Part shown: positions 1 to 64,000 of the stretch, one piece after another
Layout: every line of letters starts with the position of its first letter
Numbering within the stretch: the stretch's first letter is position 1
Translations under genes and position numbers: made by a program
NCBI RefSeq assembly: GCF_900102075.1
Contig: NZ_FNAV01000004.1
Location: 186,001-250,000, forward strand
From: Salipiger thiooxidans
Lineage (GTDB): Bacteria; Pseudomonadota; Alphaproteobacteria; Rhodobacterales; Rhodobacteraceae
Direction of reading: 5' to 3'
Length of the DNA stretch: 64,000 nucleotides
The notes under the pieces: generated by a model
The model's input: the letters and a program-made list of their open reading frames with translations, nothing else
Database searches by the model: none
Told to the model about the DNA's origin: nothing

Positions 1-604
1 GCTCGGCGTCGAGCTGCGCGGCCAGCGACAGGCCGATGCGGTCCACCGCCTCGGGGCTGACGCCCGCGGTCATCGAGATCGCGTAGGAGATCCGGCGGGC
101 TCGGTCGCCAGGCAGGCGGGCGATGACCTTGGCGGCCTTGGCGGTGTCGATCTTCGACATCATCACGGCGGCGATCTCGATCGACTCGCCCACTACCAGC
201 GCCTCGAGCCGTTCCTCGTCGAGCTTGTTGATCCGTTCCCACGGGTCGCCGGTCTGGCGCACGCCTGCCTCCTTGCGCAGGCGCGCGGCGGTGCGGTGGC
301 TGATCCTGCCGTCGAGCGCCGACAGCGCGCCCGCCATGTCGCCCGGAAAGGACATGCCGACGCTCTCGAGCTCGTCGGCGAATTCCTCGATCACCTGGTT
401 CAGCGTCTCGCGGTCGACGTAGCGCATGCGCCCGAGCTGCTGGGTGAGCTCGGCCTGAAGGTCGTCGGGCAGCGAGGACAGCGGCACATCCGCATCCTCG
501 TTCAGCAGGAACTGCACGATGATCGCCGCCTTGGCGCGGCGGGTGAGCCCCGCGGGACCGCCCATCGGGCCCGGAAGTGCTGCGAACGGGGAAAGATTCG
601 GCAT
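1..604 (-). CDS. fliG: Flagellar motor switch protein FliG (partial, N-terminal part)
   Basis: The first 201 codons of fliG; the rest lies outside the window. FliG is part of the switch (C-ring) at the base of the flagellum, linking the MS ring protein FliF to FliM and to the stator. The translation starts MPNLSPFAALPGP and then shows the FliG_N/FliG_M pattern: a block around residues 20-40 (TRRAKAAIIVQFLLNE), a long helical linker, and residues 120-160 with GDPWERINKLDEERLEALV followed by HPQ-family-like residues (VVGESIEIAAVMMSKI). The start is the only in-frame ATG near the 5' end. The charged C-terminal torque domain cannot be seen here. FliG identity is fairly secure; the other flagellar genes must lie to the left. 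Confidence 0.85.
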   Translation of the reverse strand, partial: MPNLSPFAALPGPMGGPAGLTRRAKAAIIVQFLLNEDADVPLSSLPDDLQAELTQQLGRMRYVDRETLNQVIEEFADELESVGMSFPGDMAGALSALDGRISHRTAARLRKEAGVRQTGDPWERINKLDEERLEALVVGESIEIAAVMMSKIDTAKAAKVIARLPGDRARRISYAISMTAGVSPEAVDRIGLSLAAQLDAE

Positions 605-710
605 CTTGGATCGCTCCGGTCGGGATGCCCAAGTGCTACCGCGGCTGGGTTAACGAAGCCTCACCGCGGGGCGGTCCGATGCCGGCGGATGCGGGAAAAA
701 CAAACGGATA

Positions 711-732
711 AGGCGGCCGCGAACGGCCGCCT
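711..732 (-). terminator. Intrinsic terminator-like hairpin
   Basis: AGGCGGCCG (711-719) pairs with CGGCCGCCT (724-732). Read on the minus strand the hairpin is followed by a T-rich tract (complement of GGGAAAAACAAACGG). It lies 24 bases past the stop of the small secreted-peptide gene, which it probably terminates before fliG. Confidence 0.65.
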
Positions 733-755
733 CGTGGTGTCCCGTGAGAGGTACG

Positions 756-911
756 TCAGCCCGAAACAACCTTGCAGGTTCCGGACACGGAGTCGAAGAC
801 GGTGCCGTCGGCACACGTCATGCGCGCGTCGCTGTGTCCCATACAGTTTGCGCTCGCCGACAGTGGGGCCGCGATGAGTGCGGCGGCGGTCAGAAGAGCC
901 TTGATCGTCAT
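756..911 (-). CDS. Small secreted cysteine-containing protein, 51 aa
   Basis: A short gene encoding a 51-residue protein with an obvious signal peptide (MTIKALLTAAALIAAPLSASA) and a mature part of about 30 residues holding three cysteines (N-C-MGHS, MT-C-ADG, GT-C-KVV). The mature part resembles the small chitin-binding-like 'C-x8-C...W/F-D-x5-C' peptides common in Rhodobacterales, whose function is unknown. ATG at 911 is preceded by a GGAGG-like stretch (complement of CGTCCTCCG). It stands alone between fliG and a hydrolase gene, with a terminator-like hairpin after it. Expected location is periplasm or exterior. An odd number of cysteines suggests a free thiol or a dimer. Confidence 0.75.
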   Translation of the reverse strand: MTIKALLTAAALIAAPLSASANCMGHSDARMTCADGTVFDSVSGTCKVVSG

Positions 912-1036
912 CTTGCGTCCTCCGTTTGGCGTGCTTCAACGGTAGCACGAGTTTACCCTACGGCAAAAAGATTCGTCCGAGAGGCGCATTTCGGCGGGAT
1001 CCCGCCCGCGTGCCGGTTTGCACCCCGTGGCAGGCC

Positions 1037-3010
1037 CTAGGGCAGGGGCGTGTCGGGCAGCACGAAGCGGGGCGTCAGCGCCTCCACGCAAGCGGTGTCG
1101 AGCTCGGCTCCGGGGTCGAGGATGAACTTCACGTTCATGTCCATGCCGCAGTCGGAGTAGAGGCTGGCGCCGTGGCCCGCGTTGGGGAAGATCACCACGC
1201 GGGAATTCCCGAGCGTCTCGGCAGCGAGCGGCGACCATTTCCACGACGTCTGCGAGTCGTTGGTGCCCCCCGCGACCAGCACCGGCACGTCGGAATGCAC
1301 CGGCTCGTGAAAGCCCTCGCGCGGGGCCGGGTCGAAGAGCGCGCAGGTCTCGTACATGCTGCGGATCTCGGTCTGCATGACCTCGGTCGTCACCAGCGAA
1401 TAGGGGAAGTCAGCGAGCCTTTGCTCGAACCCCTCGGGCGAGTTGTAGGGGAAATCCTCCTGGCAGGCGTAGATATAAAGCCCCATGACGCCTTCAACGG
1501 CGCTCTCGAATCCGGTGATCTCGGTCTCGCCCAGATCGAAGGTGCGGCGCACGTCGTCCTCGCTCATGGCGGCCACCAGCGACAGCAGCGCCTCGCGGTC
1601 GGGGCCGACGAAATGGCTGCCCACCCACTCGGCGAGGGCCTCGCGGCTGCGCGGGCCGGCGAGCATCCGGGCGTAGTCCCTGACCGCGGCGAAGAGCCTC
1701 TCGCGGGTCAGGTCGCGCCCGGCCTCGGTGACACGCTGGTCGAAGGCCTCGGCGACCGAAACCGCGGTCACGCCGGTCACGAGGTCATGCTTCAGCTGTT
1801 GCAGCGCGGCGGCGACGGTCCTGGTCTGCGCCTGCATGGATTGCGCCGTGGCCAGTGCCGCCAGCGCCAGCGCGCGCTCGTCGTCGCTGAGACGCTCGGC
1901 GCCGCCATCGAGCAGGTCCGCGGGCTGCTTCAGCTTGGGCTCGAGAAAGGTGTCGAGATACCAGTCGAGCGTGGTGGCATCGCCCTCGGAGAGCTCGTGG
2001 ATGATGCGGGGCAGGTAGGCGGTCAGCTCGCGCGCCCATAGCGCGCTGTGGGCGGTGCGCTGGCTCACCAGCGTGTAGAAGAGCGAGGCCGAGATCTCGG
2101 GCTTGCCCCGGGCGGCGGGCACCGGCGTCTCGGTCAGGATGTCGCCGAGCGCCTTGGTCTTCTCGCGCAGGTCGGGGTAGGCCGCGGCGCAGCCCTCGTC
2201 CGCGGCGCATTGGTCGAACATCGCCTCGAGCGCGTCGGCATGGGGGCCGAAGAGGTCGTCGTAGAGCCGGACGGTGGGCGGGGCCACGCCGTCGATGATC
2301 ACCGCGCGCACGCCCTCGGGCGCGGTACGCAGCACCTCGAGCGCCAGCCGCGAGCCGTAGGAGATGCCGAAGATGTTGTATTCCGGGTATCCGAGCGCCG
2401 ACATCACCGCCTGCACGTCACGGGCATTGTTGGCGGTGTTGTAGGCAGACAGATCTGCGTCGCTGGCCTTGAGCTCTTCGATGCAGGGGGCGAGCAGGGT
2501 CTCGTCGCTGAGCTCTTCGCCCTCAATCTCGGGCTTTCCGGCGGATTTGCGGACGATGCCGACGATGTTCTCGGCCATCGCCTCATGACAGCGGACTGTG
2601 GTCGATGACAGCATCGCGGCACGCTGGTCGAAGCTCACCACGTCGCGATGGGCGCGGTGGCCGCCGAGGATCACGTCGGTCATCGTGGCGATGGAGGCGA
2701 GGCTGCCGCCTGCGGGGCCGCCGTGCAGGTAGACGATGGCGTCGGGGAAGGGCTGGGTGGTTTGGGCGCGCCCGACCGCGAACTCGAGCGGGACGCGGCG
2801 GCCGTCGGGAAGGTCGTAGTCCTCGGGCACGCTCACCGTGCCGCAGATCAGCGTGTGGCCTTCGATGTCGAGGGGCGAGGTGGTCTCGGGACAGGCCTCG
2901 ACGGTGACCGGGTAGCGGGTGTCGAAGCCGCCGCCGCGCAGGGTGTCGAAGGCGGGGTCGGGTTCGGAGGTGAGCAGGGCCACGGCGGCGATGATCTGTT
3001 CGGGGGTCAT
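1037..3010 (-). CDS. Alpha/beta hydrolase with TAP-like C-terminal domain
   Basis: A 657-residue serine hydrolase of the tripeptidyl aminopeptidase (SCO7095/TAP) type. Visible landmarks are the oxyanion HGGPAGG near residue 96, the SFDQRA strand that follows, the nucleophile elbow GISYGS near residue 216, and a C-terminal TAP-like block (VLVAGGTNDSQTSW and NAGHGAS) supplying the acidic and histidine residues. Substrate is unknown; the family cleaves peptides, esters or amides. Relatives are usually exported, yet this start (ATG 3010, GGAG seven bases upstream) gives no clear signal peptide, so either the protein is cytoplasmic or the true start differs. It is a single gene between a 51-residue peptide gene and purB. 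Confidence 0.8.
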   Translation of the reverse strand: MTPEQIIAAVALLTSEPDPAFDTLRGGGFDTRYPVTVEACPETTSPLDIEGHTLICGTVSVPEDYDLPDGRRVPLEFAVGRAQTTQPFPDAIVYLHGGPAGGSLASIATMTDVILGGHRAHRDVVSFDQRAAMLSSTTVRCHEAMAENIVGIVRKSAGKPEIEGEELSDETLLAPCIEELKASDADLSAYNTANNARDVQAVMSALGYPEYNIFGISYGSRLALEVLRTAPEGVRAVIIDGVAPPTVRLYDDLFGPHADALEAMFDQCAADEGCAAAYPDLREKTKALGDILTETPVPAARGKPEISASLFYTLVSQRTAHSALWARELTAYLPRIIHELSEGDATTLDWYLDTFLEPKLKQPADLLDGGAERLSDDERALALAALATAQSMQAQTRTVAAALQQLKHDLVTGVTAVSVAEAFDQRVTEAGRDLTRERLFAAVRDYARMLAGPRSREALAEWVGSHFVGPDREALLSLVAAMSEDDVRRTFDLGETEITGFESAVEGVMGLYIYACQEDFPYNSPEGFEQRLADFPYSLVTTEVMQTEIRSMYETCALFDPAPREGFHEPVHSDVPVLVAGGTNDSQTSWKWSPLAAETLGNSRVVIFPNAGHGASLYSDCGMDMNVKFILDPGAELDTACVEALTPRFVLPDTPLP

Positions 3011-3153
3011 GTCGGCGCTCCGTCTGGGCTACGGAGCCGCGCAAGTGCCGCTCCGCTGGCAGGACCATTAGGAGCGGCACGGGGGCTTGGGTCAACCTCC
3101 GGGGTGTGTTCGGAGGATCCTGTCCCGGGTCTTGTCGCAGGTCGTGGGTCGTC

Positions 3154-3176
3154 TCCGGGGGCAGGGCGCCCCCGGA
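3154..3176 (-). terminator. Hairpin downstream of purB
   Basis: TCCGGGGGC (3154-3162) and GCCCCCGGA (3168-3176) form a 9-bp GC-rich stem with a 5-base loop, 9 bases after the purB stop. There is no T tract, so termination here is likely but not certain. Confidence 0.5.
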
Positions 3177-3185
3177 AGGGCGCGA

Positions 3186-4493
<1,308 letters not shown>

Positions 4494-4610
4494 GGGCGGT
4501 CCTCGGGGTTGCACTGGAATTGCGCGCGTCATAGGGCGGAAGGGCCGTGGCGGCAAGTGTGGAGGCTGTCGCGCGGTGTCCGGGGCCTGTCGCGGGCGGC
4601 ACGGGCGGAG

Positions 4611-4667
4611 GGGGGCTCTGCCCCCCGCGCTGTCGCGCTCCCCCCGGAGTTTACGGGCAAGATGAAG
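4611..4667 (+). repeat. Dispersed G/C hairpin element, copy A
   Basis: GGGGGC-tct-GCCCCC (4611-4625), then a GCGC...GCGC mini-stem, a run of C residues and the block CCCCCGGAGTTTACGGGC followed by AAGATGAAG. The same module occurs at 23252-23312 and 62407-62469. The ATG inside the conserved AAGATGAAG tail is the start codon of the next gene. Confidence 0.75.
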
Positions 4668-5069
4668 GAGCGGGCCTTGCGCGGGCTGGAGGCGTTTATC
4701 GGAGAATGGCGGCTGGAGCGGGAGATCCGCGAGGCCTCGGGCGGCAGCGGGCGGTTCGAGGGCGTGGCGCGCTGGGTGCCCGAGGGCGCGGGGGCGCTCT
4801 ACGTCGAGACCGGCGAGCTGGTGCTGCCCTCGGGGCGGTTCGCTGCCGAGCGGCGCTATCGCTGGGGCGCGGACCTGTCGGTGTGGTTCGAGGACGGGCG
4901 GTTCTTTCACCAGGTCCCGGCGGAGGGCGGCGAGACCGGCCACTGGTGCGATCCGGACCAGTACGATGTCCGCTACGATTTCAGCGACTGGCCGCAGTGG
5001 CAGGTGCGCTGGCAGGTGCGGGGGCCGCGCAAGGATTACAGCATGGTGTCGCGCTACGCCCGGGGCTGA
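4662..5069 (+). CDS. DUF6314 family protein
   Basis: 135-residue protein of unknown function matching my memory of the DUF6314 family: an N-terminal LEAFIGEWRLEREI, a central GALYVETGEL, and a conserved C-terminal stretch with HWCDPDQYDVRYDFS and RGPRKDYSMVSRY. The pattern of short strands suggests a lipocalin-like or calycin-like beta barrel, which is inference. The ATG lies in the tail of dispersed repeat copy A, and no separate Shine-Dalgarno sequence is visible, so the repeat may have supplied the start region. An open frame extends to 3087 but overlaps purB antisense and is rejected. No operon partner. Confidence 0.75.
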   Translation: MKERALRGLEAFIGEWRLEREIREASGGSGRFEGVARWVPEGAGALYVETGELVLPSGRFAAERRYRWGADLSVWFEDGRFFHQVPAEGGETGHWCDPDQYDVRYDFSDWPQWQVRWQVRGPRKDYSMVSRYARG

Positions 5070-5211
5070 ACAAAGCGCTGGGATTTCCGGGGCTTGCTGG
5101 TCTGTATACCGCTGCATTCCTGTAAGATGCTGAAACCCAAGGGGAATTTTTCTTTACTTTGGTGTCGCGGCTTGTAGATTCTGGCGCACATTGCTTGCAG
5201 GACACCCGTGA

Positions 5212-6510
5212 ATGCCGACGATCCAGGACCACCCGCTGCGTTACCAGCTTGCCAACGAGCTGCACGCCCGCCCGTTTCCGTCGCTGCGTGCGCCGGCCCG
5301 GGCGGTCTTTCTGGCAATCAAGAAGACCCATGACGCGGCCTCGCGCGACCGGGGCGAGGACACCGCCCACCTGCTCGACCTGCTGGACCGCTACGGCACC
5401 CAGCATCCGCAGCCCGGTGCCACGCATTTCTCGGCGCCGATCGGCCAGCACGTGCTCAAATGGGAGCAGCACACCGAGTTCGTCACTTATACCGTGTTCC
5501 TGAGCGGTGCCGGCGAGCGGCCCTTCGATCCGGCGGATTTCGACGTCTTCCCCGGCGACTGGCTGGCGTCGGCGCCCGGGGTGCGGGTGACCTCGGCGAT
5601 GATCCGGATCTGCGAGCGCGTCGCCGACGAGGAGGCGGTCAATACCATGATCAACGACTGGCTGGTGGCGGACAGCGTGGCGGTGAGCCGCGTCGTGGAC
5701 GACGCCGTGGTGATCGCCGGCGATTTCCGCATCGACGCGGGCGGGCACCTGCGCTTCGGGGTGTTCCCGCGCAAGGGCGTGGGCGAGCGCCGGGTCGGGC
5801 GCGTGGTGCAGCGGGTCTGCGAGATCGAGACCTACAAGGCGATGTCGATGCTGGGCTTCACCCGGGTGCGGGCGATCGCGCCGCGGATGACCGAGATCGA
5901 CGCCGAGCTCACCCGGCTGATGACCGCCATGACCCATGGCGATGCGCCCGAGGAGGAGACGCTGCGGTCGCTTCTGCGGGTGTCCTCCGAGCTCGAGACG
6001 CTGTCGGCGCAGACCGCCTTCCGGCTCTCGGCCACCGCGGCCTACGAGGCGCTGGTCACCAGCCGCATTTCGGTGCTGCGCGAGGAGCGCTTCCACGGCC
6101 GGCAGACCTTTCGCGAGTTCATGGTGCGCCGTTTCGATCCGGCCATGCGCACGGTCAAGAGCGCCGAGCGGCGGCTCGAGGCGATGTCGGCGCGGGCGAT
6201 GCGGGCGGGCGAGCTGTTGCGCACCCGGGTCGAGGTGACGCGCTCGGCCCAGAACCAGGAGCTGCTGGCGAGCATGGACCGGCGCGCCGACATGCAGCTG
6301 CGGCTGCAGCACACGGTCGAGGGGCTCTCGGTGGTGGCGATCAGCTACTACGCGGTGTCGCTGGTGGGCTACCTGCTGTACCCGCTGGCCGGCGCCGTCG
6401 GGATGAGCAAGGGGCTTCTGACGGCGCTGGCGGTGCCGCCGGTGGTGCTGGCGGTCTGGCTCGGGCTGCGGCGGATCCGCCGGTCGGTCACCAAGGAGGG
6501 CGGCCACTGA
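5212..6510 (+). CDS. DUF3422 family membrane protein
   Basis: 432-residue protein with the DUF3422 hallmark N-terminus (HPLRYQLANELHARPFP), a long soluble, partly helical middle (residues 150-350) and two hydrophobic segments near the C-terminus (about 375-395 and 400-420), ending in a basic tail. It is therefore a membrane-anchored protein with a large cytoplasmic domain. The function of the family is unknown; it is widespread in alpha- and betaproteobacteria. No strong Shine-Dalgarno sequence is seen, but ATG 5212 gives the family's conserved N-terminus. It is convergent with the sulfotransferase-like gene, with only 19 bases between the stops. Confidence 0.85.
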   Translation: MPTIQDHPLRYQLANELHARPFPSLRAPARAVFLAIKKTHDAASRDRGEDTAHLLDLLDRYGTQHPQPGATHFSAPIGQHVLKWEQHTEFVTYTVFLSGAGERPFDPADFDVFPGDWLASAPGVRVTSAMIRICERVADEEAVNTMINDWLVADSVAVSRVVDDAVVIAGDFRIDAGGHLRFGVFPRKGVGERRVGRVVQRVCEIETYKAMSMLGFTRVRAIAPRMTEIDAELTRLMTAMTHGDAPEEETLRSLLRVSSELETLSAQTAFRLSATAAYEALVTSRISVLREERFHGRQTFREFMVRRFDPAMRTVKSAERRLEAMSARAMRAGELLRTRVEVTRSAQNQELLASMDRRADMQLRLQHTVEGLSVVAISYYAVSLVGYLLYPLAGAVGMSKGLLTALAVPPVVLAVWLGLRRIRRSVTKEGGH

Positions 6511-6529
6511 GAGCCAGCCCGCGCGTGGC

Positions 6530-7276
6530 TCAGTAGCGGTAGCCGAGGTCGGCCTCGAGCGCGAGGTCGAGCTCGCCGCGCATGAAGGTCGTGTCGTCGC
6601 CCGGCATGTGCATGGGCGTCTCGGGGCGCGTCTCGACCGATGGCAGGAACCTCGAGCCGAGGCGCCTGACCACCGGGCGGTAGCCTTCGGGCGAGGGGGT
6701 GAGCGAGAGCCGCTTCTCGAGTTCGGCGAGGAAGGCGCGGGGCGCGCTCTGCACCGCTTCGAACCGGCAGAACACCAGCGAGCAGCCACGGTTGAAGAAG
6801 CCCAGCAGCCCCTGCATCTTGGTGCGGCGCAGGGCGAAGAGATTGGCGTAGGGCGCCCCGCTGAGCGGGTGCCGGTCGAGCTGCAGCGCCGCGCCGCGCC
6901 CGCCCATGGTCTTGAGCTGCGGGAAGGAGCGCTCGCGGTCGGCGATGGTGGCCCACTCCTCGCGGATGAACTCTGAGAAGCCGAGGCGCTGCATCTCGGG
7001 CGGGCAATGCCACGGCTTCTCGTGCATCGAGCGCGCCCAGTCGCCGGCGTGGCGCACGACGCAGACGATGGCCATGTCCTGCGGGATGGCGGCCATATGC
7101 GGCAGGCCGTGTTTCCAGCCCAGCCCCTCGGACGGCGCGAGCGCGGTGTTCCGCCCCAGCAGGCGCTTGACGAAATTGGTGCCAGAGGACCGCTCGCCGA
7201 ACACCTGGTAACGGGTGATCGGGTGGCCAGTCAGGGAAAACTGCCAGCCGGTGTCAAGGAAGTCCTGCGCGATCAT
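6530..7276 (-). CDS. Sulfotransferase-like P-loop protein
   Basis: 248-residue protein with a P-loop-like phosphosulfate-binding motif near residue 27 (FGERSSGTNFVKRLL), matching the 5'-PSB loop of PAPS-dependent sulfotransferases, and a VCVVRHAGDWARSMHEKPWH segment near residue 75 that resembles the 3'-phosphate-binding region. Such proteins sulfate surface sugars or small molecules, or are uncharacterised host-type sulfotransferase relatives. Its neighbour on the other side is a wrecked glycosyltransferase-like gene, so the pair may descend from a surface-glycan locus. Active-site assignment is inferred from motifs only. Confidence 0.6.
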   Translation of the reverse strand: MIAQDFLDTGWQFSLTGHPITRYQVFGERSSGTNFVKRLLGRNTALAPSEGLGWKHGLPHMAAIPQDMAIVCVVRHAGDWARSMHEKPWHCPPEMQRLGFSEFIREEWATIADRERSFPQLKTMGGRGAALQLDRHPLSGAPYANLFALRRTKMQGLLGFFNRGCSLVFCRFEAVQSAPRAFLAELEKRLSLTPSPEGYRPVVRRLGSRFLPSVETRPETPMHMPGDDTTFMRGELDLALEADLGYRY

Positions 7277-7415
7277 CTGGCCTCTGGTCTGGGTCGGATC
7301 CGGTACGGGTGGCGGACGGACGGCCTGCCCGCAACGTTACGCCCGCCCCGGAAGATTGGCGATTCTCATTCGTGAGGGGGCGCTGTAAGCTATTGCGAAA
7401 CCGCGTCAAGAACAG

Positions 7416-8097
7416 GTGAAGCGCAGATATAAATCGGTGGCCGCGGCCGTGCCGGTGGTGCGCGACGACGCGTTCTTCCACGAGACATGGGTGCGCTACG
7501 ACGGCGCGGCGCCGAGCCGCGAGAACTGCGAAGTGATCTGTCACGGGCGCATCGCGGACGTGCAGCGGCTGGCCGCGAGCTGCAACGTCATCGGCATCCC
7601 GGGCGAGGCGCACAGGGGCTTCGACATGAAGCGCTGTCGGCTGCTCAGACGGCGGGGTGACCGGGCTGCGGGGCTATGATGCGCAGGTCATCGTGGGGGA
7701 TGGCGACGCGCTGGTGGTGCTGAACCCGGCGGAGGGCTTGATGCTGGTCGACTGGCTGGCCGGACAGCCGTCGCGGCGGGTCCTGACGCCACGGGGCTCG
7801 AGGTCATTCACCGCATCGACCGCGAGACGGAGCCGCTGGCGGGGCAGGTGCCGGGCCCGCGACGGAATGTGCGCATCGCGCCGCAGCAATCCAGGCCCTG
7901 CGTGCTGTCGCTCGACCCCAGGATCTCGCGCGGGGAGGGCATGTCACCCGGGCCTCGAAGCTCTTCAAGCCGGGTCGGCTGCACCTCTTCCACCTCAGGT
8001 ACTGCAACTTCGGGCTCTGCGTCGAGACGATGAACCGGCGCAACGCGGTCTCGTGCCTCGGGACGTCCGGAAGGATCAGGTCCTGCCGAGCGAACGG
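7416..8097 (+). pseudogene. Decayed glycosyltransferase-2-like gene
   Basis: Protein-like segments run across this stretch in changing frames: VVRDDAFFHETWVRYDGA and NVIGIPGEAHRGFD (frame of 7416), LRGYDAQVIVGDGDALVVL (frame of 7657), GLEVIHRIDRETEPLAGQ and GPRRNVRIAPQQSRPCVLS (frame of 7794), SKLFKPGRLHLFHLRYC and ETMNRRNAV (frame of 7940), and RKDQVLPSERSA in a further frame. Joined in order they resemble the roseobacter glycosyltransferase family 2 proteins with a 'HRIDRE', 'YSKPC' and 'LFHLKY' pattern. At least four frameshifts and an internal deletion before the last segment make it non-functional. Recognition is from memory of the family; the decay itself is read directly. Confidence 0.6.
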
Positions 8098-8103
8098 TCT
8101 GCG

Positions 8104-8646
8104 TCAGAACCCCTTCGACGACACGAAGGCGACCGAGGTGATCTGGGTGGGCATGGCCTGCCGGACGCCCTCGGAGGTCGCGGCGATGAACCCGCGCGAG
8201 CTTTCGTCGATGAGCCCGAGCCCCGCCTCGAACAGGCCGGGCGGCGTGTGGACCAGCGTTGCGGCGAAGATGGCGCCGGCGAGCAGGCCGCCGGAGTTGC
8301 TTCGCGTCACCCGGTTGCGCCGCGCCAGCGCGTAGCGGAGCACGTGGGCCGCGAGGAACACCGCCGACGCCGCGAGCAGCGCCGCGAGCGCGTAGAAGAC
8401 ATAGCCGTGCAGGTGGGTGGGCAGGCTGCCCTGGGTCAGGCTCTCCTGGATGCCGTCGCGGTTGCGGGCCGCAGAGATCGTCAGGTAGGCCCAGCCGAAG
8501 CCCATCAGAAGGTACATCCACGGGTGACTGCTGCGGACCTGCACCTCGGGATGCGCGCCGCCGTCGCGGATGAAACGCGGGTCGACCCGCTCGACACGGG
8601 CCACGAAATCGTCGTGGGTCATCTTCCGAAACGCGTATTGCCTCAT
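8104..8646 (-). CDS. Conserved small integral membrane protein
   Basis: 180-residue protein beginning MRQYAFRKMTHDDF, a recurrent N-terminus among uncharacterised Rhodobacterales membrane proteins. Hydrophobic segments lie near residues 48-64 (MYLLMGFGWAYLTISAA), 90-115 and 128-145. The soluble N-terminus is charged. The start at 8646 is chosen because the upstream in-frame extension to 8898 is low-complexity (a TEAG/LKAG repeat) and not protein-like; an alternative start is MTHDDF eight codons later. Function unknown. It sits alone between the pseudogene and an M20 peptidase gene. Confidence 0.65.
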   Translation of the reverse strand: MRQYAFRKMTHDDFVARVERVDPRFIRDGGAHPEVQVRSSHPWMYLLMGFGWAYLTISAARNRDGIQESLTQGSLPTHLHGYVFYALAALLAASAVFLAAHVLRYALARRNRVTRSNSGGLLAGAIFAATLVHTPPGLFEAGLGLIDESSRGFIAATSEGVRQAMPTQITSVAFVSSKGF

Positions 8647-8655
8647 TCGCCCAGT

Positions 8656-8691
8656 CCCTGCCTCTGTCCCTGCCTTGAGCCCTGCCTCGGT
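8656..8691. repeat. 12-bp tandem repeat, three copies
   Basis: CCCTGCCT followed by four variable bases is repeated three times (CCCTGCCTCTGT, CCCTGCCTTGAG, CCCTGCCTCGGT). It lies just upstream of the membrane-protein start and would encode a TEAG/LKAG repeat if translated in that frame. Confidence 0.7.
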
Positions 8692-9022
8692 TCCCGACGC
8701 ATGTGGCGATACCCGCGTCTGTCGCGCAGGCCCGACCTCTGCCGAATCCGGCGCCGCGTCCCTGCCGGCGCGGCTGCACGTTGTGCGCAGACAGCACCGC
8801 GGTGGCGCATGGCCTTCCTCCGACGCGTTAAGGGGTAGGGGCGAATAATGGCGATTTATTGCAGCGATTGCGCCCGAGGTTGGGAAACACCACGGCAAAC
8901 GGTTCGGATTTGCGCGTGAGACGCCAAACCCCTGAGATTCCGGGCCCTGAAGGTTAAGAATCTAGTGAAAACCACGGCATCGAGGTTAACGGCGCCGATA
9001 CCGAATGCGGCCACCGAGCGTC

Positions 9023-9047
9023 CCGGGCGGAGGCATCCCCCGCCCGG
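9023..9047 (-). terminator. Hairpin downstream of the M20 peptidase gene
   Basis: CCGGGCGG (9023-9030) pairs with CCGCCCGG (9040-9047), loop of 9 bases, 12 bases past the stop of the peptidase gene. There is no T tract. Confidence 0.5.
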
Positions 9048-9058
9048 ACAAAGGTCAA

Positions 9059-10435
9059 TCAGCCCCGGGTCATCGCCTCGAGGATGCGGGCCCAGCTGCG
9101 GATGCCCTTGTGGAAGCTCTCGAGGTCGTACTTCTCGTTGGGCGAGTGGATCTGGTCGTCGTCCTTGCCCCAGCCCACCAGCATCGCGTCCATGCCGAGG
9201 ATGGTCTTGAAGTAGCCCGCGATCGGGATCGAGCCGCCGCAGCCGGCATAGGCCGCGGGATCGGGCCACTCGTCCGACAGCGCCTGACGCGCGGCCTCGA
9301 AGCCCGGGTGCTCGATGGACATCTGCGAGGCGGGCGAGCAGCTGTGGTCCTTCCACGCGATCTTGCAGTCGGCGGGCAGCTGCGCCTCGACCCACGCGCG
9401 GAAGTTCTTGCGGATCGCCTCGGGGTCCTGCGTGCCGACCAGACGGAAGCTGATCTTGGCGTGGGCCTTGGACGGCAGCACGGTCTTGAAGCCGTCACCG
9501 GTGTACCCCGACCAGATGCCGTTGATCTCGGCGGTGGGACGGGCCCAGATCATCTCGAGCGGGGTGACCGAGCTTTCGCCCGCGGGGATCGACAGCCCGA
9601 CGTCGCCGAGGAAGGCCTTGTCGTCGAAACCGAGCCCTTCCCATTGCGCCTTCAGCTCGTCGGACAGCACCGGCACGCCCTCGTAGAGCTCGGGCACCTG
9701 GATCACCCCGTCGTCGTCGAAGAGCCCGCCGAGGATCTTGGTCAGGACGCGCGCGGGGTTCCTCGCGATGCCGCCGTACATGCCCGAGTGCAGGTCCTTG
9801 TCGGGTCCGGTGATGGTGAGCTCTTCGCCGAGGAGGCCGCGCAGCATGGTCATGATGGCGGGGGTCTTCGACTGGAAGAGCCCGGTGTCGCAGATCAGCG
9901 CCAGCTCTGCCTTCAGCTCGTCGGCGTTCTCCTTCATGAAGGGCACCAGCGAGGGCGAGCCGCTCTCTTCCTCGCCCTCGAGGAAGAAAGTGATCTTGCA
10001 GGGCAGGCTGCCGTGCTCGGCCTTCCATGCGCGGCAGGCCTCGATGAAGGTCATCAGCTGGCCCTTGTCGTCCGCCGCCCCGCGGCCGCGGATCACCGTG
10101 CCCCTGGCGGTCTCCTCGAGCGCCGGATCGAAGGGATCGCGGTCCCAGAGGTTCAGCGGATCGACCGGCTGCACGTCGTAGTGGCCGTAGAACAGGATGT
10201 GCGGGCCGGGGCCGTCGACATGGCCCACCACCATCGGATGGCCGGGGGTGGGGCGCTTCTCGACCGCGACCCCGAGCGAGGCGAGATCCGCCACCAGCCA
10301 GTCGGCGGCGCGGTCGCAGTCGGCCTTGTAGGCGGGGTCGGTCGAGATCGAGGGGATTCGAAGCAGCTCGAGCAGCCGGTCGGTCGCGGCGGGAAGATCG
10401 GTGTCGATGCGGGCGAGAACGGCGTCGAGTGACAT
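9059..10435 (-). CDS. M20 family metallodipeptidase
   Basis: 458-residue zinc exopeptidase of the M20A/ArgE-DapE-PepV-like group ('M20/M25/M40 dipeptidase'). Metal-site motifs are visible: FYGHYDVQPVDPLNLW near residue 80 (His and Asp), RGAADDKGQL near 115, the catalytic EGEEESGS near 150, CDTG near 180, and a late His in the SFHKG segment. The dimerisation domain sits between the two halves. It probably hydrolyses di- or tripeptides in the cytoplasm. ATG 10435 is preceded by AGGAG seven bases upstream; the eight-codon-longer start has no such site. It is separated from the SMR-like gene by 72 bases on the same strand and could be cotranscribed. Confidence 0.88.
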   Translation of the reverse strand: MSLDAVLARIDTDLPAATDRLLELLRIPSISTDPAYKADCDRAADWLVADLASLGVAVEKRPTPGHPMVVGHVDGPGPHILFYGHYDVQPVDPLNLWDRDPFDPALEETARGTVIRGRGAADDKGQLMTFIEACRAWKAEHGSLPCKITFFLEGEEESGSPSLVPFMKENADELKAELALICDTGLFQSKTPAIMTMLRGLLGEELTITGPDKDLHSGMYGGIARNPARVLTKILGGLFDDDGVIQVPELYEGVPVLSDELKAQWEGLGFDDKAFLGDVGLSIPAGESSVTPLEMIWARPTAEINGIWSGYTGDGFKTVLPSKAHAKISFRLVGTQDPEAIRKNFRAWVEAQLPADCKIAWKDHSCSPASQMSIEHPGFEAARQALSDEWPDPAAYAGCGGSIPIAGYFKTILGMDAMLVGWGKDDDQIHSPNEKYDLESFHKGIRSWARILEAMTRG

Positions 10436-10507
10436 GCCAAGGCTCCTGTGTGCGGTCAATTCGGCGCGAGCCTAGCAGCGCCGGGCGCACTGTCCAGAGC
10501 CCGGACC

Positions 10508-10840
10508 TCAGGTTGTCGCGACCGCGAGCCCGACCAGCACGAGCGCCGCCCCGGCCGCCTGCCGAAGGCTCAGCCCCTCGCCGATCAGCAGCGCGTAGGA
10601 AAGCACCAGCAGGGTCTCTGCGGCGATGATGGCGATGTAGACCAGCGACAGCTCGGCCCGGCGCAAGAGCACCATCTCGGCCAGAAATGCGGCGAGAAAA
10701 CCGAGCGAGGCCAAGGCGATGCCCGAATGGCCAAGACCGTGCGAGGTGAGTTTCATGCCGATGGTGGCGACCGCGTATCCTCCGGCGGTCGCGATCACCA
10801 GCAGCGCGGCGGGAATGGTGGGCGAGACGAGTGTCAGCAT
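10508..10840 (-). CDS. Small multidrug-resistance/DMT-like membrane protein
   Basis: 110-residue protein with four hydrophobic segments (about residues 10-28, 40-58, 65-85, 90-108) and almost no loops, the size and layout of SMR (EmrE-like) transporters. The second helix has FLAEMVLLRRAELS and the third starts YIAIIAAETLL. The usual N-terminal membrane glutamate of EmrE (near residue 14) is not evident: the first helix reads ALLVIATAGGYAVATIGMK. Classical drug/proton antiport is therefore uncertain. It is transcribed away from hemA. Family-level call only. Confidence 0.65.
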   Translation of the reverse strand: MLTLVSPTIPAALLVIATAGGYAVATIGMKLTSHGLGHSGIALASLGFLAAFLAEMVLLRRAELSLVYIAIIAAETLLVLSYALLIGEGLSLRQAAGAALVLVGLAVATT

Positions 10841-10989
10841 CGGAAATATCCAGGATGTCTCAAATGAAGCTCGAGGCCGCGCCGGGTGGAGGCGGGCGGG
10901 GCCGTCAATTCGGCCAGCTTCAGGATGCGCCGATCGGGAACGGCTGAGTAGTATGGGAAACCCGACCCCCGGGACACGCTCCGAAAGTC

Positions 10990-11003
10990 TTGATGCAAAT
11001 CAA
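10990..11003 (+). promoter_or_regulatory. FnrL/FNR box upstream of hemA
   Basis: TTGATGCAAATCAA is an exact match to the FNR consensus TTGAT-N4-ATCAA. It is centred about 165 bases before the hemA start. In Rhodobacter, hemA is a known member of the oxygen-controlled FnrL regulon, so activation of tetrapyrrole synthesis at low oxygen is the expected role. Binding is inferred, not shown. Confidence 0.85.
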
Positions 11004-11060
11004 GGCCGCGACATTTAGCATCGTTCTAAACCGTGGACATGAGACGATGTGAGCGGTATC

Positions 11061-11078
11061 CATTCACTCCTGTGAATG
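11061..11078 (+). promoter_or_regulatory. Perfect palindrome between FNR box and hemA
   Basis: CATTCAC-TCCT-GTGAATG is a perfect 7-bp inverted repeat with a 4-base spacer, 84 bases before the hemA start. The shape fits a dimeric repressor or activator operator; the factor is unknown. Confidence 0.5.
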
Positions 11079-11162
11079 CGGACCATCTGACTGCGGATGA
11101 CCCCGCAGGAGCTAGCCACGCAGCCCGCAAAAGACGTGGCACGACCAAGGAAGGAGATACCG

Positions 11163-12386
11163 GTGGACTACACCGCGAAGCTCGACGACGCCCTGACCCG
11201 CCTGCACGACGAAGGCCGCTACCGCACCTTCATCGACATCGAGCGCAAGAAGGGCCAGTTCCCCCACGCCACCTGGCGCAAGGCTGACGGAACCGAGCAG
11301 CCGATCACCGTCTGGTGCGGCAACGACTACCTTGGCATGGGCCAGCATCCCGTCGTCCTGCAGGCGATGCACGAGGCCATCGACGGCACCGGCGCGGGCT
11401 CGGGCGGCACCCGCAACATCTCGGGTACCACGGTCTACCACAAGCGGCTCGAGGCCGAGCTGGCGGACCTGCACGGCAAGGAAGCGGCGCTGGTGTTCTC
11501 GTCGGCCTACATCGCCAACGACGCCACGCTCTCGACCCTGCCCAAGCTGTTCCCCGGGCTGATCATCTATTCCGACGAGCTCAACCACGCCTCGATGATC
11601 GAGGGCATCAAGCGCAACGGCGGTGCCAAGCGGATCTTCCGCCACAACGACACCGCCCACCTGCGCGAGCTGCTCGAGGCCGATGATCCGCGCGCGCCCA
11701 AGCTCATCGCCTTTGAATCGGTCTACTCGATGGACGGCGATTTCGGGCCCATCGAGGCGCTCTGCGATCTCGCCGACGAGTTCAACGCGCTGACCTATCT
11801 CGACGAGGTGCACGCGGTTGGCATGTACGGCCCGCGCGGCGGTGGCGTGGCCGAGCGTGACCGGCTCTCGCATCGCATCGACATCATCAACGGCACCCTC
11901 GGCAAGGCCTTCGGCGTGTTCGGCGGCTACATCGCCGCGAACGAGAAGATGTGCGACGCCATCCGCTCTTACGCGCCGGGCTTCATCTTCACCACCTCGC
12001 TGCCGCCGGCGGTGGCGGCCGGGGCCGCGGCCTCGATCGCGCATCTCAAGACCGACCATGCGCTGCGCGAGAAGCACCAGACCCAGGCCCGGATCCTCAA
12101 GACCCGGCTCAAGGGCATGGGGCTGCCGATCATCGACCACGGCTCGCATATCGTGCCGGTGATCGTGGGTGACCCGAAGCACACCAAGCAGCTGTCCGAC
12201 ATGCTGCTCGAGGGCTATGGCATCTACGTGCAGCCGATCAACTTCCCCACCGTGCCGCGCGGCACCGAGCGTCTGCGCTTCACCCCGTCGCCCGTGCACG
12301 GCCCCGACGAGATGGACCGTCTGGTGCGCGCGCTCGACGAACTTTGGTCGCGCTGCGCCCTCAATCGGCAGGAGCTCAGCGCCTGA
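11163..12386 (+). CDS. hemA: 5-aminolevulinate synthase
   Basis: 407-residue PLP enzyme that condenses glycine and succinyl-CoA to 5-aminolevulinate, the first step of the Shemin (C4) route to heme and other tetrapyrroles. The PLP lysine is in [13 protein letters not shown]; other family marks are [12 protein letters not shown], the [11 protein letters not shown] loop and the [11 protein letters not shown] segment. The start is GTG 11163 with AAGGAG six bases upstream, giving [11 protein letters not shown] as in Rhodobacter HemA (also 407 residues). The longer ATG frame from 11097 lacks such support. Upstream FNR box and palindrome point to oxygen-linked control; a strong intrinsic terminator follows. 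Confidence 0.96.
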
Positions 12387-12737
12387 CGCGCTCACGCCCG
12401 CTATCCGGGACGTGATCGGTGTTTCATTGCCTCCCGTGCCCCGGCATGGGAGGTTTTTTATGGATGGGTCACGGTCTCGCCCCGGCTTCCGACACAGGGA
12501 AGCCCGGAACGCGGTCGAGAATTTCGGATGACGATTTAGGAACTTCCGAGGCGCTCGACGCGTTCGGCGGGGGAAACGCGAATGGCCGGGCGGTGCGCAG
12601 ATCCATGCTCATCGCTCGTTAGAACTCTGTAAACCCTGTTGTGATGTGCTAACGTCGTATCAATAAAGCGCGCGACGCGAATCGCGAACGCGTGAGTGGG
12701 CAGGGCTACTTGGGACAGCGGTAACTGGGTTGAACGC
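12387..12737. other. Intergenic region between hemA and the RodZ-like gene (351 bp)
   Basis: Holds the hemA terminator (12430-12459) and presumably the promoter of the next gene. The AT-richer stretch around 12610-12670 is the likely promoter site, but no convincing hexamer pair stands out. No gene is seen. Confidence 0.6.
12430..12459 (+). terminator. Intrinsic terminator of hemA
   Basis: CCTCCCGTGCC (12430-12440) pairs with GGCATGGGAGG (12443-12453), one G-U pair, directly followed by six T residues. Confidence 0.9.
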
Positions 12738-14342
12738 ATGATCGGGCGGAAATCCTCACGTAAGCCGGAGGCGGTTGTCGACGAAGACACACCGCGCGGG
12801 TTCGACGATTTCACGTTGCGGCTTGGCGACGTGATGCGTGGCGAACGTGCGACCATGGGTAAGTCGCTTCTCGACGTGCAGCGCGAGCTTCGGATCAAGG
12901 CGAGCTACATCGCCGCGATCGAGAATTGCGATCCTTCCGCCTTCGACACGCCGGGCTTCATCGCCGGTTACGTGCGCTCCTATGCCCGCTATCTCGGGAT
13001 GGATCCCGACGAATGCTTCCAGCAGTTCTGCGCCGAAAGCGGCTTTGCCGTGGCCCATGGCATGTCCGAGAAAGCATCGACCATCCGCAAGCCGCAACCG
13101 GGCGAGCCGCTCCGCTCCTCGGCCCGCGACCCGTTCGAGGAACCGCGGATGCCCTTCGTGCCTGCCGGCGACTCGCTGCTGTCGCGGATCGAGCCCGGGG
13201 CCATCGGCTCGATGCTGGTGCTGATCGCGCTGATCGGTGGCATCGGTTACGGCGGCTGGTCGGTCCTGCGCGAGGTGCAGCGCGTGCAGCTTGCGCCCGT
13301 GGACCAGACCCCGGTGGTGCTGAGCGAGCTTGACCCGCTGGAAGGGGCCATCGTGCCCGAGACCGACGACGACGTTGAGGTCGCGCGCGCCGAGGGCGTC
13401 GGTGCCTTCTCGCCCCCGGGCTCCGAGGCGCTCGCCAGGCTCTACCGGCCGCAGGCGCTGGACGTGCCGGTGCTGGTGGCGCGCGATGCCCCGATTTCCT
13501 CGCTCGACCCGGCTACGGTCGGCGCCTTCGCGCGGCGCGGCATGACCGCGCCGCAGCCGATGGCGACCCCGGACGGCTCCGAGCGCCAGTTCGCCTCGCT
13601 TCAGGCGCCGCGGATCGCCTCGGCGCCCGGTGCCGTCACGTTGATGGCGGTGCGCCCGGCGTGGGTGCGGGTGCGCGGCAACGGCGGCGTCACGCTCTAC
13701 GAGCGGGTGATGAATGCCGGCGACACCTGGACCGTTCCCGCCGACCAGCTCGAGCCGCGGCTCAACGTTGGGGAATCCGGCGCCGTCTATTTCTCGATGA
13801 ACGGCAACACCTACGGCCCGGTCGGCCCCTCCGGCACCGTGACGAGCGAGCTGCCGCTGGTGCCCGACGTGCTGAACGCCGCCTATACTCCCGCCGACCC
13901 TCAGCGCGATGGCGACCTGCAGCAGATGCTGGCCGACCTGCGTCTCAACAGCGGCCCCGCCGGCATCCCCGGCATGCCCAAGGTGCTCGAGGACGGCGCC
14001 CCCGGCGTGATGATGATTGCGGTGCGCCCGGCGTGGGTGCGGGTGCGTGCGGCCGACGGCTCGGTGATCTACGAGGCGATCATGAACGCCGGTGACACCT
14101 TCAAGCTGCCGGCCACCGAAGAGCCTGCCACCCTGCGCGTGGGCGAATCCGGCGCTGTCTACTTCGCGGTGAACGGCCAGACCTACGGGCCGGCCGGCGC
14201 CAAGGGCGCGGTGACCAAGAACCTCGCGCTCTCGGTCGAGAATCTCACCCAGACCTATCAGGTGGCCGACGCGACCCGCGATTCGGACCTCGAGCGGGTC
14301 GTGGCCGAACTGAACGATACCACCGCGACCCTCACCGACTGA
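12738..14342 (+). CDS. RodZ-like helix-turn-helix membrane protein with duplicated DUF4115 domain
   Basis: 534 residues. The N-terminal HTH_25 domain (about residues 20-110: SLLDVQRELRIKASYIAAIEN, then FIAGYVRSYARYLGMD) is the RodZ-type cytoplasmic domain that binds MreB in cell-shape control. One transmembrane helix follows near residue 155 (IGSMLVLIALIGGIGYGGW). The periplasmic part carries the C-terminal DUF4115 fold twice (about residues 300-380 and 425-505), each with AVRPAWVRVR, MNAGDTW/F, VGESGAVYF and NG.TYGP. RodZ usually has one. The start at ATG 12738 leaves out a 14-codon upstream extension. The neighbour is ispG, a common arrangement. Role in rod shape or division is inference. 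Confidence 0.85.
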   Translation: MIGRKSSRKPEAVVDEDTPRGFDDFTLRLGDVMRGERATMGKSLLDVQRELRIKASYIAAIENCDPSAFDTPGFIAGYVRSYARYLGMDPDECFQQFCAESGFAVAHGMSEKASTIRKPQPGEPLRSSARDPFEEPRMPFVPAGDSLLSRIEPGAIGSMLVLIALIGGIGYGGWSVLREVQRVQLAPVDQTPVVLSELDPLEGAIVPETDDDVEVARAEGVGAFSPPGSEALARLYRPQALDVPVLVARDAPISSLDPATVGAFARRGMTAPQPMATPDGSERQFASLQAPRIASAPGAVTLMAVRPAWVRVRGNGGVTLYERVMNAGDTWTVPADQLEPRLNVGESGAVYFSMNGNTYGPVGPSGTVTSELPLVPDVLNAAYTPADPQRDGDLQQMLADLRLNSGPAGIPGMPKVLEDGAPGVMMIAVRPAWVRVRAADGSVIYEAIMNAGDTFKLPATEEPATLRVGESGAVYFAVNGQTYGPAGAKGAVTKNLALSVENLTQTYQVADATRDSDLERVVAELNDTTATLTD

Positions 14343-14498
14343 TCCCCGAACCGTCCCGTCGCGCAAGATGCGGGGCGCGGAAACGGCGTGCCGCACGTCC
14401 CTGCGGGCGGAGCTCTCGGAAAGGAGACTGGCCCCGACGGCGCGAGAGCGCTAGATAGGCGGGGAAACGACAGACGCTCTCAGGAGGAGCTTCGCGGT

Positions 14499-15632
14499 AT
14501 GAGTCACAATCCCATCCGACCCTGGCGCAGCATCGAGCGGCGCAAGTCCCGCCAGATCATGGTCGGGAACGTGCCGGTTGGGGGCGACGCGCCGATCTCG
14601 GTCCAGACCATGACCAACACCGTCACCACGGATGTCAGGGCGACCATCGAGCAGGTGCAGCGCGCCGCCGAGGCGGGCGCCGACATCGTGCGGGTCTCGG
14701 TGCCGGACGAGGCGAGCTCGAAAGCGCTGAAGGAGATCGTTCGCGAGAGCCCGGTGCCGATCGTCGCGGACATCCATTTCCACTACAAGCGCGGCATCGA
14801 AAGCGCCGAGGCCGGCGCCGCCTGCCTGCGCATCAATCCCGGCAACATCGGGAGCGAGGCGCGCGTGCGCGAGGTCATCGCCGCCGCCCGCGACAACGGC
14901 TGCTCGATGCGCATCGGCGTCAACGGCGGCAGCCTCGAGCGGCACCTGCTCGAGAAATACGGCGAGCCGTGCCCCGAGGCGATGGTCGAATCCGCGCTGG
15001 ATCACATCCGCATTCTCGAGGACAACGACTTCCACGAATTCAAGATCTCGGTGAAGGCCTCGGACGTGTTCCTCTCCGCCGCCGCCTACATGGGCCTCGC
15101 CGAGGCCACCGACAAACCCATCCACCTCGGCATCACCGAGGCGGGCGGGCTGACCTCGGGCACCATCAAGAGCGCCATCGGCCTTGGCCAGCTCTTGTGG
15201 ATGGGCATCGGCGACACGTTGCGGGTGAGCCTCTCGGCCGACCCGGTCGAGGAGATCAAGGTCGGCTACGAGATCCTCAAGTCGCTGGGGCTGCGCCACC
15301 GCGGCGTCAACATCATCTCCTGCCCATCCTGCGCGCGTCAGGGCTTCGACGTGATCAAGACCGTCGAGGCGCTGGAGAAGCGGCTCGAGCACATCAAGAC
15401 GCCGATGTCGCTTTCGATTATCGGCTGCGTGGTGAACGGGCCGGGCGAGGCGCTGATGACCGATGTGGGCTTCACCGGCGGCGGTGCCGGCAGCGGCATG
15501 GTCTACCTGGCCGGCAAGGCGAGCCACAAGATGTCGAACGACCAGATGATCGAGCACATCGTCGAGGAGGTCGAGAAGAAGGCCGCCGAGATCGAGGCGC
15601 AGGAGCCAGGCGCCGCGCAGGCCGCGGAGTGA
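14499..15632 (+). CDS. ispG: 4-hydroxy-3-methylbut-2-enyl diphosphate synthase
   Basis: 377-residue iron-sulfur enzyme of the MEP isoprenoid pathway that converts 2-C-methyl-D-erythritol 2,4-cyclodiphosphate to HMBPP. The TIM-barrel part is clear ([28 protein letters not shown]). The 4Fe-4S cysteines are in [11 protein letters not shown] and [13 protein letters not shown] 14499 has AGGAGGAG nine bases upstream and starts the conserved [17 protein letters not shown] region. It follows the RodZ-like gene by 156 bases and may share its transcript. One base after its stop begins a histidine-kinase remnant. Confidence 0.96.
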
Positions 15633-15633
15633 T

Positions 15634-15801
15634 GTGATCCGGGACGGGGCGAAGCTGCGGGCGGTGCACGTGGACCCGGTCAAACTCGGGGCGGCGCTGC
15701 TCGAACTCATCAGCAACGCCCGCGAAGCCCTGATCGGCGGGGGCGAGATCGTGCTCAGGTCGGCGCCGGGGCGGGGCACCCGAATCCGGTTGGTCCTGCC
15801 G
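15634..15801 (+). pseudogene. Remnant of a sensor histidine kinase ATPase domain
   Basis: Immediately after ispG a 56-codon frame reads VDPVKLGAALLELISNAREAL (N-box of HATPase_c), then GGG and at once EIVLRSAPGRGTRIRLVLP, which is the last strand of the same domain. The D-box, ATP lid and G2 region that should lie between (about 45-50 codons) are missing, as if deleted through the shared GG. No kinase N-terminus is present. It cannot bind ATP normally. The frame stays open further only because it runs antisense to the dsbA-like gene. Confidence 0.6.
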
Positions 15802-15863
15802 GCGGTGCCGCCGGGGGCGGCGCGGGCGCGGATGAACCGCCTGCGTGACGGCGACGGCAAGCG

Positions 15864-15881
15864 CCGTCCGGGGCCGGACGG
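15864..15881 (-). terminator. Hairpin downstream of the DsbA-like gene
   Basis: CCGTCCGG and CCGGACGG form a perfect inverted repeat with a 2-base centre, 28 bases after the stop of the minus-strand gene. There is no T tract. It could serve either strand. Confidence 0.45.
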
Positions 15882-15909
15882 AGCCCGCCCCCGGCAAGAC
15901 CCTGGGGGA

Positions 15910-16680
15910 TCAGCCCTCGGCGCGAATCTGCGCCACGAGATCGCGCATGCCGTCGAGCGGCACGTAGCCGCGCAGCATCTCGCTTTCGAAGACGAAGCTC
16001 GGCGTGCCGTTGATCTGCAGGCGGGTCGCCAGCTCGCGGGTTTCCTGGATGCGGCGAGTGATCTCCGGGTCGGACATGCGCGCGAGGATCGCGTCGGCAT
16101 CGAGGCCCAGAGTGTCGGCAAGACGGCGCAGCACCGGCTCCGAGGGCTCGCCCTCGAGCGTCATCAGCGCGTCGTGAACCGACTTGTAGGCATCGTCCCC
16201 GGCCTCGAGCTGGGTGGCGATGGCAAAGCGCGACGAGGTCACCGAGGCTTCGCCGAGGATCGGGAATTCCTTCATGATGAAGCGGATGTTGCCATCGCTC
16301 TCGATCAGCTCCTCGACCTCGGGGAAGGCACGGCGGCAGTAGCCGCAGCGGTAGTCCGAGAATTCGATGATGGTGACGTCGCCGTCGGGGTTGCCGCCGA
16401 CCCAGCTGTAGCCATCGCGGAACAGCGCATCGGAGTTGTCGGCGACGAGCTGGTCATCGGCGGCGGCCTGCTGCTGGGCCTGCTTGGCCTCGAGCGCGTT
16501 GACCGCTTCCATGATCACCTCGGGGTTCTCGAGCAGGTATTCGCGGACCTGCGCGCCGAAGGCCTGGCGCTGCTCGGGCGTCATGCCCGAGAAGTCGAGA
16601 TCCTGCGCGGCGAGCGGCGAGGCGAGCATGCCGGCGGCGAGGGTCAGCGCGGTGGCGGGGCGTTTCAGTCGGGTCAGCAT
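15910..16680 (-). CDS. DsbA-family periplasmic thiol:disulfide oxidoreductase
   Basis: 256 residues with a signal peptide (MLTRLKRPATALTLAAGMLA, cleavage near SPLAA-QD), a helical N-terminal region (about residues 30-80, EQRQAFGAQVREYLLENPE, as in ScsC/Com1-like proteins) and a DsbA thioredoxin fold with the active site FSDYRCGYCRRAFPEV near residue 105. The cis-proline side of the fold reads QINGTPSFVF. The N-terminal segment resembles the oligomerising region of Com1/ScsC-type disulfide isomerases. ATG 16680 has GGAG five bases upstream. It lies 44 bases after the M48 protease gene on the same strand, suggesting an envelope-quality-control pair. Confidence 0.88.
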   Translation of the reverse strand: MLTRLKRPATALTLAAGMLASPLAAQDLDFSGMTPEQRQAFGAQVREYLLENPEVIMEAVNALEAKQAQQQAAADDQLVADNSDALFRDGYSWVGGNPDGDVTIIEFSDYRCGYCRRAFPEVEELIESDGNIRFIMKEFPILGEASVTSSRFAIATQLEAGDDAYKSVHDALMTLEGEPSEPVLRRLADTLGLDADAILARMSDPEITRRIQETRELATRLQINGTPSFVFESEMLRGYVPLDGMRDLVAQIRAEG

Positions 16681-16724
16681 GGGGTCTCCAATGTCTATCT
16701 CGTCGCGTGTGTGGCGGGCCCGCG

Positions 16725-18080
16725 TCAGCGCGTGGCCTTGGCTCTTTCGGCTGCGTCTAGCACGTCCTGCGCCCGACGCCACGGGGCGGATCCCCGCGGC
16801 AGCAGATCGGTGGCGCGCTTGGCGTGGATCCCGGCGTCCTTGAGGCGGCCGCCGAGGGCGTAGCGCTGCGCCGTCGCCTCCGAGGCCATGCCGGCATTGC
16901 CGCTCTGTGCATAGGCCACCGAGAGGTCGCGCAGCACCCGGGCGTCGCGCCAGTCGCGGCCGCGTGCCTCTTCCAGCGTCTGCAGCGCCGCCGAGGTCTG
17001 GCCCGCCGCAAGCTGCGCCCGGCCGAGCCCGGCAAGGATCTGGGCGTTGCGCGGGGCAAGGCTGCGGGCCTGGGAATAGACCTTCACGGCAGCGGCAGCC
17101 TGCCGCGACTCGAGCAGGATCTGGCCCTTGAGGTCGTAATAGAACGGATCGCGCGGGCGCAGCGCGATAGCGCCGTCGATGGCCCGCAGCGCGCCCTTGA
17201 GATCGGATTGCTGGTGCCGCGCCGCGGCCTCGGCCATCAGCGCGATGTCCTTCGAGGGCAGGCGGTCGAGCCGCCCCAGCGTCCATTTCGGCGCCCGCAG
17301 GAAGGCCTCGAGCTTGGCGCGGGCGCGGGCGAACCAGTAGGCGGCCTCGGCATTTCGCGGCGCCCCGGGCCCGGCGGCGGCCACCAGCCCCTTGAGCGTG
17401 CGCAGCCGGTCCGTGGTCAGCGGGTGGCTGCGCATGTAGGGATCCTGACGCCCGGCGGACAGCGCCTCCTGCCCGCGGAACAGTTCCTGCACCTCGATGG
17501 CGCCGGCGGGGTCGATGCCGGCCCGCGCAAGCGTCCGGACCGAGGTGATGTCGGCCGAGCTTTCCTCGGCGCGGGTGTGGGCGAGGAAGTTGCGCATCGC
17601 GGCGCTCTGGGTGCCGAGCAGCACGCCGAAGGCGGCGTCGCCGCTGCCGGTCGCGGCCCCTGTGGCGGCGGCCAGCGCCATGCCGAGCGCCGAGGCGGTG
17701 CGGGCGCTGCGCATGTTGCCGAGCCGGCGGGTGATGTGGCCGTTGGTGATGTGGGCGGCCTCGTGGGCGATCACCGCCTGCAGGGCCTCGGGGCTCTCGA
17801 GCTTCAGGACCAGCCCGGAGTGGATGTAGATCGCGGTGGGGTCGACGATGAAGGCGTTGAGGCTGCTGTCATGCACCAGCACGATCTGAACCTGCGACGG
17901 GCTCAGCCCGGCGGCCTGCAGAACCGGCTGGGCGAGGGCGCCGAGCGCATACTCGATATCTGCGTCGCGCAGCAGCGAGACCGCCCGCGCGGGCGCGGCC
18001 GCCGACAGGGCGAACACGGCTGCAAACAGCAGAATGGCCAGCGGCCTCGTGACGGTGGCCGCGGTCTTGGCGCCGGACAT
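16725..18080 (-). CDS. M48 family metalloprotease with TPR repeats (BepA-like)
   Basis: 451 residues: signal peptide or anchor (residues 10-30), an M48 peptidase domain with the zinc motif VIAHEAAHITNGH near residue 115 and the downstream zinc glutamate in EESSAD near residue 175, then C-terminal tetratricopeptide-like helices (residues 270-445). This is the layout of BepA/YfgC, a periplasmic protease and chaperone for outer-membrane proteins such as LptD. ATG 18080 is preceded by GGGAGGG. Its partner downstream is a DsbA-like oxidoreductase, which fits BepA's role in disulfide-containing outer-membrane assembly; that link is inference. Confidence 0.88.
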   Translation of the reverse strand: MSGAKTAATVTRPLAILLFAAVFALSAAAPARAVSLLRDADIEYALGALAQPVLQAAGLSPSQVQIVLVHDSSLNAFIVDPTAIYIHSGLVLKLESPEALQAVIAHEAAHITNGHITRRLGNMRSARTASALGMALAAATGAATGSGDAAFGVLLGTQSAAMRNFLAHTRAEESSADITSVRTLARAGIDPAGAIEVQELFRGQEALSAGRQDPYMRSHPLTTDRLRTLKGLVAAAGPGAPRNAEAAYWFARARAKLEAFLRAPKWTLGRLDRLPSKDIALMAEAAARHQQSDLKGALRAIDGAIALRPRDPFYYDLKGQILLESRQAAAAVKVYSQARSLAPRNAQILAGLGRAQLAAGQTSAALQTLEEARGRDWRDARVLRDLSVAYAQSGNAGMASEATAQRYALGGRLKDAGIHAKRATDLLPRGSAPWRRAQDVLDAAERAKATR

Positions 18081-18136
18081 TGACCCTCCCCTGCATCGCC
18101 CGTAAGCGGGTGCCCGGGCCACCATGGGAGAGCATG

Positions 18137-19282
18137 ATGCGAAACTCAAGCCGGGGGGCGGTCGATCCCTTCATTGTGATGGATGTGATGGAAGCCGCGC
18201 GCGCCGCCGAAGAGGCCGGCCGCCACATCATCCACATGGAGGTGGGCCAGCCGTCCTCGCCTGCGCCGGAACACGCGCGCCGGGTGCTGTCCGAGGCGAT
18301 GATGACCGATCCGCTGGGCTACACCGTGGCGCTGGGGCTGCCCGCCCTGCGCAACCGCATCGCGCGGCTCTACGGCGACTGGTACGACGTCGACCTCGAT
18401 CCGGCGCGGGTGGTGGTGACACCGGGCTCGTCCGGCGGCTTCATCCTCGCCTTCTCGGCGCTCTTCGACGCGGGCGAGCGGGTGGCGCTGGGGATGCCGG
18501 GCTATCCCTCCTATCGCCAGATTCTCAAGGCGCTTGACCTCGTGCCTGTCGAGGTGCCCGCTTCGCCCGACAACGGCTACCAGCTGGTGCCCGAGGACCT
18601 GAAGGGCGTCGACTACCAGGGCCTGATGATGGCCTCGCCCGCCAACCCCACCGGCACCATGCTGGGCCGCGATCAGCTCGGCGCGTTGATCGAGACCTGC
18701 CAGGCGCAGGGCGCGGCGTTCCTCTCGGACGAGATCTACCACGGCATCGAGTACGACAAGCGCGCGGTGACAGCGCTCGAGCTCTCGGACGAGGTCTGCG
18801 TGATCAACTCCTTCTCCAAGTATTTCTCGATGACCGGCTGGCGCGTCGGCTGGCTGGTGGTGCCCGAGGCGCAGGTGCGGCAGGTCGAGCGTCTGGCCCA
18901 GAACCTCTTCATCTGCCCGCCGCACGCGGCGCAGGTGGCGGCGCTGGCGGCGCTTGACGCGGACGACGAGCTGCAGGGCAACCTCGCGGTCTACGCGAAA
19001 AACCGGGAGCTGATGCTCGACGGTCTGCCCAAGGCGGGCTTCGACCGCATCGCGCCGCCGGACGGGGCGTTCTACGTCTATGCCGACGTCAGCCACCTCA
19101 CCGACGACAGCCGCGCCTTCGCCGCCGAGATCCTCGACAAGGCAGGGGTGGCGGTGACGCCGGGGCTCGACTTCGACCCGCTGCGCGGTCACGGCACGCT
19201 GCGTTTCTCCTACGCGCGCAGCAGCGCCGACATCGAGGAAGGGCTCGCGCGGCTCCGGACCTTCATGGCCTTGCGCGGCTGA
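18137..19282 (+). CDS. Class I/II PLP-dependent aminotransferase
   Basis: 381 residues, fold type I. The PLP lysine is in NSFSKYFSMTGWRVGW; the substrate/PLP contacts SPANPTGT and SDEIYHGIEY are present, and the C-terminal arginine lies in LRFSYARS. The protein resembles aspartate/alanine-type aminotransferases, but the substrate cannot be assigned. Two adjacent ATGs exist at 18134 and 18137; GGGAG upstream is better placed for the second. A longer frame starts at 18080 but overlaps the divergent M48 gene. Divergent from the protease gene with a 56-base spacer. Confidence 0.85.
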   Translation: MRNSSRGAVDPFIVMDVMEAARAAEEAGRHIIHMEVGQPSSPAPEHARRVLSEAMMTDPLGYTVALGLPALRNRIARLYGDWYDVDLDPARVVVTPGSSGGFILAFSALFDAGERVALGMPGYPSYRQILKALDLVPVEVPASPDNGYQLVPEDLKGVDYQGLMMASPANPTGTMLGRDQLGALIETCQAQGAAFLSDEIYHGIEYDKRAVTALELSDEVCVINSFSKYFSMTGWRVGWLVVPEAQVRQVERLAQNLFICPPHAAQVAALAALDADDELQGNLAVYAKNRELMLDGLPKAGFDRIAPPDGAFYVYADVSHLTDDSRAFAAEILDKAGVAVTPGLDFDPLRGHGTLRFSYARSSADIEEGLARLRTFMALRG

Positions 19283-19336
19283 TCTTGCGCGGCTGAACCG
19301 GGGGCAGGGGTGCCGCTGCGGCGCCCGGTGCGAATC

Positions 19337-19361
19337 CGGCGACCCTGTGGTAGGGTCGCCG
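19337..19361 (+). other. Strong hairpin before the amidase gene
   Basis: CGGCGACCCT (19337-19346) and AGGGTCGCCG (19352-19361) form a perfect 10-bp stem with a 5-base loop. No T tract follows. It ends 23 bases before the amidase ATG, so it may end the aminotransferase transcript or act in the amidase leader. Confidence 0.6.
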
Positions 19362-19384
19362 CAAAACAACGACCGTACGGGCGA

Positions 19385-20593
19385 ATGAGCAGGTTTCTGG
19401 TATTTATTGCGGCGCTCTGGCTGGCGAGTGCCGCCGTGGCGCAGGATCTTGGCGGGCGGGCGCGGTTCGAGGCGGGAAGCCTCACCGACGCGCGCTGGGG
19501 CGGGGGCGCGCAGCTGTCGCTGACCATCAGCCAGGGTGTGCCGTGGCGCGCCTTCACCCTCACCGATCCCGCCCGGCTCGTGCTCGATTTCCGCGAGGTC
19601 GACTGGACCGGCGCCGATGCCGAGGTGCTCGACCGCTCCGAGGCGGTGGCGGCGCTGCGCATGGGCGGCTTCCGTTCGGGCTGGTCGCGGATGGTGGTGG
19701 ACCTCGCCGAGCCCATGGTGATCGGGCAGGCGGGCATGAGCGTCGAAGAGGGCTCGGGCCGTGCCACGCTGTCGCTGCGGCTTGACCCGGCAACGCCCGA
19801 AGAGATGGCCGCGGTCTCGGGCGCGCCGCGCGACCCGCGCTGGGACCTGCCGGCGCCCAGCGTCACCGCGCCGCCGCGCCGCGCCGAGGGCGATCCGCTG
19901 CGCATCGTGCTCGACCCGGGCCACGGCGGCATCGACCCGGGCGCCGAAGGCGGCGGCCACAACGAGGCCTCGCTGATGCTGACCTTCGCCCGCGACCTGC
20001 GCGACGAGCTGCGCCGGGCGGGCTACGACGTGGCGCTGACCCGCGACGCCGATGTCTTCGTCTCGCTCGAGGGCCGCGTCGCGCTGGCGCACGAGGCCCG
20101 CGCCGACCTCTTCCTGTCGCTGCACGCGGACGCCATCGAGGAGGGCATCGCCCATGGCGCCACGGTCTACATGCTCGACGAGAACGCCTCGGACGCGGCC
20201 TCGGCGGCGCTGGCCGAACGTCACGACCGCGACGATATCCTCGCCGGGCTCGACCTCTCGGGCGCCGACGACCGGGTGGCGGACGTGCTGATGGATCTCG
20301 CCCGGCTCGACAACGGCCCACGCAGCCTGTCGCTGGCCCAGCATGTGGTCGCGGGCATCGAGGGCGCGGGCGGCGCGATCCACAAGCGGCCGCTGCGCCG
20401 GGCGGGGTTCTCGGTACTGAAATCCGCGGACATTCCCTCGGTGCTGATCGAGGTGGGGTTCCTCTCGACCGAGCGCGATCTCGACCACCTGCTCGATGCG
20501 GACTGGCGCGCGGGCATGGCCGCGGCGATCCGCGACGGCATCGGGGCATGGGCGCTCGAGGACGCGGCCCTGGCGCGTTTGCGGCGGCAATGA
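19385..20593 (+). CDS. amiC: N-acetylmuramoyl-L-alanine amidase (AmiC-like)
   Basis: 402 residues: signal peptide (RFLVFIAALWLASAAVA), an AMIN-like beta domain (residues 25-150) and an Amidase_3 zinc domain (residues 175-390). Zinc ligands and catalytic glutamate are visible in LDPGHGGIDPGAEG, GGGHNEASLML, LSLHADAIEE and VLIEVGFLS. The enzyme cleaves the amide between MurNAc and the stem peptide and usually splits septal peptidoglycan. It is followed 90 bases later by PBP1a, a functional pairing of wall hydrolysis and synthesis. No strong Shine-Dalgarno sequence precedes ATG 19385. Confidence 0.92.
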   Translation: MSRFLVFIAALWLASAAVAQDLGGRARFEAGSLTDARWGGGAQLSLTISQGVPWRAFTLTDPARLVLDFREVDWTGADAEVLDRSEAVAALRMGGFRSGWSRMVVDLAEPMVIGQAGMSVEEGSGRATLSLRLDPATPEEMAAVSGAPRDPRWDLPAPSVTAPPRRAEGDPLRIVLDPGHGGIDPGAEGGGHNEASLMLTFARDLRDELRRAGYDVALTRDADVFVSLEGRVALAHEARADLFLSLHADAIEEGIAHGATVYMLDENASDAASAALAERHDRDDILAGLDLSGADDRVADVLMDLARLDNGPRSLSLAQHVVAGIEGAGGAIHKRPLRRAGFSVLKSADIPSVLIEVGFLSTERDLDHLLDADWRAGMAAAIRDGIGAWALEDAALARLRRQ

Positions 20594-20683
20594 ACGGCAG
20601 TGCCCCGCCGTCACGCGCGCGTGTGTTTTGACCGGCGGCACGGGACGGTATAAGGGAAGCGGCAATCCCTGAAAGGCGGCTAC

Positions 20684-23221
20684 GTGACTCGGTTCATTCT
20701 CTCATTCCTCGGCGGTATCTTCAGCATTGTCACAATGGGCGTGATGATGGCTGCGCTGACCATCGGCGCGGTGTTCTGGATGTACGGCCGTGACCTGCCG
20801 AGCCACGAGAGCCTGGCGCAGTACACGCCGCCGACGATCAGCCGGATCTACAGCCAGGAAGGCCGCGTGATCGACGAGTTCGCGCAGGAGCGCCGGCTGT
20901 TCACGCCCGCCGCCGAGATCCCGGATCTGGTGAAGCAGGCCTTCATCTCGGCCGAGGACAAGAACTTCTACACCCACCAGGGATATGACGTGCGCGGCAT
21001 CGCCGCCGCCGCCATCGACGCGGTGAAGACGCGTGGCCGCGACGTGCGCGGCGCCTCGACCATCACCCAGCAGGTGATGAAGAACTTCCTGCTCTCAGGC
21101 GACCGCCGCGCCGAGCGCAAGATCAAGGAGATCATCCTCGCCAGCCGCGTCGAGGCCGCGCTCAGCAAGGAAAAGATCCTCGAGCTATATCTCAACGAGA
21201 TCTTCCTCGGGCAGAACTCCTACGGCGTCACCGCCGCGGCGCAGACCTATTTCAACAAGGCGCTGTCGGAACTGGCCCCGCACGAGGCGGCCTTCCTTGC
21301 CTCAATGCCCAAGGCGCCGTCCGACTACCACCCGGTGCGCAACAAGGAACGGCTGCAGGCCCGCCGCGACTACGTGCTGCGCGAGATGCGCGAGAACGGC
21401 TACATCACCGACGAGGTCTACGAGCACGAGGTGGCGCAGCCGCTGCGCTCGGTGCAGAACGGCGACTTCGAGCCCTACTACCGGGCGCTGCCGCCGCGCG
21501 ACTACTTCACCGACGAGATCCGCCGCCAGCTCACCAAGGATTTCGGCGAGGGCGAATTCTTCTCGGGCGGCTTCTCGGTCCGCGCGACGCTGGATCCCGA
21601 GATGCAGCTCGAGGCGGCGCGTTCGCTGCGCATGTCGCTCGAGCAGTACGACCGCGGGCTCGGCCGCTGGCACGGCACCGGCAAGACCATAGATGCTGAC
21701 CGCCTCGGCAGCGAGGAGGACTGGCGCGCGGCGCTGGCCGACACCAGCGTGGCCCGCGACATCGACCTCGAGTCGCAATGGCTGCCGGCGGTGGTGCTCG
21801 AGGTGGGCGACCAGTCGATGCGGCTCGGCATCGAGGGCGTGGCCACCGACGACCCGCGCGGCACTTCCGTGCCGCGGGCGGACATCTCGTGGATCAAGGG
21901 CAGCTTCGTCGACAATTTCGAGCGCGGCGACGTGGTGCACGTGCGCGAGATGACCGAGGACGGCTCGGGCAGCTTCATCCGCTGGACCCTGCGGCAGGTG
22001 CCCCGCGTGCAGGGCGCGTTCATGGCGATGGACGTGAACACCGGCCGGGTGATCTCGATGCAGGGCGGGTTCTCGTACCAGGATTCGGTGTTCAACCGCG
22101 CGACGCAGGCGATGCGGCAGCCGGGTTCGTCCTTCAAGCCCTTCGTCTACGCGGCGGCGCTGGATTCGGGCTACGCGCCCTCGACCATCGTCATCGACGC
22201 GCCGATCGAGATCGACACGCCGCAGGGCGTGTGGCGGCCGAAGAACTCGTCGAACACCTATTATGGCCCGACGCCGCTGCGCACCGGCATCGAGCAGTCG
22301 CGGAACCTAATGACCATCCGGCTCGCGCAGGAGATCGGCATGGACACGGTGGGCCGCTACGCCGAGAAGTTCGGCGTCTACGACCACATGGGCCGGGTGC
22401 TGGCCAATGCGCTCGGCGCGGACGAGACCACGCTCTACAAGATGATCTCGGCCTACGCGATGTTCGCCAACGGCGGCGAGCGGGTGGAGCCGACGCTGGT
22501 CGACCGGGTGCAGGACCGCTACGGGCGGACGATCTACAACCACGAGAGCGCGCGCGGCAACGAGCGGGTCTGCGTCGATTGCGCAGACCCCAACCTGCCG
22601 CCGGGCCGTGGCCCCGAGATCGTCAACAGCCGCGAGCGGATCATGGACGCGGTGACCGCCTACCAGCTGACCTCGATGATGCAGGGCGTGGTGCAGCGCG
22701 GCACGGCTTCCGGGGTCGTGGACCTCGGCGTGCCCACCGCGGGCAAGACCGGCACCACCAACGACGCCAAGGACGTGTGGTTCATCGGCTTCACCTCGAA
22801 CATCGTGGCGGGCTGCTACATCGGCTACGACACGCCGCGCCCGCTGGGCCGGCACGCCTATGGCTCGTCCATGTGCGGCCCGGTGTTCCAGCGCTTCATG
22901 TCGAAGGCGGTGAAGAAATACGGCGGCGGCCAGTTCAAGGTCCCCGAGGCCTGCGAGTTCATCAACATCGACCGCTTCACCGGCGGACGCCTTGGCCCCG
23001 ATGCCTCGGGCCCCAACGTGGTGGCCGAGTGTTTCCGCCGCGGCGAGGAGCCGTTGTTCGGCATCCAGCTGGACGGTGGCTGGGCGATGAGCGGCAACTT
23101 CGACCTGATCCAGCCCGACGGCACCACCCGTGCGCGCCAGGTCACCACTTCCACCGGCCGCAAGGCCACGGTGGGCCCGAAGGCGAGCTTCGGCACGCTG
23201 TCCTCGGGCGGGCTCTACTGA
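20684..23221 (+). CDS. mrcA: Penicillin-binding protein 1A (bifunctional transglycosylase/transpeptidase)
   Basis: 845 residues with a GTG start. After an N-terminal transmembrane helix (residues 5-30) comes the GT51 glycosyltransferase (EDKNFYTHQGYD with the catalytic glutamate, GASTITQQVMKN, then RKIKEIILASRVE), an OB-like PCB_OB insert (residues 330-440), and the transpeptidase with SSFKPF (SxxK), EQSRN (SxN) and GKTGTTNDAKD (KTG) motifs. It polymerises and cross-links peptidoglycan at the inner membrane. Family length fits. It follows the amidase gene and ends just before dispersed repeat copy B. Confidence 0.95.
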   Translation: MTRFILSFLGGIFSIVTMGVMMAALTIGAVFWMYGRDLPSHESLAQYTPPTISRIYSQEGRVIDEFAQERRLFTPAAEIPDLVKQAFISAEDKNFYTHQGYDVRGIAAAAIDAVKTRGRDVRGASTITQQVMKNFLLSGDRRAERKIKEIILASRVEAALSKEKILELYLNEIFLGQNSYGVTAAAQTYFNKALSELAPHEAAFLASMPKAPSDYHPVRNKERLQARRDYVLREMRENGYITDEVYEHEVAQPLRSVQNGDFEPYYRALPPRDYFTDEIRRQLTKDFGEGEFFSGGFSVRATLDPEMQLEAARSLRMSLEQYDRGLGRWHGTGKTIDADRLGSEEDWRAALADTSVARDIDLESQWLPAVVLEVGDQSMRLGIEGVATDDPRGTSVPRADISWIKGSFVDNFERGDVVHVREMTEDGSGSFIRWTLRQVPRVQGAFMAMDVNTGRVISMQGGFSYQDSVFNRATQAMRQPGSSFKPFVYAAALDSGYAPSTIVIDAPIEIDTPQGVWRPKNSSNTYYGPTPLRTGIEQSRNLMTIRLAQEIGMDTVGRYAEKFGVYDHMGRVLANALGADETTLYKMISAYAMFANGGERVEPTLVDRVQDRYGRTIYNHESARGNERVCVDCADPNLPPGRGPEIVNSRERIMDAVTAYQLTSMMQGVVQRGTASGVVDLGVPTAGKTGTTNDAKDVWFIGFTSNIVAGCYIGYDTPRPLGRHAYGSSMCGPVFQRFMSKAVKKYGGGQFKVPEACEFINIDRFTGGRLGPDASGPNVVAECFRRGEEPLFGIQLDGGWAMSGNFDLIQPDGTTRARQVTTSTGRKATVGPKASFGTLSSGGLY

Positions 23222-23251
23222 GCCCGGCGGCTGTCCTGCAGACAGCCGGGA

Positions 23252-23312
23252 GGGGGCGCTGCCCCCGTCGCGCGCTGCGCGACTCCCCCAGGATATTTGG
23301 AGCCATTGGAAG
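23252..23312 (+). repeat. Dispersed G/C hairpin element, copy B
   Basis: GGGGGC-gct-GCCCCC (23252-23266), then GTCGCGC-gct-GCGCGAC (23267-23283), then TCCCCCAGGATATTTGG and a degenerate AGCCATTGGAAGA tail. It is related to copies at 4611 and 62407. It lies 31 bases after the PBP1a stop and may act as its transcription terminator. Confidence 0.75.
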
Positions 23313-23469
23313 ACCGGGGGCCGCTCCCGGCCTTCGGCTTTTCACGAATGCCCGAAATGGCGGTTGTGTGGCGGGTCCGTGACGGCGCTGCGGGCTCGTG
23401 ACGCTTGAAGGGGCGGCGGTGCTGGTCTATGTCCCGCTGACCGATTGCAGACCCGAAGAGAGCAGATCC

Positions 23470-24591
23470 ATGCGTGCCGAGACCCAGAAAACCGTCGACA
23501 AGATCGAGAAGTCGCTCGACCTGCTGGGGCAGCGGCTCGACTGGGAGACCGCGCCGCACCGGCTCGAGGAGTTCAACGCCCGGGTCGAGGATCCCAACCT
23601 CTGGGACGATCCGCAGGCGGCGCAGAAGCTGATGCGCGACCGGCAGATGCTGGTGGACGCGATGGAGACCTACTCCTCGATCAAGCAAGAACTGTCCGAC
23701 AACGTCGAGCTCATCGAGATGGGCGAGATGGAGGAGGACGACGAGGTCGTCTCCGAGGCCGAGGCCGCGCTTAAGGCACTGGCCGAGAAGGCCGGCCAGA
23801 AGGAGCTCGAGGCGCTGCTCGACGGCGAGGCCGACGGCAACGACACCTTCCTGGAGATCAACGCCGGCGCCGGGGGCACCGAGGCCTGCGACTGGGCGGC
23901 GATGCTGCAGCGCATGTACGTTCGCTGGGCCGAAAAGCGCGGCTATGACGTCGAGCTGCAGTTCGAGGAAGCGGGCGCCGAGGCCGGTACCAAGTCCTGC
24001 GGCTACAAGATTTCCGGGACCAACGCCTATGGCTGGCTCAAGTCCGAGAGCGGCGTGCACCGGCTGGTGCGGATCTCGCCCTTCGGCAAGGGCACGCGCG
24101 AGACCTCGTTCGCCTCGGTCTGGGTCTACCCGGTGGTGGACGACAACATCGAGATCGACGTCAACCCGAGCGATATCCGCATCGACACCTACCGCTCGTC
24201 CGGTGCCGGCGGTCAGCACGTGAACACCACGGACTCGGCGGTGCGGATCACCCACATCCCCACGAACATCGTGGTGACCTCGTCCGAGAAGTCGCAGCAC
24301 CAGAACCGCGACATCGCCATGAAGGCGCTGAAATCGCGGCTCTACCAGATGGAGCTCGACAAGCGGAACGCCGAGATCAACGCCCAGCACGAGGCCAAGG
24401 GCGACGCGGGCTGGGGCAACCAGATCCGGTCTTACGTGCTGCAGCCCTACCAAATGGTGAAGGACCTGCGCACCAGCCACGAGACCAGCGACACGCAGGG
24501 CGTGCTGGACGGCGATCTCGACCCGTTCATGGCGGCGACGCTGGCGCAGCAGGCGAGCGGCAAGAGCCGCGCCGACGCGCAGGCGGACTGA
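23470..24591 (+). CDS. prfB: Peptide chain release factor 2
   Basis: 373 residues. RF2 recognises UGA and UAA: the recognition tripeptide is seen in [14 protein letters not shown] and the catalytic GGQ in [17 protein letters not shown]. Length fits without any gap. The frame is continuous from ATG 23470; the [13 protein letters not shown] region where many bacteria carry the in-frame UGA and programmed +1 frameshift has no stop, so this gene is not autoregulated in that way. It is followed by a strong hairpin. Confidence 0.96.
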
Positions 24592-24634
24592 TCCCATATC
24601 CGCGGGCCCTCGAGGCCCCCACGACCTGAATTCC

Positions 24635-24665
24635 GGCGGCCGCGCAAAGACCTTGCGCGGCCGCC
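24635..24665 (+). terminator. Terminator of prfB
   Basis: GGCGGCCGCGCAA (24635-24647) and TTGCGCGGCCGCC (24653-24665) form a perfect 13-bp stem with a 5-base loop, followed by TCGTTTCC. Confidence 0.8.
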
Positions 24666-24722
24666 TCGTTTCCGGGTTACACTCGGGTCTCGAGGAGAGG
24701 TCGAGGCAAGGGGAGAGGCTGG

Positions 24723-25535
24723 ATGACCGTAGTGCCGGAGCCGGGGGTGCCGCCGCTGGCGGATGTCACGTTTTCCACGCTGGCCGAGGCCGTGCGCCGG
24801 GGCGTCCGCGACCTGAGACGCGCGCCGGGCTTCGCGCTGGTCTTCGCGGGGTTCTACGTGGTGGCGGGACTGGTGATGAGCTGGATCACCTGGGCCACCG
24901 GGCAGAGCTACTGGCTGGTGCTGGCCGCCATCGGCTTCCCGTTGCTGGGGCCCTTCGCGGCGGTGGGCTTCTACGACGTGAGCCGCCGTCTCGAGCTTGG
25001 ACTGCCGACCGACTGGATGCAGGTCGTCAGCGTGGTGATGCGCCAGTCGCGCCGCCAGCTGCCGTCGATCTGCGCGGTGATCGTGCTGGTCTTCATGTTC
25101 TGGTTCTTCCTCGCCCACATGATCTTCGCGCTGTTCCTCGGGCTCTCGGTGATGACCAACGTCTCGTCGAGCCACGAGGTCTTCCTGACCGGCAACGGGC
25201 TCGCCATGCTGGCCTTCGGCACCGCGGTGGGGGCGGGGTTCTCGGTGCTGCTCTACATGATCACGGTGCTGGCGCTGCCGATGCTGCTGGACCGCGAGAT
25301 CGACTTCGTGACCGCGATGATCACCTCGTTCCAGTACGTGGCGGCGCACCCGGTGGTGATGTTCGCCTGGGGCGCCTTCATCGCGGCGGCGACACTGCTG
25401 GCGATGCTCCCGGCCTTCCTGGGGCTCTTCGTGGTGCTGCCGGTGCTGGGGCACGCCACATGGCACCTCTACGACCTGCTGAAGGCGGGGGCAGGGGCGG
25501 AGGCTGCTGCGACCGAGGGCGCGGCACCGGCCTGA
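24723..25535 (+). CDS. DUF2189 integral membrane protein
   Basis: 270 residues with about six hydrophobic segments (near 40-60, 65-85, 118-140, 165-195, 225-245, 248-262). The conserved features are a short N-terminal region ([17 protein letters not shown]), [12 protein letters not shown] after helix 2, and [18 protein letters not shown]. This matches the DUF2189 family ('cytochrome c oxidase subunit I-like' by misannotation in some genomes), whose function is unknown. GGGAGAGG precedes ATG 24723. No operon partner. Confidence 0.82.
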
Positions 25536-25579
25536 GGCGCATCAGCGTCAGGTGACCGGATCAGGGACGGCAGGCGGGA

Positions 25580-26431
25580 TCAGGCGAAGGGCTCGCCCAC
25601 GCGCAGCTGCCGGCGGTGGAAGGGCGAGAGCGCGTCTTCGTGCACGTAGCCGGCCATACGCGCGGTGGCGAGGATCTGGTGCGTGTCGCGGCCCAGGTAT
25701 TCGTAGATCAGCCGTGCGGCGCGACGGCCGGTGGGGTTCTCGGGCGTGGTCCGGAGCGTGTAGCCCACCCAGTAGAATTTCCCGATGGCCGAGATTCGCG
25801 ACAGGTAGTTGAACGAGGTGGTCAGCGAATCCCTGCGGCTGACCAAAAGTGCGAATCCTTCGGCCTGCGGCATGGCCACACCGCGAAATTCGCGCGTTGT
25901 CGGGTCGGTCGGCAGGTCGAGCATCGCGAGCGCTTCCTTGGGCTCGTAGCCGCGCAGAACGGTCAGGTTGTCCCGCCGCGAAATCTGCACGAGACCCACG
26001 ATGTAGCGGTCGGCGTCGGTGAAGGCTGCTCGCGTAAAACGATAGAAACCCGAAGGAAATTCCTCTTCTGGTATGAGCCTCTCGAGGCCGCCTCCAACGA
26101 AATCCGCGATGTAGGGGTGATGCAGGAGACCCTGCCGATTGTCCTCGATCTGGTCCACCGGCTCGAGCAGGATGCGCGCGTCAACGTTGAAGAAGCGACA
26201 GATGCGGTGAAGAACATCTGGACGGGGGAAGCTTTCGCCCGCAAGATACCTGTTGAACTGGGTCCTGTTGATGCCGAGATCGCGGCACAGAGCCGAGATC
26301 GACGACGCCTTGTCGCCAAGCTGACGCAAATTGGCGCCAAAGACGCCCCGAAGCTCTGCAGGACTTGGTTGCGTGACGTCCTTTCGCATGTTTCGTACCG
26401 TGACCCGTCCGCTTTTGCGTCGCCCGACCAT
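25580..26431 (-). CDS. XRE-family transcriptional regulator with C-terminal effector domain
   Basis: 283 residues. An N-terminal helix-turn-helix (about residues 25-85: FGANLRQLGDKASSISALCRDLGINRTQFNRYLAGESFPRP) binds DNA. The C-terminal 190 residues are a conserved but uncharacterised domain (GFYRFTRAAFTDADRYIVGLVQISRRDN, then FNYLSRISAIGKFYWVGYTLRTT). A later in-frame start at 26389 (MRKDVTQPSP) is possible; neither has a clear Shine-Dalgarno sequence. It is divergent from a small uncharacterised gene across a 196-base AT-richer spacer holding two matching palindromic boxes, which may be its own operators. Confidence 0.78.
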   Translation of the reverse strand: MVGRRKSGRVTVRNMRKDVTQPSPAELRGVFGANLRQLGDKASSISALCRDLGINRTQFNRYLAGESFPRPDVLHRICRFFNVDARILLEPVDQIEDNRQGLLHHPYIADFVGGGLERLIPEEEFPSGFYRFTRAAFTDADRYIVGLVQISRRDNLTVLRGYEPKEALAMLDLPTDPTTREFRGVAMPQAEGFALLVSRRDSLTTSFNYLSRISAIGKFYWVGYTLRTTPENPTGRRAARLIYEYLGRDTHQILATARMAGYVHEDALSPFHRRQLRVGEPFA

Positions 26432-26479
26432 CGGCCAAGTGACAGTTATTAAGGGTTTCTCTGCTCGAAAGGCCGAATG

Positions 26480-26519
26480 TGACGCTATATAGCTTCAGAT
26501 GTGGCGCTCTTTAGCGACA
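26480..26519. promoter_or_regulatory. Pair of GCT-N4-AGC palindromic boxes in a divergent spacer
   Basis: TGACGCTATATAGCTTCA (26480-26497) and TGGCGCTCTTTAGCGACA (26502-26519) share the pattern TGnCGCTnTnTAGCnnCA. Their centres are 22 bp apart, about two helical turns. They lie between the XRE gene and the 26628 gene and are plausible operators for the XRE protein. Confidence 0.5.
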
Positions 26520-26627
26520 GTTCATACTGAAACGGACACAAAAAGCAACCCGTAGACGCTATTCTTCTCATGTCGTTTATCTTGTAAATGCGCGACCCTG
26601 TTTCCCAAGGGAACGTAAGGGCTGGCA

Positions 26628-27008
26628 ATGTCTGAAAAGATGTACGGGGTCGTGCTTTGGGCCGACCATAGTGATCATAAGGCGGTTATCTGGTGCGAGG
26701 ACCACGGAGACTTGGCCTTCTACAGAAACGAAGAGCACACCGCGCATGGCGGTGTGTCGCTGGATGCGGGTGACCTGATCCAGTTCGATCTTACGCAGGA
26801 AGAGAACCTTAGGCGCGTGAACAACCCCAAGCGGCTCGTTCAGCAGCAGTATGCGGGACTGGCGCAGAACCTGCGCAACGTGGACCGGCACCGTGTGCCG
26901 GCGCCGCAGCGACCTGCCGCAAGCCGGTCGCTCGGGAATGTCATTCCCTTCCCTGGTACGGCCCCGGCCGGCCAGAAGTTCCGGCCGGAAACCCTGCACG
27001 CGTCCTGA
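26628..27008 (+). CDS. Uncharacterised small protein, possibly cold-shock-like fold
   Basis: 126 residues. The N-terminus (KMYGVVLWADHSDHKAVIWC, then HGDLAFYR) and DAGDLIQFDL have the GVVxW...G.F...GD.V.F spacing of cold-shock/S1-like beta barrels, followed by a conserved basic stretch NNPKRLVQQQYAGLAQNL and a disordered, proline-rich tail. Nucleic-acid binding is a guess from this resemblance. I do not recognise a named family. It is divergent from the XRE regulator and may be controlled by it. Confidence 0.65.
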   Translation: MSEKMYGVVLWADHSDHKAVIWCEDHGDLAFYRNEEHTAHGGVSLDAGDLIQFDLTQEENLRRVNNPKRLVQQQYAGLAQNLRNVDRHRVPAPQRPAASRSLGNVIPFPGTAPAGQKFRPETLHAS

Positions 27009-27023
27009 GACGCGACGTTCCCG

Positions 27024-27587
27024 TCAGCTCTGGCCGCGCGAAAGCGCGGCCACGCCCGTCCGGGCGACCTGGACCAGCCCGAGGGGGCGCATCAGATCCG
27101 CGAATGCGTCGATCTTGTCCGGAGCCCCGGTCAGCTGGAAGATGAAGCTCTCCAGCGTCGAATCCACCACCTGAGCCCGGAAGATGTCGGCAAGGCGCAG
27201 TGCCTCGACCCGCCTCTCGCCGCTGCCGGTGACCTTCATCAGCGCCAGTTCCCGCTCGACCGAACTGCCCTCGGCGGTCAGGTCGTGCACGTCACGCACC
27301 GACACGATGCGGCCGAGCTGGGCCTTTATCTGCTCGATCACCTGCGGCGTGCCGGTGGTCACGATGGTGATGCGGCTCAGGTGCCCCTCGTGGTCGACCT
27401 CGGCCACGGTCAGGCTGTCGATGTTGTAACCACGGCCCGAGAACAGGCCGATGACGCGGGCCAGGACACCGGGCTCGTTCTCGACCAGCACGGTGATCGT
27501 GTGGGCCTCCTGCACGTCCGAGAAGGTCGGGCGCAGGTTGTAGGCCGAGTGCTTGGACGAGCCCTTCTTGATCTGTAGCGCGGACAT
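27024..27587 (-). CDS. ilvN: Acetolactate synthase small (regulatory) subunit
   Basis: 187 residues. An N-terminal ACT domain (HTITVLVENEPGVLARVIGLFSGRGYNIDSLTVAEV, about residues 28-62) binds valine for feedback inhibition; the C-terminal domain follows (ALMKV to residue 185). It regulates IlvB in branched-chain amino acid synthesis. The start at 27587 (MSALQIKKG) has AAGGA seven bases upstream; an ATG two codons earlier lies too close to it. It is second in the ilvBN operon, 101 bases after ilvB with a hairpin in between. The end of the gene contains a GGCCGCGC-gaaa-GCGCGGCC stem (27032-27051). Confidence 0.95.
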   Translation of the reverse strand: MSALQIKKGSSKHSAYNLRPTFSDVQEAHTITVLVENEPGVLARVIGLFSGRGYNIDSLTVAEVDHEGHLSRITIVTTGTPQVIEQIKAQLGRIVSVRDVHDLTAEGSSVERELALMKVTGSGERRVEALRLADIFRAQVVDSTLESFIFQLTGAPDKIDAFADLMRPLGLVQVARTGVAALSRGQS

Positions 27588-27652
27588 TTGCATTCCTTTC
27601 CGGTCGGAAAAACGAGGCGCCCCCTCCGGCCTGCCTCGGGATCAGCATGAGG

Positions 27653-27675
27653 GCAGGGGGCGCTGAGCCCCCTGC
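27653..27675 (-). other. Intercistronic hairpin between ilvB and ilvN
   Basis: GCAGGGGGC (27653-27661) and GCCCCCTGC (27667-27675), 9-bp stem, 5-base loop, 13 bases past the ilvB stop. No T tract. It could set the ratio of IlvB to IlvN by partial termination or RNA processing. Confidence 0.6.
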
Positions 27676-27688
27676 GTGACCTTGGGTA

Positions 27689-29443
27689 TCAGACGAGGAC
27701 GGCGCCCTTGCCCGCGATGGCATTGGTGGCCTTCGCGTCGCCGAGCAGCATCTTGTTGTGCGGCTCGCCCGACGGGATCATCGGGAAGCAGTTCTCGTGC
27801 TTCTCGACGAGGCAGTCGAAGATCACCGGGCCGTCGTGGTTCAGCATCTCCATGATCGCGTCGTCGAGATCCGCCGGATCCTTGCACTGGATGCCCTTGG
27901 CCCCGAAGGCCTCGGCCAGCTTCACGAAGTCGGGCAGCGCCTCGGACCAGCTCGAGGAATAGCGCTCGCCGTGCAGCAGCTGCTGCCACTGGCGCACCAT
28001 GCCCAGACGCTCGTTGTTGAGGATGAACTGCTTGACCGGCAGGCGGTACTGCACCGCGGTGCCCATCTCCTGCATGTTCATCAGCCACGAGGCCTCGCCC
28101 GCGACGTTGATCACCAGCGCGTCGGGATGGGCCATCTGCACGCCGATCGAGGCGGGGAAGCCGTAGCCCATGGTGCCGAGCCCGCCGGAGGTCATCCAGC
28201 GGTTGGGATCCTCGAAGCCGAGGAACTGCGCGGCCCACATCTGGTGCTGGCCGACCTCGGTGGTGATGTAACGGTCACGGCCCTTGGTGAGCTCCTCGAG
28301 CCGCTCCAGCGCGTATTGCGGCTTGATGATGGTCTCGGAGGGCTTGTAGGTCAGGCACTTCACCGCCCGCCACTCGTCGATCTGCCGCCACCACTTGGCC
28401 AGCCCCTCGCGGTTGATCTTGCGGCCGCGGGCCTTCCAGACCTTGAGCAGGTCCTCAAGGATATGCGCCACGTCGCCGACGATCGGCAGGTCGGTCTTGA
28501 TGACCTTGTTGATCGAGCTCGGGTCGATGTCGATATGCGCCTTCTTCGACTTCGGCGAGAACGCGTCGAGGCGGCCGGTGATCCGGTCGTCGAAGCGGGC
28601 GCCGATGTTGATCATCAGGTCGCAGCCGTGCATCGCCATGTTGGCCTCGTAGAGACCGTGCATGCCGAGCATCCCGAGCCAGTGCTTGCCCGAGGCGGGG
28701 TAGGCGCCGAGGCCCATCAACGTCGAGGTGATCGGCACGCCGGTGGCCTCGACCAGCTCGCGCAGGAGCTGGCTCGCGCCGGGGCCCGAGTTGATGACGC
28801 CGCCGCCGGTGTAGAAGACCGGCCGCTCGGCGTTCTCCAGCGCCTCGACCAGTGCGGTGATGGTGTCGAGATCGCCTTTCACCTGCGGCTGGTAGTGGCC
28901 GACCGGCGCCTTGGGGCGGGGCGTGTACTCGCCGCTGGCGAACTGCACGTCCTTGGGGATGTCGATCAGCACCGGGCCCGGACGCCCCGAGGAGGCGACG
29001 TGGAAGGCCTGATGGATGATCGAGGACAGCTTGTCGGTGTCCTTCACCAGCCAGTTGTGCTTGGTGCAGGGGCGGGTGATGCCGACGGTGTCGGCCTCCT
29101 GGAAGGCATCCGAGCCGATCATGAAGGTCGGGACCTGGCCCGACAGGACGATGATCGGGATCGAGTCCATCAGCGCATCCGTGAGGCCGGTGACGGCGTT
29201 GGTGGCGCCGGGGCCCGAGGTGACAAGCGCGACGCCGACCTTGCCGGTCGAGCGGGCATAGCCCTCGGCCGCGTGAACCGCGGCCTGCTCGTGCCGGACG
29301 AGGACGTGATGAATGTCGTTCTGCTGAAAGATCTCGTCATAAATCGGTAGGACGGCACCGCCGGGATAGCCGAATACCGTGTCCACACCCTGATCCTTCA
29401 GGGCCTGGACCACCATTTTCGCTCCGGTCATCTGACGTGTCAT
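27689..29443 (-). CDS. ilvB: Acetolactate synthase large (catalytic) subunit
   Basis: 584 residues. It uses thiamine diphosphate to join two pyruvates (or pyruvate and 2-oxobutyrate) in valine, leucine and isoleucine synthesis. The activating glutamate is in LVRHEQAAVHAAEGYAR, the FAD region in the middle (IGARFDDRITG), and the ThDP/metal motif lies in the C-terminal third (GYGFPASIGVQMAHPDALVINVAGEAS...N). The usual GDGS at the start of the metal motif reads NVAGEAS here. Note this variant if activity is modelled. Transcription is probably set by the attenuator upstream (29487-29607). Confidence 0.95.
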   Translation of the reverse strand: MTRQMTGAKMVVQALKDQGVDTVFGYPGGAVLPIYDEIFQQNDIHHVLVRHEQAAVHAAEGYARSTGKVGVALVTSGPGATNAVTGLTDALMDSIPIIVLSGQVPTFMIGSDAFQEADTVGITRPCTKHNWLVKDTDKLSSIIHQAFHVASSGRPGPVLIDIPKDVQFASGEYTPRPKAPVGHYQPQVKGDLDTITALVEALENAERPVFYTGGGVINSGPGASQLLRELVEATGVPITSTLMGLGAYPASGKHWLGMLGMHGLYEANMAMHGCDLMINIGARFDDRITGRLDAFSPKSKKAHIDIDPSSINKVIKTDLPIVGDVAHILEDLLKVWKARGRKINREGLAKWWRQIDEWRAVKCLTYKPSETIIKPQYALERLEELTKGRDRYITTEVGQHQMWAAQFLGFEDPNRWMTSGGLGTMGYGFPASIGVQMAHPDALVINVAGEASWLMNMQEMGTAVQYRLPVKQFILNNERLGMVRQWQQLLHGERYSSSWSEALPDFVKLAEAFGAKGIQCKDPADLDDAIMEMLNHDGPVIFDCLVEKHENCFPMIPSGEPHNKMLLGDAKATNAIAGKGAVLV

Positions 29444-29486
29444 CGCGTATCTCCGTTTACGACGTCATTCACTTGTTGCTGCGGCA

Positions 29487-29515
29487 ATAAAAAAGCCCCC
29501 GAGGATTTCGGGGGC
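29487..29515 (-). terminator. Attenuator terminator upstream of ilvB
   Basis: On the minus strand GCCCCCGA (29515-29508) pairs with TCGGGGGC (29502-29495), followed by TTTTTTATT. It lies 27 bases after the leader-peptide stop and 44 bases before ilvB, the place expected for an attenuator. Confidence 0.85.
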
Positions 29516-29558
29516 GCATGGGGAACCATTATGGTTCGGTGTTACCGGCCCATGCGCC
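29513..29558 (-). promoter_or_regulatory. Antiterminator pairing of the ilvB attenuator
   Basis: GGCGCATGGG (minus strand 29558-29549), inside the last leader codons, can pair perfectly with CCCATGCGCC (29522-29513). The second arm overlaps the 5' arm of the terminator by three bases, so both cannot form fully. A ribosome stalled on the upstream Ile/Val/Leu codons would leave the first arm free and favour readthrough. An inner GAACCAT-ATGGTTC palindrome sits between the arms. Confidence 0.65.
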
Positions 29559-29607
29559 ATGTTCCTACGATTACGATTAGACGTGCCACGAGTGTGGACT
29601 CCTTCAT
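29542..29607 (-). CDS. ilvB leader peptide (21 aa)
   Basis: A 21-codon frame that reads MKES, then TLVARLIVIVGTW, then RMGR and stop. Seven of nine consecutive codons after Thr are Leu, Val or Ile, the end products of the pathway, as in IlvL/IvbL attenuation peptides. There is no Shine-Dalgarno sequence. The predicted transcription start (about 29612) would lie only about five bases before the ATG, so translation may be leaderless, as known for the trp leader peptide of rhizobia. Supported by the terminator and the promoter positions. Confidence 0.8.
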   Translation of the reverse strand: MKESTLVARLIVIVGTWRMGR

Positions 29608-29915
29608 TGCGCCGGCGGACCATAGGAGCATGGGGGAGGGGCGTCAACCTTGGAAACGGCGAAATTCCGCGTCTCGGACAGCTTTTATTTTCGCAAAGTT
29701 TCGTGGCGAAGGAGTTTCCGGAAATTTTCGGAAAGCTTTTGAGGTCACTGTGAAATAGGACAACACTTCTCACCCATTTTGCGATTGGGACTTCAAGCCG
29801 GTTCAACCCCTGCACTCGGGTTCGTGAATTGCGTGAAACGATGGTTCCGGGCATACTGAACGCATCGGTTCAGATAGAGAAACTCCGGAACCGACCGGAC
29901 TTCAGGGAGAGTGAC
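29608..29915. other. Intergenic region between ilvB leader and small membrane-protein gene
   Basis: 308 bases without a gene. It includes the ilvB promoter (29619-29647), an AT-richer stretch at 29680-29770 with near-direct repeats of TTTCCGGAAA/TTTTCGGAAA that could be upstream elements, and the Shine-Dalgarno sequence of the next gene. Confidence 0.6.
29619..29647 (-). promoter_or_regulatory. Sigma70-type promoter of ilvB leader
   Basis: Minus strand: TTGACG (29647-29642), 17-base spacer, TATGGT (29624-29619). Start of transcription expected near 29612, just before the leader ATG at 29607. Confidence 0.65.
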
Positions 29916-30134
29916 ATGGCCTTCAGACGATACTTCCGCCGCTCTGCCCGCGACTTCACGATGCTGCGGGCCGGGCTCCTTGTGGCGCTTCTGGCGCTGG
30001 CCCATCTGCTGAGCACCGTGCAGAGCGGGGACGGGGAGATTGCCGAGGATGCTCGGACCTACCCGCAGGTGATCCCCGCGATCATCCACGGCAGCCTCGA
30101 GGACGCAGGCGCACAGGCAGGCCCGCTGATCTGA
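29916..30134 (+). CDS. Small single-pass membrane protein, 72 aa
   Basis: A basic N-terminus (MAFRRYFRRSARDF) precedes one hydrophobic helix (residues 17-35, LRAGLLVALLALAHLLSTV), then an acidic tail. The arrangement predicts an inner-membrane protein with its N-terminus inside. AGGGAGA lies six bases before ATG 29916; an upstream in-frame ATG at 29829 lacks this. I do not recognise the family. It is transcribed toward the response-regulator gene, convergent with it. Confidence 0.6.
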   Translation: MAFRRYFRRSARDFTMLRAGLLVALLALAHLLSTVQSGDGEIAEDARTYPQVIPAIIHGSLEDAGAQAGPLI

Positions 30135-30180
30135 GCGACGGGCCTTGATAAGGCTTGGTGACATTGCCGAGGGCGCGGCG

Positions 30181-30825
30181 TCAGGTGTTGACGCCGGTGC
30201 CCTGCAGCACCCCATGCTCGAGCGCGTAGCGGGTCAGCCCCGCGGTCGAGCTGATCCCCAGCTTGCGCTTGATGTTCTTGCGGTGTGTCTCGACCGTGCG
30301 TACCGAGATATCCAGCGCCTGCGCCACTTCCTTGTTCGACTTGCCCTGCGCCAGCTGCAGCAGCACCATCTGCTCGCGGTTGGTGAGTTGTTCGCGCCCG
30401 CCGGTCATCACGGGTCGCAGCGCCCCCTCGGCGCCGGTGCAGAGATAGCGCTCGCCCGCCATCACCGCGTCGATGGCACGCTTCACCTCGTCGGTCGGCA
30501 CGTCCTTGAGCACGTAGCCCATGGCGCCGTGCCCGAGCGCGGTCGAGATGTATTCGGGCGTATCGTGCATCGAGAGCACGAGGATGCGGGTCTCGGGGCG
30601 GCGTTCGAGGATCATCTCGGTGGCCGAAAGCCCGCTGAGCCCCGGCATGTTCAGGTCCATCAGGATGACGTCCGGGGCCAGCGCCTCGAGTCGGTCGATC
30701 ATCTCCTGCCCGTTGGACAGCGTCGCCGTCACCTCGATGTCGTCGTAGCTTTCGAGAATGGCCTCGATGCCCTCGGCCACGAGCGGGTGATCGTCGACGA
30801 TGGCAACACGGGTGGGACGGGTCAT
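30181..30825 (-). CDS. NarL/FixJ-family response regulator (TRAP-linked)
   Basis: 214 residues: a receiver domain with the phosphorylation aspartate in DVILMDLNMPGLSG (residue about 56), acidic pair VDDHP, conserved S/T and lysine (LSMHD, YVLKD), and a LuxR-type helix-turn-helix (residues 145-205: LTNREQMVLLQLAQGKSNKEVAQALDISVRTVETHRKNI). Its start overlaps the kinase stop (ATGA), so the two are translated together. The pair is divergent from a TRAP transporter operon, the layout of DctS/DctR in Rhodobacter, so control of that operon is likely. Confidence 0.9.
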   Translation of the reverse strand: MTRPTRVAIVDDHPLVAEGIEAILESYDDIEVTATLSNGQEMIDRLEALAPDVILMDLNMPGLSGLSATEMILERRPETRILVLSMHDTPEYISTALGHGAMGYVLKDVPTDEVKRAIDAVMAGERYLCTGAEGALRPVMTGGREQLTNREQMVLLQLAQGKSNKEVAQALDISVRTVETHRKNIKRKLGISSTAGLTRYALEHGVLQGTGVNT

Positions 30826-32243
30826 GCGCGGACCTTGCGGGCTTGCTGGCTGCCCTCCTCTGGGGGCAGCAGGTGGGACAGGGGGATCTGGGCTTCGATA
30901 ACCGTGCCCGAGCGCGAGGACAAGACGCGCAGCGACCCGCCGAGCTGCTCCATCCGTTCCTGCATGTTGCGCAGGCCGATGCCCGGGCGCGACCTGGGCG
31001 GGTCGGGATCGATGCCGCAGCCGTTGTCGGCGATCTTGAGCGTGGCCCCCCGGCGGTGGCCGCGCAGGTCCATCTCGACCCGGGTGGCGCCGGAGTGGCG
31101 CTCGATGTTGGTGAGCGCCTCCTGCGCGATGCGGTAGAGCGCGATGCGCCCCTCCTGGTCGATGCGGTTGCGGAACACCACGGTCTCGAACACCGTCTCG
31201 ATGCCGGTGCGGGTGTGGAAATCCTCGGTCAGGGTCTTGAGCGCCGGCCCGAGGCCCAGGTCATCGAGCGTGCCGGGACGCAGGTCGCGGCTGATGCGGC
31301 GCACCTCCTGGATGGCGCCCGAGAGGTTCTCCTGCCCGCGTTCCAGCGCCTGCTCGGCGCGGGCGTCGCCGGAGGCGAGGCGGCGACGGGCGATGTCGAG
31401 CGCGTATTTCACCCCGACGAGGATCTGGCTGATGCCGTCATGCAACTCGCGCGCGACGCGGCCGCGCTCTTCCTCCTGCGCGTCGAAGACGCGCTGGGTC
31501 AGCTCCTTGAGCTTGGCATCCGCCAGCCGCCGCTCGCGCAGGTTCATCATCAGACCCGAGAAGAACACCATCAGGAGCGCGGTGAGCGTGATGCCCCCGA
31601 TGTAGACGAAGGTGCTGCGCACCCGGCTCTCGACGCCTGCGCGGGCCAGCGCCACCTCCTCGAGGATGTCGTCGATCCAGACCCCGGTGCCCACCGCCCA
31701 TTGCCAGTCCTGGAACCCCAGCACGAAGGTGATCATCCGAGCCTCCTCGCCGGTCGAGGGCTTGGGCCAGAGGTAGGAATGATAGCCCGACCCCGCCCGC
31801 GCGATGTCGATCAGCGCGTCGGTGATCGGCGTGCCCTCGCTGTCGGCGAGGCCGGCCCAGTTGCGCCCGATCATCGCGGTGCGGCGGGGGGAGACGAGGT
31901 TGTTGCCGTCGTAGTCGTAGACGAAGAACGACCCGTCCTCGCCGTAGATCATCGCCGCGAGGATCTGTGCCACCTGCACCTTGGCGGCCTCGTCGTCGGG
32001 GGCGGCGCTGCCGTAGATGAAGTAGAAGCCGTTGCGTGCCTGGGTGACGTAGTTGCGCAGCTCCTGCTTCTTGGCCTCGATCAGCTGGGTCTCGAGCGCC
32101 CGGATCTCGCGGTCGGCGGTGGCGCGGGACTGCGAGGCGACGACGAAGGCGATGGCCGCCGCCGACAGGATCAGCGGCGCCGAGGTGAGCAGAAAGAGCT
32201 TCTGTCCGTAGCTGATGCGAAAGCGTTCGAGAATCGCGGCCAT
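30822..32243 (-). CDS. Sensor histidine kinase with periplasmic Cache domain
   Basis: 473 residues: TM1 (about 12-32), a single-Cache-type sensor region (residues 35-190, including FVYDYDGNNLVSPRR and the GYHSYLWPKP segment), TM2 (about 205-225), then HisKA_3 with the phosphohistidine in RVARELHDGISQILV, and HATPase_c (ALTNIERHSGA as N-box; DNGCGID; GIGLRNMQERM). Cache domains of this type often bind small carboxylates, which suits the neighbouring TRAP transporter. The start at 32243 is chosen for its conserved surroundings although GAGGAG is very close; 32282 is an alternative. Confidence 0.87.
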   Translation of the reverse strand: MAAILERFRISYGQKLFLLTSAPLILSAAAIAFVVASQSRATADREIRALETQLIEAKKQELRNYVTQARNGFYFIYGSAAPDDEAAKVQVAQILAAMIYGEDGSFFVYDYDGNNLVSPRRTAMIGRNWAGLADSEGTPITDALIDIARAGSGYHSYLWPKPSTGEEARMITFVLGFQDWQWAVGTGVWIDDILEEVALARAGVESRVRSTFVYIGGITLTALLMVFFSGLMMNLRERRLADAKLKELTQRVFDAQEEERGRVARELHDGISQILVGVKYALDIARRRLASGDARAEQALERGQENLSGAIQEVRRISRDLRPGTLDDLGLGPALKTLTEDFHTRTGIETVFETVVFRNRIDQEGRIALYRIAQEALTNIERHSGATRVEMDLRGHRRGATLKIADNGCGIDPDPPRSRPGIGLRNMQERMEQLGGSLRVLSSRSGTVIEAQIPLSHLLPPEEGSQQARKVRA

Positions 32244-32311
32244 GCTCCTCGATAGTCGGTGATTCGGCCCTGATGAAACCACGAAATGCGCCGCTGCCCC
32301 AACGGCATCAC

Positions 32312-32342
32312 GCCCGAAACCCGCCGCGTTTCGGGCGTTTTT
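32312..32342 (+). terminator. Intrinsic terminator in the divergent spacer before the TRAP operon
   Basis: GCCCGAAAC (32312-32320) pairs with GTTTCGGGC (32328-32336), followed by GTTTTT. It points rightward, toward dctP, though the gene on its left is on the other strand. It would stop antisense or spurious transcription into the operon, or act as a leader attenuator if a promoter lies to its left. Confidence 0.7.
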
Positions 32343-32475
32343 GGGGCGAAATTGCGGCCCATGTCCGTAGCACTGGGTATTTCCGCACGGAGAATCACAA
32401 TCTAGTGTGGCTGCACTTCACGATCCGCGCGTGCCGGAGGAGAGGCGCGCGCAATAATACCATGGGAGGATATTC

Positions 32476-33561
32476 ATGGATCGTCGTTCCTTTCTGAGGG
32501 CCACCACTGCCGGTGGCGCTGCTGCTGCCGCGTCTGCGCTTGCCGCTCCGGCCTACGCGCAGGGCAAGCGCACCCTCACGCTCGTGACAACCTGGGGCCG
32601 CGGTCTCGCCGGTGTGCACGACAGCGCCCAGTACTGCGCTGACCAGATCACGGCCGCCACCGACGGTGAGCTGACCGTCGAACTCAAGGCGGCGGGCGAA
32701 CTCGTCGGTGCCTTCGAGGTCTTCGACGCGGTCTCCGCCGGCCAGGCCGACATGTACCACGGCGTCGACTACTACTTCCTCGGCCAGCACCCGGCGCTGT
32801 CGTTCTTCAGTCAGGTGCCGTTCGGCATGAACTTCATGGAATACGCCAACTGGTACTACCACGACGGCGGCCTGGAGCTCTGCGACGAGCTCTACTCGAT
32901 CTTCGGCCTCAAGGCCTTCCCCGCCGGCAACACCGGCCCGCAGTCGGGCGGCTGGTTCTCCAAAGAGATCAACTCGCCCGAGGATTTCCAGGGCCTCAAG
33001 TTCCGGATGCCAGGCCAGGGCGGCCAGGTTCTGGGCAAGCTCGGCGCCTCGGTGCAGAACCTGCCGGGCGCGGAAGTGTACCAGGCGCTGTCCTCGGGGG
33101 CGATCGACGGCACCGAGTGGATCGGTCCGTGGGCGGACGAGAAGGCCGGCTTCCAGGAGATCACCAAGATCTACTACACCGCAGGCTTCCACGAGCCGGG
33201 TCCGAACCTGAACCTGACCATGAACCTCGAGGTCTTCGAAGGCCTGACCCCGGCTCAGCAGAAGATCGTCGAGCAGGTCGCCCGCGCGTCGAACCTGTGG
33301 TCGATGTCGCTGTTCATGGCCAACAACTCGGCCGCACTGCAGCGCCTGCAGTCCGGCGGCGTGAAGCTGATGGAATTCCCCGACAGCGTCTGGGACGCCT
33401 TCGGCGCCGCAGCCAAGGAAGTCGTGGAAGAGCCCATGGGCGACGAACTCTACGCCCGCTGCTACGAAAGCTACAACGACTCGCTGCGTTCCTCGGCAAA
33501 GTGGATCAGCCGCTCGGAAGGCGCCTTCTCCGCACAGCGCAACCGCGTCATGGGTCTCTGA
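32476..33561 (+). CDS. TRAP transporter substrate-binding protein (DctP family)
   Basis: 361 residues with a twin-arginine-type signal peptide (MDRRSFLRATTAGGAAAAASALAAPAYA; written here in parts: RRSFLRA, then a hydrophobic Ala-rich stretch). Mature protein shows the DctP/TakP pattern: TTWGRGLAGVHDSAQ, AGELVGAFEVFDAVSAG, FPAGNTGPQSGGWF, the substrate-arginine segment LKFRMPGQGG and GAIDGTEWIGPWAD. It belongs with the TakP/FcbT1-like (mannitol/chloroaromatic or 2-oxoacid) subgroup; the ligand is not known. First gene of a dctPQM operon and divergent from a two-component system. Confidence 0.9.
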   Translation: MDRRSFLRATTAGGAAAAASALAAPAYAQGKRTLTLVTTWGRGLAGVHDSAQYCADQITAATDGELTVELKAAGELVGAFEVFDAVSAGQADMYHGVDYYFLGQHPALSFFSQVPFGMNFMEYANWYYHDGGLELCDELYSIFGLKAFPAGNTGPQSGGWFSKEINSPEDFQGLKFRMPGQGGQVLGKLGASVQNLPGAEVYQALSSGAIDGTEWIGPWADEKAGFQEITKIYYTAGFHEPGPNLNLTMNLEVFEGLTPAQQKIVEQVARASNLWSMSLFMANNSAALQRLQSGGVKLMEFPDSVWDAFGAAAKEVVEEPMGDELYARCYESYNDSLRSSAKWISRSEGAFSAQRNRVMGL

Positions 33562-33582
33562 TCCGGCGGTCGATGCGTGCAA

Positions 33583-33605
33583 CGCCCCCGCGAGCAGCGG
33601 GGGCG
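33583..33605 (+). other. Hairpin between the TRAP binding-protein and small-permease genes
   Basis: CGCCCCCGC (33583-33591) and GCGGGGGCG (33597-33605), perfect 9-bp stem, 5-base loop, 22 bases after the dctP stop. No T tract. Such hairpins often protect or partly terminate so that the binding protein is made in excess. Confidence 0.65.
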
Positions 33606-33688
33606 AACTGCGTTCAGGAAACAACATCTTGCCGGCGACGTCCCGCCATGGGTCCGGCCGGTCAATCTCTCAAACGGGGGCTTGAGCC

Positions 33689-34618
33689 ATGGAAGAGGCA
33701 GCCACGGGCGGAGCGTTCAGCGCAATCCTGAACGGCTTGGCTTGGTTCTTCGGCAATATTGCCATGTCCTTCTACAATCTCGGCTACGCGCTGACCCATC
33801 CGGCCAGCTGGCTGGACTGGTCGAACAGCGAGTCGGTGATGCGCTTCGTCTACTACGGCGCGTCGGTCGAACTGTTCTTCGTCATCCTCACCACCTTCAT
33901 CGTGCTCACGGCCATCGGCATGTGGCGGCACAGCGTGATGTGGGGGATGGTCCGCGGGCTCGAGGCCTTTCACAACACCGTCGGACGGGTCGCCGCCTGG
34001 GCGGGCCTCATCATGGTGCTGCAGCAGGTCATCATCATCTTCGTGCAGCGCATCTTCGCGCGGCCCGACATCTCGTTCGGATTCGGCGTGCCGGTGACCT
34101 TCGACGTCAGCTGGTGGTCGGAAGAGCTCAAGCTCTACAACGCGATGATCGTCGCGCTCTGCCTTGCCTACACCTTCGTGCAGGGCGGGCACGTGCGGGT
34201 CGACCTTCTTTACGCACCGGCCAAGTACCGCACGAAGAAGGTCATCGACATGTTCGGCAGCCTCGTCTTCATGATGCCGATGGCGGGGCTGATGTGGCTC
34301 TATTCGTGGTACTTCCTCTGGCGCCACCTGATCGTGCCCAAGCCCTCGGCCTCGGAAGGGCTCGAGCGGCTGGTGATGAAGGCCCGCGCGCTGCGCTGGA
34401 ACGTCGAGACCATCGGCTTCAGCCCCAACGGCTTCTCGGCGTACTTCCTCTTCAAGATCCTCATCGTCGTGATGTGCGGCTTTATCTTCCTGCAGGGGGT
34501 CGTGTTCTTCTGGCGCTCGTACCTCGAGTGGAAGGAAGGCCCCGAGAGCGAGGGCAAGTATCACGATCACGACAACCTCGGGCCGGGCGAAGAAGCCTAC
34601 GACCACGCCGAATTCTGA
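33689..34618 (+). CDS. TRAP transporter small permease (DctQ family)
   Basis: 309 residues, larger than the usual 160-200 for DctQ. Hydrophobic segments lie near residues 20-35, 60-82, 108-128, 145-165, 188-215 and 250-275. The conserved DctQ core is seen around MIVALCLAYTFVQGGHVRVDLLY. The N-terminal extension adds two helices and the C-terminus ends in a His/Asp/Glu-rich tail. It couples the binding protein to the large permease. Last base is 13 bases before the dctM start. Confidence 0.88.
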   Translation: MEEAATGGAFSAILNGLAWFFGNIAMSFYNLGYALTHPASWLDWSNSESVMRFVYYGASVELFFVILTTFIVLTAIGMWRHSVMWGMVRGLEAFHNTVGRVAAWAGLIMVLQQVIIIFVQRIFARPDISFGFGVPVTFDVSWWSEELKLYNAMIVALCLAYTFVQGGHVRVDLLYAPAKYRTKKVIDMFGSLVFMMPMAGLMWLYSWYFLWRHLIVPKPSASEGLERLVMKARALRWNVETIGFSPNGFSAYFLFKILIVVMCGFIFLQGVVFFWRSYLEWKEGPESEGKYHDHDNLGPGEEAYDHAEF

Positions 34619-34631
34619 GAGGACCCACCAC

Positions 34632-36986
34632 ATGCTATTCGGACTAGATGGCGTAGAGATCGGCCTGATCATCGTCTTTCTCACGCTCTTCTCCGCCATT
34701 CTCTCGGGCTTCCCGGTGGCCTTCGCCATCGGCGGCGCGGGGGTGATCTCCTTCGCTATCATCGCGGCGCTCGACAGCGCGGGCCTGCTGATCCACCAGG
34801 CCATCGACACCGGGTCCGACGCCTACCGGGCGCTGGTCGCCACCGGCATCCGCGAGGACACGATCTCGATCTTCCGCTACCCGGACCTGCCACGCTACGC
34901 GATGCCGGTCTTCGACCGCGGCTGGGAAGTGGCGCTCGACCGCAACGTGTCGTTCATCGTGAACCGCGTGAACGAGCGCGTCATCGCCGGCGCCAGCATC
35001 GAGACGCTGCTCGCGGTGCTGATGTTCGTGATGATGGGCATCGTGCTCGAGCGTTCCAAGATCGCCGACGACCTGCTCAAGACCATGGCACGGGTGTTCG
35101 GGCCCCTTCCGGGCGGTCTCGCGGTGTCGATCGTGGTCGTGGGCGCGTTCCTCGCGGCCTCCACCGGCATCGTCGGTGCGACCGTGGTGACCATGGGCCT
35201 GCTGGCGCTGCCCACCATGCTGCGCAACAACTACTCGCCCGAGCTGGCGACGGGCGTCATCGCGGCCTCGGGCACGCTGGGACAGATCATCCCGCCGTCC
35301 ATCGTCATAGTGCTTCTGGGCACGCTGGCGGGCGATCTCTACTCGACCGCGCAGGAAGCCCGCGCGCAGTCGCTGGGCTGCACCGACGCGCTGACCTACC
35401 TGGGCGAGCCCGCGGTGGTCTCGGTCGGCACGCTGTTCCAGGCGGCGCTGCTGCCCGGCATCCTGCTGGCGATGCTCTACGGCGCCTATGCCTTCGGCTT
35501 CGCCATGCTCAACCCGCACAAGGCACCGCCGGTGCGCAGCGAGGGCAGCATGGGCGAGCCGGTGACCAGGGGCGAGGCCTTCACCTGGTACCTCGGCGTG
35601 CCGCTGCTGCTGATCGTGGCGACCATCGGCTTCGGCCAGCTCAACATGGTGGGCTCGCAGTCGACCGTGGTCTCGAGCTTCTCGGAAGGCGGCCAGACCG
35701 CCAGCCTGCGCACCAATGTCGGCGCCGACTGCAAGGCCGCGATGATCGAGCTGCACGGCCAGTCCGCATGGGATGTCGCCGTGGCCCAGCAGGCCGAGAT
35801 CGACGCCGCGGGCGGGGTCGAGGCCGGTCATCGCCTCTCCGAGGACGAGATCAACGCCGCTGTCGCCAGCAAGATCGCCAACGCCGCGCCGATCGGCACC
35901 GGCATCGCGATCATCACGGTGATGCTCGGCATCACGCTGTCCTGGGGCAGGGCGGTCTCGCCCGCGTCCGAGCCGCGGCCGCTCCTGATCGGAGCCGCGG
36001 GGCTGGCGCTGGGTCTGGTGGTGGACATCCTCTTCATCGGGCCGCTCACCACCCCGGGCCTGACCGTGGTGCTGATGGCGGTGCCATGGGTGCTGGCGCT
36101 CTACGGCGCGACGCACGCGGCGAAGCGCCTTGCCGGGAACGAGCTCATCCGGGTGGTCTTCCCGCCGCTGGTGCTGATCGTCGCGGTGCTGGGCTCGATC
36201 CTCGGCGGCATCACCAACCCGACGCCCGCCGCGGCGCTGGGGGCGGCCGGTGCCATCATGCTCGCGGCCTACCGCAAGCTGCGCGAGACCGACCGTTCGC
36301 CGCGGATCATCCTGTGGTCGACCTTCGCGGTGGTCATCATGATCCTCGTGGGCGTGAACTTCGACCTCCGGGTGAACTCGGGCAGCGCCGGGGTCGAGAG
36401 CTGGATTGCCTTCCTCGTGGCGCAGGCGGCCTATCTCTACGCGCTCTTCGGCATGTTCTTCGCCTGCTGGGTGCTGCTCAAGGCGGGGGTGCTCGGACCG
36501 GCGGTGCGGGAAACGGCGAAGGTGACGTCGATGGTGTTCACCATCCTCGTGGCCTCGCAGCTGCTGAACCTCGTGGTGATCTCCTTCGGGGGCGAGCACT
36601 ACATCCAGCAGTTCCTCCAGAGCTTCGACAACGAGCACAAGGTCTTCCTCGTGGTCATGCTGGTGCTCTTCATCCTCGGCTTCGTGCTGGACTTTCTCGA
36701 GATCATCTACATCGTCGTGCCGATCGTCGGTCCGGTGATCTACGGGGGCTCCTTCGATCCGAAGTGGGTGACCATCATGATCGCGGTGAACCTGCAGACC
36801 TCGTTCCTGACGCCCCCCTTCGGCTTCGCGCTGTTCTACCTGCGCGGCGTGGCACCGGCCTCGGTGACCACCGGGCACATCTACCGGGGCGTGATCCCCT
36901 TCGTGCTGATCCAGGTCGCGGGCCTTGCGCTGCTGTGGTTCGCACCGGGCATCGTGACCATCGTGCCGGACCTGATCCCCAAGTAA
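34632..36986 (+). CDS. TRAP transporter large permease (DctM family), extended form
   Basis: 784 residues against about 430 for typical DctM. The two halves of DctM are recognisable: N-terminal GFPVAFAIGGAGV and AASTGIVGATVVTMGLLALPTMLRNNYSPELATGVIAASGTLGQIIPPS; C-terminal GFVLDFLEIIYIVVPIVGPV and LQTSFLTPPFGFALFYLRG. Between them is a soluble stretch (about residues 340-415, rich in Ala/Asp/Glu) plus extra hydrophobic segments. It is the ion-coupled uptake channel of the operon. GAGGACCCACC precedes the start. Such long forms go with the TakP-like binding proteins. Confidence 0.9.
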   Translation: MLFGLDGVEIGLIIVFLTLFSAILSGFPVAFAIGGAGVISFAIIAALDSAGLLIHQAIDTGSDAYRALVATGIREDTISIFRYPDLPRYAMPVFDRGWEVALDRNVSFIVNRVNERVIAGASIETLLAVLMFVMMGIVLERSKIADDLLKTMARVFGPLPGGLAVSIVVVGAFLAASTGIVGATVVTMGLLALPTMLRNNYSPELATGVIAASGTLGQIIPPSIVIVLLGTLAGDLYSTAQEARAQSLGCTDALTYLGEPAVVSVGTLFQAALLPGILLAMLYGAYAFGFAMLNPHKAPPVRSEGSMGEPVTRGEAFTWYLGVPLLLIVATIGFGQLNMVGSQSTVVSSFSEGGQTASLRTNVGADCKAAMIELHGQSAWDVAVAQQAEIDAAGGVEAGHRLSEDEINAAVASKIANAAPIGTGIAIITVMLGITLSWGRAVSPASEPRPLLIGAAGLALGLVVDILFIGPLTTPGLTVVLMAVPWVLALYGATHAAKRLAGNELIRVVFPPLVLIVAVLGSILGGITNPTPAAALGAAGAIMLAAYRKLRETDRSPRIILWSTFAVVIMILVGVNFDLRVNSGSAGVESWIAFLVAQAAYLYALFGMFFACWVLLKAGVLGPAVRETAKVTSMVFTILVASQLLNLVVISFGGEHYIQQFLQSFDNEHKVFLVVMLVLFILGFVLDFLEIIYIVVPIVGPVIYGGSFDPKWVTIMIAVNLQTSFLTPPFGFALFYLRGVAPASVTTGHIYRGVIPFVLIQVAGLALLWFAPGIVTIVPDLIPK

Positions 36987-37009
36987 GCTCTGGGGAGCGG
37001 CAAGAGACG

Positions 37010-37037
37010 GGAGCGGGCCCTCGGGTCCGCTCCTTTC
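37010..37037 (+). terminator. Terminator of the TRAP operon
   Basis: GGAGCGG (37010-37016) pairs with CCGCTCC (37027-37033), with an inner CCC/GGG, followed by TTTCGTTT. Confidence 0.8.
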
Positions 37038-37160
37038 GTTTCGGGGGGGCCGGTGGCCGGTGCCTCTGCCGCGTTTGCCGGGCGGCGTCGGGGCGCGTAC
37101 ACCTGACGAACCGGCCGGGAGCCGGTCTCGGAGGAAAGTGCTTTGGGGCAGGGGCGCAAT

Positions 37161-38216
37161 ATGACCGGCGGCAGGTTTGAGACCATCGTGATCGGCGACG
37201 GCATCGCCGGCTGGGCCGCCGCCGCCGTGCTGGCGCGGCGCGGGCAGGCGGTGGCGTTGCTGGGCCGTGCGCAGGGGCTGCCCCCGGTGGGGGAGTACCT
37301 GCCGCCCGAGGGTGTGGCGGCACTGGCGGCGCTGGGGCTTGATGGGGTGCTGCGCAGTGCCGGGCACCGGCCATCGCGCGGAACCGTCTCGATCTGGGGA
37401 AGCGACGCGCCCCTGCGGCGCGACGTGCTGATGCAGCCGGGAGGCCGGGCGTTCTGCGTAGACCGGCGCGCGCTCGAGGCGGATCTCAGGCGCATGGCGG
37501 GGGAGGCGGGCGCGGTGGCGCAGACCCTCTCCGTGCCGCCGGTGGTCACGGGAGGTGCCGGCGCCTGGCAGCTCGACCTGCGCGGCGCCGGGCGCGCGCC
37601 GCTGACCGCCCGCTTCCTGATCGACGCCACGGGGCGCGCGGCATGGCTGGCGCGGGCGTTGCAGGCCCGGGTGACGCGGTGCGACGATCTCACCGCGCTG
37701 GCGTTGTTCTGGTCCGGGGCGCCCACCGAGGACGCCGCGCTGCGCTCCAAGAGCCTGCCGGACGGCTGGTGCTACGCCGCGCCGCTGTCGGGGGAGCGGC
37801 TGGTCACTGTTTTCCTGACCCCTGCCGCCGTGCTGCCCAGAGGCGCCGCCGCGCGCAGGGCGCTGGCGTTGGAGCGCATCTCCGAGAGCCGCCTCGCGGG
37901 CGGGCTCTGCGCAGGGGCCCGGCCCGAGGGCTTCCGCGCCATGGCGGCGGGGAGCCAGGTCACCGAGCCGAGTTGCGGCCCCGGCTGGGCGGCCATCGGC
38001 GACGCGGCCATGGCGTTTGATCCGCTGGCCTCGGCGGGCATGACCAAGGCGCTGCTCGACATCCGCGAGACCGTGGGCGACCGGGCGCTTGCGCCCGACG
38101 CACTAGCCGAGCGCCGCCGCGACCGCTTTGCCGCCTACCTTGCCGAACTCAGCGACGTCTACGCCGCCGAGCAGCGCTTTGGCGGACCGTTCTGGACGCC
38201 GCGTCAGTCGTCGTAG
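37161..38216 (+). CDS. LodB/QhpG-like flavoprotein (CTQ-maturation candidate)
   Basis: 351 residues. A Rossmann FAD motif opens the protein (IVIGDGIAGWAAAAVLARRG), followed by GEYLPPEG near residue 50 as in tryptophan-halogenase-like flavoproteins, and the second FAD motif AAIGDAAMAFDPLASAGMTKAL near residue 275. LodB and QhpG are flavin monooxygenases that hydroxylate a tryptophan in a partner protein so that cysteine tryptophylquinone can form. The gene ends 13 bases inside the 3' end of a convergent LodA-like gene, which is strong context for that role. ATG 37161 is preferred to an upstream TTG. Confidence 0.72.
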   Translation: MTGGRFETIVIGDGIAGWAAAAVLARRGQAVALLGRAQGLPPVGEYLPPEGVAALAALGLDGVLRSAGHRPSRGTVSIWGSDAPLRRDVLMQPGGRAFCVDRRALEADLRRMAGEAGAVAQTLSVPPVVTGGAGAWQLDLRGAGRAPLTARFLIDATGRAAWLARALQARVTRCDDLTALALFWSGAPTEDAALRSKSLPDGWCYAAPLSGERLVTVFLTPAAVLPRGAAARRALALERISESRLAGGLCAGARPEGFRAMAAGSQVTEPSCGPGWAAIGDAAMAFDPLASAGMTKALLDIRETVGDRALAPDALAERRRDRFAAYLAELSDVYAAEQRFGGPFWTPRQSS

Positions 38217-40153
38217 GTGCCGGCCAGCGTATGGCCCATGCGGGCCATGCGGAAGAACTCGCGCTGCGCGTGGCTCTGCCAGCCGGCCTCCTGCGCGGCG
38301 CGATCCTCGGGCGTGTCGGGTGCCTCGCGCGCGAGGCCCGCCATCGCCGCGACGCCCCGCAGCTTCAGACCGGCGGTCGCGGCCCCGAGGACCTCGACAT
38401 ACAGCTCGGAGGGCACGCCCGGCAGGTCGTCGGGGCCCGGACGGCGCTCGACCACGCCCATTTCGCCGAAATGCGACACCATCGAGGTCATCTCGTCGGG
38501 CCCGTATTTCTGCAGCGGGACGTACCAGTTGCGCCGCTCGGCAAAGGCCTGCTGGCGGGTCGCTTCGTCGAGTGTGCCGTCCATGACCCGCGCGTAATTT
38601 TCGGCGGTCAGAACGTGGTTCGGCACCCGCACCGGCCAGAAGGTCGGCAGGTTCGGATCGTAGCCGCGGTTGTAGCCTGACCGGCAACTCGCAGTATCCG
38701 CCTGCCACGGCAGCGCCATCCAGCGCGTCAGCCCGCCCGGCACCTGCGCGTTCAGCGGCCCGTCGGGCCCGAGGGCGCGGGCGCTGGTGAGCATGGCGCC
38801 GTAATCGGGCTCGGGGTCGTTGGCGGGACGGGCGCGGATCCGAAACGGCTTCTCCCAGATCGAGATATGGCGCAGGGGCCACGTCACCTCGATACCCGGG
38901 TGGAACGCGTCGGCGAGGCAGAAGTGCAGCGCCGCGCGGTCGAGCATCGAGGGCTGGTCGGCCAGCGCCACCGCGTCGATGCTGTCGGGCCCGGGCGCGA
39001 CCTGTCCCCAATCCTCGATGAAGTCGCCGGCCACCCATTTCTGCATCCGCGCCGCCGCCGCGGGCCAGAGCGGCAGGCCGTTGGCCGGCAGCGACGGCGG
39101 GAAGGTGCCGAAGGCGTCGCCGTAGAGCCATGGCCAGCTGCGAAGCGCCACGCCGTCGCCCGAGACCGGGCGGAAGGCGTTGAAGATGTCGCGCCGCAAG
39201 CCGCGGTAGACATCCGCCGCGCCGTGCTTCCGGGCCAGCCGGTCGATCAGCGCGGGATCGTGGAAATCCATTGGGCCGCCTGCGCCGAAATAGGCTGCAA
39301 AGCCCTGGTTCACCCATTGATGCGCGGTCATGCGCTCGAGCAACGGGTAGATGTCGCGGGTGAACGAAACCTCGGCGGCGGGCGGCGTCCAGCCGGCCTC
39401 TTCCCAGAGCTCGGTCAGCAGGTCCAGCATGGTACGCCAGCCGATCAGGTCGCGGGCGTAGTTCGGCGGCGCGATCACCACCCAGGCGCCCTCGCAGGGC
39501 ACGGTGTTGCCGTCGATGCGGACGCTCGCGGTCACCGGCCCGTCGCAGGCCTCGTCGTACCAGCCGGTGGCGTTGCCGAAGGCATCCGTTTCGGAGGGGA
39601 CATAGACCGGCAGCCCGGTCGGAGAGCCCGAGACGCCGAGCCCGCTCAGCACCCGCAGCCGCCCCGTGGCTTCGGTGTGCAGCTCGCCGATCATCGCGTC
39701 GGCGGACTGGCCCTGGTAGGTGAAGGTGCCGTGCAGCTCCTGCTCGGCACCCGTGCCGGTGACCGAGTGCGGCCCCGGGTCGATGGTCAGGTCGGAGCGC
39801 TGGTCCACCGGGTAGTCCGGGTTGCGCCGCTCGAGCGAGAAATCCGCCGCCGCGGGCAGGTCCATGGCGGCGCGCAGCTTGTACCAGCTGGCCTTGCGGG
39901 CGGCGAGATGCGCGGTCCAGGTGATTTCGGCGTTGGCGGGGGTCAGTTCGGCCACCACGTTGCCTTCGCCGTCATAGCCGTAGATGCGGAACTCCGCCGC
40001 CTCGCGCTTCAGCAGGCCATCTGCATGAGAGCTGCCGGGCGCCGCGGGGGTGGGCGACATCACCTGAGGCCCGACGTAATACTCCCGTGCATTGCCCATG
40101 CGGGCGATCCCGAGGCCGGGGTGGATGGCGGCGCGTACGATGGGTCCGGGCAT
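38204..40153 (-). CDS. LodA/GoxA-like CTQ-dependent amino-acid oxidase
   Basis: 649 residues, starting IVRAAIHPGLGIARMGNAREYYVGP, the N-terminal signature of the LodA family. LodA (lysine epsilon-oxidase) and GoxA (glycine oxidase) use a cysteine tryptophylquinone cofactor and release H2O2; several are antibacterial. The cofactor cysteine candidate is Cys490 in LPWQADTASCRSGYN; the tryptophan partner is probably Trp543 in FAERRNWYVPLQ, about the expected distance downstream. No signal peptide is seen, as in other members. Substrate cannot be told from sequence. Its 3' end overlaps the LodB-like gene; upstream, divergent, is a metalloprotease operon. Confidence 0.82.
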   Translation of the reverse strand: MPGPIVRAAIHPGLGIARMGNAREYYVGPQVMSPTPAAPGSSHADGLLKREAAEFRIYGYDGEGNVVAELTPANAEITWTAHLAARKASWYKLRAAMDLPAAADFSLERRNPDYPVDQRSDLTIDPGPHSVTGTGAEQELHGTFTYQGQSADAMIGELHTEATGRLRVLSGLGVSGSPTGLPVYVPSETDAFGNATGWYDEACDGPVTASVRIDGNTVPCEGAWVVIAPPNYARDLIGWRTMLDLLTELWEEAGWTPPAAEVSFTRDIYPLLERMTAHQWVNQGFAAYFGAGGPMDFHDPALIDRLARKHGAADVYRGLRRDIFNAFRPVSGDGVALRSWPWLYGDAFGTFPPSLPANGLPLWPAAAARMQKWVAGDFIEDWGQVAPGPDSIDAVALADQPSMLDRAALHFCLADAFHPGIEVTWPLRHISIWEKPFRIRARPANDPEPDYGAMLTSARALGPDGPLNAQVPGGLTRWMALPWQADTASCRSGYNRGYDPNLPTFWPVRVPNHVLTAENYARVMDGTLDEATRQQAFAERRNWYVPLQKYGPDEMTSMVSHFGEMGVVERRPGPDDLPGVPSELYVEVLGAATAGLKLRGVAAMAGLAREAPDTPEDRAAQEAGWQSHAQREFFRMARMGHTLAGTYDD

Positions 40154-40476
40154 GTCAGGCTCCTCCTTCTGACGGGGTCATGGATGGTGATGGCGGCGGG
40201 CGTGGCCTCTGGTGGGGTGTGCGCCGCAGGGGGTATCCTGTGTCCGGCAGGCGGCCCGGGTGCAGGGTCGGACAAGGGTCGGACAGGGCGCCGGGACAGG
40301 GGGGATATGGTCTCCGCAGACATTCACTCCCCCTCTGTCGGCGTGGCCTGACGACGTGCGATACCTGACTTTGCGCAATTATTGGTTGAATGGAGTCCGG
40401 TATTCAGACACCATGGTGTTATCGGTGCCGTAGCGTCAAGAATTTCATTGCGCATTTGATCTGGGGGATTTCGGCT
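40154..40476. other. Divergent spacer between CTQ oxidase and metalloprotease genes (323 bp)
   Basis: No gene. The half near the protease gene (40350-40470) is AT-rich compared with surroundings and holds a perfect 12-bp palindrome ACACCATGGTGT (40408-40419). The half near the oxidase contains a short near-direct repeat GGGTCGGACA (about 40266-40287). Promoters for both directions probably lie here. Confidence 0.55.
40408..40419. promoter_or_regulatory. Palindrome in the CTQ-oxidase/metalloprotease spacer
   Basis: ACACCATGGTGT, a perfect 12-bp palindrome 57 bases before the metalloprotease ATG. A candidate shared operator, unproven. Confidence 0.35.
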
Positions 40477-41727
40477 ATGGATGACCATTCCGACGACCGC
40501 GGCGGGATGCGCCGTGATGCCGCCACCGACAGCCCGCCGACCCGCTATGACCGCGCGTCCGTCCGACGACCGCGCGCCGCGCAATTTTCCGGTGCCGCGA
40601 CTGGTGTCGGGGTGCTGGGTATCGAGATCTGCCAGTCGGTTCAGGCGCTTGACAACTCCGTGCCGCTGGTGGCCCTGAAACCGACCATGGTGCGGGTCTA
40701 TCTCGACGAGACCACCGTCGCGGCGAGCCTGCGACTGCGCGGCGAGCTCTGTCTCAGGCAGTCCGCCACCGGTCCCGCGACCTATCTCGCCGGGATCAAC
40801 GAGCTGAAACTCGATCCCGCTGACGCCCTGGCGCTCGACGACAAGCGCGAGAACCTGAAGGCCTCGCTGAACTTCCAGCTGCCCGAGACCGCGCTTCAGG
40901 CCGGCCCGCTGATCGTCGAGCTCAACCGGCTCATCCAGATCGGCGGGGCGGACCAGCCCTTTACCGGCGCGGCCCCGGTCGCGGTCGAGCTGACCGCGGG
41001 GCCTCCGATCCGGGTGCGCTGCATCGGCCTGCGCTACGCAGATCCGCAGACCGGTGGCGTGCACGTGCCCGACGCCATCCACTTCGACTATTTCCGGTCC
41101 TACCTGTCTCGGGCCTACCCGGTGCCGGCGGTGGAGTGGTCGCAGATCGTGGTCGACGCGAATTTCGCCCCGCCGTTTCAGGGCGCGACGGCGGTGCTCG
41201 CCAACGCGCAGATCGCGGCGATCCGGAACTCCGAGATCAACTCGGGCACCGATCCCCGAACCCATTACTACGGGCTCGTCGACGACGCGAACGGCCAGCA
41301 CTTCATGCGGGGGCGCGCTTCGGGCATTCCCGCAGGGCCGCAGCCGGACACGGTGGCCTCGGGGCCCTGTGGCATTCCGGCGGGCTTCGCAGGCGATCAG
41401 GACCAGTCCTATGCCGACTGGTACGGCGCACACGAGCTTGGTCATACTTACGGGCGCTTTCATCCCGGTTTTCCGCCCGGGGCGCAGGATGCCTCGGACG
41501 CGACTTTCCCATATGCCAACGGGCAGCTGTCGAACGCCGACCGGAAATACGTGGGCTACGACGTCGGCGATCCGCAGCTCGGGTTAGAGCCCAAGGTGAT
41601 GAACGGCACCACCCATCACGACGTCATGACCTACGCGGACAGGCAATGGGTTTCGGCGTATACCTTCGAGGCCATTCGTCAGCGCCTTGCGGACGAGGAC
41701 GCGCAGTTCGCGCCTCCGGTCGCGTAG
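40477..41727 (+). CDS. Putative zinc metalloprotease (M66/metzincin-like)
   Basis: 416 residues. An N-terminal beta-rich part contains VGVLGIEICQSVQ...VPLVALKPTMVRVYLDE, the kind of 'KPTxxRVY' domain found before M66-like peptidases. The catalytic motif HELGHTYGRFHPGF near residue 317 gives HExxHxxxxxH with three zinc histidines, and HHDVMTYADRQWVSAYTF near residue 390 looks like the Met-turn and following segment of StcE-type enzymes. No signal peptide or membrane helix is visible; export would need another route. It begins a two-gene unit and is divergent from the CTQ oxidase. Family call is by motif only. Confidence 0.65.
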   Translation: MDDHSDDRGGMRRDAATDSPPTRYDRASVRRPRAAQFSGAATGVGVLGIEICQSVQALDNSVPLVALKPTMVRVYLDETTVAASLRLRGELCLRQSATGPATYLAGINELKLDPADALALDDKRENLKASLNFQLPETALQAGPLIVELNRLIQIGGADQPFTGAAPVAVELTAGPPIRVRCIGLRYADPQTGGVHVPDAIHFDYFRSYLSRAYPVPAVEWSQIVVDANFAPPFQGATAVLANAQIAAIRNSEINSGTDPRTHYYGLVDDANGQHFMRGRASGIPAGPQPDTVASGPCGIPAGFAGDQDQSYADWYGAHELGHTYGRFHPGFPPGAQDASDATFPYANGQLSNADRKYVGYDVGDPQLGLEPKVMNGTTHHDVMTYADRQWVSAYTFEAIRQRLADEDAQFAPPVA

Positions 41728-41746
41728 GGCAGTGGAGATCCGTCAC

Positions 41747-42382
41747 ATGAACACCACCGCAGACACACGATTTGCCCATGTCGTGGCGACCGTCGATCCG
41801 ACCGAACACAGCGGTCAGATCCTTTACGTCAACCCGTCGAACATCCAGTCGAACCTGAGCCCGCTCGGGGGGCTCGATCGGGGCGACATCGCCCTCGTTC
41901 TGAGGAGTTCGGATGGAGCCGAAATCAGACGGATCATCCCCGAGGTGCGCTACGATGCCTGCAGCAGCCCCGAGGATCCGCACACCGGCCTGATCCAGCA
42001 GGACGTCGAGCTGCCCGAGGGGCTGTCCTCGCTCGAACTGGTGCAGGGCGAAGAGGTCCTGGACGTCTTCGAGGCGACGCCGCCCGAGGAGGCGCCCGCG
42101 CTGGCCGATGGCATGACGCTCGAGGCGCCGCTCGCCGGCGCCAGGCACAGGCGCAGCGGCTTCAGCGGGCTGGTGGAGGCGCAGGCCGGGGTGACATACC
42201 TGATCGAGGCGCGCCCGGATAATCAGGGCCCCTGGAGCACGCTCTTCATCGGTCGCAAGACGCCGGATTTCGAGATCGACAAGAACCAGTTTCCCGGCGC
42301 CAGAAAGCTGAGCGTTCGCGTGGTCCAGAACGCGGGCGTCACCCGCCGCGTGATCGACGAACGCGAGATCGAGCTGGAGTGA
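41747..42382 (+). CDS. Uncharacterised beta-rich partner of the metalloprotease
   Basis: 211 residues without signal peptide or membrane helix. It has GQILYVNPSNIQSNLSPL near residue 23, GDIALVLRSSDGAEIRRIIPEV near 45, and a C-terminal half (residues 135-210) of alternating strands (VTYLIEARPDN, RKLSVRVVQNAG) that suggests an immunoglobulin-like beta sandwich. The middle motif resembles the C-terminal domain of some M66-like proteases, so this may be a split-off domain. It starts 19 bases after the protease stop with GGAG upstream, so the two are cotranscribed. Function unknown. Confidence 0.6.
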   Translation: MNTTADTRFAHVVATVDPTEHSGQILYVNPSNIQSNLSPLGGLDRGDIALVLRSSDGAEIRRIIPEVRYDACSSPEDPHTGLIQQDVELPEGLSSLELVQGEEVLDVFEATPPEEAPALADGMTLEAPLAGARHRRSGFSGLVEAQAGVTYLIEARPDNQGPWSTLFIGRKTPDFEIDKNQFPGARKLSVRVVQNAGVTRRVIDEREIELE

Positions 42383-42426
42383 TAGCCGGCGGCCAGCGCC
42401 TGGCCTGAGAGCGGGTGCGCAAACGA

Positions 42427-42454
42427 AACAGGCGCGCCCCGGGGCACGCCTGTT
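42427..42454 (-). terminator. Terminator of edd
   Basis: AACAGGCG-C-GCC and GGC-A-CGCCTGTT form a 12-bp stem with one mismatch around a CCGG loop; on the minus strand TTTCGTTTGC follows. It may also serve the plus-strand gene ending at 42382. Confidence 0.7.
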
Positions 42455-42468
42455 CGGGGTGTCCCGAA
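42453..42468. repeat. TTCGGG-N4-CCCGAA inverted repeat at the 3' side of edd
   Basis: TTCGGG-gtgt-CCCGAA, perfect 6+6, just after the edd stop. It resembles three inverted repeats upstream of edd (44469, 44658, 44897). Confidence 0.5.
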
Positions 42469-42476
42469 ATAGTCCG

Positions 42477-44282
42477 TCAGACCACCACGGCCGCGCCGTT
42501 CGAGGCAAGGCCGACGTTCTGGCGGAAGGCCTCGAAGAGCTCGCGGCCGACGCCGTGGCCGTTGTCGGCAAGGTCCGCGCTCACCGGCGTGCGGCTGTCG
42601 AAATCGGGCGCGAGACAGGTGAGCGTGCCGTTGGTGGCGTCGACGCGCACCATGTCGCCGTCGCGAAGCTTGGCGAGCGGGCCGCCGTTCGCGGCCTCGG
42701 GGCAGACGTGGATCGCCGCGGGGACCTTGCCGCTGGCGCCGGACATGCGGCCATCGGTGACCAGCGCCACCTTCAGGCCGCGGTCCTGCAGAACCGCCAG
42801 TGTGGGCGTCAGCGAGTGCAGCTCGGGCATGCCATTGGCGCTCGGGCCCTGGAAGCGTACGACGACGACCGTGTCCTCGGTAAACTCGCCCGCCTTGAAG
42901 GCGTTCTTGACCGCCGCCTGGTCCTGGAAAACCCTGGCCTTTGCTTCGATGACATGGCGCGAGGGATCGACCGCAGAGACCTTCATGATGCCGTGGCCAA
43001 GGTTGCCGATGAGCTGCTTCAGCCCACCGGTCTTCTGGAACGGATCCGAGGCAGGGCGCAGGATCTTGTCGTTCTGGCTGACCCGCGCGGCCTCCTCGTA
43101 GCTCACCGCTCCGTCGCGAAGCTTGGGCTCGCGGGTGTAGAGCGACAACCCGTCCCCGGCGACGGTGGTGACGTCCTCGTGCAGGAGGCCTGCGTCGAGC
43201 AGTTCGCCGATCATGTATTGCAGCCCGCCCGCCGCGTGGAAGTGGTTCACGTCGGCGAGGCCGTTGGGATAGACCTTGGCCATCTGCGGCACGACCGAGG
43301 AGATCGCGTCGAAATCCTCGAGCGTGAGCTCGATCCCGGCAGCGCGTGCCATGGCGGGCAGGTGCAGCACGAGGTTGGTCGAGCCGCCCGTTGCCATCAG
43401 CCCGACGATGCCGTTCACGAAGGCCTTGGCGTCGAGGATGTCGCAGACCGGGCGGTAGTCGTTGCCGAGCTTGGTGATCTCGAGCGCGCGGGTGGTGCCG
43501 GCCTCGGTCAGCGCGTCGCGCAGGGGCGTGTTGGGATTCACGAAGCTCGCGCCAGGCAGGTGCAGGCCCATGAGCTCCATCAGCATCTGGTTGGTGTTGG
43601 CGGTGCCGTAGAAGGTGCAGGTGCCCGGCCCGTGGTACGAGGCCATCTCGGCCTCCATCAGCTTGTCGCGTCCGATCTCGCCGGTGGCGAACTGCTGGCG
43701 CACCTTGGATTTCTCGTCGTTGGGAAGACCCGAAGTCATCGGTCCTGCAGGCAGGAAGATGCCGGGAATGTAGCCGAAGGTGGCGGCGGCGATGATCAGC
43801 CCCGGCACGATCTTGTCGCAGACGCCGAGATAAACCGCCGCGTCGAAGGTGTTGTGCGAGAGCGAGACCCCGGCGGCCAGCGCGATCACGTCGCGCGAGA
43901 AGAGCGAAAGCTCCATTCCCACCTGGCCTTGGGTGACGCCGTCGCACATCGCCGGGACGCCGCCCGCCACCTGCGCGGTGCCGCCTGCGGCGCGCGCGGC
44001 GCTGCGGATGATCTCGGGGAAACGCTCGAAGGGCTGATGGGCCGAGAGCATGTCGTTGTAGGCGGACACGATGCCGAGGTTCGGTACCCGCCCCTCGGCC
44101 AGCGCCTGCTGGTCGACGCCCATCGCCGCGTAGGCGTGGGCCTGGTTGCCGCAGGTCAGGTGGCCCCGGCGGGGGCCCTCCTCGGCGGCGCGACGCATGC
44201 GGTCGAGATAGGTGGTGCGGCGGGCCTCGGAGCGGGCCTCAATGGTCTCGGTGACCTTGGCGATGGTGGCGTCGAGCGGCAT
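42477..44282 (-). CDS. edd: Phosphogluconate dehydratase
   Basis: 601 residues of the IlvD/Edd family. It dehydrates 6-phosphogluconate to KDPG in the Entner-Doudoroff pathway. Family marks are [55 protein letters not shown], the cluster cysteine in [20 protein letters not shown], and [19 protein letters not shown] near the C-terminus. Length and N-terminus fit Edd rather than IlvD. The KDPG aldolase gene (eda) is not adjacent. A terminator lies after it and a long structured spacer precedes it. Confidence 0.95.
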
Positions 44283-44468
44283 GGCTGGCTCCCTTGTCCC
44301 TGGCCGTCCCGCGAGGGGTGCGGGCGATCGCTATGCGAACCACATAGAATTGTTGGCGCTAACAGTAAAGCCGTTTGGGGCGGGTTTCACCGAGATCGCC
44401 CCGGCCGGGCGTATCATCGCCGGAAAGAAACACCCGTTGCGCCCTGTTTCTGACCAATTCCGCGGGCA

Positions 44469-44486
44469 TTTCGGGATGTACCGAAA
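44469..44486. repeat. TTTCGG-N6-CCGAAA inverted repeat
   Basis: TTTCGG-gatgta-CCGAAA, about 190 bases upstream of the edd start. First of three similar elements in this spacer. Confidence 0.55.
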
Positions 44487-44657
44487 CCTTGCCCGACAGA
44501 GGTGGGACGGACCGAAAGACAGAGCAGGGGTTACCGAAATGAGCGCAGCAGCACAGATTTCGAGGGTGGCATCCCTCGTCGCGGCGACCGGGAACGTGGG
44601 CCGTGGACGCGCAGCGTTCGGGGCACAGCCGGAGAGCCGGGGCCGGGCTCAAGCAGC

Positions 44658-44677
44658 ATTTCGGACAGACCCGAAAT
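44658..44677. repeat. ATTTCGG-N6-CCGAAAT inverted repeat
   Basis: ATTTCGG-acagac-CCGAAAT, a perfect 7+7 repeat with the same 6-base spacer as the copy at 44469. Confidence 0.6.
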
Positions 44678-44896
44678 CCCGGTGCCCCACCGCGACCGGC
44701 CGACCTGCCCGATGGCGGTCAAGGCGGTCCGGCGGGCAAGGGCACGGGCGCTGAGCCCCGCCACCAGACCCACGAACCACACATAAAGCCCGGAGTAGTC
44801 TGAGGGATGTGCCCTGCCGTGAGTGAAGCCGGAGAGGACCCGGGACGGCAGGGCAGATGACCTATCCAAAGGGATAGGGATGCCCCACCTGCGCGC

Positions 44897-44912
44897 ATTT
44901 CGGGTGTCCCGA
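44897..44912. repeat. TCGGG-N3-CCCGA inverted repeat
   Basis: ATTTCGGG-tgt-CCCGAG; the left half matches the other copies, the right half is shortened. Confidence 0.45.
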
Positions 44913-44980
44913 GGCGCGGTACGCCTTCGTCGTTAACGCGGGCATAAGGGAGAGGCCAGCAGCGATGCCGGACCGAAGAG

Positions 44981-45012
44981 ACCGGCATGAGCAAAGACCG
45001 GCATGAGCAAAG
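44981..45012 (+). repeat. 16-bp perfect tandem repeat
   Basis: ACCGGCATGAGCAAAG occurs twice back to back (44981-44996 and 44997-45012), 38 bases before the start of a small membrane-peptide gene. Each unit contains ATGAGCAAAG. Confidence 0.85.
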
Positions 45013-45050
45013 AAGCGAAATGCCGAAAGGCACCAGAAGGAGGAATGGAC

Positions 45051-45179
45051 ATGTATATCGGAGCTCTCGTCGTCATCATCGCTGCAGGCTGTGTTTTCGA
45101 ACTTCTCGAGGGAGCAGCAGAACGTCGCCGCTACCAGCGCAACGCGCAGCTGGTGGACTTCCCCGGCCTCAACGACTGA
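45051..45179 (+). CDS. Small membrane peptide, 42 aa
   Basis: A 43-codon frame opened by ATG 45051, with an ideal AAGGAGG seven bases upstream. The peptide has one hydrophobic N-terminal stretch (MYIGALVVIIAAGCVFELL) followed by a basic, polar tail (AAERRRYQRNAQLVDF). It probably inserts in the inner membrane with its basic tail inside. I do not recognise it. The strong ribosome-binding site and clean protein pattern make it more credible than other short frames here. A 13-bp hairpin follows. Confidence 0.7.
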   Translation: MYIGALVVIIAAGCVFELLEGAAERRRYQRNAQLVDFPGLND

Positions 45180-45230
45180 CCCCGGATCGCGACCTGCGCC
45201 GCGGGCGCCATCCGGCGCGACAGGCGGCAG

Positions 45231-45262
45231 GGCTTGGCGACGCCCGGGCGCGTCGCCAAGCC
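45231..45262 (+). terminator. Strong hairpin after the 42-aa peptide gene
   Basis: GGCTTGGCGACGC (45231-45243) pairs perfectly with GCGTCGCCAAGCC (45250-45262), 13 bp with a 6-base loop. There is no T tract. Likely transcript end before the methyltransferase gene. Confidence 0.55.
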
Positions 45263-45344
45263 CCCTGCATCTCCCTCCAAAACCAGCTCAACCGACCCCG
45301 GGCCGTGTCTTCCCTCGGACACGAAGCCGGAGTATAGGGGCGGC

Positions 45345-46541
45345 ATGAGTGCCGCCCCTCTTCCTGTCGTCAGACTGACGCCCAAAGCCAACCTGCGTGC
45401 CATCCGCCGTGGGTTCCCGTGGATCTATGCCAACGAGCTGGTGCTCGACCGCCGTACCAAGGCGCTCGCACCGGGCACGGTGGCGCTGCTCGAGGATACC
45501 GAGCGCAAGCCGGTCGGCCTCGTCGGGGTTACGCCCGCGTCGAAGATCGCCGCGCGCATGCTCGACCGCGACGATCAGGCCGAGATCGGCCGCGACTGGC
45601 TCGCCACCCGGCTGCGCCGCGCGCTGGAGCTGCGCGAGCGGATCTACGACGCGCCCTTCTACCGCCTCGTGCACGCCGAGGCCGATGGCATGCCCGGCGT
45701 CATCATCGACCGCTTCGGCGACACCTGCGTGGTGCAGCCCAACGCCGCATGGGCCGAGCTGCTGCTGCCCGACCTGACGCAGGCGCTGGCGGACGTGACA
45801 GGCGTCACCAACATTCTCAAGAACGCGGGCTCGCGCGGGCGGTCTCTCGAGGGGCTCGACGACGCCGACGCGGTGCTGCTGGGCAGCGCCCCCGACGCTC
45901 CGGTGCCGGTCGAGATGAACGGCGCCACCTACATGGCCGACCTCACCGGAGGCCAGAAGACCGGGCTCTTCTACGACCAGCGTCCGAACCAGGAGTTCGC
46001 CGCGCGGCTCGCGCGCGGGCAGTCGGTGCTCGACGTGTTCAGCCACGTGGGCGGCTTCGCGCTTGCCGCGCTCGCAGGCGGCGCCACCTCGGCGCTGGCG
46101 GTCGACGGCTCGGCGCCCGCGCTGGCGCTGGCCGAGGAGGGCGCCCGCCGCATGGGTGCCGCCGACCGCTTCGCCATCCGCCAGGGCGACGCCTTCTCGA
46201 CGCTCGACGCGCTCGGGCAGGAGAACGCCCGCTTCGGCGTGGTGATCTGCGACCCGCCCGCCTTCGCGCCGTCCAAGCCCGCGCTCGACGCCGGCCTGCG
46301 CGCCTACGAGAAGGTGGCGCGGCTCTCGGCGCCGCTGGTGGCCGAGGGCGGCTACCTCGTGCTTTGCTCCTGCTCGCACGCCGCCGATCTCTCGAGCTTC
46401 ACCGGCGCCTGCCTGCGCGGCATCGGCCGGGCCGGCCGTCGCGCGCAGCTGCTGCGCACCGGTTTCGCCGGGCCGGACCATCCGCTGATGCCGCAACTGG
46501 CCGAGTCGGGCTATCTCAAGGCGCTGGCGTTCCGGCTGTGA
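45345..46541 (+). CDS. rlmI: Class I SAM-dependent rRNA cytosine methyltransferase (RlmI-like)
   Basis: 398 residues: an N-terminal PUA-like domain (residues 10-75, RAIRRGFPWIYANEL), a middle domain, and a Rossmann methyltransferase with FYDQRPNQEF, LDVFSHVGGFALAA (SAM motif I), the catalytic-loop motif CDPPAFAPSK and LCSCSHAADLSSF with the catalytic cysteine. This is the RlmI layout (m5C of 23S rRNA, position 1962 in E. coli numbering); other RlmI/RlmK-like specificities cannot be excluded. Its stop overlaps the next gene's GTG by four bases. Confidence 0.85.
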   Translation: MSAAPLPVVRLTPKANLRAIRRGFPWIYANELVLDRRTKALAPGTVALLEDTERKPVGLVGVTPASKIAARMLDRDDQAEIGRDWLATRLRRALELRERIYDAPFYRLVHAEADGMPGVIIDRFGDTCVVQPNAAWAELLLPDLTQALADVTGVTNILKNAGSRGRSLEGLDDADAVLLGSAPDAPVPVEMNGATYMADLTGGQKTGLFYDQRPNQEFAARLARGQSVLDVFSHVGGFALAALAGGATSALAVDGSAPALALAEEGARRMGAADRFAIRQGDAFSTLDALGQENARFGVVICDPPAFAPSKPALDAGLRAYEKVARLSAPLVAEGGYLVLCSCSHAADLSSFTGACLRGIGRAGRRAQLLRTGFAGPDHPLMPQLAESGYLKALAFRL

Positions 46542-47086
46542 AGGTCCTGCTCGACACCTGCGTGCTCTATCCCACGGTGATGCGGGAGGTGCTGCTGGGG
46601 GTCGCGGCGCAGGGTGTCTACGAGCCGCTCTGGTCCGAGCGGATCCTCGAGGAATGGGCGCTCGCCGCCCGCAAGCTCGGCCCCATGGGCGAGGTGCAGG
46701 CCCGGGGAGAGATCGCGCAGGTGCGCGCTGCCTGGCCCAAGGCCGAGATCCGCTTCCCGCCGTCGCTCGAGTCGCGGCTCTGGCTGCCCGATCCCGCCGA
46801 CCTGCACGTGCTGGCGGCGGCGATCGCGGGCTACGCCGACGTCATCGTCACCGAAAACGCCAAGGATTTCCCGCGCGGCATCCTCGCCGAGGAGGGGCTG
46901 TCGCGGGTCGATGCCGACGGTTTCCTGCGCGGGCTCTTCGAGGCCCAGCCGGGCCGCGTGCGCGACGCCTGCGAGGCGGTGCTGGCCGAGGCGCGCCGGC
47001 TCTCGGGCGAGGACTGGACCATGCGCGGGCTGCTCAAGAAGGCGCGGCTGCCGCGTCTTGGCAAGGCCCTCGAAGCCGCCGGGTGA
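46538..47086 (+). CDS. PIN-domain protein coupled to the methyltransferase gene
   Basis: 182 residues, GTG start inside the previous stop (GTGA overlap). The PIN fold is shown by VKVLLDTCVLYPTV (first acidic residue), the acidic residues near 20-40 (LWSERILEEWALAARKL), and DPADLHVLAAAIAGYADVIVTENAKDFP near residue 88. PIN proteins are usually Mg-dependent ribonucleases; many are VapC toxins. Here there is no antitoxin gene beside it and the partner is an rRNA methyltransferase, so a role in RNA processing is possible. That is inference. Confidence 0.82.
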   Translation: MKVLLDTCVLYPTVMREVLLGVAAQGVYEPLWSERILEEWALAARKLGPMGEVQARGEIAQVRAAWPKAEIRFPPSLESRLWLPDPADLHVLAAAIAGYADVIVTENAKDFPRGILAEEGLSRVDADGFLRGLFEAQPGRVRDACEAVLAEARRLSGEDWTMRGLLKKARLPRLGKALEAAG

Positions 47087-47186
47087 CATCCCGCCGCACC
47101 CCGGGGCGCCGGGGGCGTTCTGTCTCATTCCTGTCATGCACCGCTTCTATGCTGCGGCCGTGCCATGGCTTGCGGGACATTCTGAC

Positions 47187-48767
47187 ATGCAGGACCTTCT
47201 CCGACCGGGGATCGCGGCGGCGGGGCTCGCCGCGGAACTCTGCGAGCGGCTCGAGACGTTGCGCGACACGGTGACCTGGGAAGCGGCGTCGACGCTCGCG
47301 GGCTGGGAGCCGGCGCTCGGCGGCGGCGCGGCCTTCCGGGCGCGCGCCGAGAACCTCGCCGTCTACCTCGCCTTCCGCAAGCAGGACCTGACTGCCGAGC
47401 AGGCGGCTCTCTCGGCGCTTGGCCTGTCGTCTCTGGGCCGCTCCGAGGCGCATGTGATGGCCACGCTCGACGCGGTGATCGCCACGTTGCAGGCGCTGGC
47501 GGGTGAGGCGCCACTGGCCGGGCGCCAGCCCGTGGCAGAGGCCGCGCTGGCGCGCCATGTCCAGCACGAGCGCGACCGCATCTTCGGCGCCGATCCCTCG
47601 GGCCCCGAAACCCGCATCATGGTGACGCTGCCCTCGGAGGCGGCCGAGGATCGCGCCCTCGTGCGCGGGCTGATCGAGGCGGGCGCCACTTGCGTGCGCA
47701 TCAACTGCGCCCACGACACCCCCGCCGCCTGGCGCCGCATGGCGGGCCACGCCCGCGACGCCGCCGCGGCGACCGGGCGGGATCTGCGCATCCTGATGGA
47801 CCTTGCCGGGCCAAAGGTGCGCACCCTGCAGGTGCATATGCCCAAGGCCTTCCTCGAGCGGGAAAAGCGCAAGCGGGTCAAGCGGATGCGCGAGGCAGGG
47901 CGCGACCCGCTGTCGATGGGGCCACTGCTGCTGCCCGGCGACCGTTTCCGGCTGGTGCGTCAGCTGTCGGGAGCCAAGGACCTGCCCGAGGCGACACTGA
48001 GCCACCCCGAGCTGCTGGCCCGCACCGTGACCGGCGGGCGGCTCTGGTTCGACGACGGCAAGCTTTCGGCGGTGGTGGTCGAACGCGACGACGACCACGC
48101 GCTGCTGCAGGTCGAGACGGCGCGCGACGGCGGTACCCGGCTGCCGCCCGAGAAGGGCGTCAACATGCCCGGCGTCGACATGGAGATCCCGGCGCTGGCC
48201 GAGGCCGACCTCGCGGCGCTCGACACGGTGGTGACGCTGGCCGACGCGGTGGGGTTCTCGTTCGTGCAGACGCCCGACGACATCCGCGCCCTGCACGCCG
48301 CGCTCGACGCCCGGCTGCCCGAGGGCGCGCCACGGCCGGCGGTTGTGCTCAAGATCGAGACCGAGCGCGCCATCCGCAACCTGCCGCGGCTCATCGTCAT
48401 GGCGGGCGGCGCCGGGCCGGTGGCAGTGATGATCGCGCGCGGTGACCTCGCGGTCGAGATCGGGCTCGCCCGGCTGGCCGAGATCCAGGAAGAGATCCTG
48501 TGGATCTGCGAGGCCGCGGGCGTGCCGGTGGTCTGGGCCACTCAGGTGCTCGAGGGGCTGGCCAAGCAGGGCAATCCCAGCCGCGCCGAGGCCACCGACG
48601 CCGCGATGGGCCAGCGCGCCGAATGCGTGATGCTCAACAAGGGCCCGCACGCCGCCGAAGCGGTGGCTTTCCTCGCCCGCATCCTGCGCCGCATGGACCG
48701 GCACCAATCCAAGAAATCCCCGCGGCTCGGTCCGCTTCGTGCCTGGCACGGGCCGCAGGATCTCTGA
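47187..48767 (+). CDS. Pyruvate kinase-like protein (non-canonical)
   Basis: 526 residues. The C-terminal 380 residues carry pyruvate-kinase motifs: RINCAHDT, LMDLAGPKVRT, WFDDGKLS, PPEKGVNMPG, GFSFVQTPDDI, VVLKIETERAIRNL, VMIARGDLAVEIGL, ATQVLEGLAKQGNPSRAEATDAAM and CVMLNKGP. In place of the normal N-terminus there is a unique region of about 140 residues, and the regulatory C-terminal domain of standard pyruvate kinases is missing. Catalytic lysine and Mg ligands (KIE..., ARGD) appear present, so phosphoenolpyruvate-linked chemistry is plausible. An in-frame start at 47136 is an alternative. Confidence 0.75.
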   Translation: MQDLLRPGIAAAGLAAELCERLETLRDTVTWEAASTLAGWEPALGGGAAFRARAENLAVYLAFRKQDLTAEQAALSALGLSSLGRSEAHVMATLDAVIATLQALAGEAPLAGRQPVAEAALARHVQHERDRIFGADPSGPETRIMVTLPSEAAEDRALVRGLIEAGATCVRINCAHDTPAAWRRMAGHARDAAAATGRDLRILMDLAGPKVRTLQVHMPKAFLEREKRKRVKRMREAGRDPLSMGPLLLPGDRFRLVRQLSGAKDLPEATLSHPELLARTVTGGRLWFDDGKLSAVVVERDDDHALLQVETARDGGTRLPPEKGVNMPGVDMEIPALAEADLAALDTVVTLADAVGFSFVQTPDDIRALHAALDARLPEGAPRPAVVLKIETERAIRNLPRLIVMAGGAGPVAVMIARGDLAVEIGLARLAEIQEEILWICEAAGVPVVWATQVLEGLAKQGNPSRAEATDAAMGQRAECVMLNKGPHAAEAVAFLARILRRMDRHQSKKSPRLGPLRAWHGPQDL

Positions 48768-48918
48768 CCGCCGCGAGGACACCTGCCGTGTCCGGGCTGC
48801 GCGCAATCGCCGCGATTTGACGCCGCGGGCCGGGGGCGGTCTTGCAGCGAAAACGGGGGGCTGCTACTCACTTTCCGTTATCCCGATCTGTTTGGTCGGG
48901 AACTGAGAAGGTGGGCCC

Positions 48919-49992
48919 GTGCAGACACCCCGGCTGGAAATCCGCAATATCGTGCGCCGTTTCGACGGCCGCCGCGTCGTCGATGACGTGTCCTTGACCA
49001 TTCAGCCCGGCGACGTCACCTGCCTGCTGGGCCCTTCGGGGTGCGGCAAGTCCACGACGCTGCGGATGATCGCGGGCGTCGACATGCAGGACGAGGGCGA
49101 GATCTACGTCGACGGCAAGCTGATCTGCGACACCGTCTTCCGGGTGCCGCCCGAGCGCCGCCAGATCGGCCTCATGTTCCAGGATTTCGCGCTGTTCCCG
49201 CACCTCTCGGTGGGCGACAACGTCGCCTTCGGCCTGCGCGACGGCAAGGCCGAGAAGCGCCGCCGCGCCGGCGAGCTGCTCGAGCGGGTGGGGCTGTCGC
49301 GCTTCATCGACGACTTTCCGCACCAGCTCTCGGGAGGCGAGCAGCAGCGCGTGGCGCTGGCCCGGGCGCTGGCGCCGCGGCCCCGGATCATGCTCATGGA
49401 CGAACCGTTCTCGGGGCTGGACAACCGTCTGCGCGACGGCATCCGCGACGAGACGCTGGCGCTGCTCAAGGAAGAGGGGACCTCGGTCCTGCTGGTGACC
49501 CACGAGCCCGAGGAGGCCATGCGCATGGCCGACGAGATTGCGCTTATGCGCGGCGGCCAGATCGTGCAGCGCGGCGCGCCCTACAACATCTACAACCGCC
49601 CCGTGGACAAGGCGGCGGTGGCCTTCTTCAGCGACGTCAACGTGCTGCGCGGCACGGTCAAGGGCGCGCTCACCGAGACGCCCTTCGGGCAGTTCCTCGC
49701 GCCGGGCATTCCGGACGGCTCCGAGGTCGACATCGTCTTCCGGCCGCAGCACATCGGGCTCGATTTCGACCGCAACGGCCGTGGCCCGAACGCCACCGAA
49801 CTCGCGGGCACGCCCGCGCGCGGCGTGGTGCAGCGGGCGCGGTTCATGGGGTCGGAAAGCCTCGTGGAGTACCGCATGGACTTCAACGGCGAGGTGCTGA
49901 AGGCGACGGTGCCGAACGTGTTCCTGCCCAAGCCCGGCACGCCGATGTGGCTGACCGTGCGGCGCGACCGCTGCTTCGTCTTCCCCGCCTGA
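48919..49992 (+). CDS. ABC transporter ATP-binding protein (FbpC/PotA-like)
   Basis: 357 residues, GTG start with GAAGGTGG upstream. It has Walker A GPSGCGKST, Q-loop MFQDFALFPHL, signature LSGGEQQRVALARAL, Walker B IMLMDEPFSGLD and H-loop VTHEPEEAMRMAD, then a C-terminal TOBE-like regulatory domain (residues 240-355). This is the importer class of Fe3+/putrescine/thiamine type. No permease or binding protein lies next to it, so the substrate is open. It follows the pyruvate-kinase-like gene after 150 bases. Confidence 0.85.
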   Translation: MQTPRLEIRNIVRRFDGRRVVDDVSLTIQPGDVTCLLGPSGCGKSTTLRMIAGVDMQDEGEIYVDGKLICDTVFRVPPERRQIGLMFQDFALFPHLSVGDNVAFGLRDGKAEKRRRAGELLERVGLSRFIDDFPHQLSGGEQQRVALARALAPRPRIMLMDEPFSGLDNRLRDGIRDETLALLKEEGTSVLLVTHEPEEAMRMADEIALMRGGQIVQRGAPYNIYNRPVDKAAVAFFSDVNVLRGTVKGALTETPFGQFLAPGIPDGSEVDIVFRPQHIGLDFDRNGRGPNATELAGTPARGVVQRARFMGSESLVEYRMDFNGEVLKATVPNVFLPKPGTPMWLTVRRDRCFVFPA

Positions 49993-50037
49993 AGCGCAGG
50001 TTCGGGCTCAGGCTCAGCCTCAGCTTCGGGCGCAGAC

Positions 50038-50940
50038 TCAGGCCAGCCACGCCAGCGACAGCAGCGACAGCACCGAGGTCCAGATGATCACCGGCGCGAT
50101 GGCATCGGTGCGCACCCCGTGCAGCAGCGCCAGCGCAAAGGCCATGGCGCCGGACGGCCCCGCCGCGGTCAGGGTAAAGAGGTCGTGCCAGCGCGCGCTG
50201 ACCCCGGCGGCCGCCAAGGCCACGAAGACCAGCGCCGGGAAGACCACGAGCTTCAGCGCCGAGATCGCCGCCACCACCGGTGTCGGGCGCAGGTTCTGCT
50301 GCGACAGGATCACCCCGAGCGCGAACAGCGTCAGCGGTGCGGCTCCGGCGCCGGCGAACTCTGCCGCGGTCAGCATGGGGGCGGGGATCGGCAGGGCCGC
50401 GAGGTTCATCACCACCCCCGCCGCGATCGAGATCAGCACCGGGTTCGACGCGATCCGCCGCGCCGCGCTGCCGATCCCCGCCGAGGGCTGCACCATGAGA
50501 TCGGTGCCCACGATGAAGATCGCGAAGACCACCGAGGCGTCCCAGGCCACGATGGCAGTCACCGGCAGCGCCGCCGCCTCGCCGTAGATCAGGAACGAGA
50601 TCGGCCAGATGTAGAGCAGCGAATTCACGAAGACGACCGCCATGGCCAGCAGCCACGCCTCGGGCCGCTCGCGCCGGAACAGGCGGCGGGCCATCACGTA
50701 GGCCACGGTGAAGGCCACCAGCTCGCAGAGCGCGTAGAGCCCGACCGCCGTCATTTCGAACTCGGCGAAGGGCACCGAGGCCACCAGCGGGAAGATCAGC
50801 GCCGGTTGCAGCAGGAGGAAGGCGACACGGTTCACCGCGCCCGCCTCGACCCGCGAGAAGACGCCGCGCCAGCCCAGCATGTAGCCGAGCGCCAGCATCG
50901 AGAACACCGGCAGGATGTCGTGGGTGAGAATGTGAAGCAT
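50038..50940 (-). CDS. AEC family transporter
   Basis: 300 residues with about ten hydrophobic segments and the family's two-part layout: ILPVFSMLALGYMLGW at the start, N(R)VAFLLLQPALIF, and the C-terminal half beginning ASNPVLISIAAGVVMNLAALPIP. The AEC (auxin efflux carrier) family exports or takes up small organic acids; specificity is unknown. The start at 50940 is internal to a longer frame and begins the conserved MLHILTHDILPVF. It is convergent with the ABC ATPase gene. Confidence 0.85.
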   Translation of the reverse strand: MLHILTHDILPVFSMLALGYMLGWRGVFSRVEAGAVNRVAFLLLQPALIFPLVASVPFAEFEMTAVGLYALCELVAFTVAYVMARRLFRRERPEAWLLAMAVVFVNSLLYIWPISFLIYGEAAALPVTAIVAWDASVVFAIFIVGTDLMVQPSAGIGSAARRIASNPVLISIAAGVVMNLAALPIPAPMLTAAEFAGAGAAPLTLFALGVILSQQNLRPTPVVAAISALKLVVFPALVFVALAAAGVSARWHDLFTLTAAGPSGAMAFALALLHGVRTDAIAPVIIWTSVLSLLSLAWLA

Positions 50941-51077
50941 TTGGACCGGAATGGTATACCGGCGCACCCTGCGCGGGAACGGGGGCGGGGTCAAGCGGTG
51001 GGGGCGCCGCGCGCCACTGACGTTTTCTGTCAGGAGCCGCGGGTAGCCATGGGGCGTCAAGACACAGGAGATTTGCC

Positions 51078-51446
51078 ATGACGACCCCGAACCTCATCCT
51101 GCTCTACGTGAGCGATCCGGCCCGCAGCGCGGCCTTCTACGCGGACCTGCTCGGCACCGAGCCCGAGGCGGTCTTTCCCAACTACGCGGCGCTGTCCTTC
51201 GGCAACGGGCTGAGCCTCGGGCTGTGGTCCACTGCCGCGCAGGACTTCGTCTCGGGCGGCGAGGGGCACCGCTCGGAGCTTGCCTTCATGGTGCCGAGCG
51301 ACGCCGAGGTCGACCGGATGCACGACGACTGGGTCGCCCGCGGCGTGAGTGTCGAGCAGGCGCCCATGCAGGCGGCCTTCGGGCGCACCTTCGTGGCGCT
51401 CGACCCCGACGGCCACCGCATCCGCGTCTGCATGCCGGACCGCTGA
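51078..51446 (+). CDS. VOC (glyoxalase/bleomycin resistance) family protein
   Basis: 122 residues with the two beta-alpha-beta-beta-beta modules of the vicinal oxygen chelate fold: LILLYVSDPARSAAFYADLLG at the start, and FGRTFVALDPDGHRIRVC at the end. Metal ligands are not all evident, so it may be a binding protein rather than an enzyme. GGAG lies eight bases before the ATG (AGGAGATTTGCC). Function unknown. The next gene follows after 86 bases. Confidence 0.8.
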   Translation: MTTPNLILLYVSDPARSAAFYADLLGTEPEAVFPNYAALSFGNGLSLGLWSTAAQDFVSGGEGHRSELAFMVPSDAEVDRMHDDWVARGVSVEQAPMQAAFGRTFVALDPDGHRIRVCMPDR

Positions 51447-51532
51447 CGCTCGGCGCCGCCGATCTTGGAACACCTGCCGATGGCCTGCGTTGCCCCTGGG
51501 AACGCAGGCCAGACGGAAGGAGAGCGCCCACC

Positions 51533-52138
51533 ATGTGGGACTGGATCGGATCGAACGCCTCGGCGCTGAACGTCGGGCTGAACGCGGCGATGCTGCTGAT
51601 CTGGCTGGCCTACCTGCAGCTCTTCTTCGTCAGCTTCCGGCGCTCGAACCGCACGGTCATCCACATCGGCATGGCTTCCGAGAGCGGCGAGGACGCGCGC
51701 TGCCTCGTCACCAACATGGGCTCGGACACGGCCTACGTGCTGGCGGTGATGGTGGGGCTCGACGACGGCGACAGGACCCGCCTCGCGCCGGTGACCGACC
51801 GCGTGGAGGACGAGGACCCGATCGGCGGCGACTTCCGCGACAAGACCAACCAGGGACCCCTGCGCGGCGGCGAGGCGCTGGATATCGGCAGCCTGCGCAA
51901 CATCGTCAGCCGCGCCGCCCACCAGATCGACGAGGACGTCTCGCTTGACGATTGCCGCGCGGTCGAGATCACCGTCGTGGTCGCGGAACAGCAGGCCCAC
52001 CGGCTGGCGGGCGGACGCAAACGCTACGAGATCGACTGTTCCGGCGGGCGCATGCGGTTCCGGCCCGAGAACGTCCTGACCGACCAGATCCGCACCCGCC
52101 GGGACCGGCAGGCGCTGCTGTCGCGGATGAACGCCTGA
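51533..52138 (+). CDS. Uncharacterised membrane-anchored protein, 201 aa
   Basis: An N-terminal helix (residues 12-35, LNVGLNAAMLLIWLAYLQLFFV) is followed by a soluble domain rich in acidic residues (ARCLVTNMGSDTAYVLAVMVGLDDGD, then ITVVVAEQQAHRLAGGRKRYEID). The soluble domain probably faces the cytoplasm, with alternating strands and helices. No known family recognised. GGAAGGAGAG precedes the ATG at 51533; the longer frame beginning at 51224 overlaps the VOC gene. It is convergent with the MoxR gene. Confidence 0.62.
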   Translation: MWDWIGSNASALNVGLNAAMLLIWLAYLQLFFVSFRRSNRTVIHIGMASESGEDARCLVTNMGSDTAYVLAVMVGLDDGDRTRLAPVTDRVEDEDPIGGDFRDKTNQGPLRGGEALDIGSLRNIVSRAAHQIDEDVSLDDCRAVEITVVVAEQQAHRLAGGRKRYEIDCSGGRMRFRPENVLTDQIRTRRDRQALLSRMNA

Positions 52139-52144
52139 GGCGGC

Positions 52145-52984
<840 letters not shown>

Positions 52985-53455
52985 TGCAGCCTCCCTGCGG
53001 ATCTCCACGACCCGGGATACGCAAGCCGCGCGGCTTCTGCAAGCAACGCCGCCGGTCCGCCGCCGTGCTGTGGCGTTCCGCACGGCCCGCGCCCGGAAAG
53101 CGGTCGCCGGGGCCGTGGAGGGGCCTGCGACTGCGCGGCTCCTGACCCAACGTCATGCGCGTATGGCGACAAATATGCATAAAATTTAATCATAATTATT
53201 ACCCCTGTCCGGACCCGCTCGGGCCGTGGGAAATGCCGCCCTGTGCGGGCAAAAACCTCTGTGGTCTCGGGCGGATGACCCTGTTTCGCGGTGCTCTCAT
53301 ACCCTTGTCGCCGCGATGCCCAAAATTTGCCCGCACGCTCCTGCATTGTGTAGTGACAACGTGTTGGCCTTGGGATAATTGCAGCCTCGCAAGGGGTGCC
53401 GGGATCGTTGAGGGGTTAACCAGTGCGATGGGCCGGCTTTTCAGAGGGAGCAGAA
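52985..53455. other. Intergenic region between MoxR and DksA-like genes (471 bp)
   Basis: No gene seen. It contains one of the most AT-rich short stretches in the window (53160-53205), a likely promoter zone for the MoxR gene or for a short transcript, and before dksA a weak GTGACA (53353-53358)/GATAAT (53374-53379) pair with a 15-base spacer. Confidence 0.5.
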
Positions 53456-53878
53456 ATGAAGCCCGAAACCTTTCTTCCGGACGACTACCGTCCCGCCGAG
53501 GACGAGCCGTTCATGAACGAGCGTCAGCTCGAGTATTTCCGCCGCAAGTTGATTGCCTGGAGAAACGACATTCTTGCCGAGAGCCGTGACACCATCGAGG
53601 CCCTGCAGGAAGCGACCCGCAACATTCCCGACGTCACCGACCGCGCAAGCGAGGAGACCGACCGCGCCATCGAGCTGCGCACGCGCGACCGCCAGCGCAA
53701 GCTCGTCGCCAAGATCGACTCCGCGCTGCGTCGCATCGACGAAGGGGAATACGGCTACTGCGAAGTGACGGGCGAACCGATTTCGCTGAAGCGTCTCGAC
53801 GCACGGCCGATCGCGACGATGAGCCTCGAGGCGCAGGAGCGTCACGAGCGTCGCGAGAAGGTGCATCGCGACGACTGA
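53456..53878 (+). CDS. dksA: DksA-family RNA polymerase-binding regulator
   Basis: 140 residues. A long coiled-coil (residues 20-75) has the tip acidic residues in IPDVTDRASEETDR, as in DksA, and a C-terminal zinc-finger-like region: YGYCEVTGEPISLKRLDARPIATMSLEAQE. Only one of the four zinc cysteines of E. coli DksA remains (YGYC); the others are T, R-P and so on. A Rhodobacter sphaeroides DksA with a reduced cysteine set is known to work, so this form is probably functional in ppGpp-linked control of rRNA and amino-acid promoters. GGGAG precedes ATG 53456; a 10-bp-stem terminator follows. Confidence 0.9.
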   Translation: MKPETFLPDDYRPAEDEPFMNERQLEYFRRKLIAWRNDILAESRDTIEALQEATRNIPDVTDRASEETDRAIELRTRDRQRKLVAKIDSALRRIDEGEYGYCEVTGEPISLKRLDARPIATMSLEAQERHERREKVHRDD

Positions 53879-53917
53879 GCCCATGCCGGGGGTCTTCCCG
53901 GATCGGCAGTGACGACC

Positions 53918-53947
53918 AAAGCGCCGGGGCGTAGGCTCCGGCGCTTT
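53918..53947 (+). terminator. Terminator of the DksA gene
   Basis: AAAGCGCCGG (53918-53927) and CCGGCGCTTT (53938-53947), perfect 10-bp stem, 10-base loop, followed by GCTTTCCC. Confidence 0.8.
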
Positions 53948-53995
53948 GCTTTCCCGGCGAGGCCGGGGCGGACGGCGCGTAGGAGCGCGGACTCA

Positions 53996-55171
53996 ATGGC
54001 TCTGAACGGCAGGCGGATCGTGGTCGCAGGTGGCGGTATCGGCGGTCTTGCGGCAGCACTGGCATTCCGGCAACGGGGCGCCGAGGTGCTGGTTCTCGAA
54101 CAGGCGGAGGCGATCACCGAGGTCGGTGCCGGGATCCAGGTCAGCCCCAACGGGCTGCGGGTGATCGAGGCGCTGGGGCTGGCGCAAGGGCTGGCGGCCC
54201 GCGCCTGCAAGGCGCGCGCGGTGGTGCTGCGCGACGGGCTGAGCGGCGAGCAGGTGCTGCGGCTGGACCTCGGCCAGCTTCCCGAGGGGCAGGGCTACCA
54301 GTTCGTGCACCGTGCCGACCTCGTCGAGCTGCTGGCTGATGCCGCGCGCGAGGCCGGGGTGCGGATCCGGCTCCTGCAGAAGGTCCGTTCGGTGGTCCCC
54401 GGTCCGATGCCGTCGCTCGAGCTCTGCAACGGCGACAGCGTGGGCGGCGATCTCGTGGTGGGCGCGGACGGGCTGCATTCGGTGCTGCGCCAGGCGCTCA
54501 ACGGCAGCGCCAGCGCTTTCTTCACCAAGCAGGTCGCGTGGCGCGCCATCGTCCCCAACACCTCCGCTCATCCGGCCGAGGCGCAGGTCCACATGGGGCC
54601 TGGGCGCCACATCGTCAGCTACCCGCTGCGCGACGGCAGCTCGGTGAACCTCGTGGCCGTGGAAGAGCGCAGCCACTGGGTCGACGAGGGCTGGGCGCAG
54701 GAGGATGCTCCCGAGAACCTGCGAGCGGCCTTCGCGGGCTTCGGCGGGCGGGTGCCAGAGATGCTGGCCTCGGTCGAGCGCGTCGGGCTCTGGGGGCTGT
54801 TCCGTCACCCGGTGGCGCGCAGCTGGCATGGCGAGGGCGTGGCGCTTCTGGGCGACGCCGCCCACCCGACGCTGCCCTTCATGGCGCAGGGGGCCAACAT
54901 GGCGCTCGAGGATGCATGGACGCTGGCGGCCTGCCTCGCGGCCGACGCCGATCAGGCGCGGGCGCTCGAGCGTTACCAGTCGCGCCGTCGCAATCGCTGC
55001 GAGCGGATCGTCTCCGCGGCCAATGGCAATGCATGGAAGTACCACCTTCGCAACCCGCTGCTGCGCGGGGTCGCGCATCGCGGGCTGGGTCTCGCGGGGC
55101 GGTTGATGCCGCAGCGGATGCTGCAGCAGTTCGACTGGATATACGGCCACGACGTCACCGTCGCGGCCTGA
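53996..55171 (+). CDS. FAD-dependent monooxygenase (salicylate hydroxylase-like)
   Basis: 391 residues of the group A flavin aromatic hydroxylase type. FAD motifs are RIVVAGGGIGGLAAALAFRQRG, the DG motif VVGADGLHSVLR and the GD motif LLGDAAHPTLPFMAQGANMALEDAW. The substrate is probably an aromatic or cyclic compound, but the active-site pocket cannot be read. AGGAGCG lies nine bases before ATG 53996. No aromatic-degradation genes flank it. Relatives include UbiH-like and salicylate hydroxylase-like enzymes. Confidence 0.85.
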   Translation: MALNGRRIVVAGGGIGGLAAALAFRQRGAEVLVLEQAEAITEVGAGIQVSPNGLRVIEALGLAQGLAARACKARAVVLRDGLSGEQVLRLDLGQLPEGQGYQFVHRADLVELLADAAREAGVRIRLLQKVRSVVPGPMPSLELCNGDSVGGDLVVGADGLHSVLRQALNGSASAFFTKQVAWRAIVPNTSAHPAEAQVHMGPGRHIVSYPLRDGSSVNLVAVEERSHWVDEGWAQEDAPENLRAAFAGFGGRVPEMLASVERVGLWGLFRHPVARSWHGEGVALLGDAAHPTLPFMAQGANMALEDAWTLAACLAADADQARALERYQSRRRNRCERIVSAANGNAWKYHLRNPLLRGVAHRGLGLAGRLMPQRMLQQFDWIYGHDVTVAA

Positions 55172-55182
55172 TCCGGCAGGAT

Positions 55183-55635
55183 TCAGTCCGAGCCGTAGAG
55201 CGGCACGGTCGAGACCGCGAGCTTGGCGGAGCCGTCCACCAGCTCGCTCGCATGAACGAGGTAGATCAGCGTCTGGTTGGCCTCGTCGAAGATCCTCTTC
55301 ACCCGCAAACTCTTGAGAACGATGGAGCGCGAGGCGCTGAACACATCCTCGCCGTCTTCCGACCTGTCGATGTCCCCGACCGTGATCGGCCCGGTCTGGC
55401 GACAGGCGATGGAAGCGTTCGACGGGTCCTCGAACCAGTTGCCCTTGGACAGCCGGTCGATGAGGCCACGGTCGAAATATGCGATGTGGCAGGTCACGCC
55501 CTCGACCTTGGGGTCGGCGACGGCCTCGATGATGATGTCGTTCCCGGTCCAGTCCACCCCGACCTCACCGACCTGCTCGGCCTGCGACATGAGGGGAACG
55601 CAGGCGAGCAGCGCGGCGAGGCGGGGCAGGGTCAT
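55183..55635 (-). CDS. creA: CreA family periplasmic protein
   Basis: 150 residues with a signal peptide (MTLPRLAALLACVPLMSQA) and the CreA pattern: VGEVGVDWTGNDIIIEAVADPKVEGVTCHIAYFDRGL, then SIACRQTGPI and RSIVLKSLRVKRIFDEANQTLIYLVHA. Two cysteines could form a disulfide. CreA is a widespread periplasmic protein of unknown role, unlinked here to creBCD. It is 23 bases downstream of the next minus-strand gene and may be in its transcript. Confidence 0.88.
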   Translation of the reverse strand: MTLPRLAALLACVPLMSQAEQVGEVGVDWTGNDIIIEAVADPKVEGVTCHIAYFDRGLIDRLSKGNWFEDPSNASIACRQTGPITVGDIDRSEDGEDVFSASRSIVLKSLRVKRIFDEANQTLIYLVHASELVDGSAKLAVSTVPLYGSD

Positions 55636-55658
55636 CGGGCGAATCCTTTGGTCGTTGT

Positions 55659-56129
55659 TCAGAACACGACCCGACCATGATCGCCCACGTCGGGCGTGTC
55701 ACCGGTCAGATTGGCCTTGGCGATCTGGTAGAGGAAGCTCGCGCCACCGTCACCGGCCCAGACCTCGGCCTCGTGCGGGGTGAATTTCACCAGCTGAACG
55801 GAGTTGTCGTCGCGGCCATCCTCGAACCAGGCGGCGGCGAAGGCGTTCCAGAGCTCGTCGAGCTTCTTGGAATCGTTCACCAAAGTTAGCGTGCCGAACA
55901 CGTTGGCATAGAGGTGGGCGCGGGAATCAGCGACGTGGAACGACGCCTCGCCACCGCTTTTCGCGGCGCGTTCGGCGGCAGTGCCGCGCGCCGTGATGAA
56001 CCAGATCGCGTTTTCGTCGGCATCGCCCTGCGGCGACATCGGCACCGGGCGTTCGCCGTCGGCGGCCAGCAGGCCGGCGCGCACATCCTTGAGCTGGCTC
56101 CAGAATTCGGACTTGAGATCCTTGGACAT
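55659..56129 (-). CDS. Pyridoxamine 5'-phosphate oxidase-like flavoprotein (general stress protein 26-like)
   Basis: 156 residues of the PNPOx-like split-barrel fold: [14 protein letters not shown] at the start, [21 protein letters not shown] and [15 protein letters not shown] in the middle, and the tryptophan-rich [30 protein letters not shown] at the end. This matches the 'general stress protein 26' group, which binds FMN or FAD rather than acting on vitamin B6. Likely a redox-stress protein. It is divergent from ivd across a promoter region. Confidence 0.82.
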
Positions 56130-56199
56130 GGTGTCCTCCTTTGGGTTCTTCCTTGTGTCCCTCCTGAAACGCCGCGACCCGCCGACCTGTTCCTGCCTC

Positions 56200-56229
56200 T
56201 TGACGCAAGCGTGACCCTGAGCGTAGATA
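56200..56229 (+). promoter_or_regulatory. Sigma70-type promoter of ivd
   Basis: TTGACG (56200-56205), 18-base spacer, TAGATA (56224-56229). A TetR-like inverted repeat lies directly downstream. Confidence 0.6.
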
Positions 56230-56243
56230 TGAACAAGCGTTCA
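56230..56243 (+). promoter_or_regulatory. TetR-type operator at the ivd promoter
   Basis: TGAAC-AAGC-GTTCA is a perfect inverted repeat located just past the -10 hexamer, where a bound repressor would block transcription. Shape fits TetR regulators such as the LiuQ/PsrA type that control leucine and acyl-CoA degradation; the regulator gene is not in this window. Confidence 0.6.
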
Positions 56244-56267
56244 ATAATCGTCGGAGGAGGGCGAGGA

Positions 56268-57431
56268 ATGTTCAACGCGGTCATGCGTTACGACCTGGGA
56301 GAGGATGTGAACGCCCTGCGCGAGATGGTTCATCGCTGGGCGCAGGAGCGGGTCAGGCCGATGGCGGCCGAGGTCGACAGTTCGAATGCCTTTCCGAACG
56401 AGCTCTGGACCGAAATGGGCGAGCTGGGCCTTCTGGGCATCACCGTGCCCGAGGAATTCGGCGGTGCTGGCATGGGCTACCTTGCCCATGTGGTGGCGGT
56501 GGAAGAGATCGCCCGGGCTTCGGCCTCGGTGTCGCTGTCCTACGGCGCCCACTCGAACCTCTGCGTGAATCAGATCAAGCTGAACGGCACGCAGGAGCAG
56601 AAGGCCAAATACCTGCCGGGGCTGGTCTCGGGCCAGCACGTCGGCGCGCTCGCGATGTCCGAGGCCGGGGCAGGCTCGGACGTGGTGGGCATGAAGCTCC
56701 GCGCCGAGAAGAAGAACGACCGCTTCGTGCTGAACGGCAACAAGTACTGGATCACCAACGGACCCGACGCCGACACGCTGGTGGTCTACGCCAAGACCGA
56801 CCCCGATGCGGGCAGCCGCGGCATCACCGCGTTCCTGATCGAGAAGTCGATGACCGGCTTCACGACCAGCCCGCATTTCGACAAGCTCGGGATGCGCGGG
56901 TCGAACACGGCGGAGCTGATCTTCGACGACGTGGAAGTGCCCTTCGAGAACATCCTCGGCGAAGAGGGCAAGGGCGTGCGCGTGCTGATGTCGGGCCTCG
57001 ACTACGAGCGCGTGGTGCTCGCGGGGATCGGCACCGGCATCATGGCGGCCTGTCTCGACGAGATCATGCCCTACCTGACCGAGCGGAAGCAGTTCGGACA
57101 GGCGATCGGGTCGTTCCAGCTGATGCAGGGCAAGATTGCCGACATGTACACGGCGATGAATTCGGCCCGCGCCTATGTCTACGAGGTCGCCAAGGCCTGC
57201 GACCGCGGCGACGTGACCCGTCAGGACGCGGCGGCCTGCTGCCTCTATGCCTCCGAGCAGGCGATGGTGCAGGCGCACCAGGCGGTGCAGGCGATGGGTG
57301 GCGCGGGGTTCCTTGCGGATGCGCCCGTGGCACGTCTGTTCCGCGACGCAAAGCTCATGGAAATCGGCGCCGGCACCTCGGAAATCCGCCGGATGCTGAT
57401 CGGCCGCGAACTCATGGCGGCGATGAGCTGA
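56268..57431 (+). CDS. ivd: Isovaleryl-CoA dehydrogenase
   Basis: 387 residues of the acyl-CoA dehydrogenase family. It oxidises isovaleryl-CoA to 3-methylcrotonyl-CoA in leucine degradation, passing electrons to ETF. The IVD-type catalytic glutamate is in [12 protein letters not shown], while the position of the usual catalytic glutamate near the C-terminus reads [12 protein letters not shown] (Gly instead of Glu before GTSE), both typical of IVD. FAD-site motifs [13 protein letters not shown] and [16 protein letters not shown] are present. GGAGGAGGGCGAGGA precedes ATG 56268. A promoter and TetR-like box lie upstream; mccB and mccA follow. Confidence 0.93.
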
Positions 57432-57510
57432 GCCATGCGGTTGGGGGAATCGCGGTGGCCTGCTAGGGTGGCGTCATTGTCACGACGTCATTTCGGAGCA
57501 TGTCATTGCC

Positions 57511-57960
57511 ATGAAGACCTTTGCGATCTGCCTTTGCCTGCTGGTGCCCGTCGCGGCGTCAGCGGCCTCCAGCGACGCGGCCAAGCTTCAGGGCTGCGTC
57601 GAATCCTCGGCCTCGGGGCCGCAATCGGGAGTGCTCGGCAAATGCGTCGGCATGTTCCAACCGAGCTGCAAGGACGACACGACGATCGGCATCGCCGAGT
57701 GCATCATGCGCGAGCAGCGTGGCTGGGACGAGTTGCTGAATGCGTGGTGGACGCCGATGAAGGCGCGGGCGCAGGCGAATGGCAGCTGGGACAGCCTGCT
57801 CGCCGCGCAGCGCCAGTGGATCAAGGACCGCGACGCGGAATGCGCCCGGCGCTACGAAGAGGCGGGCGGCGGCTCGATCCGGGTGATCTACGGGGCGGAA
57901 TGCCAGCGCGACCTGACGGCCGCGCGGGCGGTGGAGTTCTTCTACAGCCTCAATCGCTGA
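57511..57960 (+). CDS. DUF1311/LprI-like small secreted protein
   Basis: 149 residues with a signal peptide (MKTFAICLCLLVPVAASA) and the lysozyme-inhibitor LprI-N-like (DUF1311) pattern: CVGMFQPSCKDDTTIGIAECIMREQRGWDELLNAWW and, near the end, WDSLLAAQRQWIKDRDAECARRYEEAG followed by YGAECQRDLTAARAVEF. Five or more cysteines imply disulfides in the periplasm. Function in this family is usually unknown, sometimes lysozyme inhibition. It sits 79 bases after ivd on the same strand and is convergent with ompW. Confidence 0.78.
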   Translation: MKTFAICLCLLVPVAASAASSDAAKLQGCVESSASGPQSGVLGKCVGMFQPSCKDDTTIGIAECIMREQRGWDELLNAWWTPMKARAQANGSWDSLLAAQRQWIKDRDAECARRYEEAGGGSIRVIYGAECQRDLTAARAVEFFYSLNR

Positions 57961-57974
57961 GGCCCGGGGCGCGG

Positions 57975-58583
57975 TCAGAAGCGCAGGATGTAGGACACGC
58001 CGAAGACCCACGGGTCGACCTCGACGGTACCGATGTCATCGCCGTTCAGCTCGACATCGAGATCGATGTCGATGTAGCGGGCGTCGACGCGCAGCGCCGA
58101 GCGCTCGCTGATCGCGTAGTCCACGCCGAAGTGGCCCGACAGGCCCCAGCTGTCCTTGATGTCGAGACCCGAGATCTTCTGGTCCTCGAGCCCGAGGATG
58201 GTGGTGTAGTTCACACCGGCGCCGAAGAAGGGCGTGAAGGCGGTGTTGGTCGGCACGTGGTAGTTCAGCGTCACGGTCGGCGGCAGGTGCTTGACCTTCA
58301 CGATGTCCGACCCGTTGGCCTTGACCTGGTGGGTGAAGGGCGTGGCGGCCAGCACTTCGATGCCAAGGTTGTCGGCGATGAAGTACTCGAAAGTCAGCGA
58401 CAGCTGGGTGTTCTCACCGACATCCATGTCGAGCGCACCGCTGGCGAGGCTGCCATTGTCGTCAGAGGGGTTCACCCAGGCAAAGCCGATCCCCGCCGTC
58501 ATGTCGCCCTTGGACTGAGCCAGCGCGCCGGTGGCGCAGACGGCCAGTACGGCCGCGGCGGAGACGAGTTTGGTCGTGTTCAT
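57975..58583 (-). CDS. ompW: OmpW family outer-membrane protein
   Basis: 202 residues with a signal peptide (MNTTKLVSAAAVLAVCATGALA) and an eight-stranded barrel pattern of alternating residues: GDMTAGIGFAWVNP, NTQLSLTFEYFIADNLGIEVLAATPF, HLPPTVTLNYHVP, FTPFFGAGVNYTT, and the C-terminal VDPWVFGVSYILRF ending in the expected aromatic residue. OmpW transports small hydrophobic molecules or acts in stress. The start at 58583 has AAGGGA upstream. An FNR-like box lies 59 bases upstream, matching the known oxygen control of ompW in E. coli. Confidence 0.92.
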   Translation of the reverse strand: MNTTKLVSAAAVLAVCATGALAQSKGDMTAGIGFAWVNPSDDNGSLASGALDMDVGENTQLSLTFEYFIADNLGIEVLAATPFTHQVKANGSDIVKVKHLPPTVTLNYHVPTNTAFTPFFGAGVNYTTILGLEDQKISGLDIKDSWGLSGHFGVDYAISERSALRVDARYIDIDLDVELNGDDIGTVEVDPWVFGVSYILRF

Positions 58584-58641
58584 CTTAGTCCCTTTCCAAA
58601 TCGCACGTGGGGCCATTTGGGCGCTCGGGCAGATTCGCATG

Positions 58642-58655
58642 TTGATCTGAGTCAA
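58642..58655 (-). promoter_or_regulatory. FNR-like box upstream of ompW
   Basis: TTGATCTGAGTCAA (read on the minus strand TTGACTCAGATCAA) fits the FNR consensus TTGAT-N4-ATCAA with one mismatch. It is centred about 65 bases before the ompW start, suitable for activation. It also lies 87 bases before the acyl-CoA ligase gene on the other strand. Confidence 0.65.
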
Positions 58656-58741
58656 GCTTGGAACTCAGGGACTTGGGCTGTTGCAAATCCATCATATGAG
58701 GAGTCTGGGGTGCATCTTGAACCGCGCGTGAGGGCCGCGTC

Positions 58742-60348
58742 ATGAGCCTTTCGACGGAGGAGACCGCACGGCGCCGGACGCTGGCGGAGGGGGCAGGCTA
58801 CGACGCGCTGCGCGAGGGGTTCCGCTGGCCCGAGGCAGCCCGGGTCAACATGGCCGAGCAGGTCTGCGACAGTTGGGCGGCGCGCGAACCCGGGCGCCCG
58901 GCGATCCTCGACATGCGCGCAGGCGGCGCGCCCGAGGTGGTGAGCTACGGTGCGCTCCAGGCGCTGTCGCGGCGGGTCGAGGCGTGGTTCCGCGGACAGG
59001 GCGTGGCGCGCGGCGACCGGGTGGGGGTGCTGCTGTCGCAATCGCCGCTCTGCGCCGCCGCCCATATCGCCGCGTGGCGCATGGGCGCGATCTCGGTGCC
59101 GCTTTTCAAGCTCTTCAAGCACGACGCGCTCGAGTCCCGTCTGGGCGACAGCGGCGCGCGGGTGGTGGTAAGCGACGACGAGGGGGCCGCGATGCTGGCG
59201 CCCTTCGGGCTTTCGGTGGTGACCGAAACCGGGCTGCCGCAGGACGGCGCAACCGAGCCTGCCGCCGACGCCGGCCCCGAGGATCCGGCGATCATCATCT
59301 ACACCTCCGGCACCACCGGCAAACCCAAGGGCGCGCTGCACGGGCACCGGGTGCTGACGGGCCATCTGCCCGGCGTCGAAATGAGCCACGACCTGCTGGG
59401 CCAGCCGGGCGATGTGCTCTGGACCCCGGCGGACTGGGCGTGGATCGGCGGGCTCTTCGACGTGCTGATGCCAGGGCTCTATCTCGGCGTGCCGGTCGTG
59501 GCCGCTCGGATGCCCCGGTTCGAGACCTCCGAGTGCCTGAGGATCTGCCAGCAAGTATCTGTCCGCAATGTGTTTTTCCCCCCCACGGCGCTGCGCATGC
59601 TGAAGTCCGAGGGCGCCGAGCTGCCGGGCCTGCGCTCGGTCGCCTCGGGCGGCGAGCCGCTGGGGGCGGAGATGCTGGCCTGGGGTCGCAAGGCCTTCGG
59701 CGTCGAGATCAACGAGTTCTACGGCCAGACCGAGTGCAACATGGTGGCCTCGTCCTGCGGCGCGCTGTTCCCGGCCCGTCCGGGCTGCATCGGCAAGCCC
59801 GCCCCGGGCTTCCACATCGCGGTGATCGACGAGGACGGCAACGAGACCGACGGCGAGGGCGATGTGGCGATCCGGCGGGGCGCGGGTTCGATGCTGTTGG
59901 AATACTGGCAGAAACCGCAGGAAACCGCCGACAAGTTCCGGGGCGACTGGCTGGTGACCGGCGACCGGGGCACCTGGGAGGACGGCTACCTGCGCTTCGT
60001 CGGGCGCGAGGACGACGTCATCACCAGCGCCGGCTACCGCATCGGCCCGACCGAGATCGAGGACTGCCTGATGACCCATCCGGCGGTGGCCACGGTGGGC
60101 GTTGTGGGCAAGCCCTGTCCGCTGCGCACCGAGCTGGTAAAGGCCTACGTCGTGCTCCGCCCGGACGTCGAGGTCCGCGCGTCCGAGCTTCAGGCCTGGG
60201 TCAAGGAGCGGCTGGCAACCTATTCCTATCCAAGGGAAATCGCGTTTCTCGACGCGCTGCCGATGACGGTCACCGGCAAGGTGATCCGCAAGGAACTTAA
60301 GGCCATCGCGGCCGCGGAACGGACGGCCGAGGCGGCCGGGGAGGTTTC

Positions 60349-60352
<4 letters not shown>
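58742..60352 (+). CDS. AMP-dependent acyl-CoA synthetase
   Basis: 536 residues. The adenylation motifs are [19 protein letters not shown] (P-loop), [33 protein letters not shown] and the catalytic lysine in [10 protein letters not shown]. It forms an acyl-CoA from a carboxylate, ATP and CoA (acetyl-, propionyl-, or branched-chain; related to the AcsA/acetoacetyl-CoA ligase group). Its place between ivd and mccB suggests a role in leucine-related acyl-CoA chemistry. Its stop overlaps the mccB start (ATGA, 60349-60352), so they are translationally coupled. Confidence 0.88.
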
Positions 60353-61953
<1,601 letters not shown>

Positions 61954-61974
61954 TGTTGGCATCGGGGCGGGGCG

Positions 61975-62394
61975 ATGACCGTGGCGCTGCAGGCGGCGCT
62001 GGCCCGCTGGCCGGGCGCGCAGAGCTACCGGCCGGGGGATTCGGCCGCGCTCAACGCCGAGATCCTCGCGCTGATGCGGTCGGGGCGGAAGCGGGCGAGC
62101 TGCGAGGCCTGGGCGGCGTTCGACGAGGGCCACGAGGCGCTGCCGGTGGTGGGGCGCGTGGACATCGTGCTCGACTGGGACGGTGCGCCCGCGCTGGCGA
62201 CACGGACGCTCGAAGTGCTGCGGGTGCCGTTCGCGGAGATGACCGGGGAGATGGCGGCGGAGCAGGGCGAGTTCACCGATCTCGCCCACTGGCGGCGTGG
62301 CTACGAGGCGTATCTCACCCGCTCGGGGCGGTTCGCGCCGGACGTTGCGATGATGCTGGAGCGCTTCGAGGTGGTGGAGGATCTGGCGGGATGA
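61975..62394 (+). CDS. ASCH-domain protein
   Basis: 139 residues with the ASCH fold pattern: YRPGDSAALNAEILALMRSGRKRASCEAW near the start and VPFAEMTGEMAAEQGEFTDLAHWRRGYEAYL in the middle (the DLAHWRRGYEAYL helix is typical). ASCH proteins are PUA-like, bind RNA or nucleosides (some hydrolyse N4-acetylcytidine). Its place between mccB and mccA is odd because those two normally stand together; it may be cotranscribed. The first base is 21 bases after mccB. Function in this pathway is not evident. Confidence 0.82.
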   Translation: MTVALQAALARWPGAQSYRPGDSAALNAEILALMRSGRKRASCEAWAAFDEGHEALPVVGRVDIVLDWDGAPALATRTLEVLRVPFAEMTGEMAAEQGEFTDLAHWRRGYEAYLTRSGRFAPDVAMMLERFEVVEDLAG

Positions 62395-62406
62395 CGGATG
62401 TTGCAT

Positions 62407-62469
62407 GGGGGGCGCTGCCCCCCGCGCGCCAGGGCGCGCTCCCCCCGGAGTTTTCCGGGCAAGATGAAG
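62407..62469 (+). repeat. Dispersed G/C hairpin element, copy C
   Basis: GGGGGGC-gct-GCCCCCC (62407-62423), a GCGCGCC/GGCGCGC stem (62424-62439), CCCCCC, and GGAGTTTTCCGGGC followed by AAGATGAAG. Closest to copy A at 4611. The ATG at 62464 inside the tail is in frame with mccA (30 bases upstream of the chosen start). Confidence 0.75.
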
Positions 62470-62493
62470 AGACTGGGACCGGGGAGGTCGGAG

Positions 62494-64000
62494 ATGTTTG
62501 ACACGGTGCTGATTGCCAACCGGGGCGAGATCGCCTGCCGGGTGATGGAGACGGCGCGGGCGATGGGGCTGCGCTGCGTCGCGGTCTATTCCGAGGCCGA
62601 TGCGGGCGCGAAACACGTGGCGATGGCGGACGAGGCGGTCTGCATCGGCGGCGCGGCGCCCGCCGAGAGCTACCTGCGCGGCGAGCGCATCATCGAGGCT
62701 GCGCGCGCCACCGGGGCGGGAGCTATTCACCCGGGCTACGGGTTCCTGTCGGAGAACCCCGATTTCGTTGACGCGGTCGAGGCGGCGGGGCTGATCTTCG
62801 TCGGGCCCGGTGCGAAGGCGATCCGGGCGATGGGACTGAAGGACGCGGCCAAGCGGCTGATGCACGAGGCCGGCGTCCCGGTGGTGCCGGGCTACCACGG
62901 CGAGGAGCAGGACGCGCGCTTCCTCGCGGGCGAGGCCGAGGCCATCGGCTACCCGGTGCTGATCAAGGCGGTCGCCGGGGGCGGCGGCAAGGGCATGCGG
63001 CTGGTGGAGCGGCCCGGGGAGTTTGCCGACGCGCTGAAGAGCGCGCAGGCCGAGGCCCGCGGCGCCTTCGGCAACGAGGCGGTGCTGATCGAGAAGTTCG
63101 TCTCGAAGCCGCGCCACATCGAGGTGCAGGTCTTCGGCGACGGCACCAACGCGGTGCATCTCTTCGAGCGCGACTGCTCGCTTCAGCGCCGCCACCAGAA
63201 GGTGATCGAGGAGGCCCCGGCGCCGGGCATGACCGCCGAGATGCGGCAGGCCATGGGCGCTGCGGCGGTGCGCGCGGCCGAGGCCATCGGCTACAAGGGC
63301 GCGGGCACCATCGAGTTCATCGTCGACGGCTCGCGCGGGCTGCGCGCGGACGGGTTCTGGTTCATGGAGATGAACACCCGCCTGCAGGTCGAGCACCCGG
63401 TGACCGAGCTGGTGACCGGCGTCGACCTGGTGGAGTGGCAACTGCGCGTGGCGGCGGGCGAGCCGCTGCCGAAGACGCAGGGTGAGCTCGGGCTCAACGG
63501 CCATGCCTTCGAGGCGCGGCTCTATGCCGAGGACGTGCCCGCGGGCTTCCTGCCGGCCACGGGGCGGCTGGCGCACCTGGCCTTCCCCGAAGACGTGCGT
63601 TCGGATAGCGGCGTTCGGTCGGGGGATGTGATCTCGCCGCATTACGACCCGATGATCGCCAAGCTGATCGTGCACGGGGCGACCCGCGAGATCGCCCTGC
63701 GCAAGCTGGCGCGCGGGCTCGCCGAGACGCAGGTGGCGGGCACGGTGACCAACCTCGCCTTCCTCGGCGCGCTGGCGCGGCACGCAGGCTTTGCCGCGGG
63801 CGAGGTCGACACCGGCCTCATCGGCCGCGATCTCGAGGCGCTGGTGGCGGTGCCCGAGCTGCCCTTGCCGGTGGTGGCGCAGGCGGCGCTGGTGGCGGCG
63901 GGGCTCTGGGAGGATGCCGGCTGGCAGGGCGGGTTCACGCTCTGGGGGCCGCTGTCCCGCACGGTGCTGCTGCAGCACGGCGATGACGAGATCACCGCGG
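62494..64000 (+). CDS. mccA: Methylcrotonoyl-CoA carboxylase alpha (biotin carboxylase) subunit, partial
   Basis: First 502 residues; the C-terminal biotin-carrier domain lies beyond the edge. The biotin carboxylase part is clear: VLIANRGEIACRVMETARAMG, IHPGYGFLSENPDF, ATP-grasp KAVAGGGGKGMRLVE, FVSKPRHIEVQVFGDG, ERDCSLQRRHQKVIEEAPAP, and FMEMNTRLQVEHPVTELVTGVDLVEWQLRVAAGE. Residues after 450 begin the linker domain. The start at 62494 has GGAGG six bases upstream; an in-frame ATG in repeat copy C would add ten residues. It supplies carboxybiotin to MccB. Confidence 0.93.
   Translation, partial: MFDTVLIANRGEIACRVMETARAMGLRCVAVYSEADAGAKHVAMADEAVCIGGAAPAESYLRGERIIEAARATGAGAIHPGYGFLSENPDFVDAVEAAGLIFVGPGAKAIRAMGLKDAAKRLMHEAGVPVVPGYHGEEQDARFLAGEAEAIGYPVLIKAVAGGGGKGMRLVERPGEFADALKSAQAEARGAFGNEAVLIEKFVSKPRHIEVQVFGDGTNAVHLFERDCSLQRRHQKVIEEAPAPGMTAEMRQAMGAAAVRAAEAIGYKGAGTIEFIVDGSRGLRADGFWFMEMNTRLQVEHPVTELVTGVDLVEWQLRVAAGEPLPKTQGELGLNGHAFEARLYAEDVPAGFLPATGRLAHLAFPEDVRSDSGVRSGDVISPHYDPMIAKLIVHGATREIALRKLARGLAETQVAGTVTNLAFLGALARHAGFAAGEVDTGLIGRDLEALVAVPELPLPVVAQAALVAAGLWEDAGWQGGFTLWGPLSRTVLLQHGDDEITA

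Follow-up and report, generated by a model that had tools for sequence, protein, structure and literature searches.

In Salipiger thiooxidans, a predicted cysteine tryptophylquinone (CTQ) oxidase of the LodA family and its flavoprotein stand next to a zinc metalloprotease with a small partner, and this four-gene set recurs in other genomes and on plasmids beyond what chance would give. We tentatively propose, with slightly less than even confidence, that the conserved, mobile set couples the CTQ oxidase with a two-part metalloprotease that is a client of the oxidase and not its maturase.

Gene content and layout

The four genes lie at 37143–42382 of the window, the 64,000-nucleotide stretch analyzed here, and code for a flavoprotein of the LodB type, an oxidase of the LodA family, a zinc protease of the metzincin type, and a β protein with two domains. 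All four have open frames, which bears out the gene content given in the preliminary description. The features are as follows.

37009–37034, plus strand: intrinsic-terminator-like hairpin, 3′ of the upstream TRAP-transporter-type genes; the insertion is located just past it
37045–42476, no strand: segment that 6 of 19 genus relatives lack at this site (ends approximate)
37143–38216, plus strand: LodB/GoxB/QhpG-type flavoprotein, with a first ATG at 37161 and an alternative TTG at 37143; its gene converges with lodA
38204–40153, minus strand: putative LodA-family CTQ oxidase, 649 aa, Pfam LodA_N and LodA_C
38636–38638, minus strand: Trp506 codon; aligns with LodA Trp581
38684–38686, minus strand: Cys490 codon; aligns with LodA Cys516
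40154–40476, no strand: spacer between the divergent lodA and protease genes, assuming a protease start at 40477
40477–41727, plus strand: predicted zinc metalloprotease of the metzincin type (416 aa; the ORF is open from 40390), with an N-terminal β-sandwich and a catalytic domain
41431–41463, plus strand: zinc-binding motif HELGHTYGRFH (HExxHxxGxxH)
41747–42382, plus strand: partner with two β-sandwich domains, 19 bases after the protease gene

Two of the starts are interpretations of the sequence: the flavoprotein could equally well start at the TTG at 37143, which has GGAGG 8 bases upstream, or at the ATG at 37161, and 40477 is the likelier start within the protease ORF (40390–41727, plus strand). 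The lodA and lodB genes converge and overlap by 13 bases, so they do not form an operon at this locus. The protease and partner genes, with 19 bases between them, are probably co-transcribed. No sigma-70-like promoter match is found in 36950–42600.

The site is empty in six of the 19 genus relatives, the three most similar among them. A hairpin like that at 37009–37034 is visible by eye in the empty sites; the terminator scan found one against a mean of 1.9 in shuffled sequences, so the hairpin is weak by itself. Upstream of the set, the window carries TRAP-transporter-type genes. Since the TRAP permease gene is present in 20 of 20 genus genomes and the protease in one, these genes are neighbors by insertion, and a functional link with them was rejected. 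At the limits used, searches of 198 family, 20 genus, and 385 class genomes (each count including the window's own genome) returned only the window's own protease.

The LodA-family oxidase and its flavoprotein

The window LodA scores above the curated Pfam cut-offs for LodA_N, at E 3.3e-61, and for LodA_C, at E 9.5e-37, and a lodB-type gene is adjacent to its own. It scores below the NCBIfam equivalog cut-offs for glycine oxidase (GoxA NF038173, 344.2 bits, cut-off 750) and lysine 6-oxidase (LodA NF038172, 139.9 bits, cut-off 600). The cofactor residues can be read from an alignment, from which the LodA residue numbers (e.g. Trp581, Cys448) are also counted. Cys490 and Trp506 occupy the positions of LodA Cys516 and Trp581, and each is invariant across the 20 LodA-like proteins aligned, so that the CTQ tryptophan crosslinked to Cys490 is most likely Trp506, a position that is also Trp in the Pseudoalteromonas LodA. 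The preliminary description had named Trp543 as the likely partner of Cys490, which the LodA alignment contradicts; residue 543 aligns with Tyr in the Pseudoalteromonas LodA and Ser in the second LodA of the window genome, which holds two lodA copies, and was discarded as a CTQ residue. LodA Asp512 has a known role near the cofactor, and its position is Asp486 in the window LodA and Asp in all 20 of the aligned sequences. This role of the conserved Asp is treated in PMC7876137. From its family, the window LodA is expected to produce H2O2 via CTQ.

PlGoxA carries a functional Tyr-His loop, Tyr766-His767. Both this loop and a Tat-type N-terminus are absent from the window LodA and occur in the GoxA-like proteins of L078–L080 and L094. 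The LodA_N match begins at residue 11, with no N-terminal extension before the domain, and a hydrophobicity check (as distinct from a signal-peptide predictor) finds no strongly hydrophobic N-terminus on any of the four window proteins. The cassette LodAs of the other clade all (12 of 12) carry a C-terminal tail, [FY]xxGE[IV], which also occurs in L084–L086 and L088, all of which are without an intact pair; it is absent from the window LodA and that of L016 and was rejected for the window. The long LodAs of L075–L077 have an N-terminal part in common with a separate gene of L086. Catalase-type domains are reported in long LodAs in the 2015 paper (PMC4417212); Pfam detects no such domain in L075, in L076, or in the L086 gene.

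The flavoprotein scores above the cut-off for Pfam Trp_halogenase. In NCBIfam it comes closest to GoxB (E 1.1e-53, 182.6 bits, cut-off 400), QhpG (E 3e-43, 148.3 bits, cut-off 240), and LodB (E 6.2e-31, 107.8 bits, cut-off 400), all under the cut-offs, and the protein is described as a relative of LodB, GoxB, and QhpG without being placed in any one of these equivalogs. The lodB profile also weakly matches flavoproteins in L023, L025, and L008, all without lodA.

The metalloprotease and its partner

Motif and model together predict that the protease is a metzincin-type zinc metalloprotease. The zinc-binding motif is joined by a Met-turn (DVMTY), and across 24 aligned sequences the three His, the Glu, and the Met are invariant, with the motif Gly kept in 16 of 24. 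The structure model (pLDDT 87.4, pTM 0.85) resembles the metzincin fold, although the resemblance is numerically weak: the top Foldseek matches are fragilysin-type metzincins with a TM of 0.27–0.29 by query and about 8–13% identity, intermixed with unrelated β-sandwich proteins. The protease thus shares HExxHxxGxxH and the Met-turn with Peptidase M66 and fragilysin-type metzincins. Membership in M66 was rejected (PF10462, 14.5 bits against a gathering score of 20.6, E 0.017), no Pfam or NCBIfam family is reached over its cut-off, and the PDB searched with the protease profile gives no match at E 10.

The partner model (pLDDT 79.3, pTM 0.57) matches fibronectin-III-type domains with a TM of about 0.3. 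In 10 of 13 homologues without lodA, the partner domain is C-terminal to the protease within one protein, so a single, longer protein of other bacteria is the counterpart of the metzincin and its β-sandwich partner. A number of these longer homologues have a signal-like N-terminus: a strongly hydrophobic N-terminal stretch is found in 7 of 15 long frames versus 1 of 15 cassette proteases. It is the split form that goes with lodA-lodB. CBM96 and Big_7-type domains are frequent in surface proteins, and four of the eight long homologues scanned carry one or the other.

Recurrence and exchange of the set

A scan of genome contigs with protease patterns alone yields 25 loci. The partner has its own frame, the split form, at 12 of them, and lodA-like DNA is present at all 12. 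Ten hold all four genes (L010–L018, L024); the exceptions are L019, which is ended by a contig edge, and L020, in which lodA and lodB are in pieces. The remaining 13 loci, mostly longer homologues, have no lodA in the flanks examined. The search for conserved co-occurrence therefore came out positive for the split form and negative for the 13 other homologues. The patterns were built from four proteases that all adjoin lodA, so the scan favors close kin, and L004, L012, and L024 are near copies, so that the loci outnumber the independent events. Three loci (L013, L014, L017) are on contigs from metagenome-assembled genomes, and ORF calling in the GC-rich loci was mechanical. A frame shift seems to affect the L016 protease gene and the L012 lodB gene near the 3′ end, and the L020 partner may be a frame-shifted fusion.

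Nine plasmid records match the protease, and three of the six examined carry all four genes; of the others, one has an IS-interrupted protease and no lodA and two have distant homologues. Where all four genes are present, the two halves adjoin directly, whether their order is divergent, convergent, or co-directional, and several loci lie on plasmids or next to transposase genes. L006, with an intact partner, a broken protease, and no lodA, speaks against strict dependence on LodA. DyP-type peroxidase genes occur in the flanks of L004, L005, L006, L013, L015, and L017 (by clustering, and by Pfam for the L005 copy); window positions 30001–53000 hold no DyP homologue and no member of the QhpD-like radical SAM protein cluster. 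Phage records searched for LodA or the protease, viral contigs searched with the protease profile, and PADLOC all give no match. PHROGs contains one LodA-like and one LodB-like family, and the LodA search of phages did not reveal a source.

Seen from the lodA side, none of 20 further lodA loci (0 of 12, plus 0 of 8 on plasmids) has an intact protease-partner pair, a few of the 20 being themselves broken. The 12 include L072–L074, three from one genus. LodA was found in 12 of 385 class genomes, and flanks were examined in 9 of the 11 other than the window's own (G461 and G554 left out). The 27 plasmid records with a LodA match comprise the 8 of the lodA-side count, three short regions used for the tryptophan, three earlier ones, and 13 left out. 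In two Mycetohabitans strains, lodA-lodB is kept and the partner persists as remnants only, a decay that could be recent. Dependence is therefore one-sided: the split pair goes with lodA, and lodA also occurs without an intact pair.

Trees place the pair beside two LodA lineages. The proteases of the window and L010 are sisters (support 100/100), whereas the LodAs of these two loci share 34% identity and fall in different clades. The window LodA and LodB are sisters of those of Mesorhizobium onobrychidis L089 on plasmid pOM4 (92/91 and 98/96), which has the same convergent overlap, with no protease or partner found. The L016 LodB lies on a long branch among LodBs of the other clade, so the exchange there was not a clean lodA-lodB swap. 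The earlier proposal that the four genes form one unit is thus backed, at the level of sequence, by co-occurrence, by the relatives' empty site, and by the pair's presence beside two LodA lineages.

Relation to known systems

LodA-LodB is an established oxidase-flavoprotein system. Like the CTQ amino acid oxidases LodA and GoxA of Marinomonas and Pseudoalteromonas, the window LodA has LodA_N and LodA_C, the cofactor Cys and Trp, an Asp four residues ahead of the Cys, and an adjacent flavoprotein gene. It differs in its scores under the equivalog cut-offs, in His418 where LodA has Cys448, and in missing the GoxA Tyr-His loop, and its locus in the convergent lodB and the added protease pair. According to PMC4417212, lodA occurs twice (groups IB and IIIB) in Citreicella sp. 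SE45, as it does in the window genome, and lodA-like CSE45_2361 with an unannotated reversed lodB downstream was noted in 2015. The main text of that paper contains no word beginning protease, peptidase, or metallo; from the layout, we infer that CSE45_2361 may be the window locus. The preliminary description took the four-gene set to be undescribed: this holds for the protease pair, which does not appear in the literature searched, including the accessible parts of PMC4417212 and PMC10079959, but not for lodA with a reversed lodB, known since 2015.

PMC7876137 describes a parallel in QHNDH maturation (QhpD, QhpE, QhpG), where the genes of a CTQ enzyme go with a flavoprotein and, in the qhp operon, a dedicated protease. 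QhpE belongs to the subtilisins and cleaves off a leader of 28 residues, whereas the window protease has a metzincin motif and a β partner, and its LodA has no leader.

Proposed mechanism and alternatives

By analogy with the family, LodB would help to oxidize Trp506 of LodA, and the oxidized Trp506 would crosslink to Cys490 to form CTQ. The finished LodA would then oxidize some amine or amino acid to an aldehyde or keto acid, ammonia, and H2O2. The protease pair, as a presumed client of the oxidase and not its maturase, may cut target proteins damaged by the oxidase or its H2O2, or may release amino acids or peptides for the oxidase to consume. Missing hydrophobic N-termini on the window proteins fit poorly with an extracellular target; exit from the cell, if any, would be by lysis or a non-classical route.

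The preliminary description had allowed both that the protease processes the oxidase and that it acts on targets together with H2O2. The second is favored, as one-sided dependence and the pair's place beside two LodA lineages argue for a protease acting alongside the oxidase or following it. The first is weakened by the 20 further lodA loci, by lodA-lodB being kept in Mycetohabitans while the partner decays, and by the missing N-terminal LodA extension. As maturases, the protease and partner would cut LodA or LodB in the cytoplasm for CTQ biogenesis or release in the manner of QhpE. The tight, conserved linkage would also fit such a role, as the qhp operon protease illustrates, and four proteins free of strongly hydrophobic N-termini could share a compartment. 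Maturation nevertheless seems unlikely to us: LodA_N starts too early for a long leader, LodA-LodB occurs without an intact pair, close kin of one protease are found beside LodAs of only 34% identity, and QhpE is of another protease class (PMC7876137).

About equally doubtful is a nutritional role, in which the pair frees amino acids or peptides and LodA oxidizes them for nitrogen and carbon or for H2O2, with a DyP peroxidase taking part in some relatives. The flanking DyP genes, the CBM96 or Big_7 domains of long homologues, and the TRAP-transporter-type genes upstream would suit it, but a signal-like N-terminus is missing in 14 of 15 cassette forms, the TRAP genes are insertion neighbors, and the window region searched has no DyP homologue. 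That lodA-lodB and the pair merely co-travel on mobile elements or insertion hot spots is very improbable. Plasmid and transposase surroundings and the varying lodA-lodB lineage next to the pair agree with co-travel, yet the halves stay directly adjacent in every gene order, and hitchhiking would not be expected to preserve adjacency after exchange of one half. Within the favored reading of a client protease, a specific version has LodA oxidize protein amines or flood a target with H2O2 while the metzincin and its β-sandwich adaptor cut the modified proteins; this we regard as a long shot. If true, it would to our knowledge be the first dedicated protease client of a tryptophylquinone enzyme, and an exchangeable module spread among distantly related bacteria.

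Implications

LodA-type enzymes are handled as an oxidase plus a maturase in those parts of the literature examined. A protease pair linked to LodA across several phyla and two LodA lineages offers a first handle on the targets of uncharacterized LodAs, and it adds a metzincin family that has a defined partner and no Pfam or NCBIfam name. The corrected CTQ tryptophan is relevant to mass spectrometry of the enzyme. The recurrence of the set in distantly related bacteria points to a little-studied pairing of oxidation and protein cutting.

Genomic context of the four-gene block

Four open genes (37143-42382) lie between two borders, both named by eye from the sequence.

Features of the locus
up to 36986: TRAP-transporter-type genes, the last ending here; upstream border
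(+): LodB-type flavoprotein, overlapping lodA tail to tail by 13 bases
(-): LodA-family oxidase, its tail overlapping lodB
(+): metalloprotease, divergent from lodA
(+): partner, beginning 19 bases past the protease
42477-44282: dehydratase-type gene, convergent; downstream border

In 6 of 19 genus relatives, including the three whose TRAP permease gene is most similar to the window's, that gene and the dehydratase-type gene adjoin with ~260-330 bases between them; in the remaining 13, the latter does not lie within the 1.5 kb read. Since the border genes are neighbors in these six relatives, the ~5.4 kb block behaves, on this comparison, as a single insertion.

Oxidase and flavoprotein

The window LodA exceeds the Pfam cut-offs of both LodA_N and LodA_C. 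By NCBIfam scores it is nearer to GoxA (344 bits) than to LodA (140 bits) and far below both equivalog cut-offs, so its substrate is not assignable from family score. The flavoprotein matches GoxB, QhpG, and LodB, best first, each under the NCBIfam cut-off. Alignments show that the Tyr-His loop of GoxA, whose role we take to bear on a glycine oxidase assignment, is missing from the window LodA, which makes this activity unlikely.

The preliminary description paired Cys490 with Trp543 in the cysteine tryptophylquinone (CTQ) cofactor, an assignment that the alignments displace. Trp581 of LodA itself (3weu, aligned with a Pseudoalteromonas LodA, numbering counted by hand) is the second Trp of SYWWPPQ and aligns with window Trp506, whose column is Trp in 20/20 LodA-like proteins. 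The Trp543 column is Trp in 19/20 of these and is Tyr in the Pseudoalteromonas LodA and locus L093. The crosslink is therefore likely Cys490-Trp506. Asp486 (20/20) and His418 (19/20) are also conserved.

The window's genome carries a second, distant lodA-lodB pair without protease (contig C33, ~39000-42300). In the text available to us of a 2015 survey (PMC4417212), Citreicella sp. SE45 has two lodA copies (groups IB and IIIB) and a lodA-like gene followed by a lodB that runs in reverse and had not been annotated. The window layout and second lodA fit this account, compared by description only. Words beginning protease, peptidase, or metallo are absent from the survey's main text as available, and a literature search of titles and abstract starts, with subscription papers mostly outside coverage, recognized no LodA-protease gene pairing. 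In the accessible part of PMC10079959, a lodA-lodB pair and pseudoalterin-type metalloproteases are separate genes of one Pseudoalteromonas genome.

Protease and partner

The protease has no Pfam or NCBIfam family above cut-off and no sequence relative in the PDB. All 24 aligned sequences share three His, the catalytic Glu, and the Met-turn Met, and 16/24 keep the Gly of the zinc motif. In the predicted structure (pLDDT 87.4, pTM 0.85), the catalytic part, with the zinc motif on a helix, comes after a beta-sandwich part. Its top PDB matches are fragilysins (~8-13% identity, TM 0.27-0.29), intermixed with unrelated beta-sandwich proteins that probably fit the N-terminal part of the model. The partner model is all beta (pLDDT 79.3, pTM 0.57) with fibronectin-III-type matches at TM ~0.3. 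A hydrophobicity check detected no signal-like N-terminus on the four window proteins and, among 15 cassette proteases, one in L018 only, if the first possible start is used.

Co-occurrence of protease and oxidase genes

Genomes were scanned with two protease peptide patterns built from four proteases, the window's and three that plasmids encode in linkage with lodA, a search blind to lodA itself yet biased toward kin of lodA-linked proteases. The proposed linkage of the four genes is seen at part of the 25 loci found. The partner has its own frame at 12 (L010-L020, L024), and 10 of these have all four genes; of the others, L019 retains only the beginning of lodA before its contig ends, and in L020 (Streptomyces) lodA and lodB are fragmented and the partner may represent a frame-shifted fusion. 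It is not seen at the other 13 loci, where lodA is absent from the fetched flanks, several contigs being short (L026, L027, L028, L030); at 10 of these 13, protease and partner domain form one protein, with the partner domain C-terminal. Nine plasmid records match the protease. Among the six fetched, the full set is present in L004, L005, and L007; in L006 an IS interrupts the protease and lodA is lacking, and L008 and L009 hold distant homologs.

By database labels, Alpha- and Betaproteobacteria have the complete set, as do, in contigs of metagenome-assembled genomes, Gammaproteobacteria, Nitrospirota, and Chloroflexota; an Actinomycetota instance has decayed. Such sets are uncommon: among 198 family, 20 genus, and 385 class genomes, only the window's own carries the protease.

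LodA is commoner (12/385 class genomes, the window's own included). Protease and partner are both absent at 12 fetched lodA loci, which represent nine of the remaining 11 class genomes, two genus relatives, and the second lodA of the window's genome; three of the 12 share one genus. Eight further plasmid lodA loci have no intact pair: partner pieces adjoin open lodA and lodB in L084 and L085 (Mycetohabitans), a protease-like match of 48 residues accompanies a lodA in pieces in L086 (Sinorhizobium medicae), and lodA is truncated in L088. Set against the lodA genes beside pairs, these pair-less loci suggest that the pair depends on LodA more than LodA on the pair.

Probable exchange of the oxidase block

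The window and L010 proteases are sisters in their tree (100/100), and at both loci the protease pair is divergent from lodA. The LodAs of these two loci share 34% identity and belong to different clades. The window LodA and LodB are instead sister to those of a Mesorhizobium onobrychidis plasmid (L089; 92/91 and 98/96), where lodA-lodB is convergent as in the window and the pair is absent. L016, and L019 as judged from a fragment, are a second case of a window-type LodA adjoining the pair; the L016 LodB forms a long branch among LodBs of the other clade. The simplest reading of these trees is that the oxidase block was swapped beside the protease pair. A possible alternative is that independent transfers reached the same site. 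The convergent, overlapping genes of L089 (8995-12046) also mean that the reversed lodB is known from more than one genome, and it may be a lineage feature.

Neighbors of the cassette in other loci

A second, apparently split LodA-like system adjoins the four-gene set or its remains elsewhere.

Loci with the split LodA-like system
L004, 1-4895
L007, 1-5441
L010, 12065-16797
L013, 3961-8922
also L012, L015, L017; L018 (cut); L084, L085 (partly)

For one of its proteins, hhalign gives a match to the LodA N-terminal part (probability 99.1%). In another, PGxLTQSLCSPWxxDFxxCxCxYWA aligns with the LodA CTQ loop (a short match, probability 38%); this protein reaches Pfam LodA_C at E 0.007 in L010, under cut-off, and has a ferritin-like domain there and, by alignment, in L007, L013, and L017. 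Neighboring genes encode a QhpD-like radical SAM protein in L010 (268 bits, cut-off 453) and a QhpG above cut-off in L004. The system resembles a LodA in which QHNDH-type machinery would mature the cofactor piece; a literature search found no description of such a case.

In L005 (4694-5829), L006, L084, and L085 (Mycetohabitans endofungorum), two further genes lie upstream of the lodA operon, the split-LodA module, and an S53 peptidase gene: one for a GH108 muramidase and one for a small protein whose hydrophobic stretches make it look, by eye only, like a holin. They could allow leaderless enzymes to be released by a lysis-type mechanism. All 12 cassette LodAs of one clade (L004, L005, L007, L010-L015, L017, L018, L024) end in [FY]xxGE[IV], an ending shared by four relatives that lack an intact pair (L084-L086, L088). 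The window and L016 LodAs do not have this motif, which could serve as a tail for sorting or recognition. A further family recurs near lodA and sometimes adjoins a DyP-type peroxidase; its scanned members fit no Pfam or NCBIfam model.

Loci with the recurrent family
L004, 5076-7895
L005, 6000-7130
L007, 6051-8774
L013; L015; L017
L018, 16258-19021
L081, 2250-5489
L087, 17826-19286

Possible role of the protease pair

By family, LodB would aid CTQ formation in LodA, and LodA would produce H2O2 (PMC4417212, PMC7876137, PMC4699246, as far as their text was available). The pair could act on the oxidase as a QhpE-like maturase, which we regard as unlikely, or feed it, which appears similarly improbable. 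Because the dependence seems to run one way and the oxidase block seems exchangeable, we infer that the protease pair would be a client of the oxidase.
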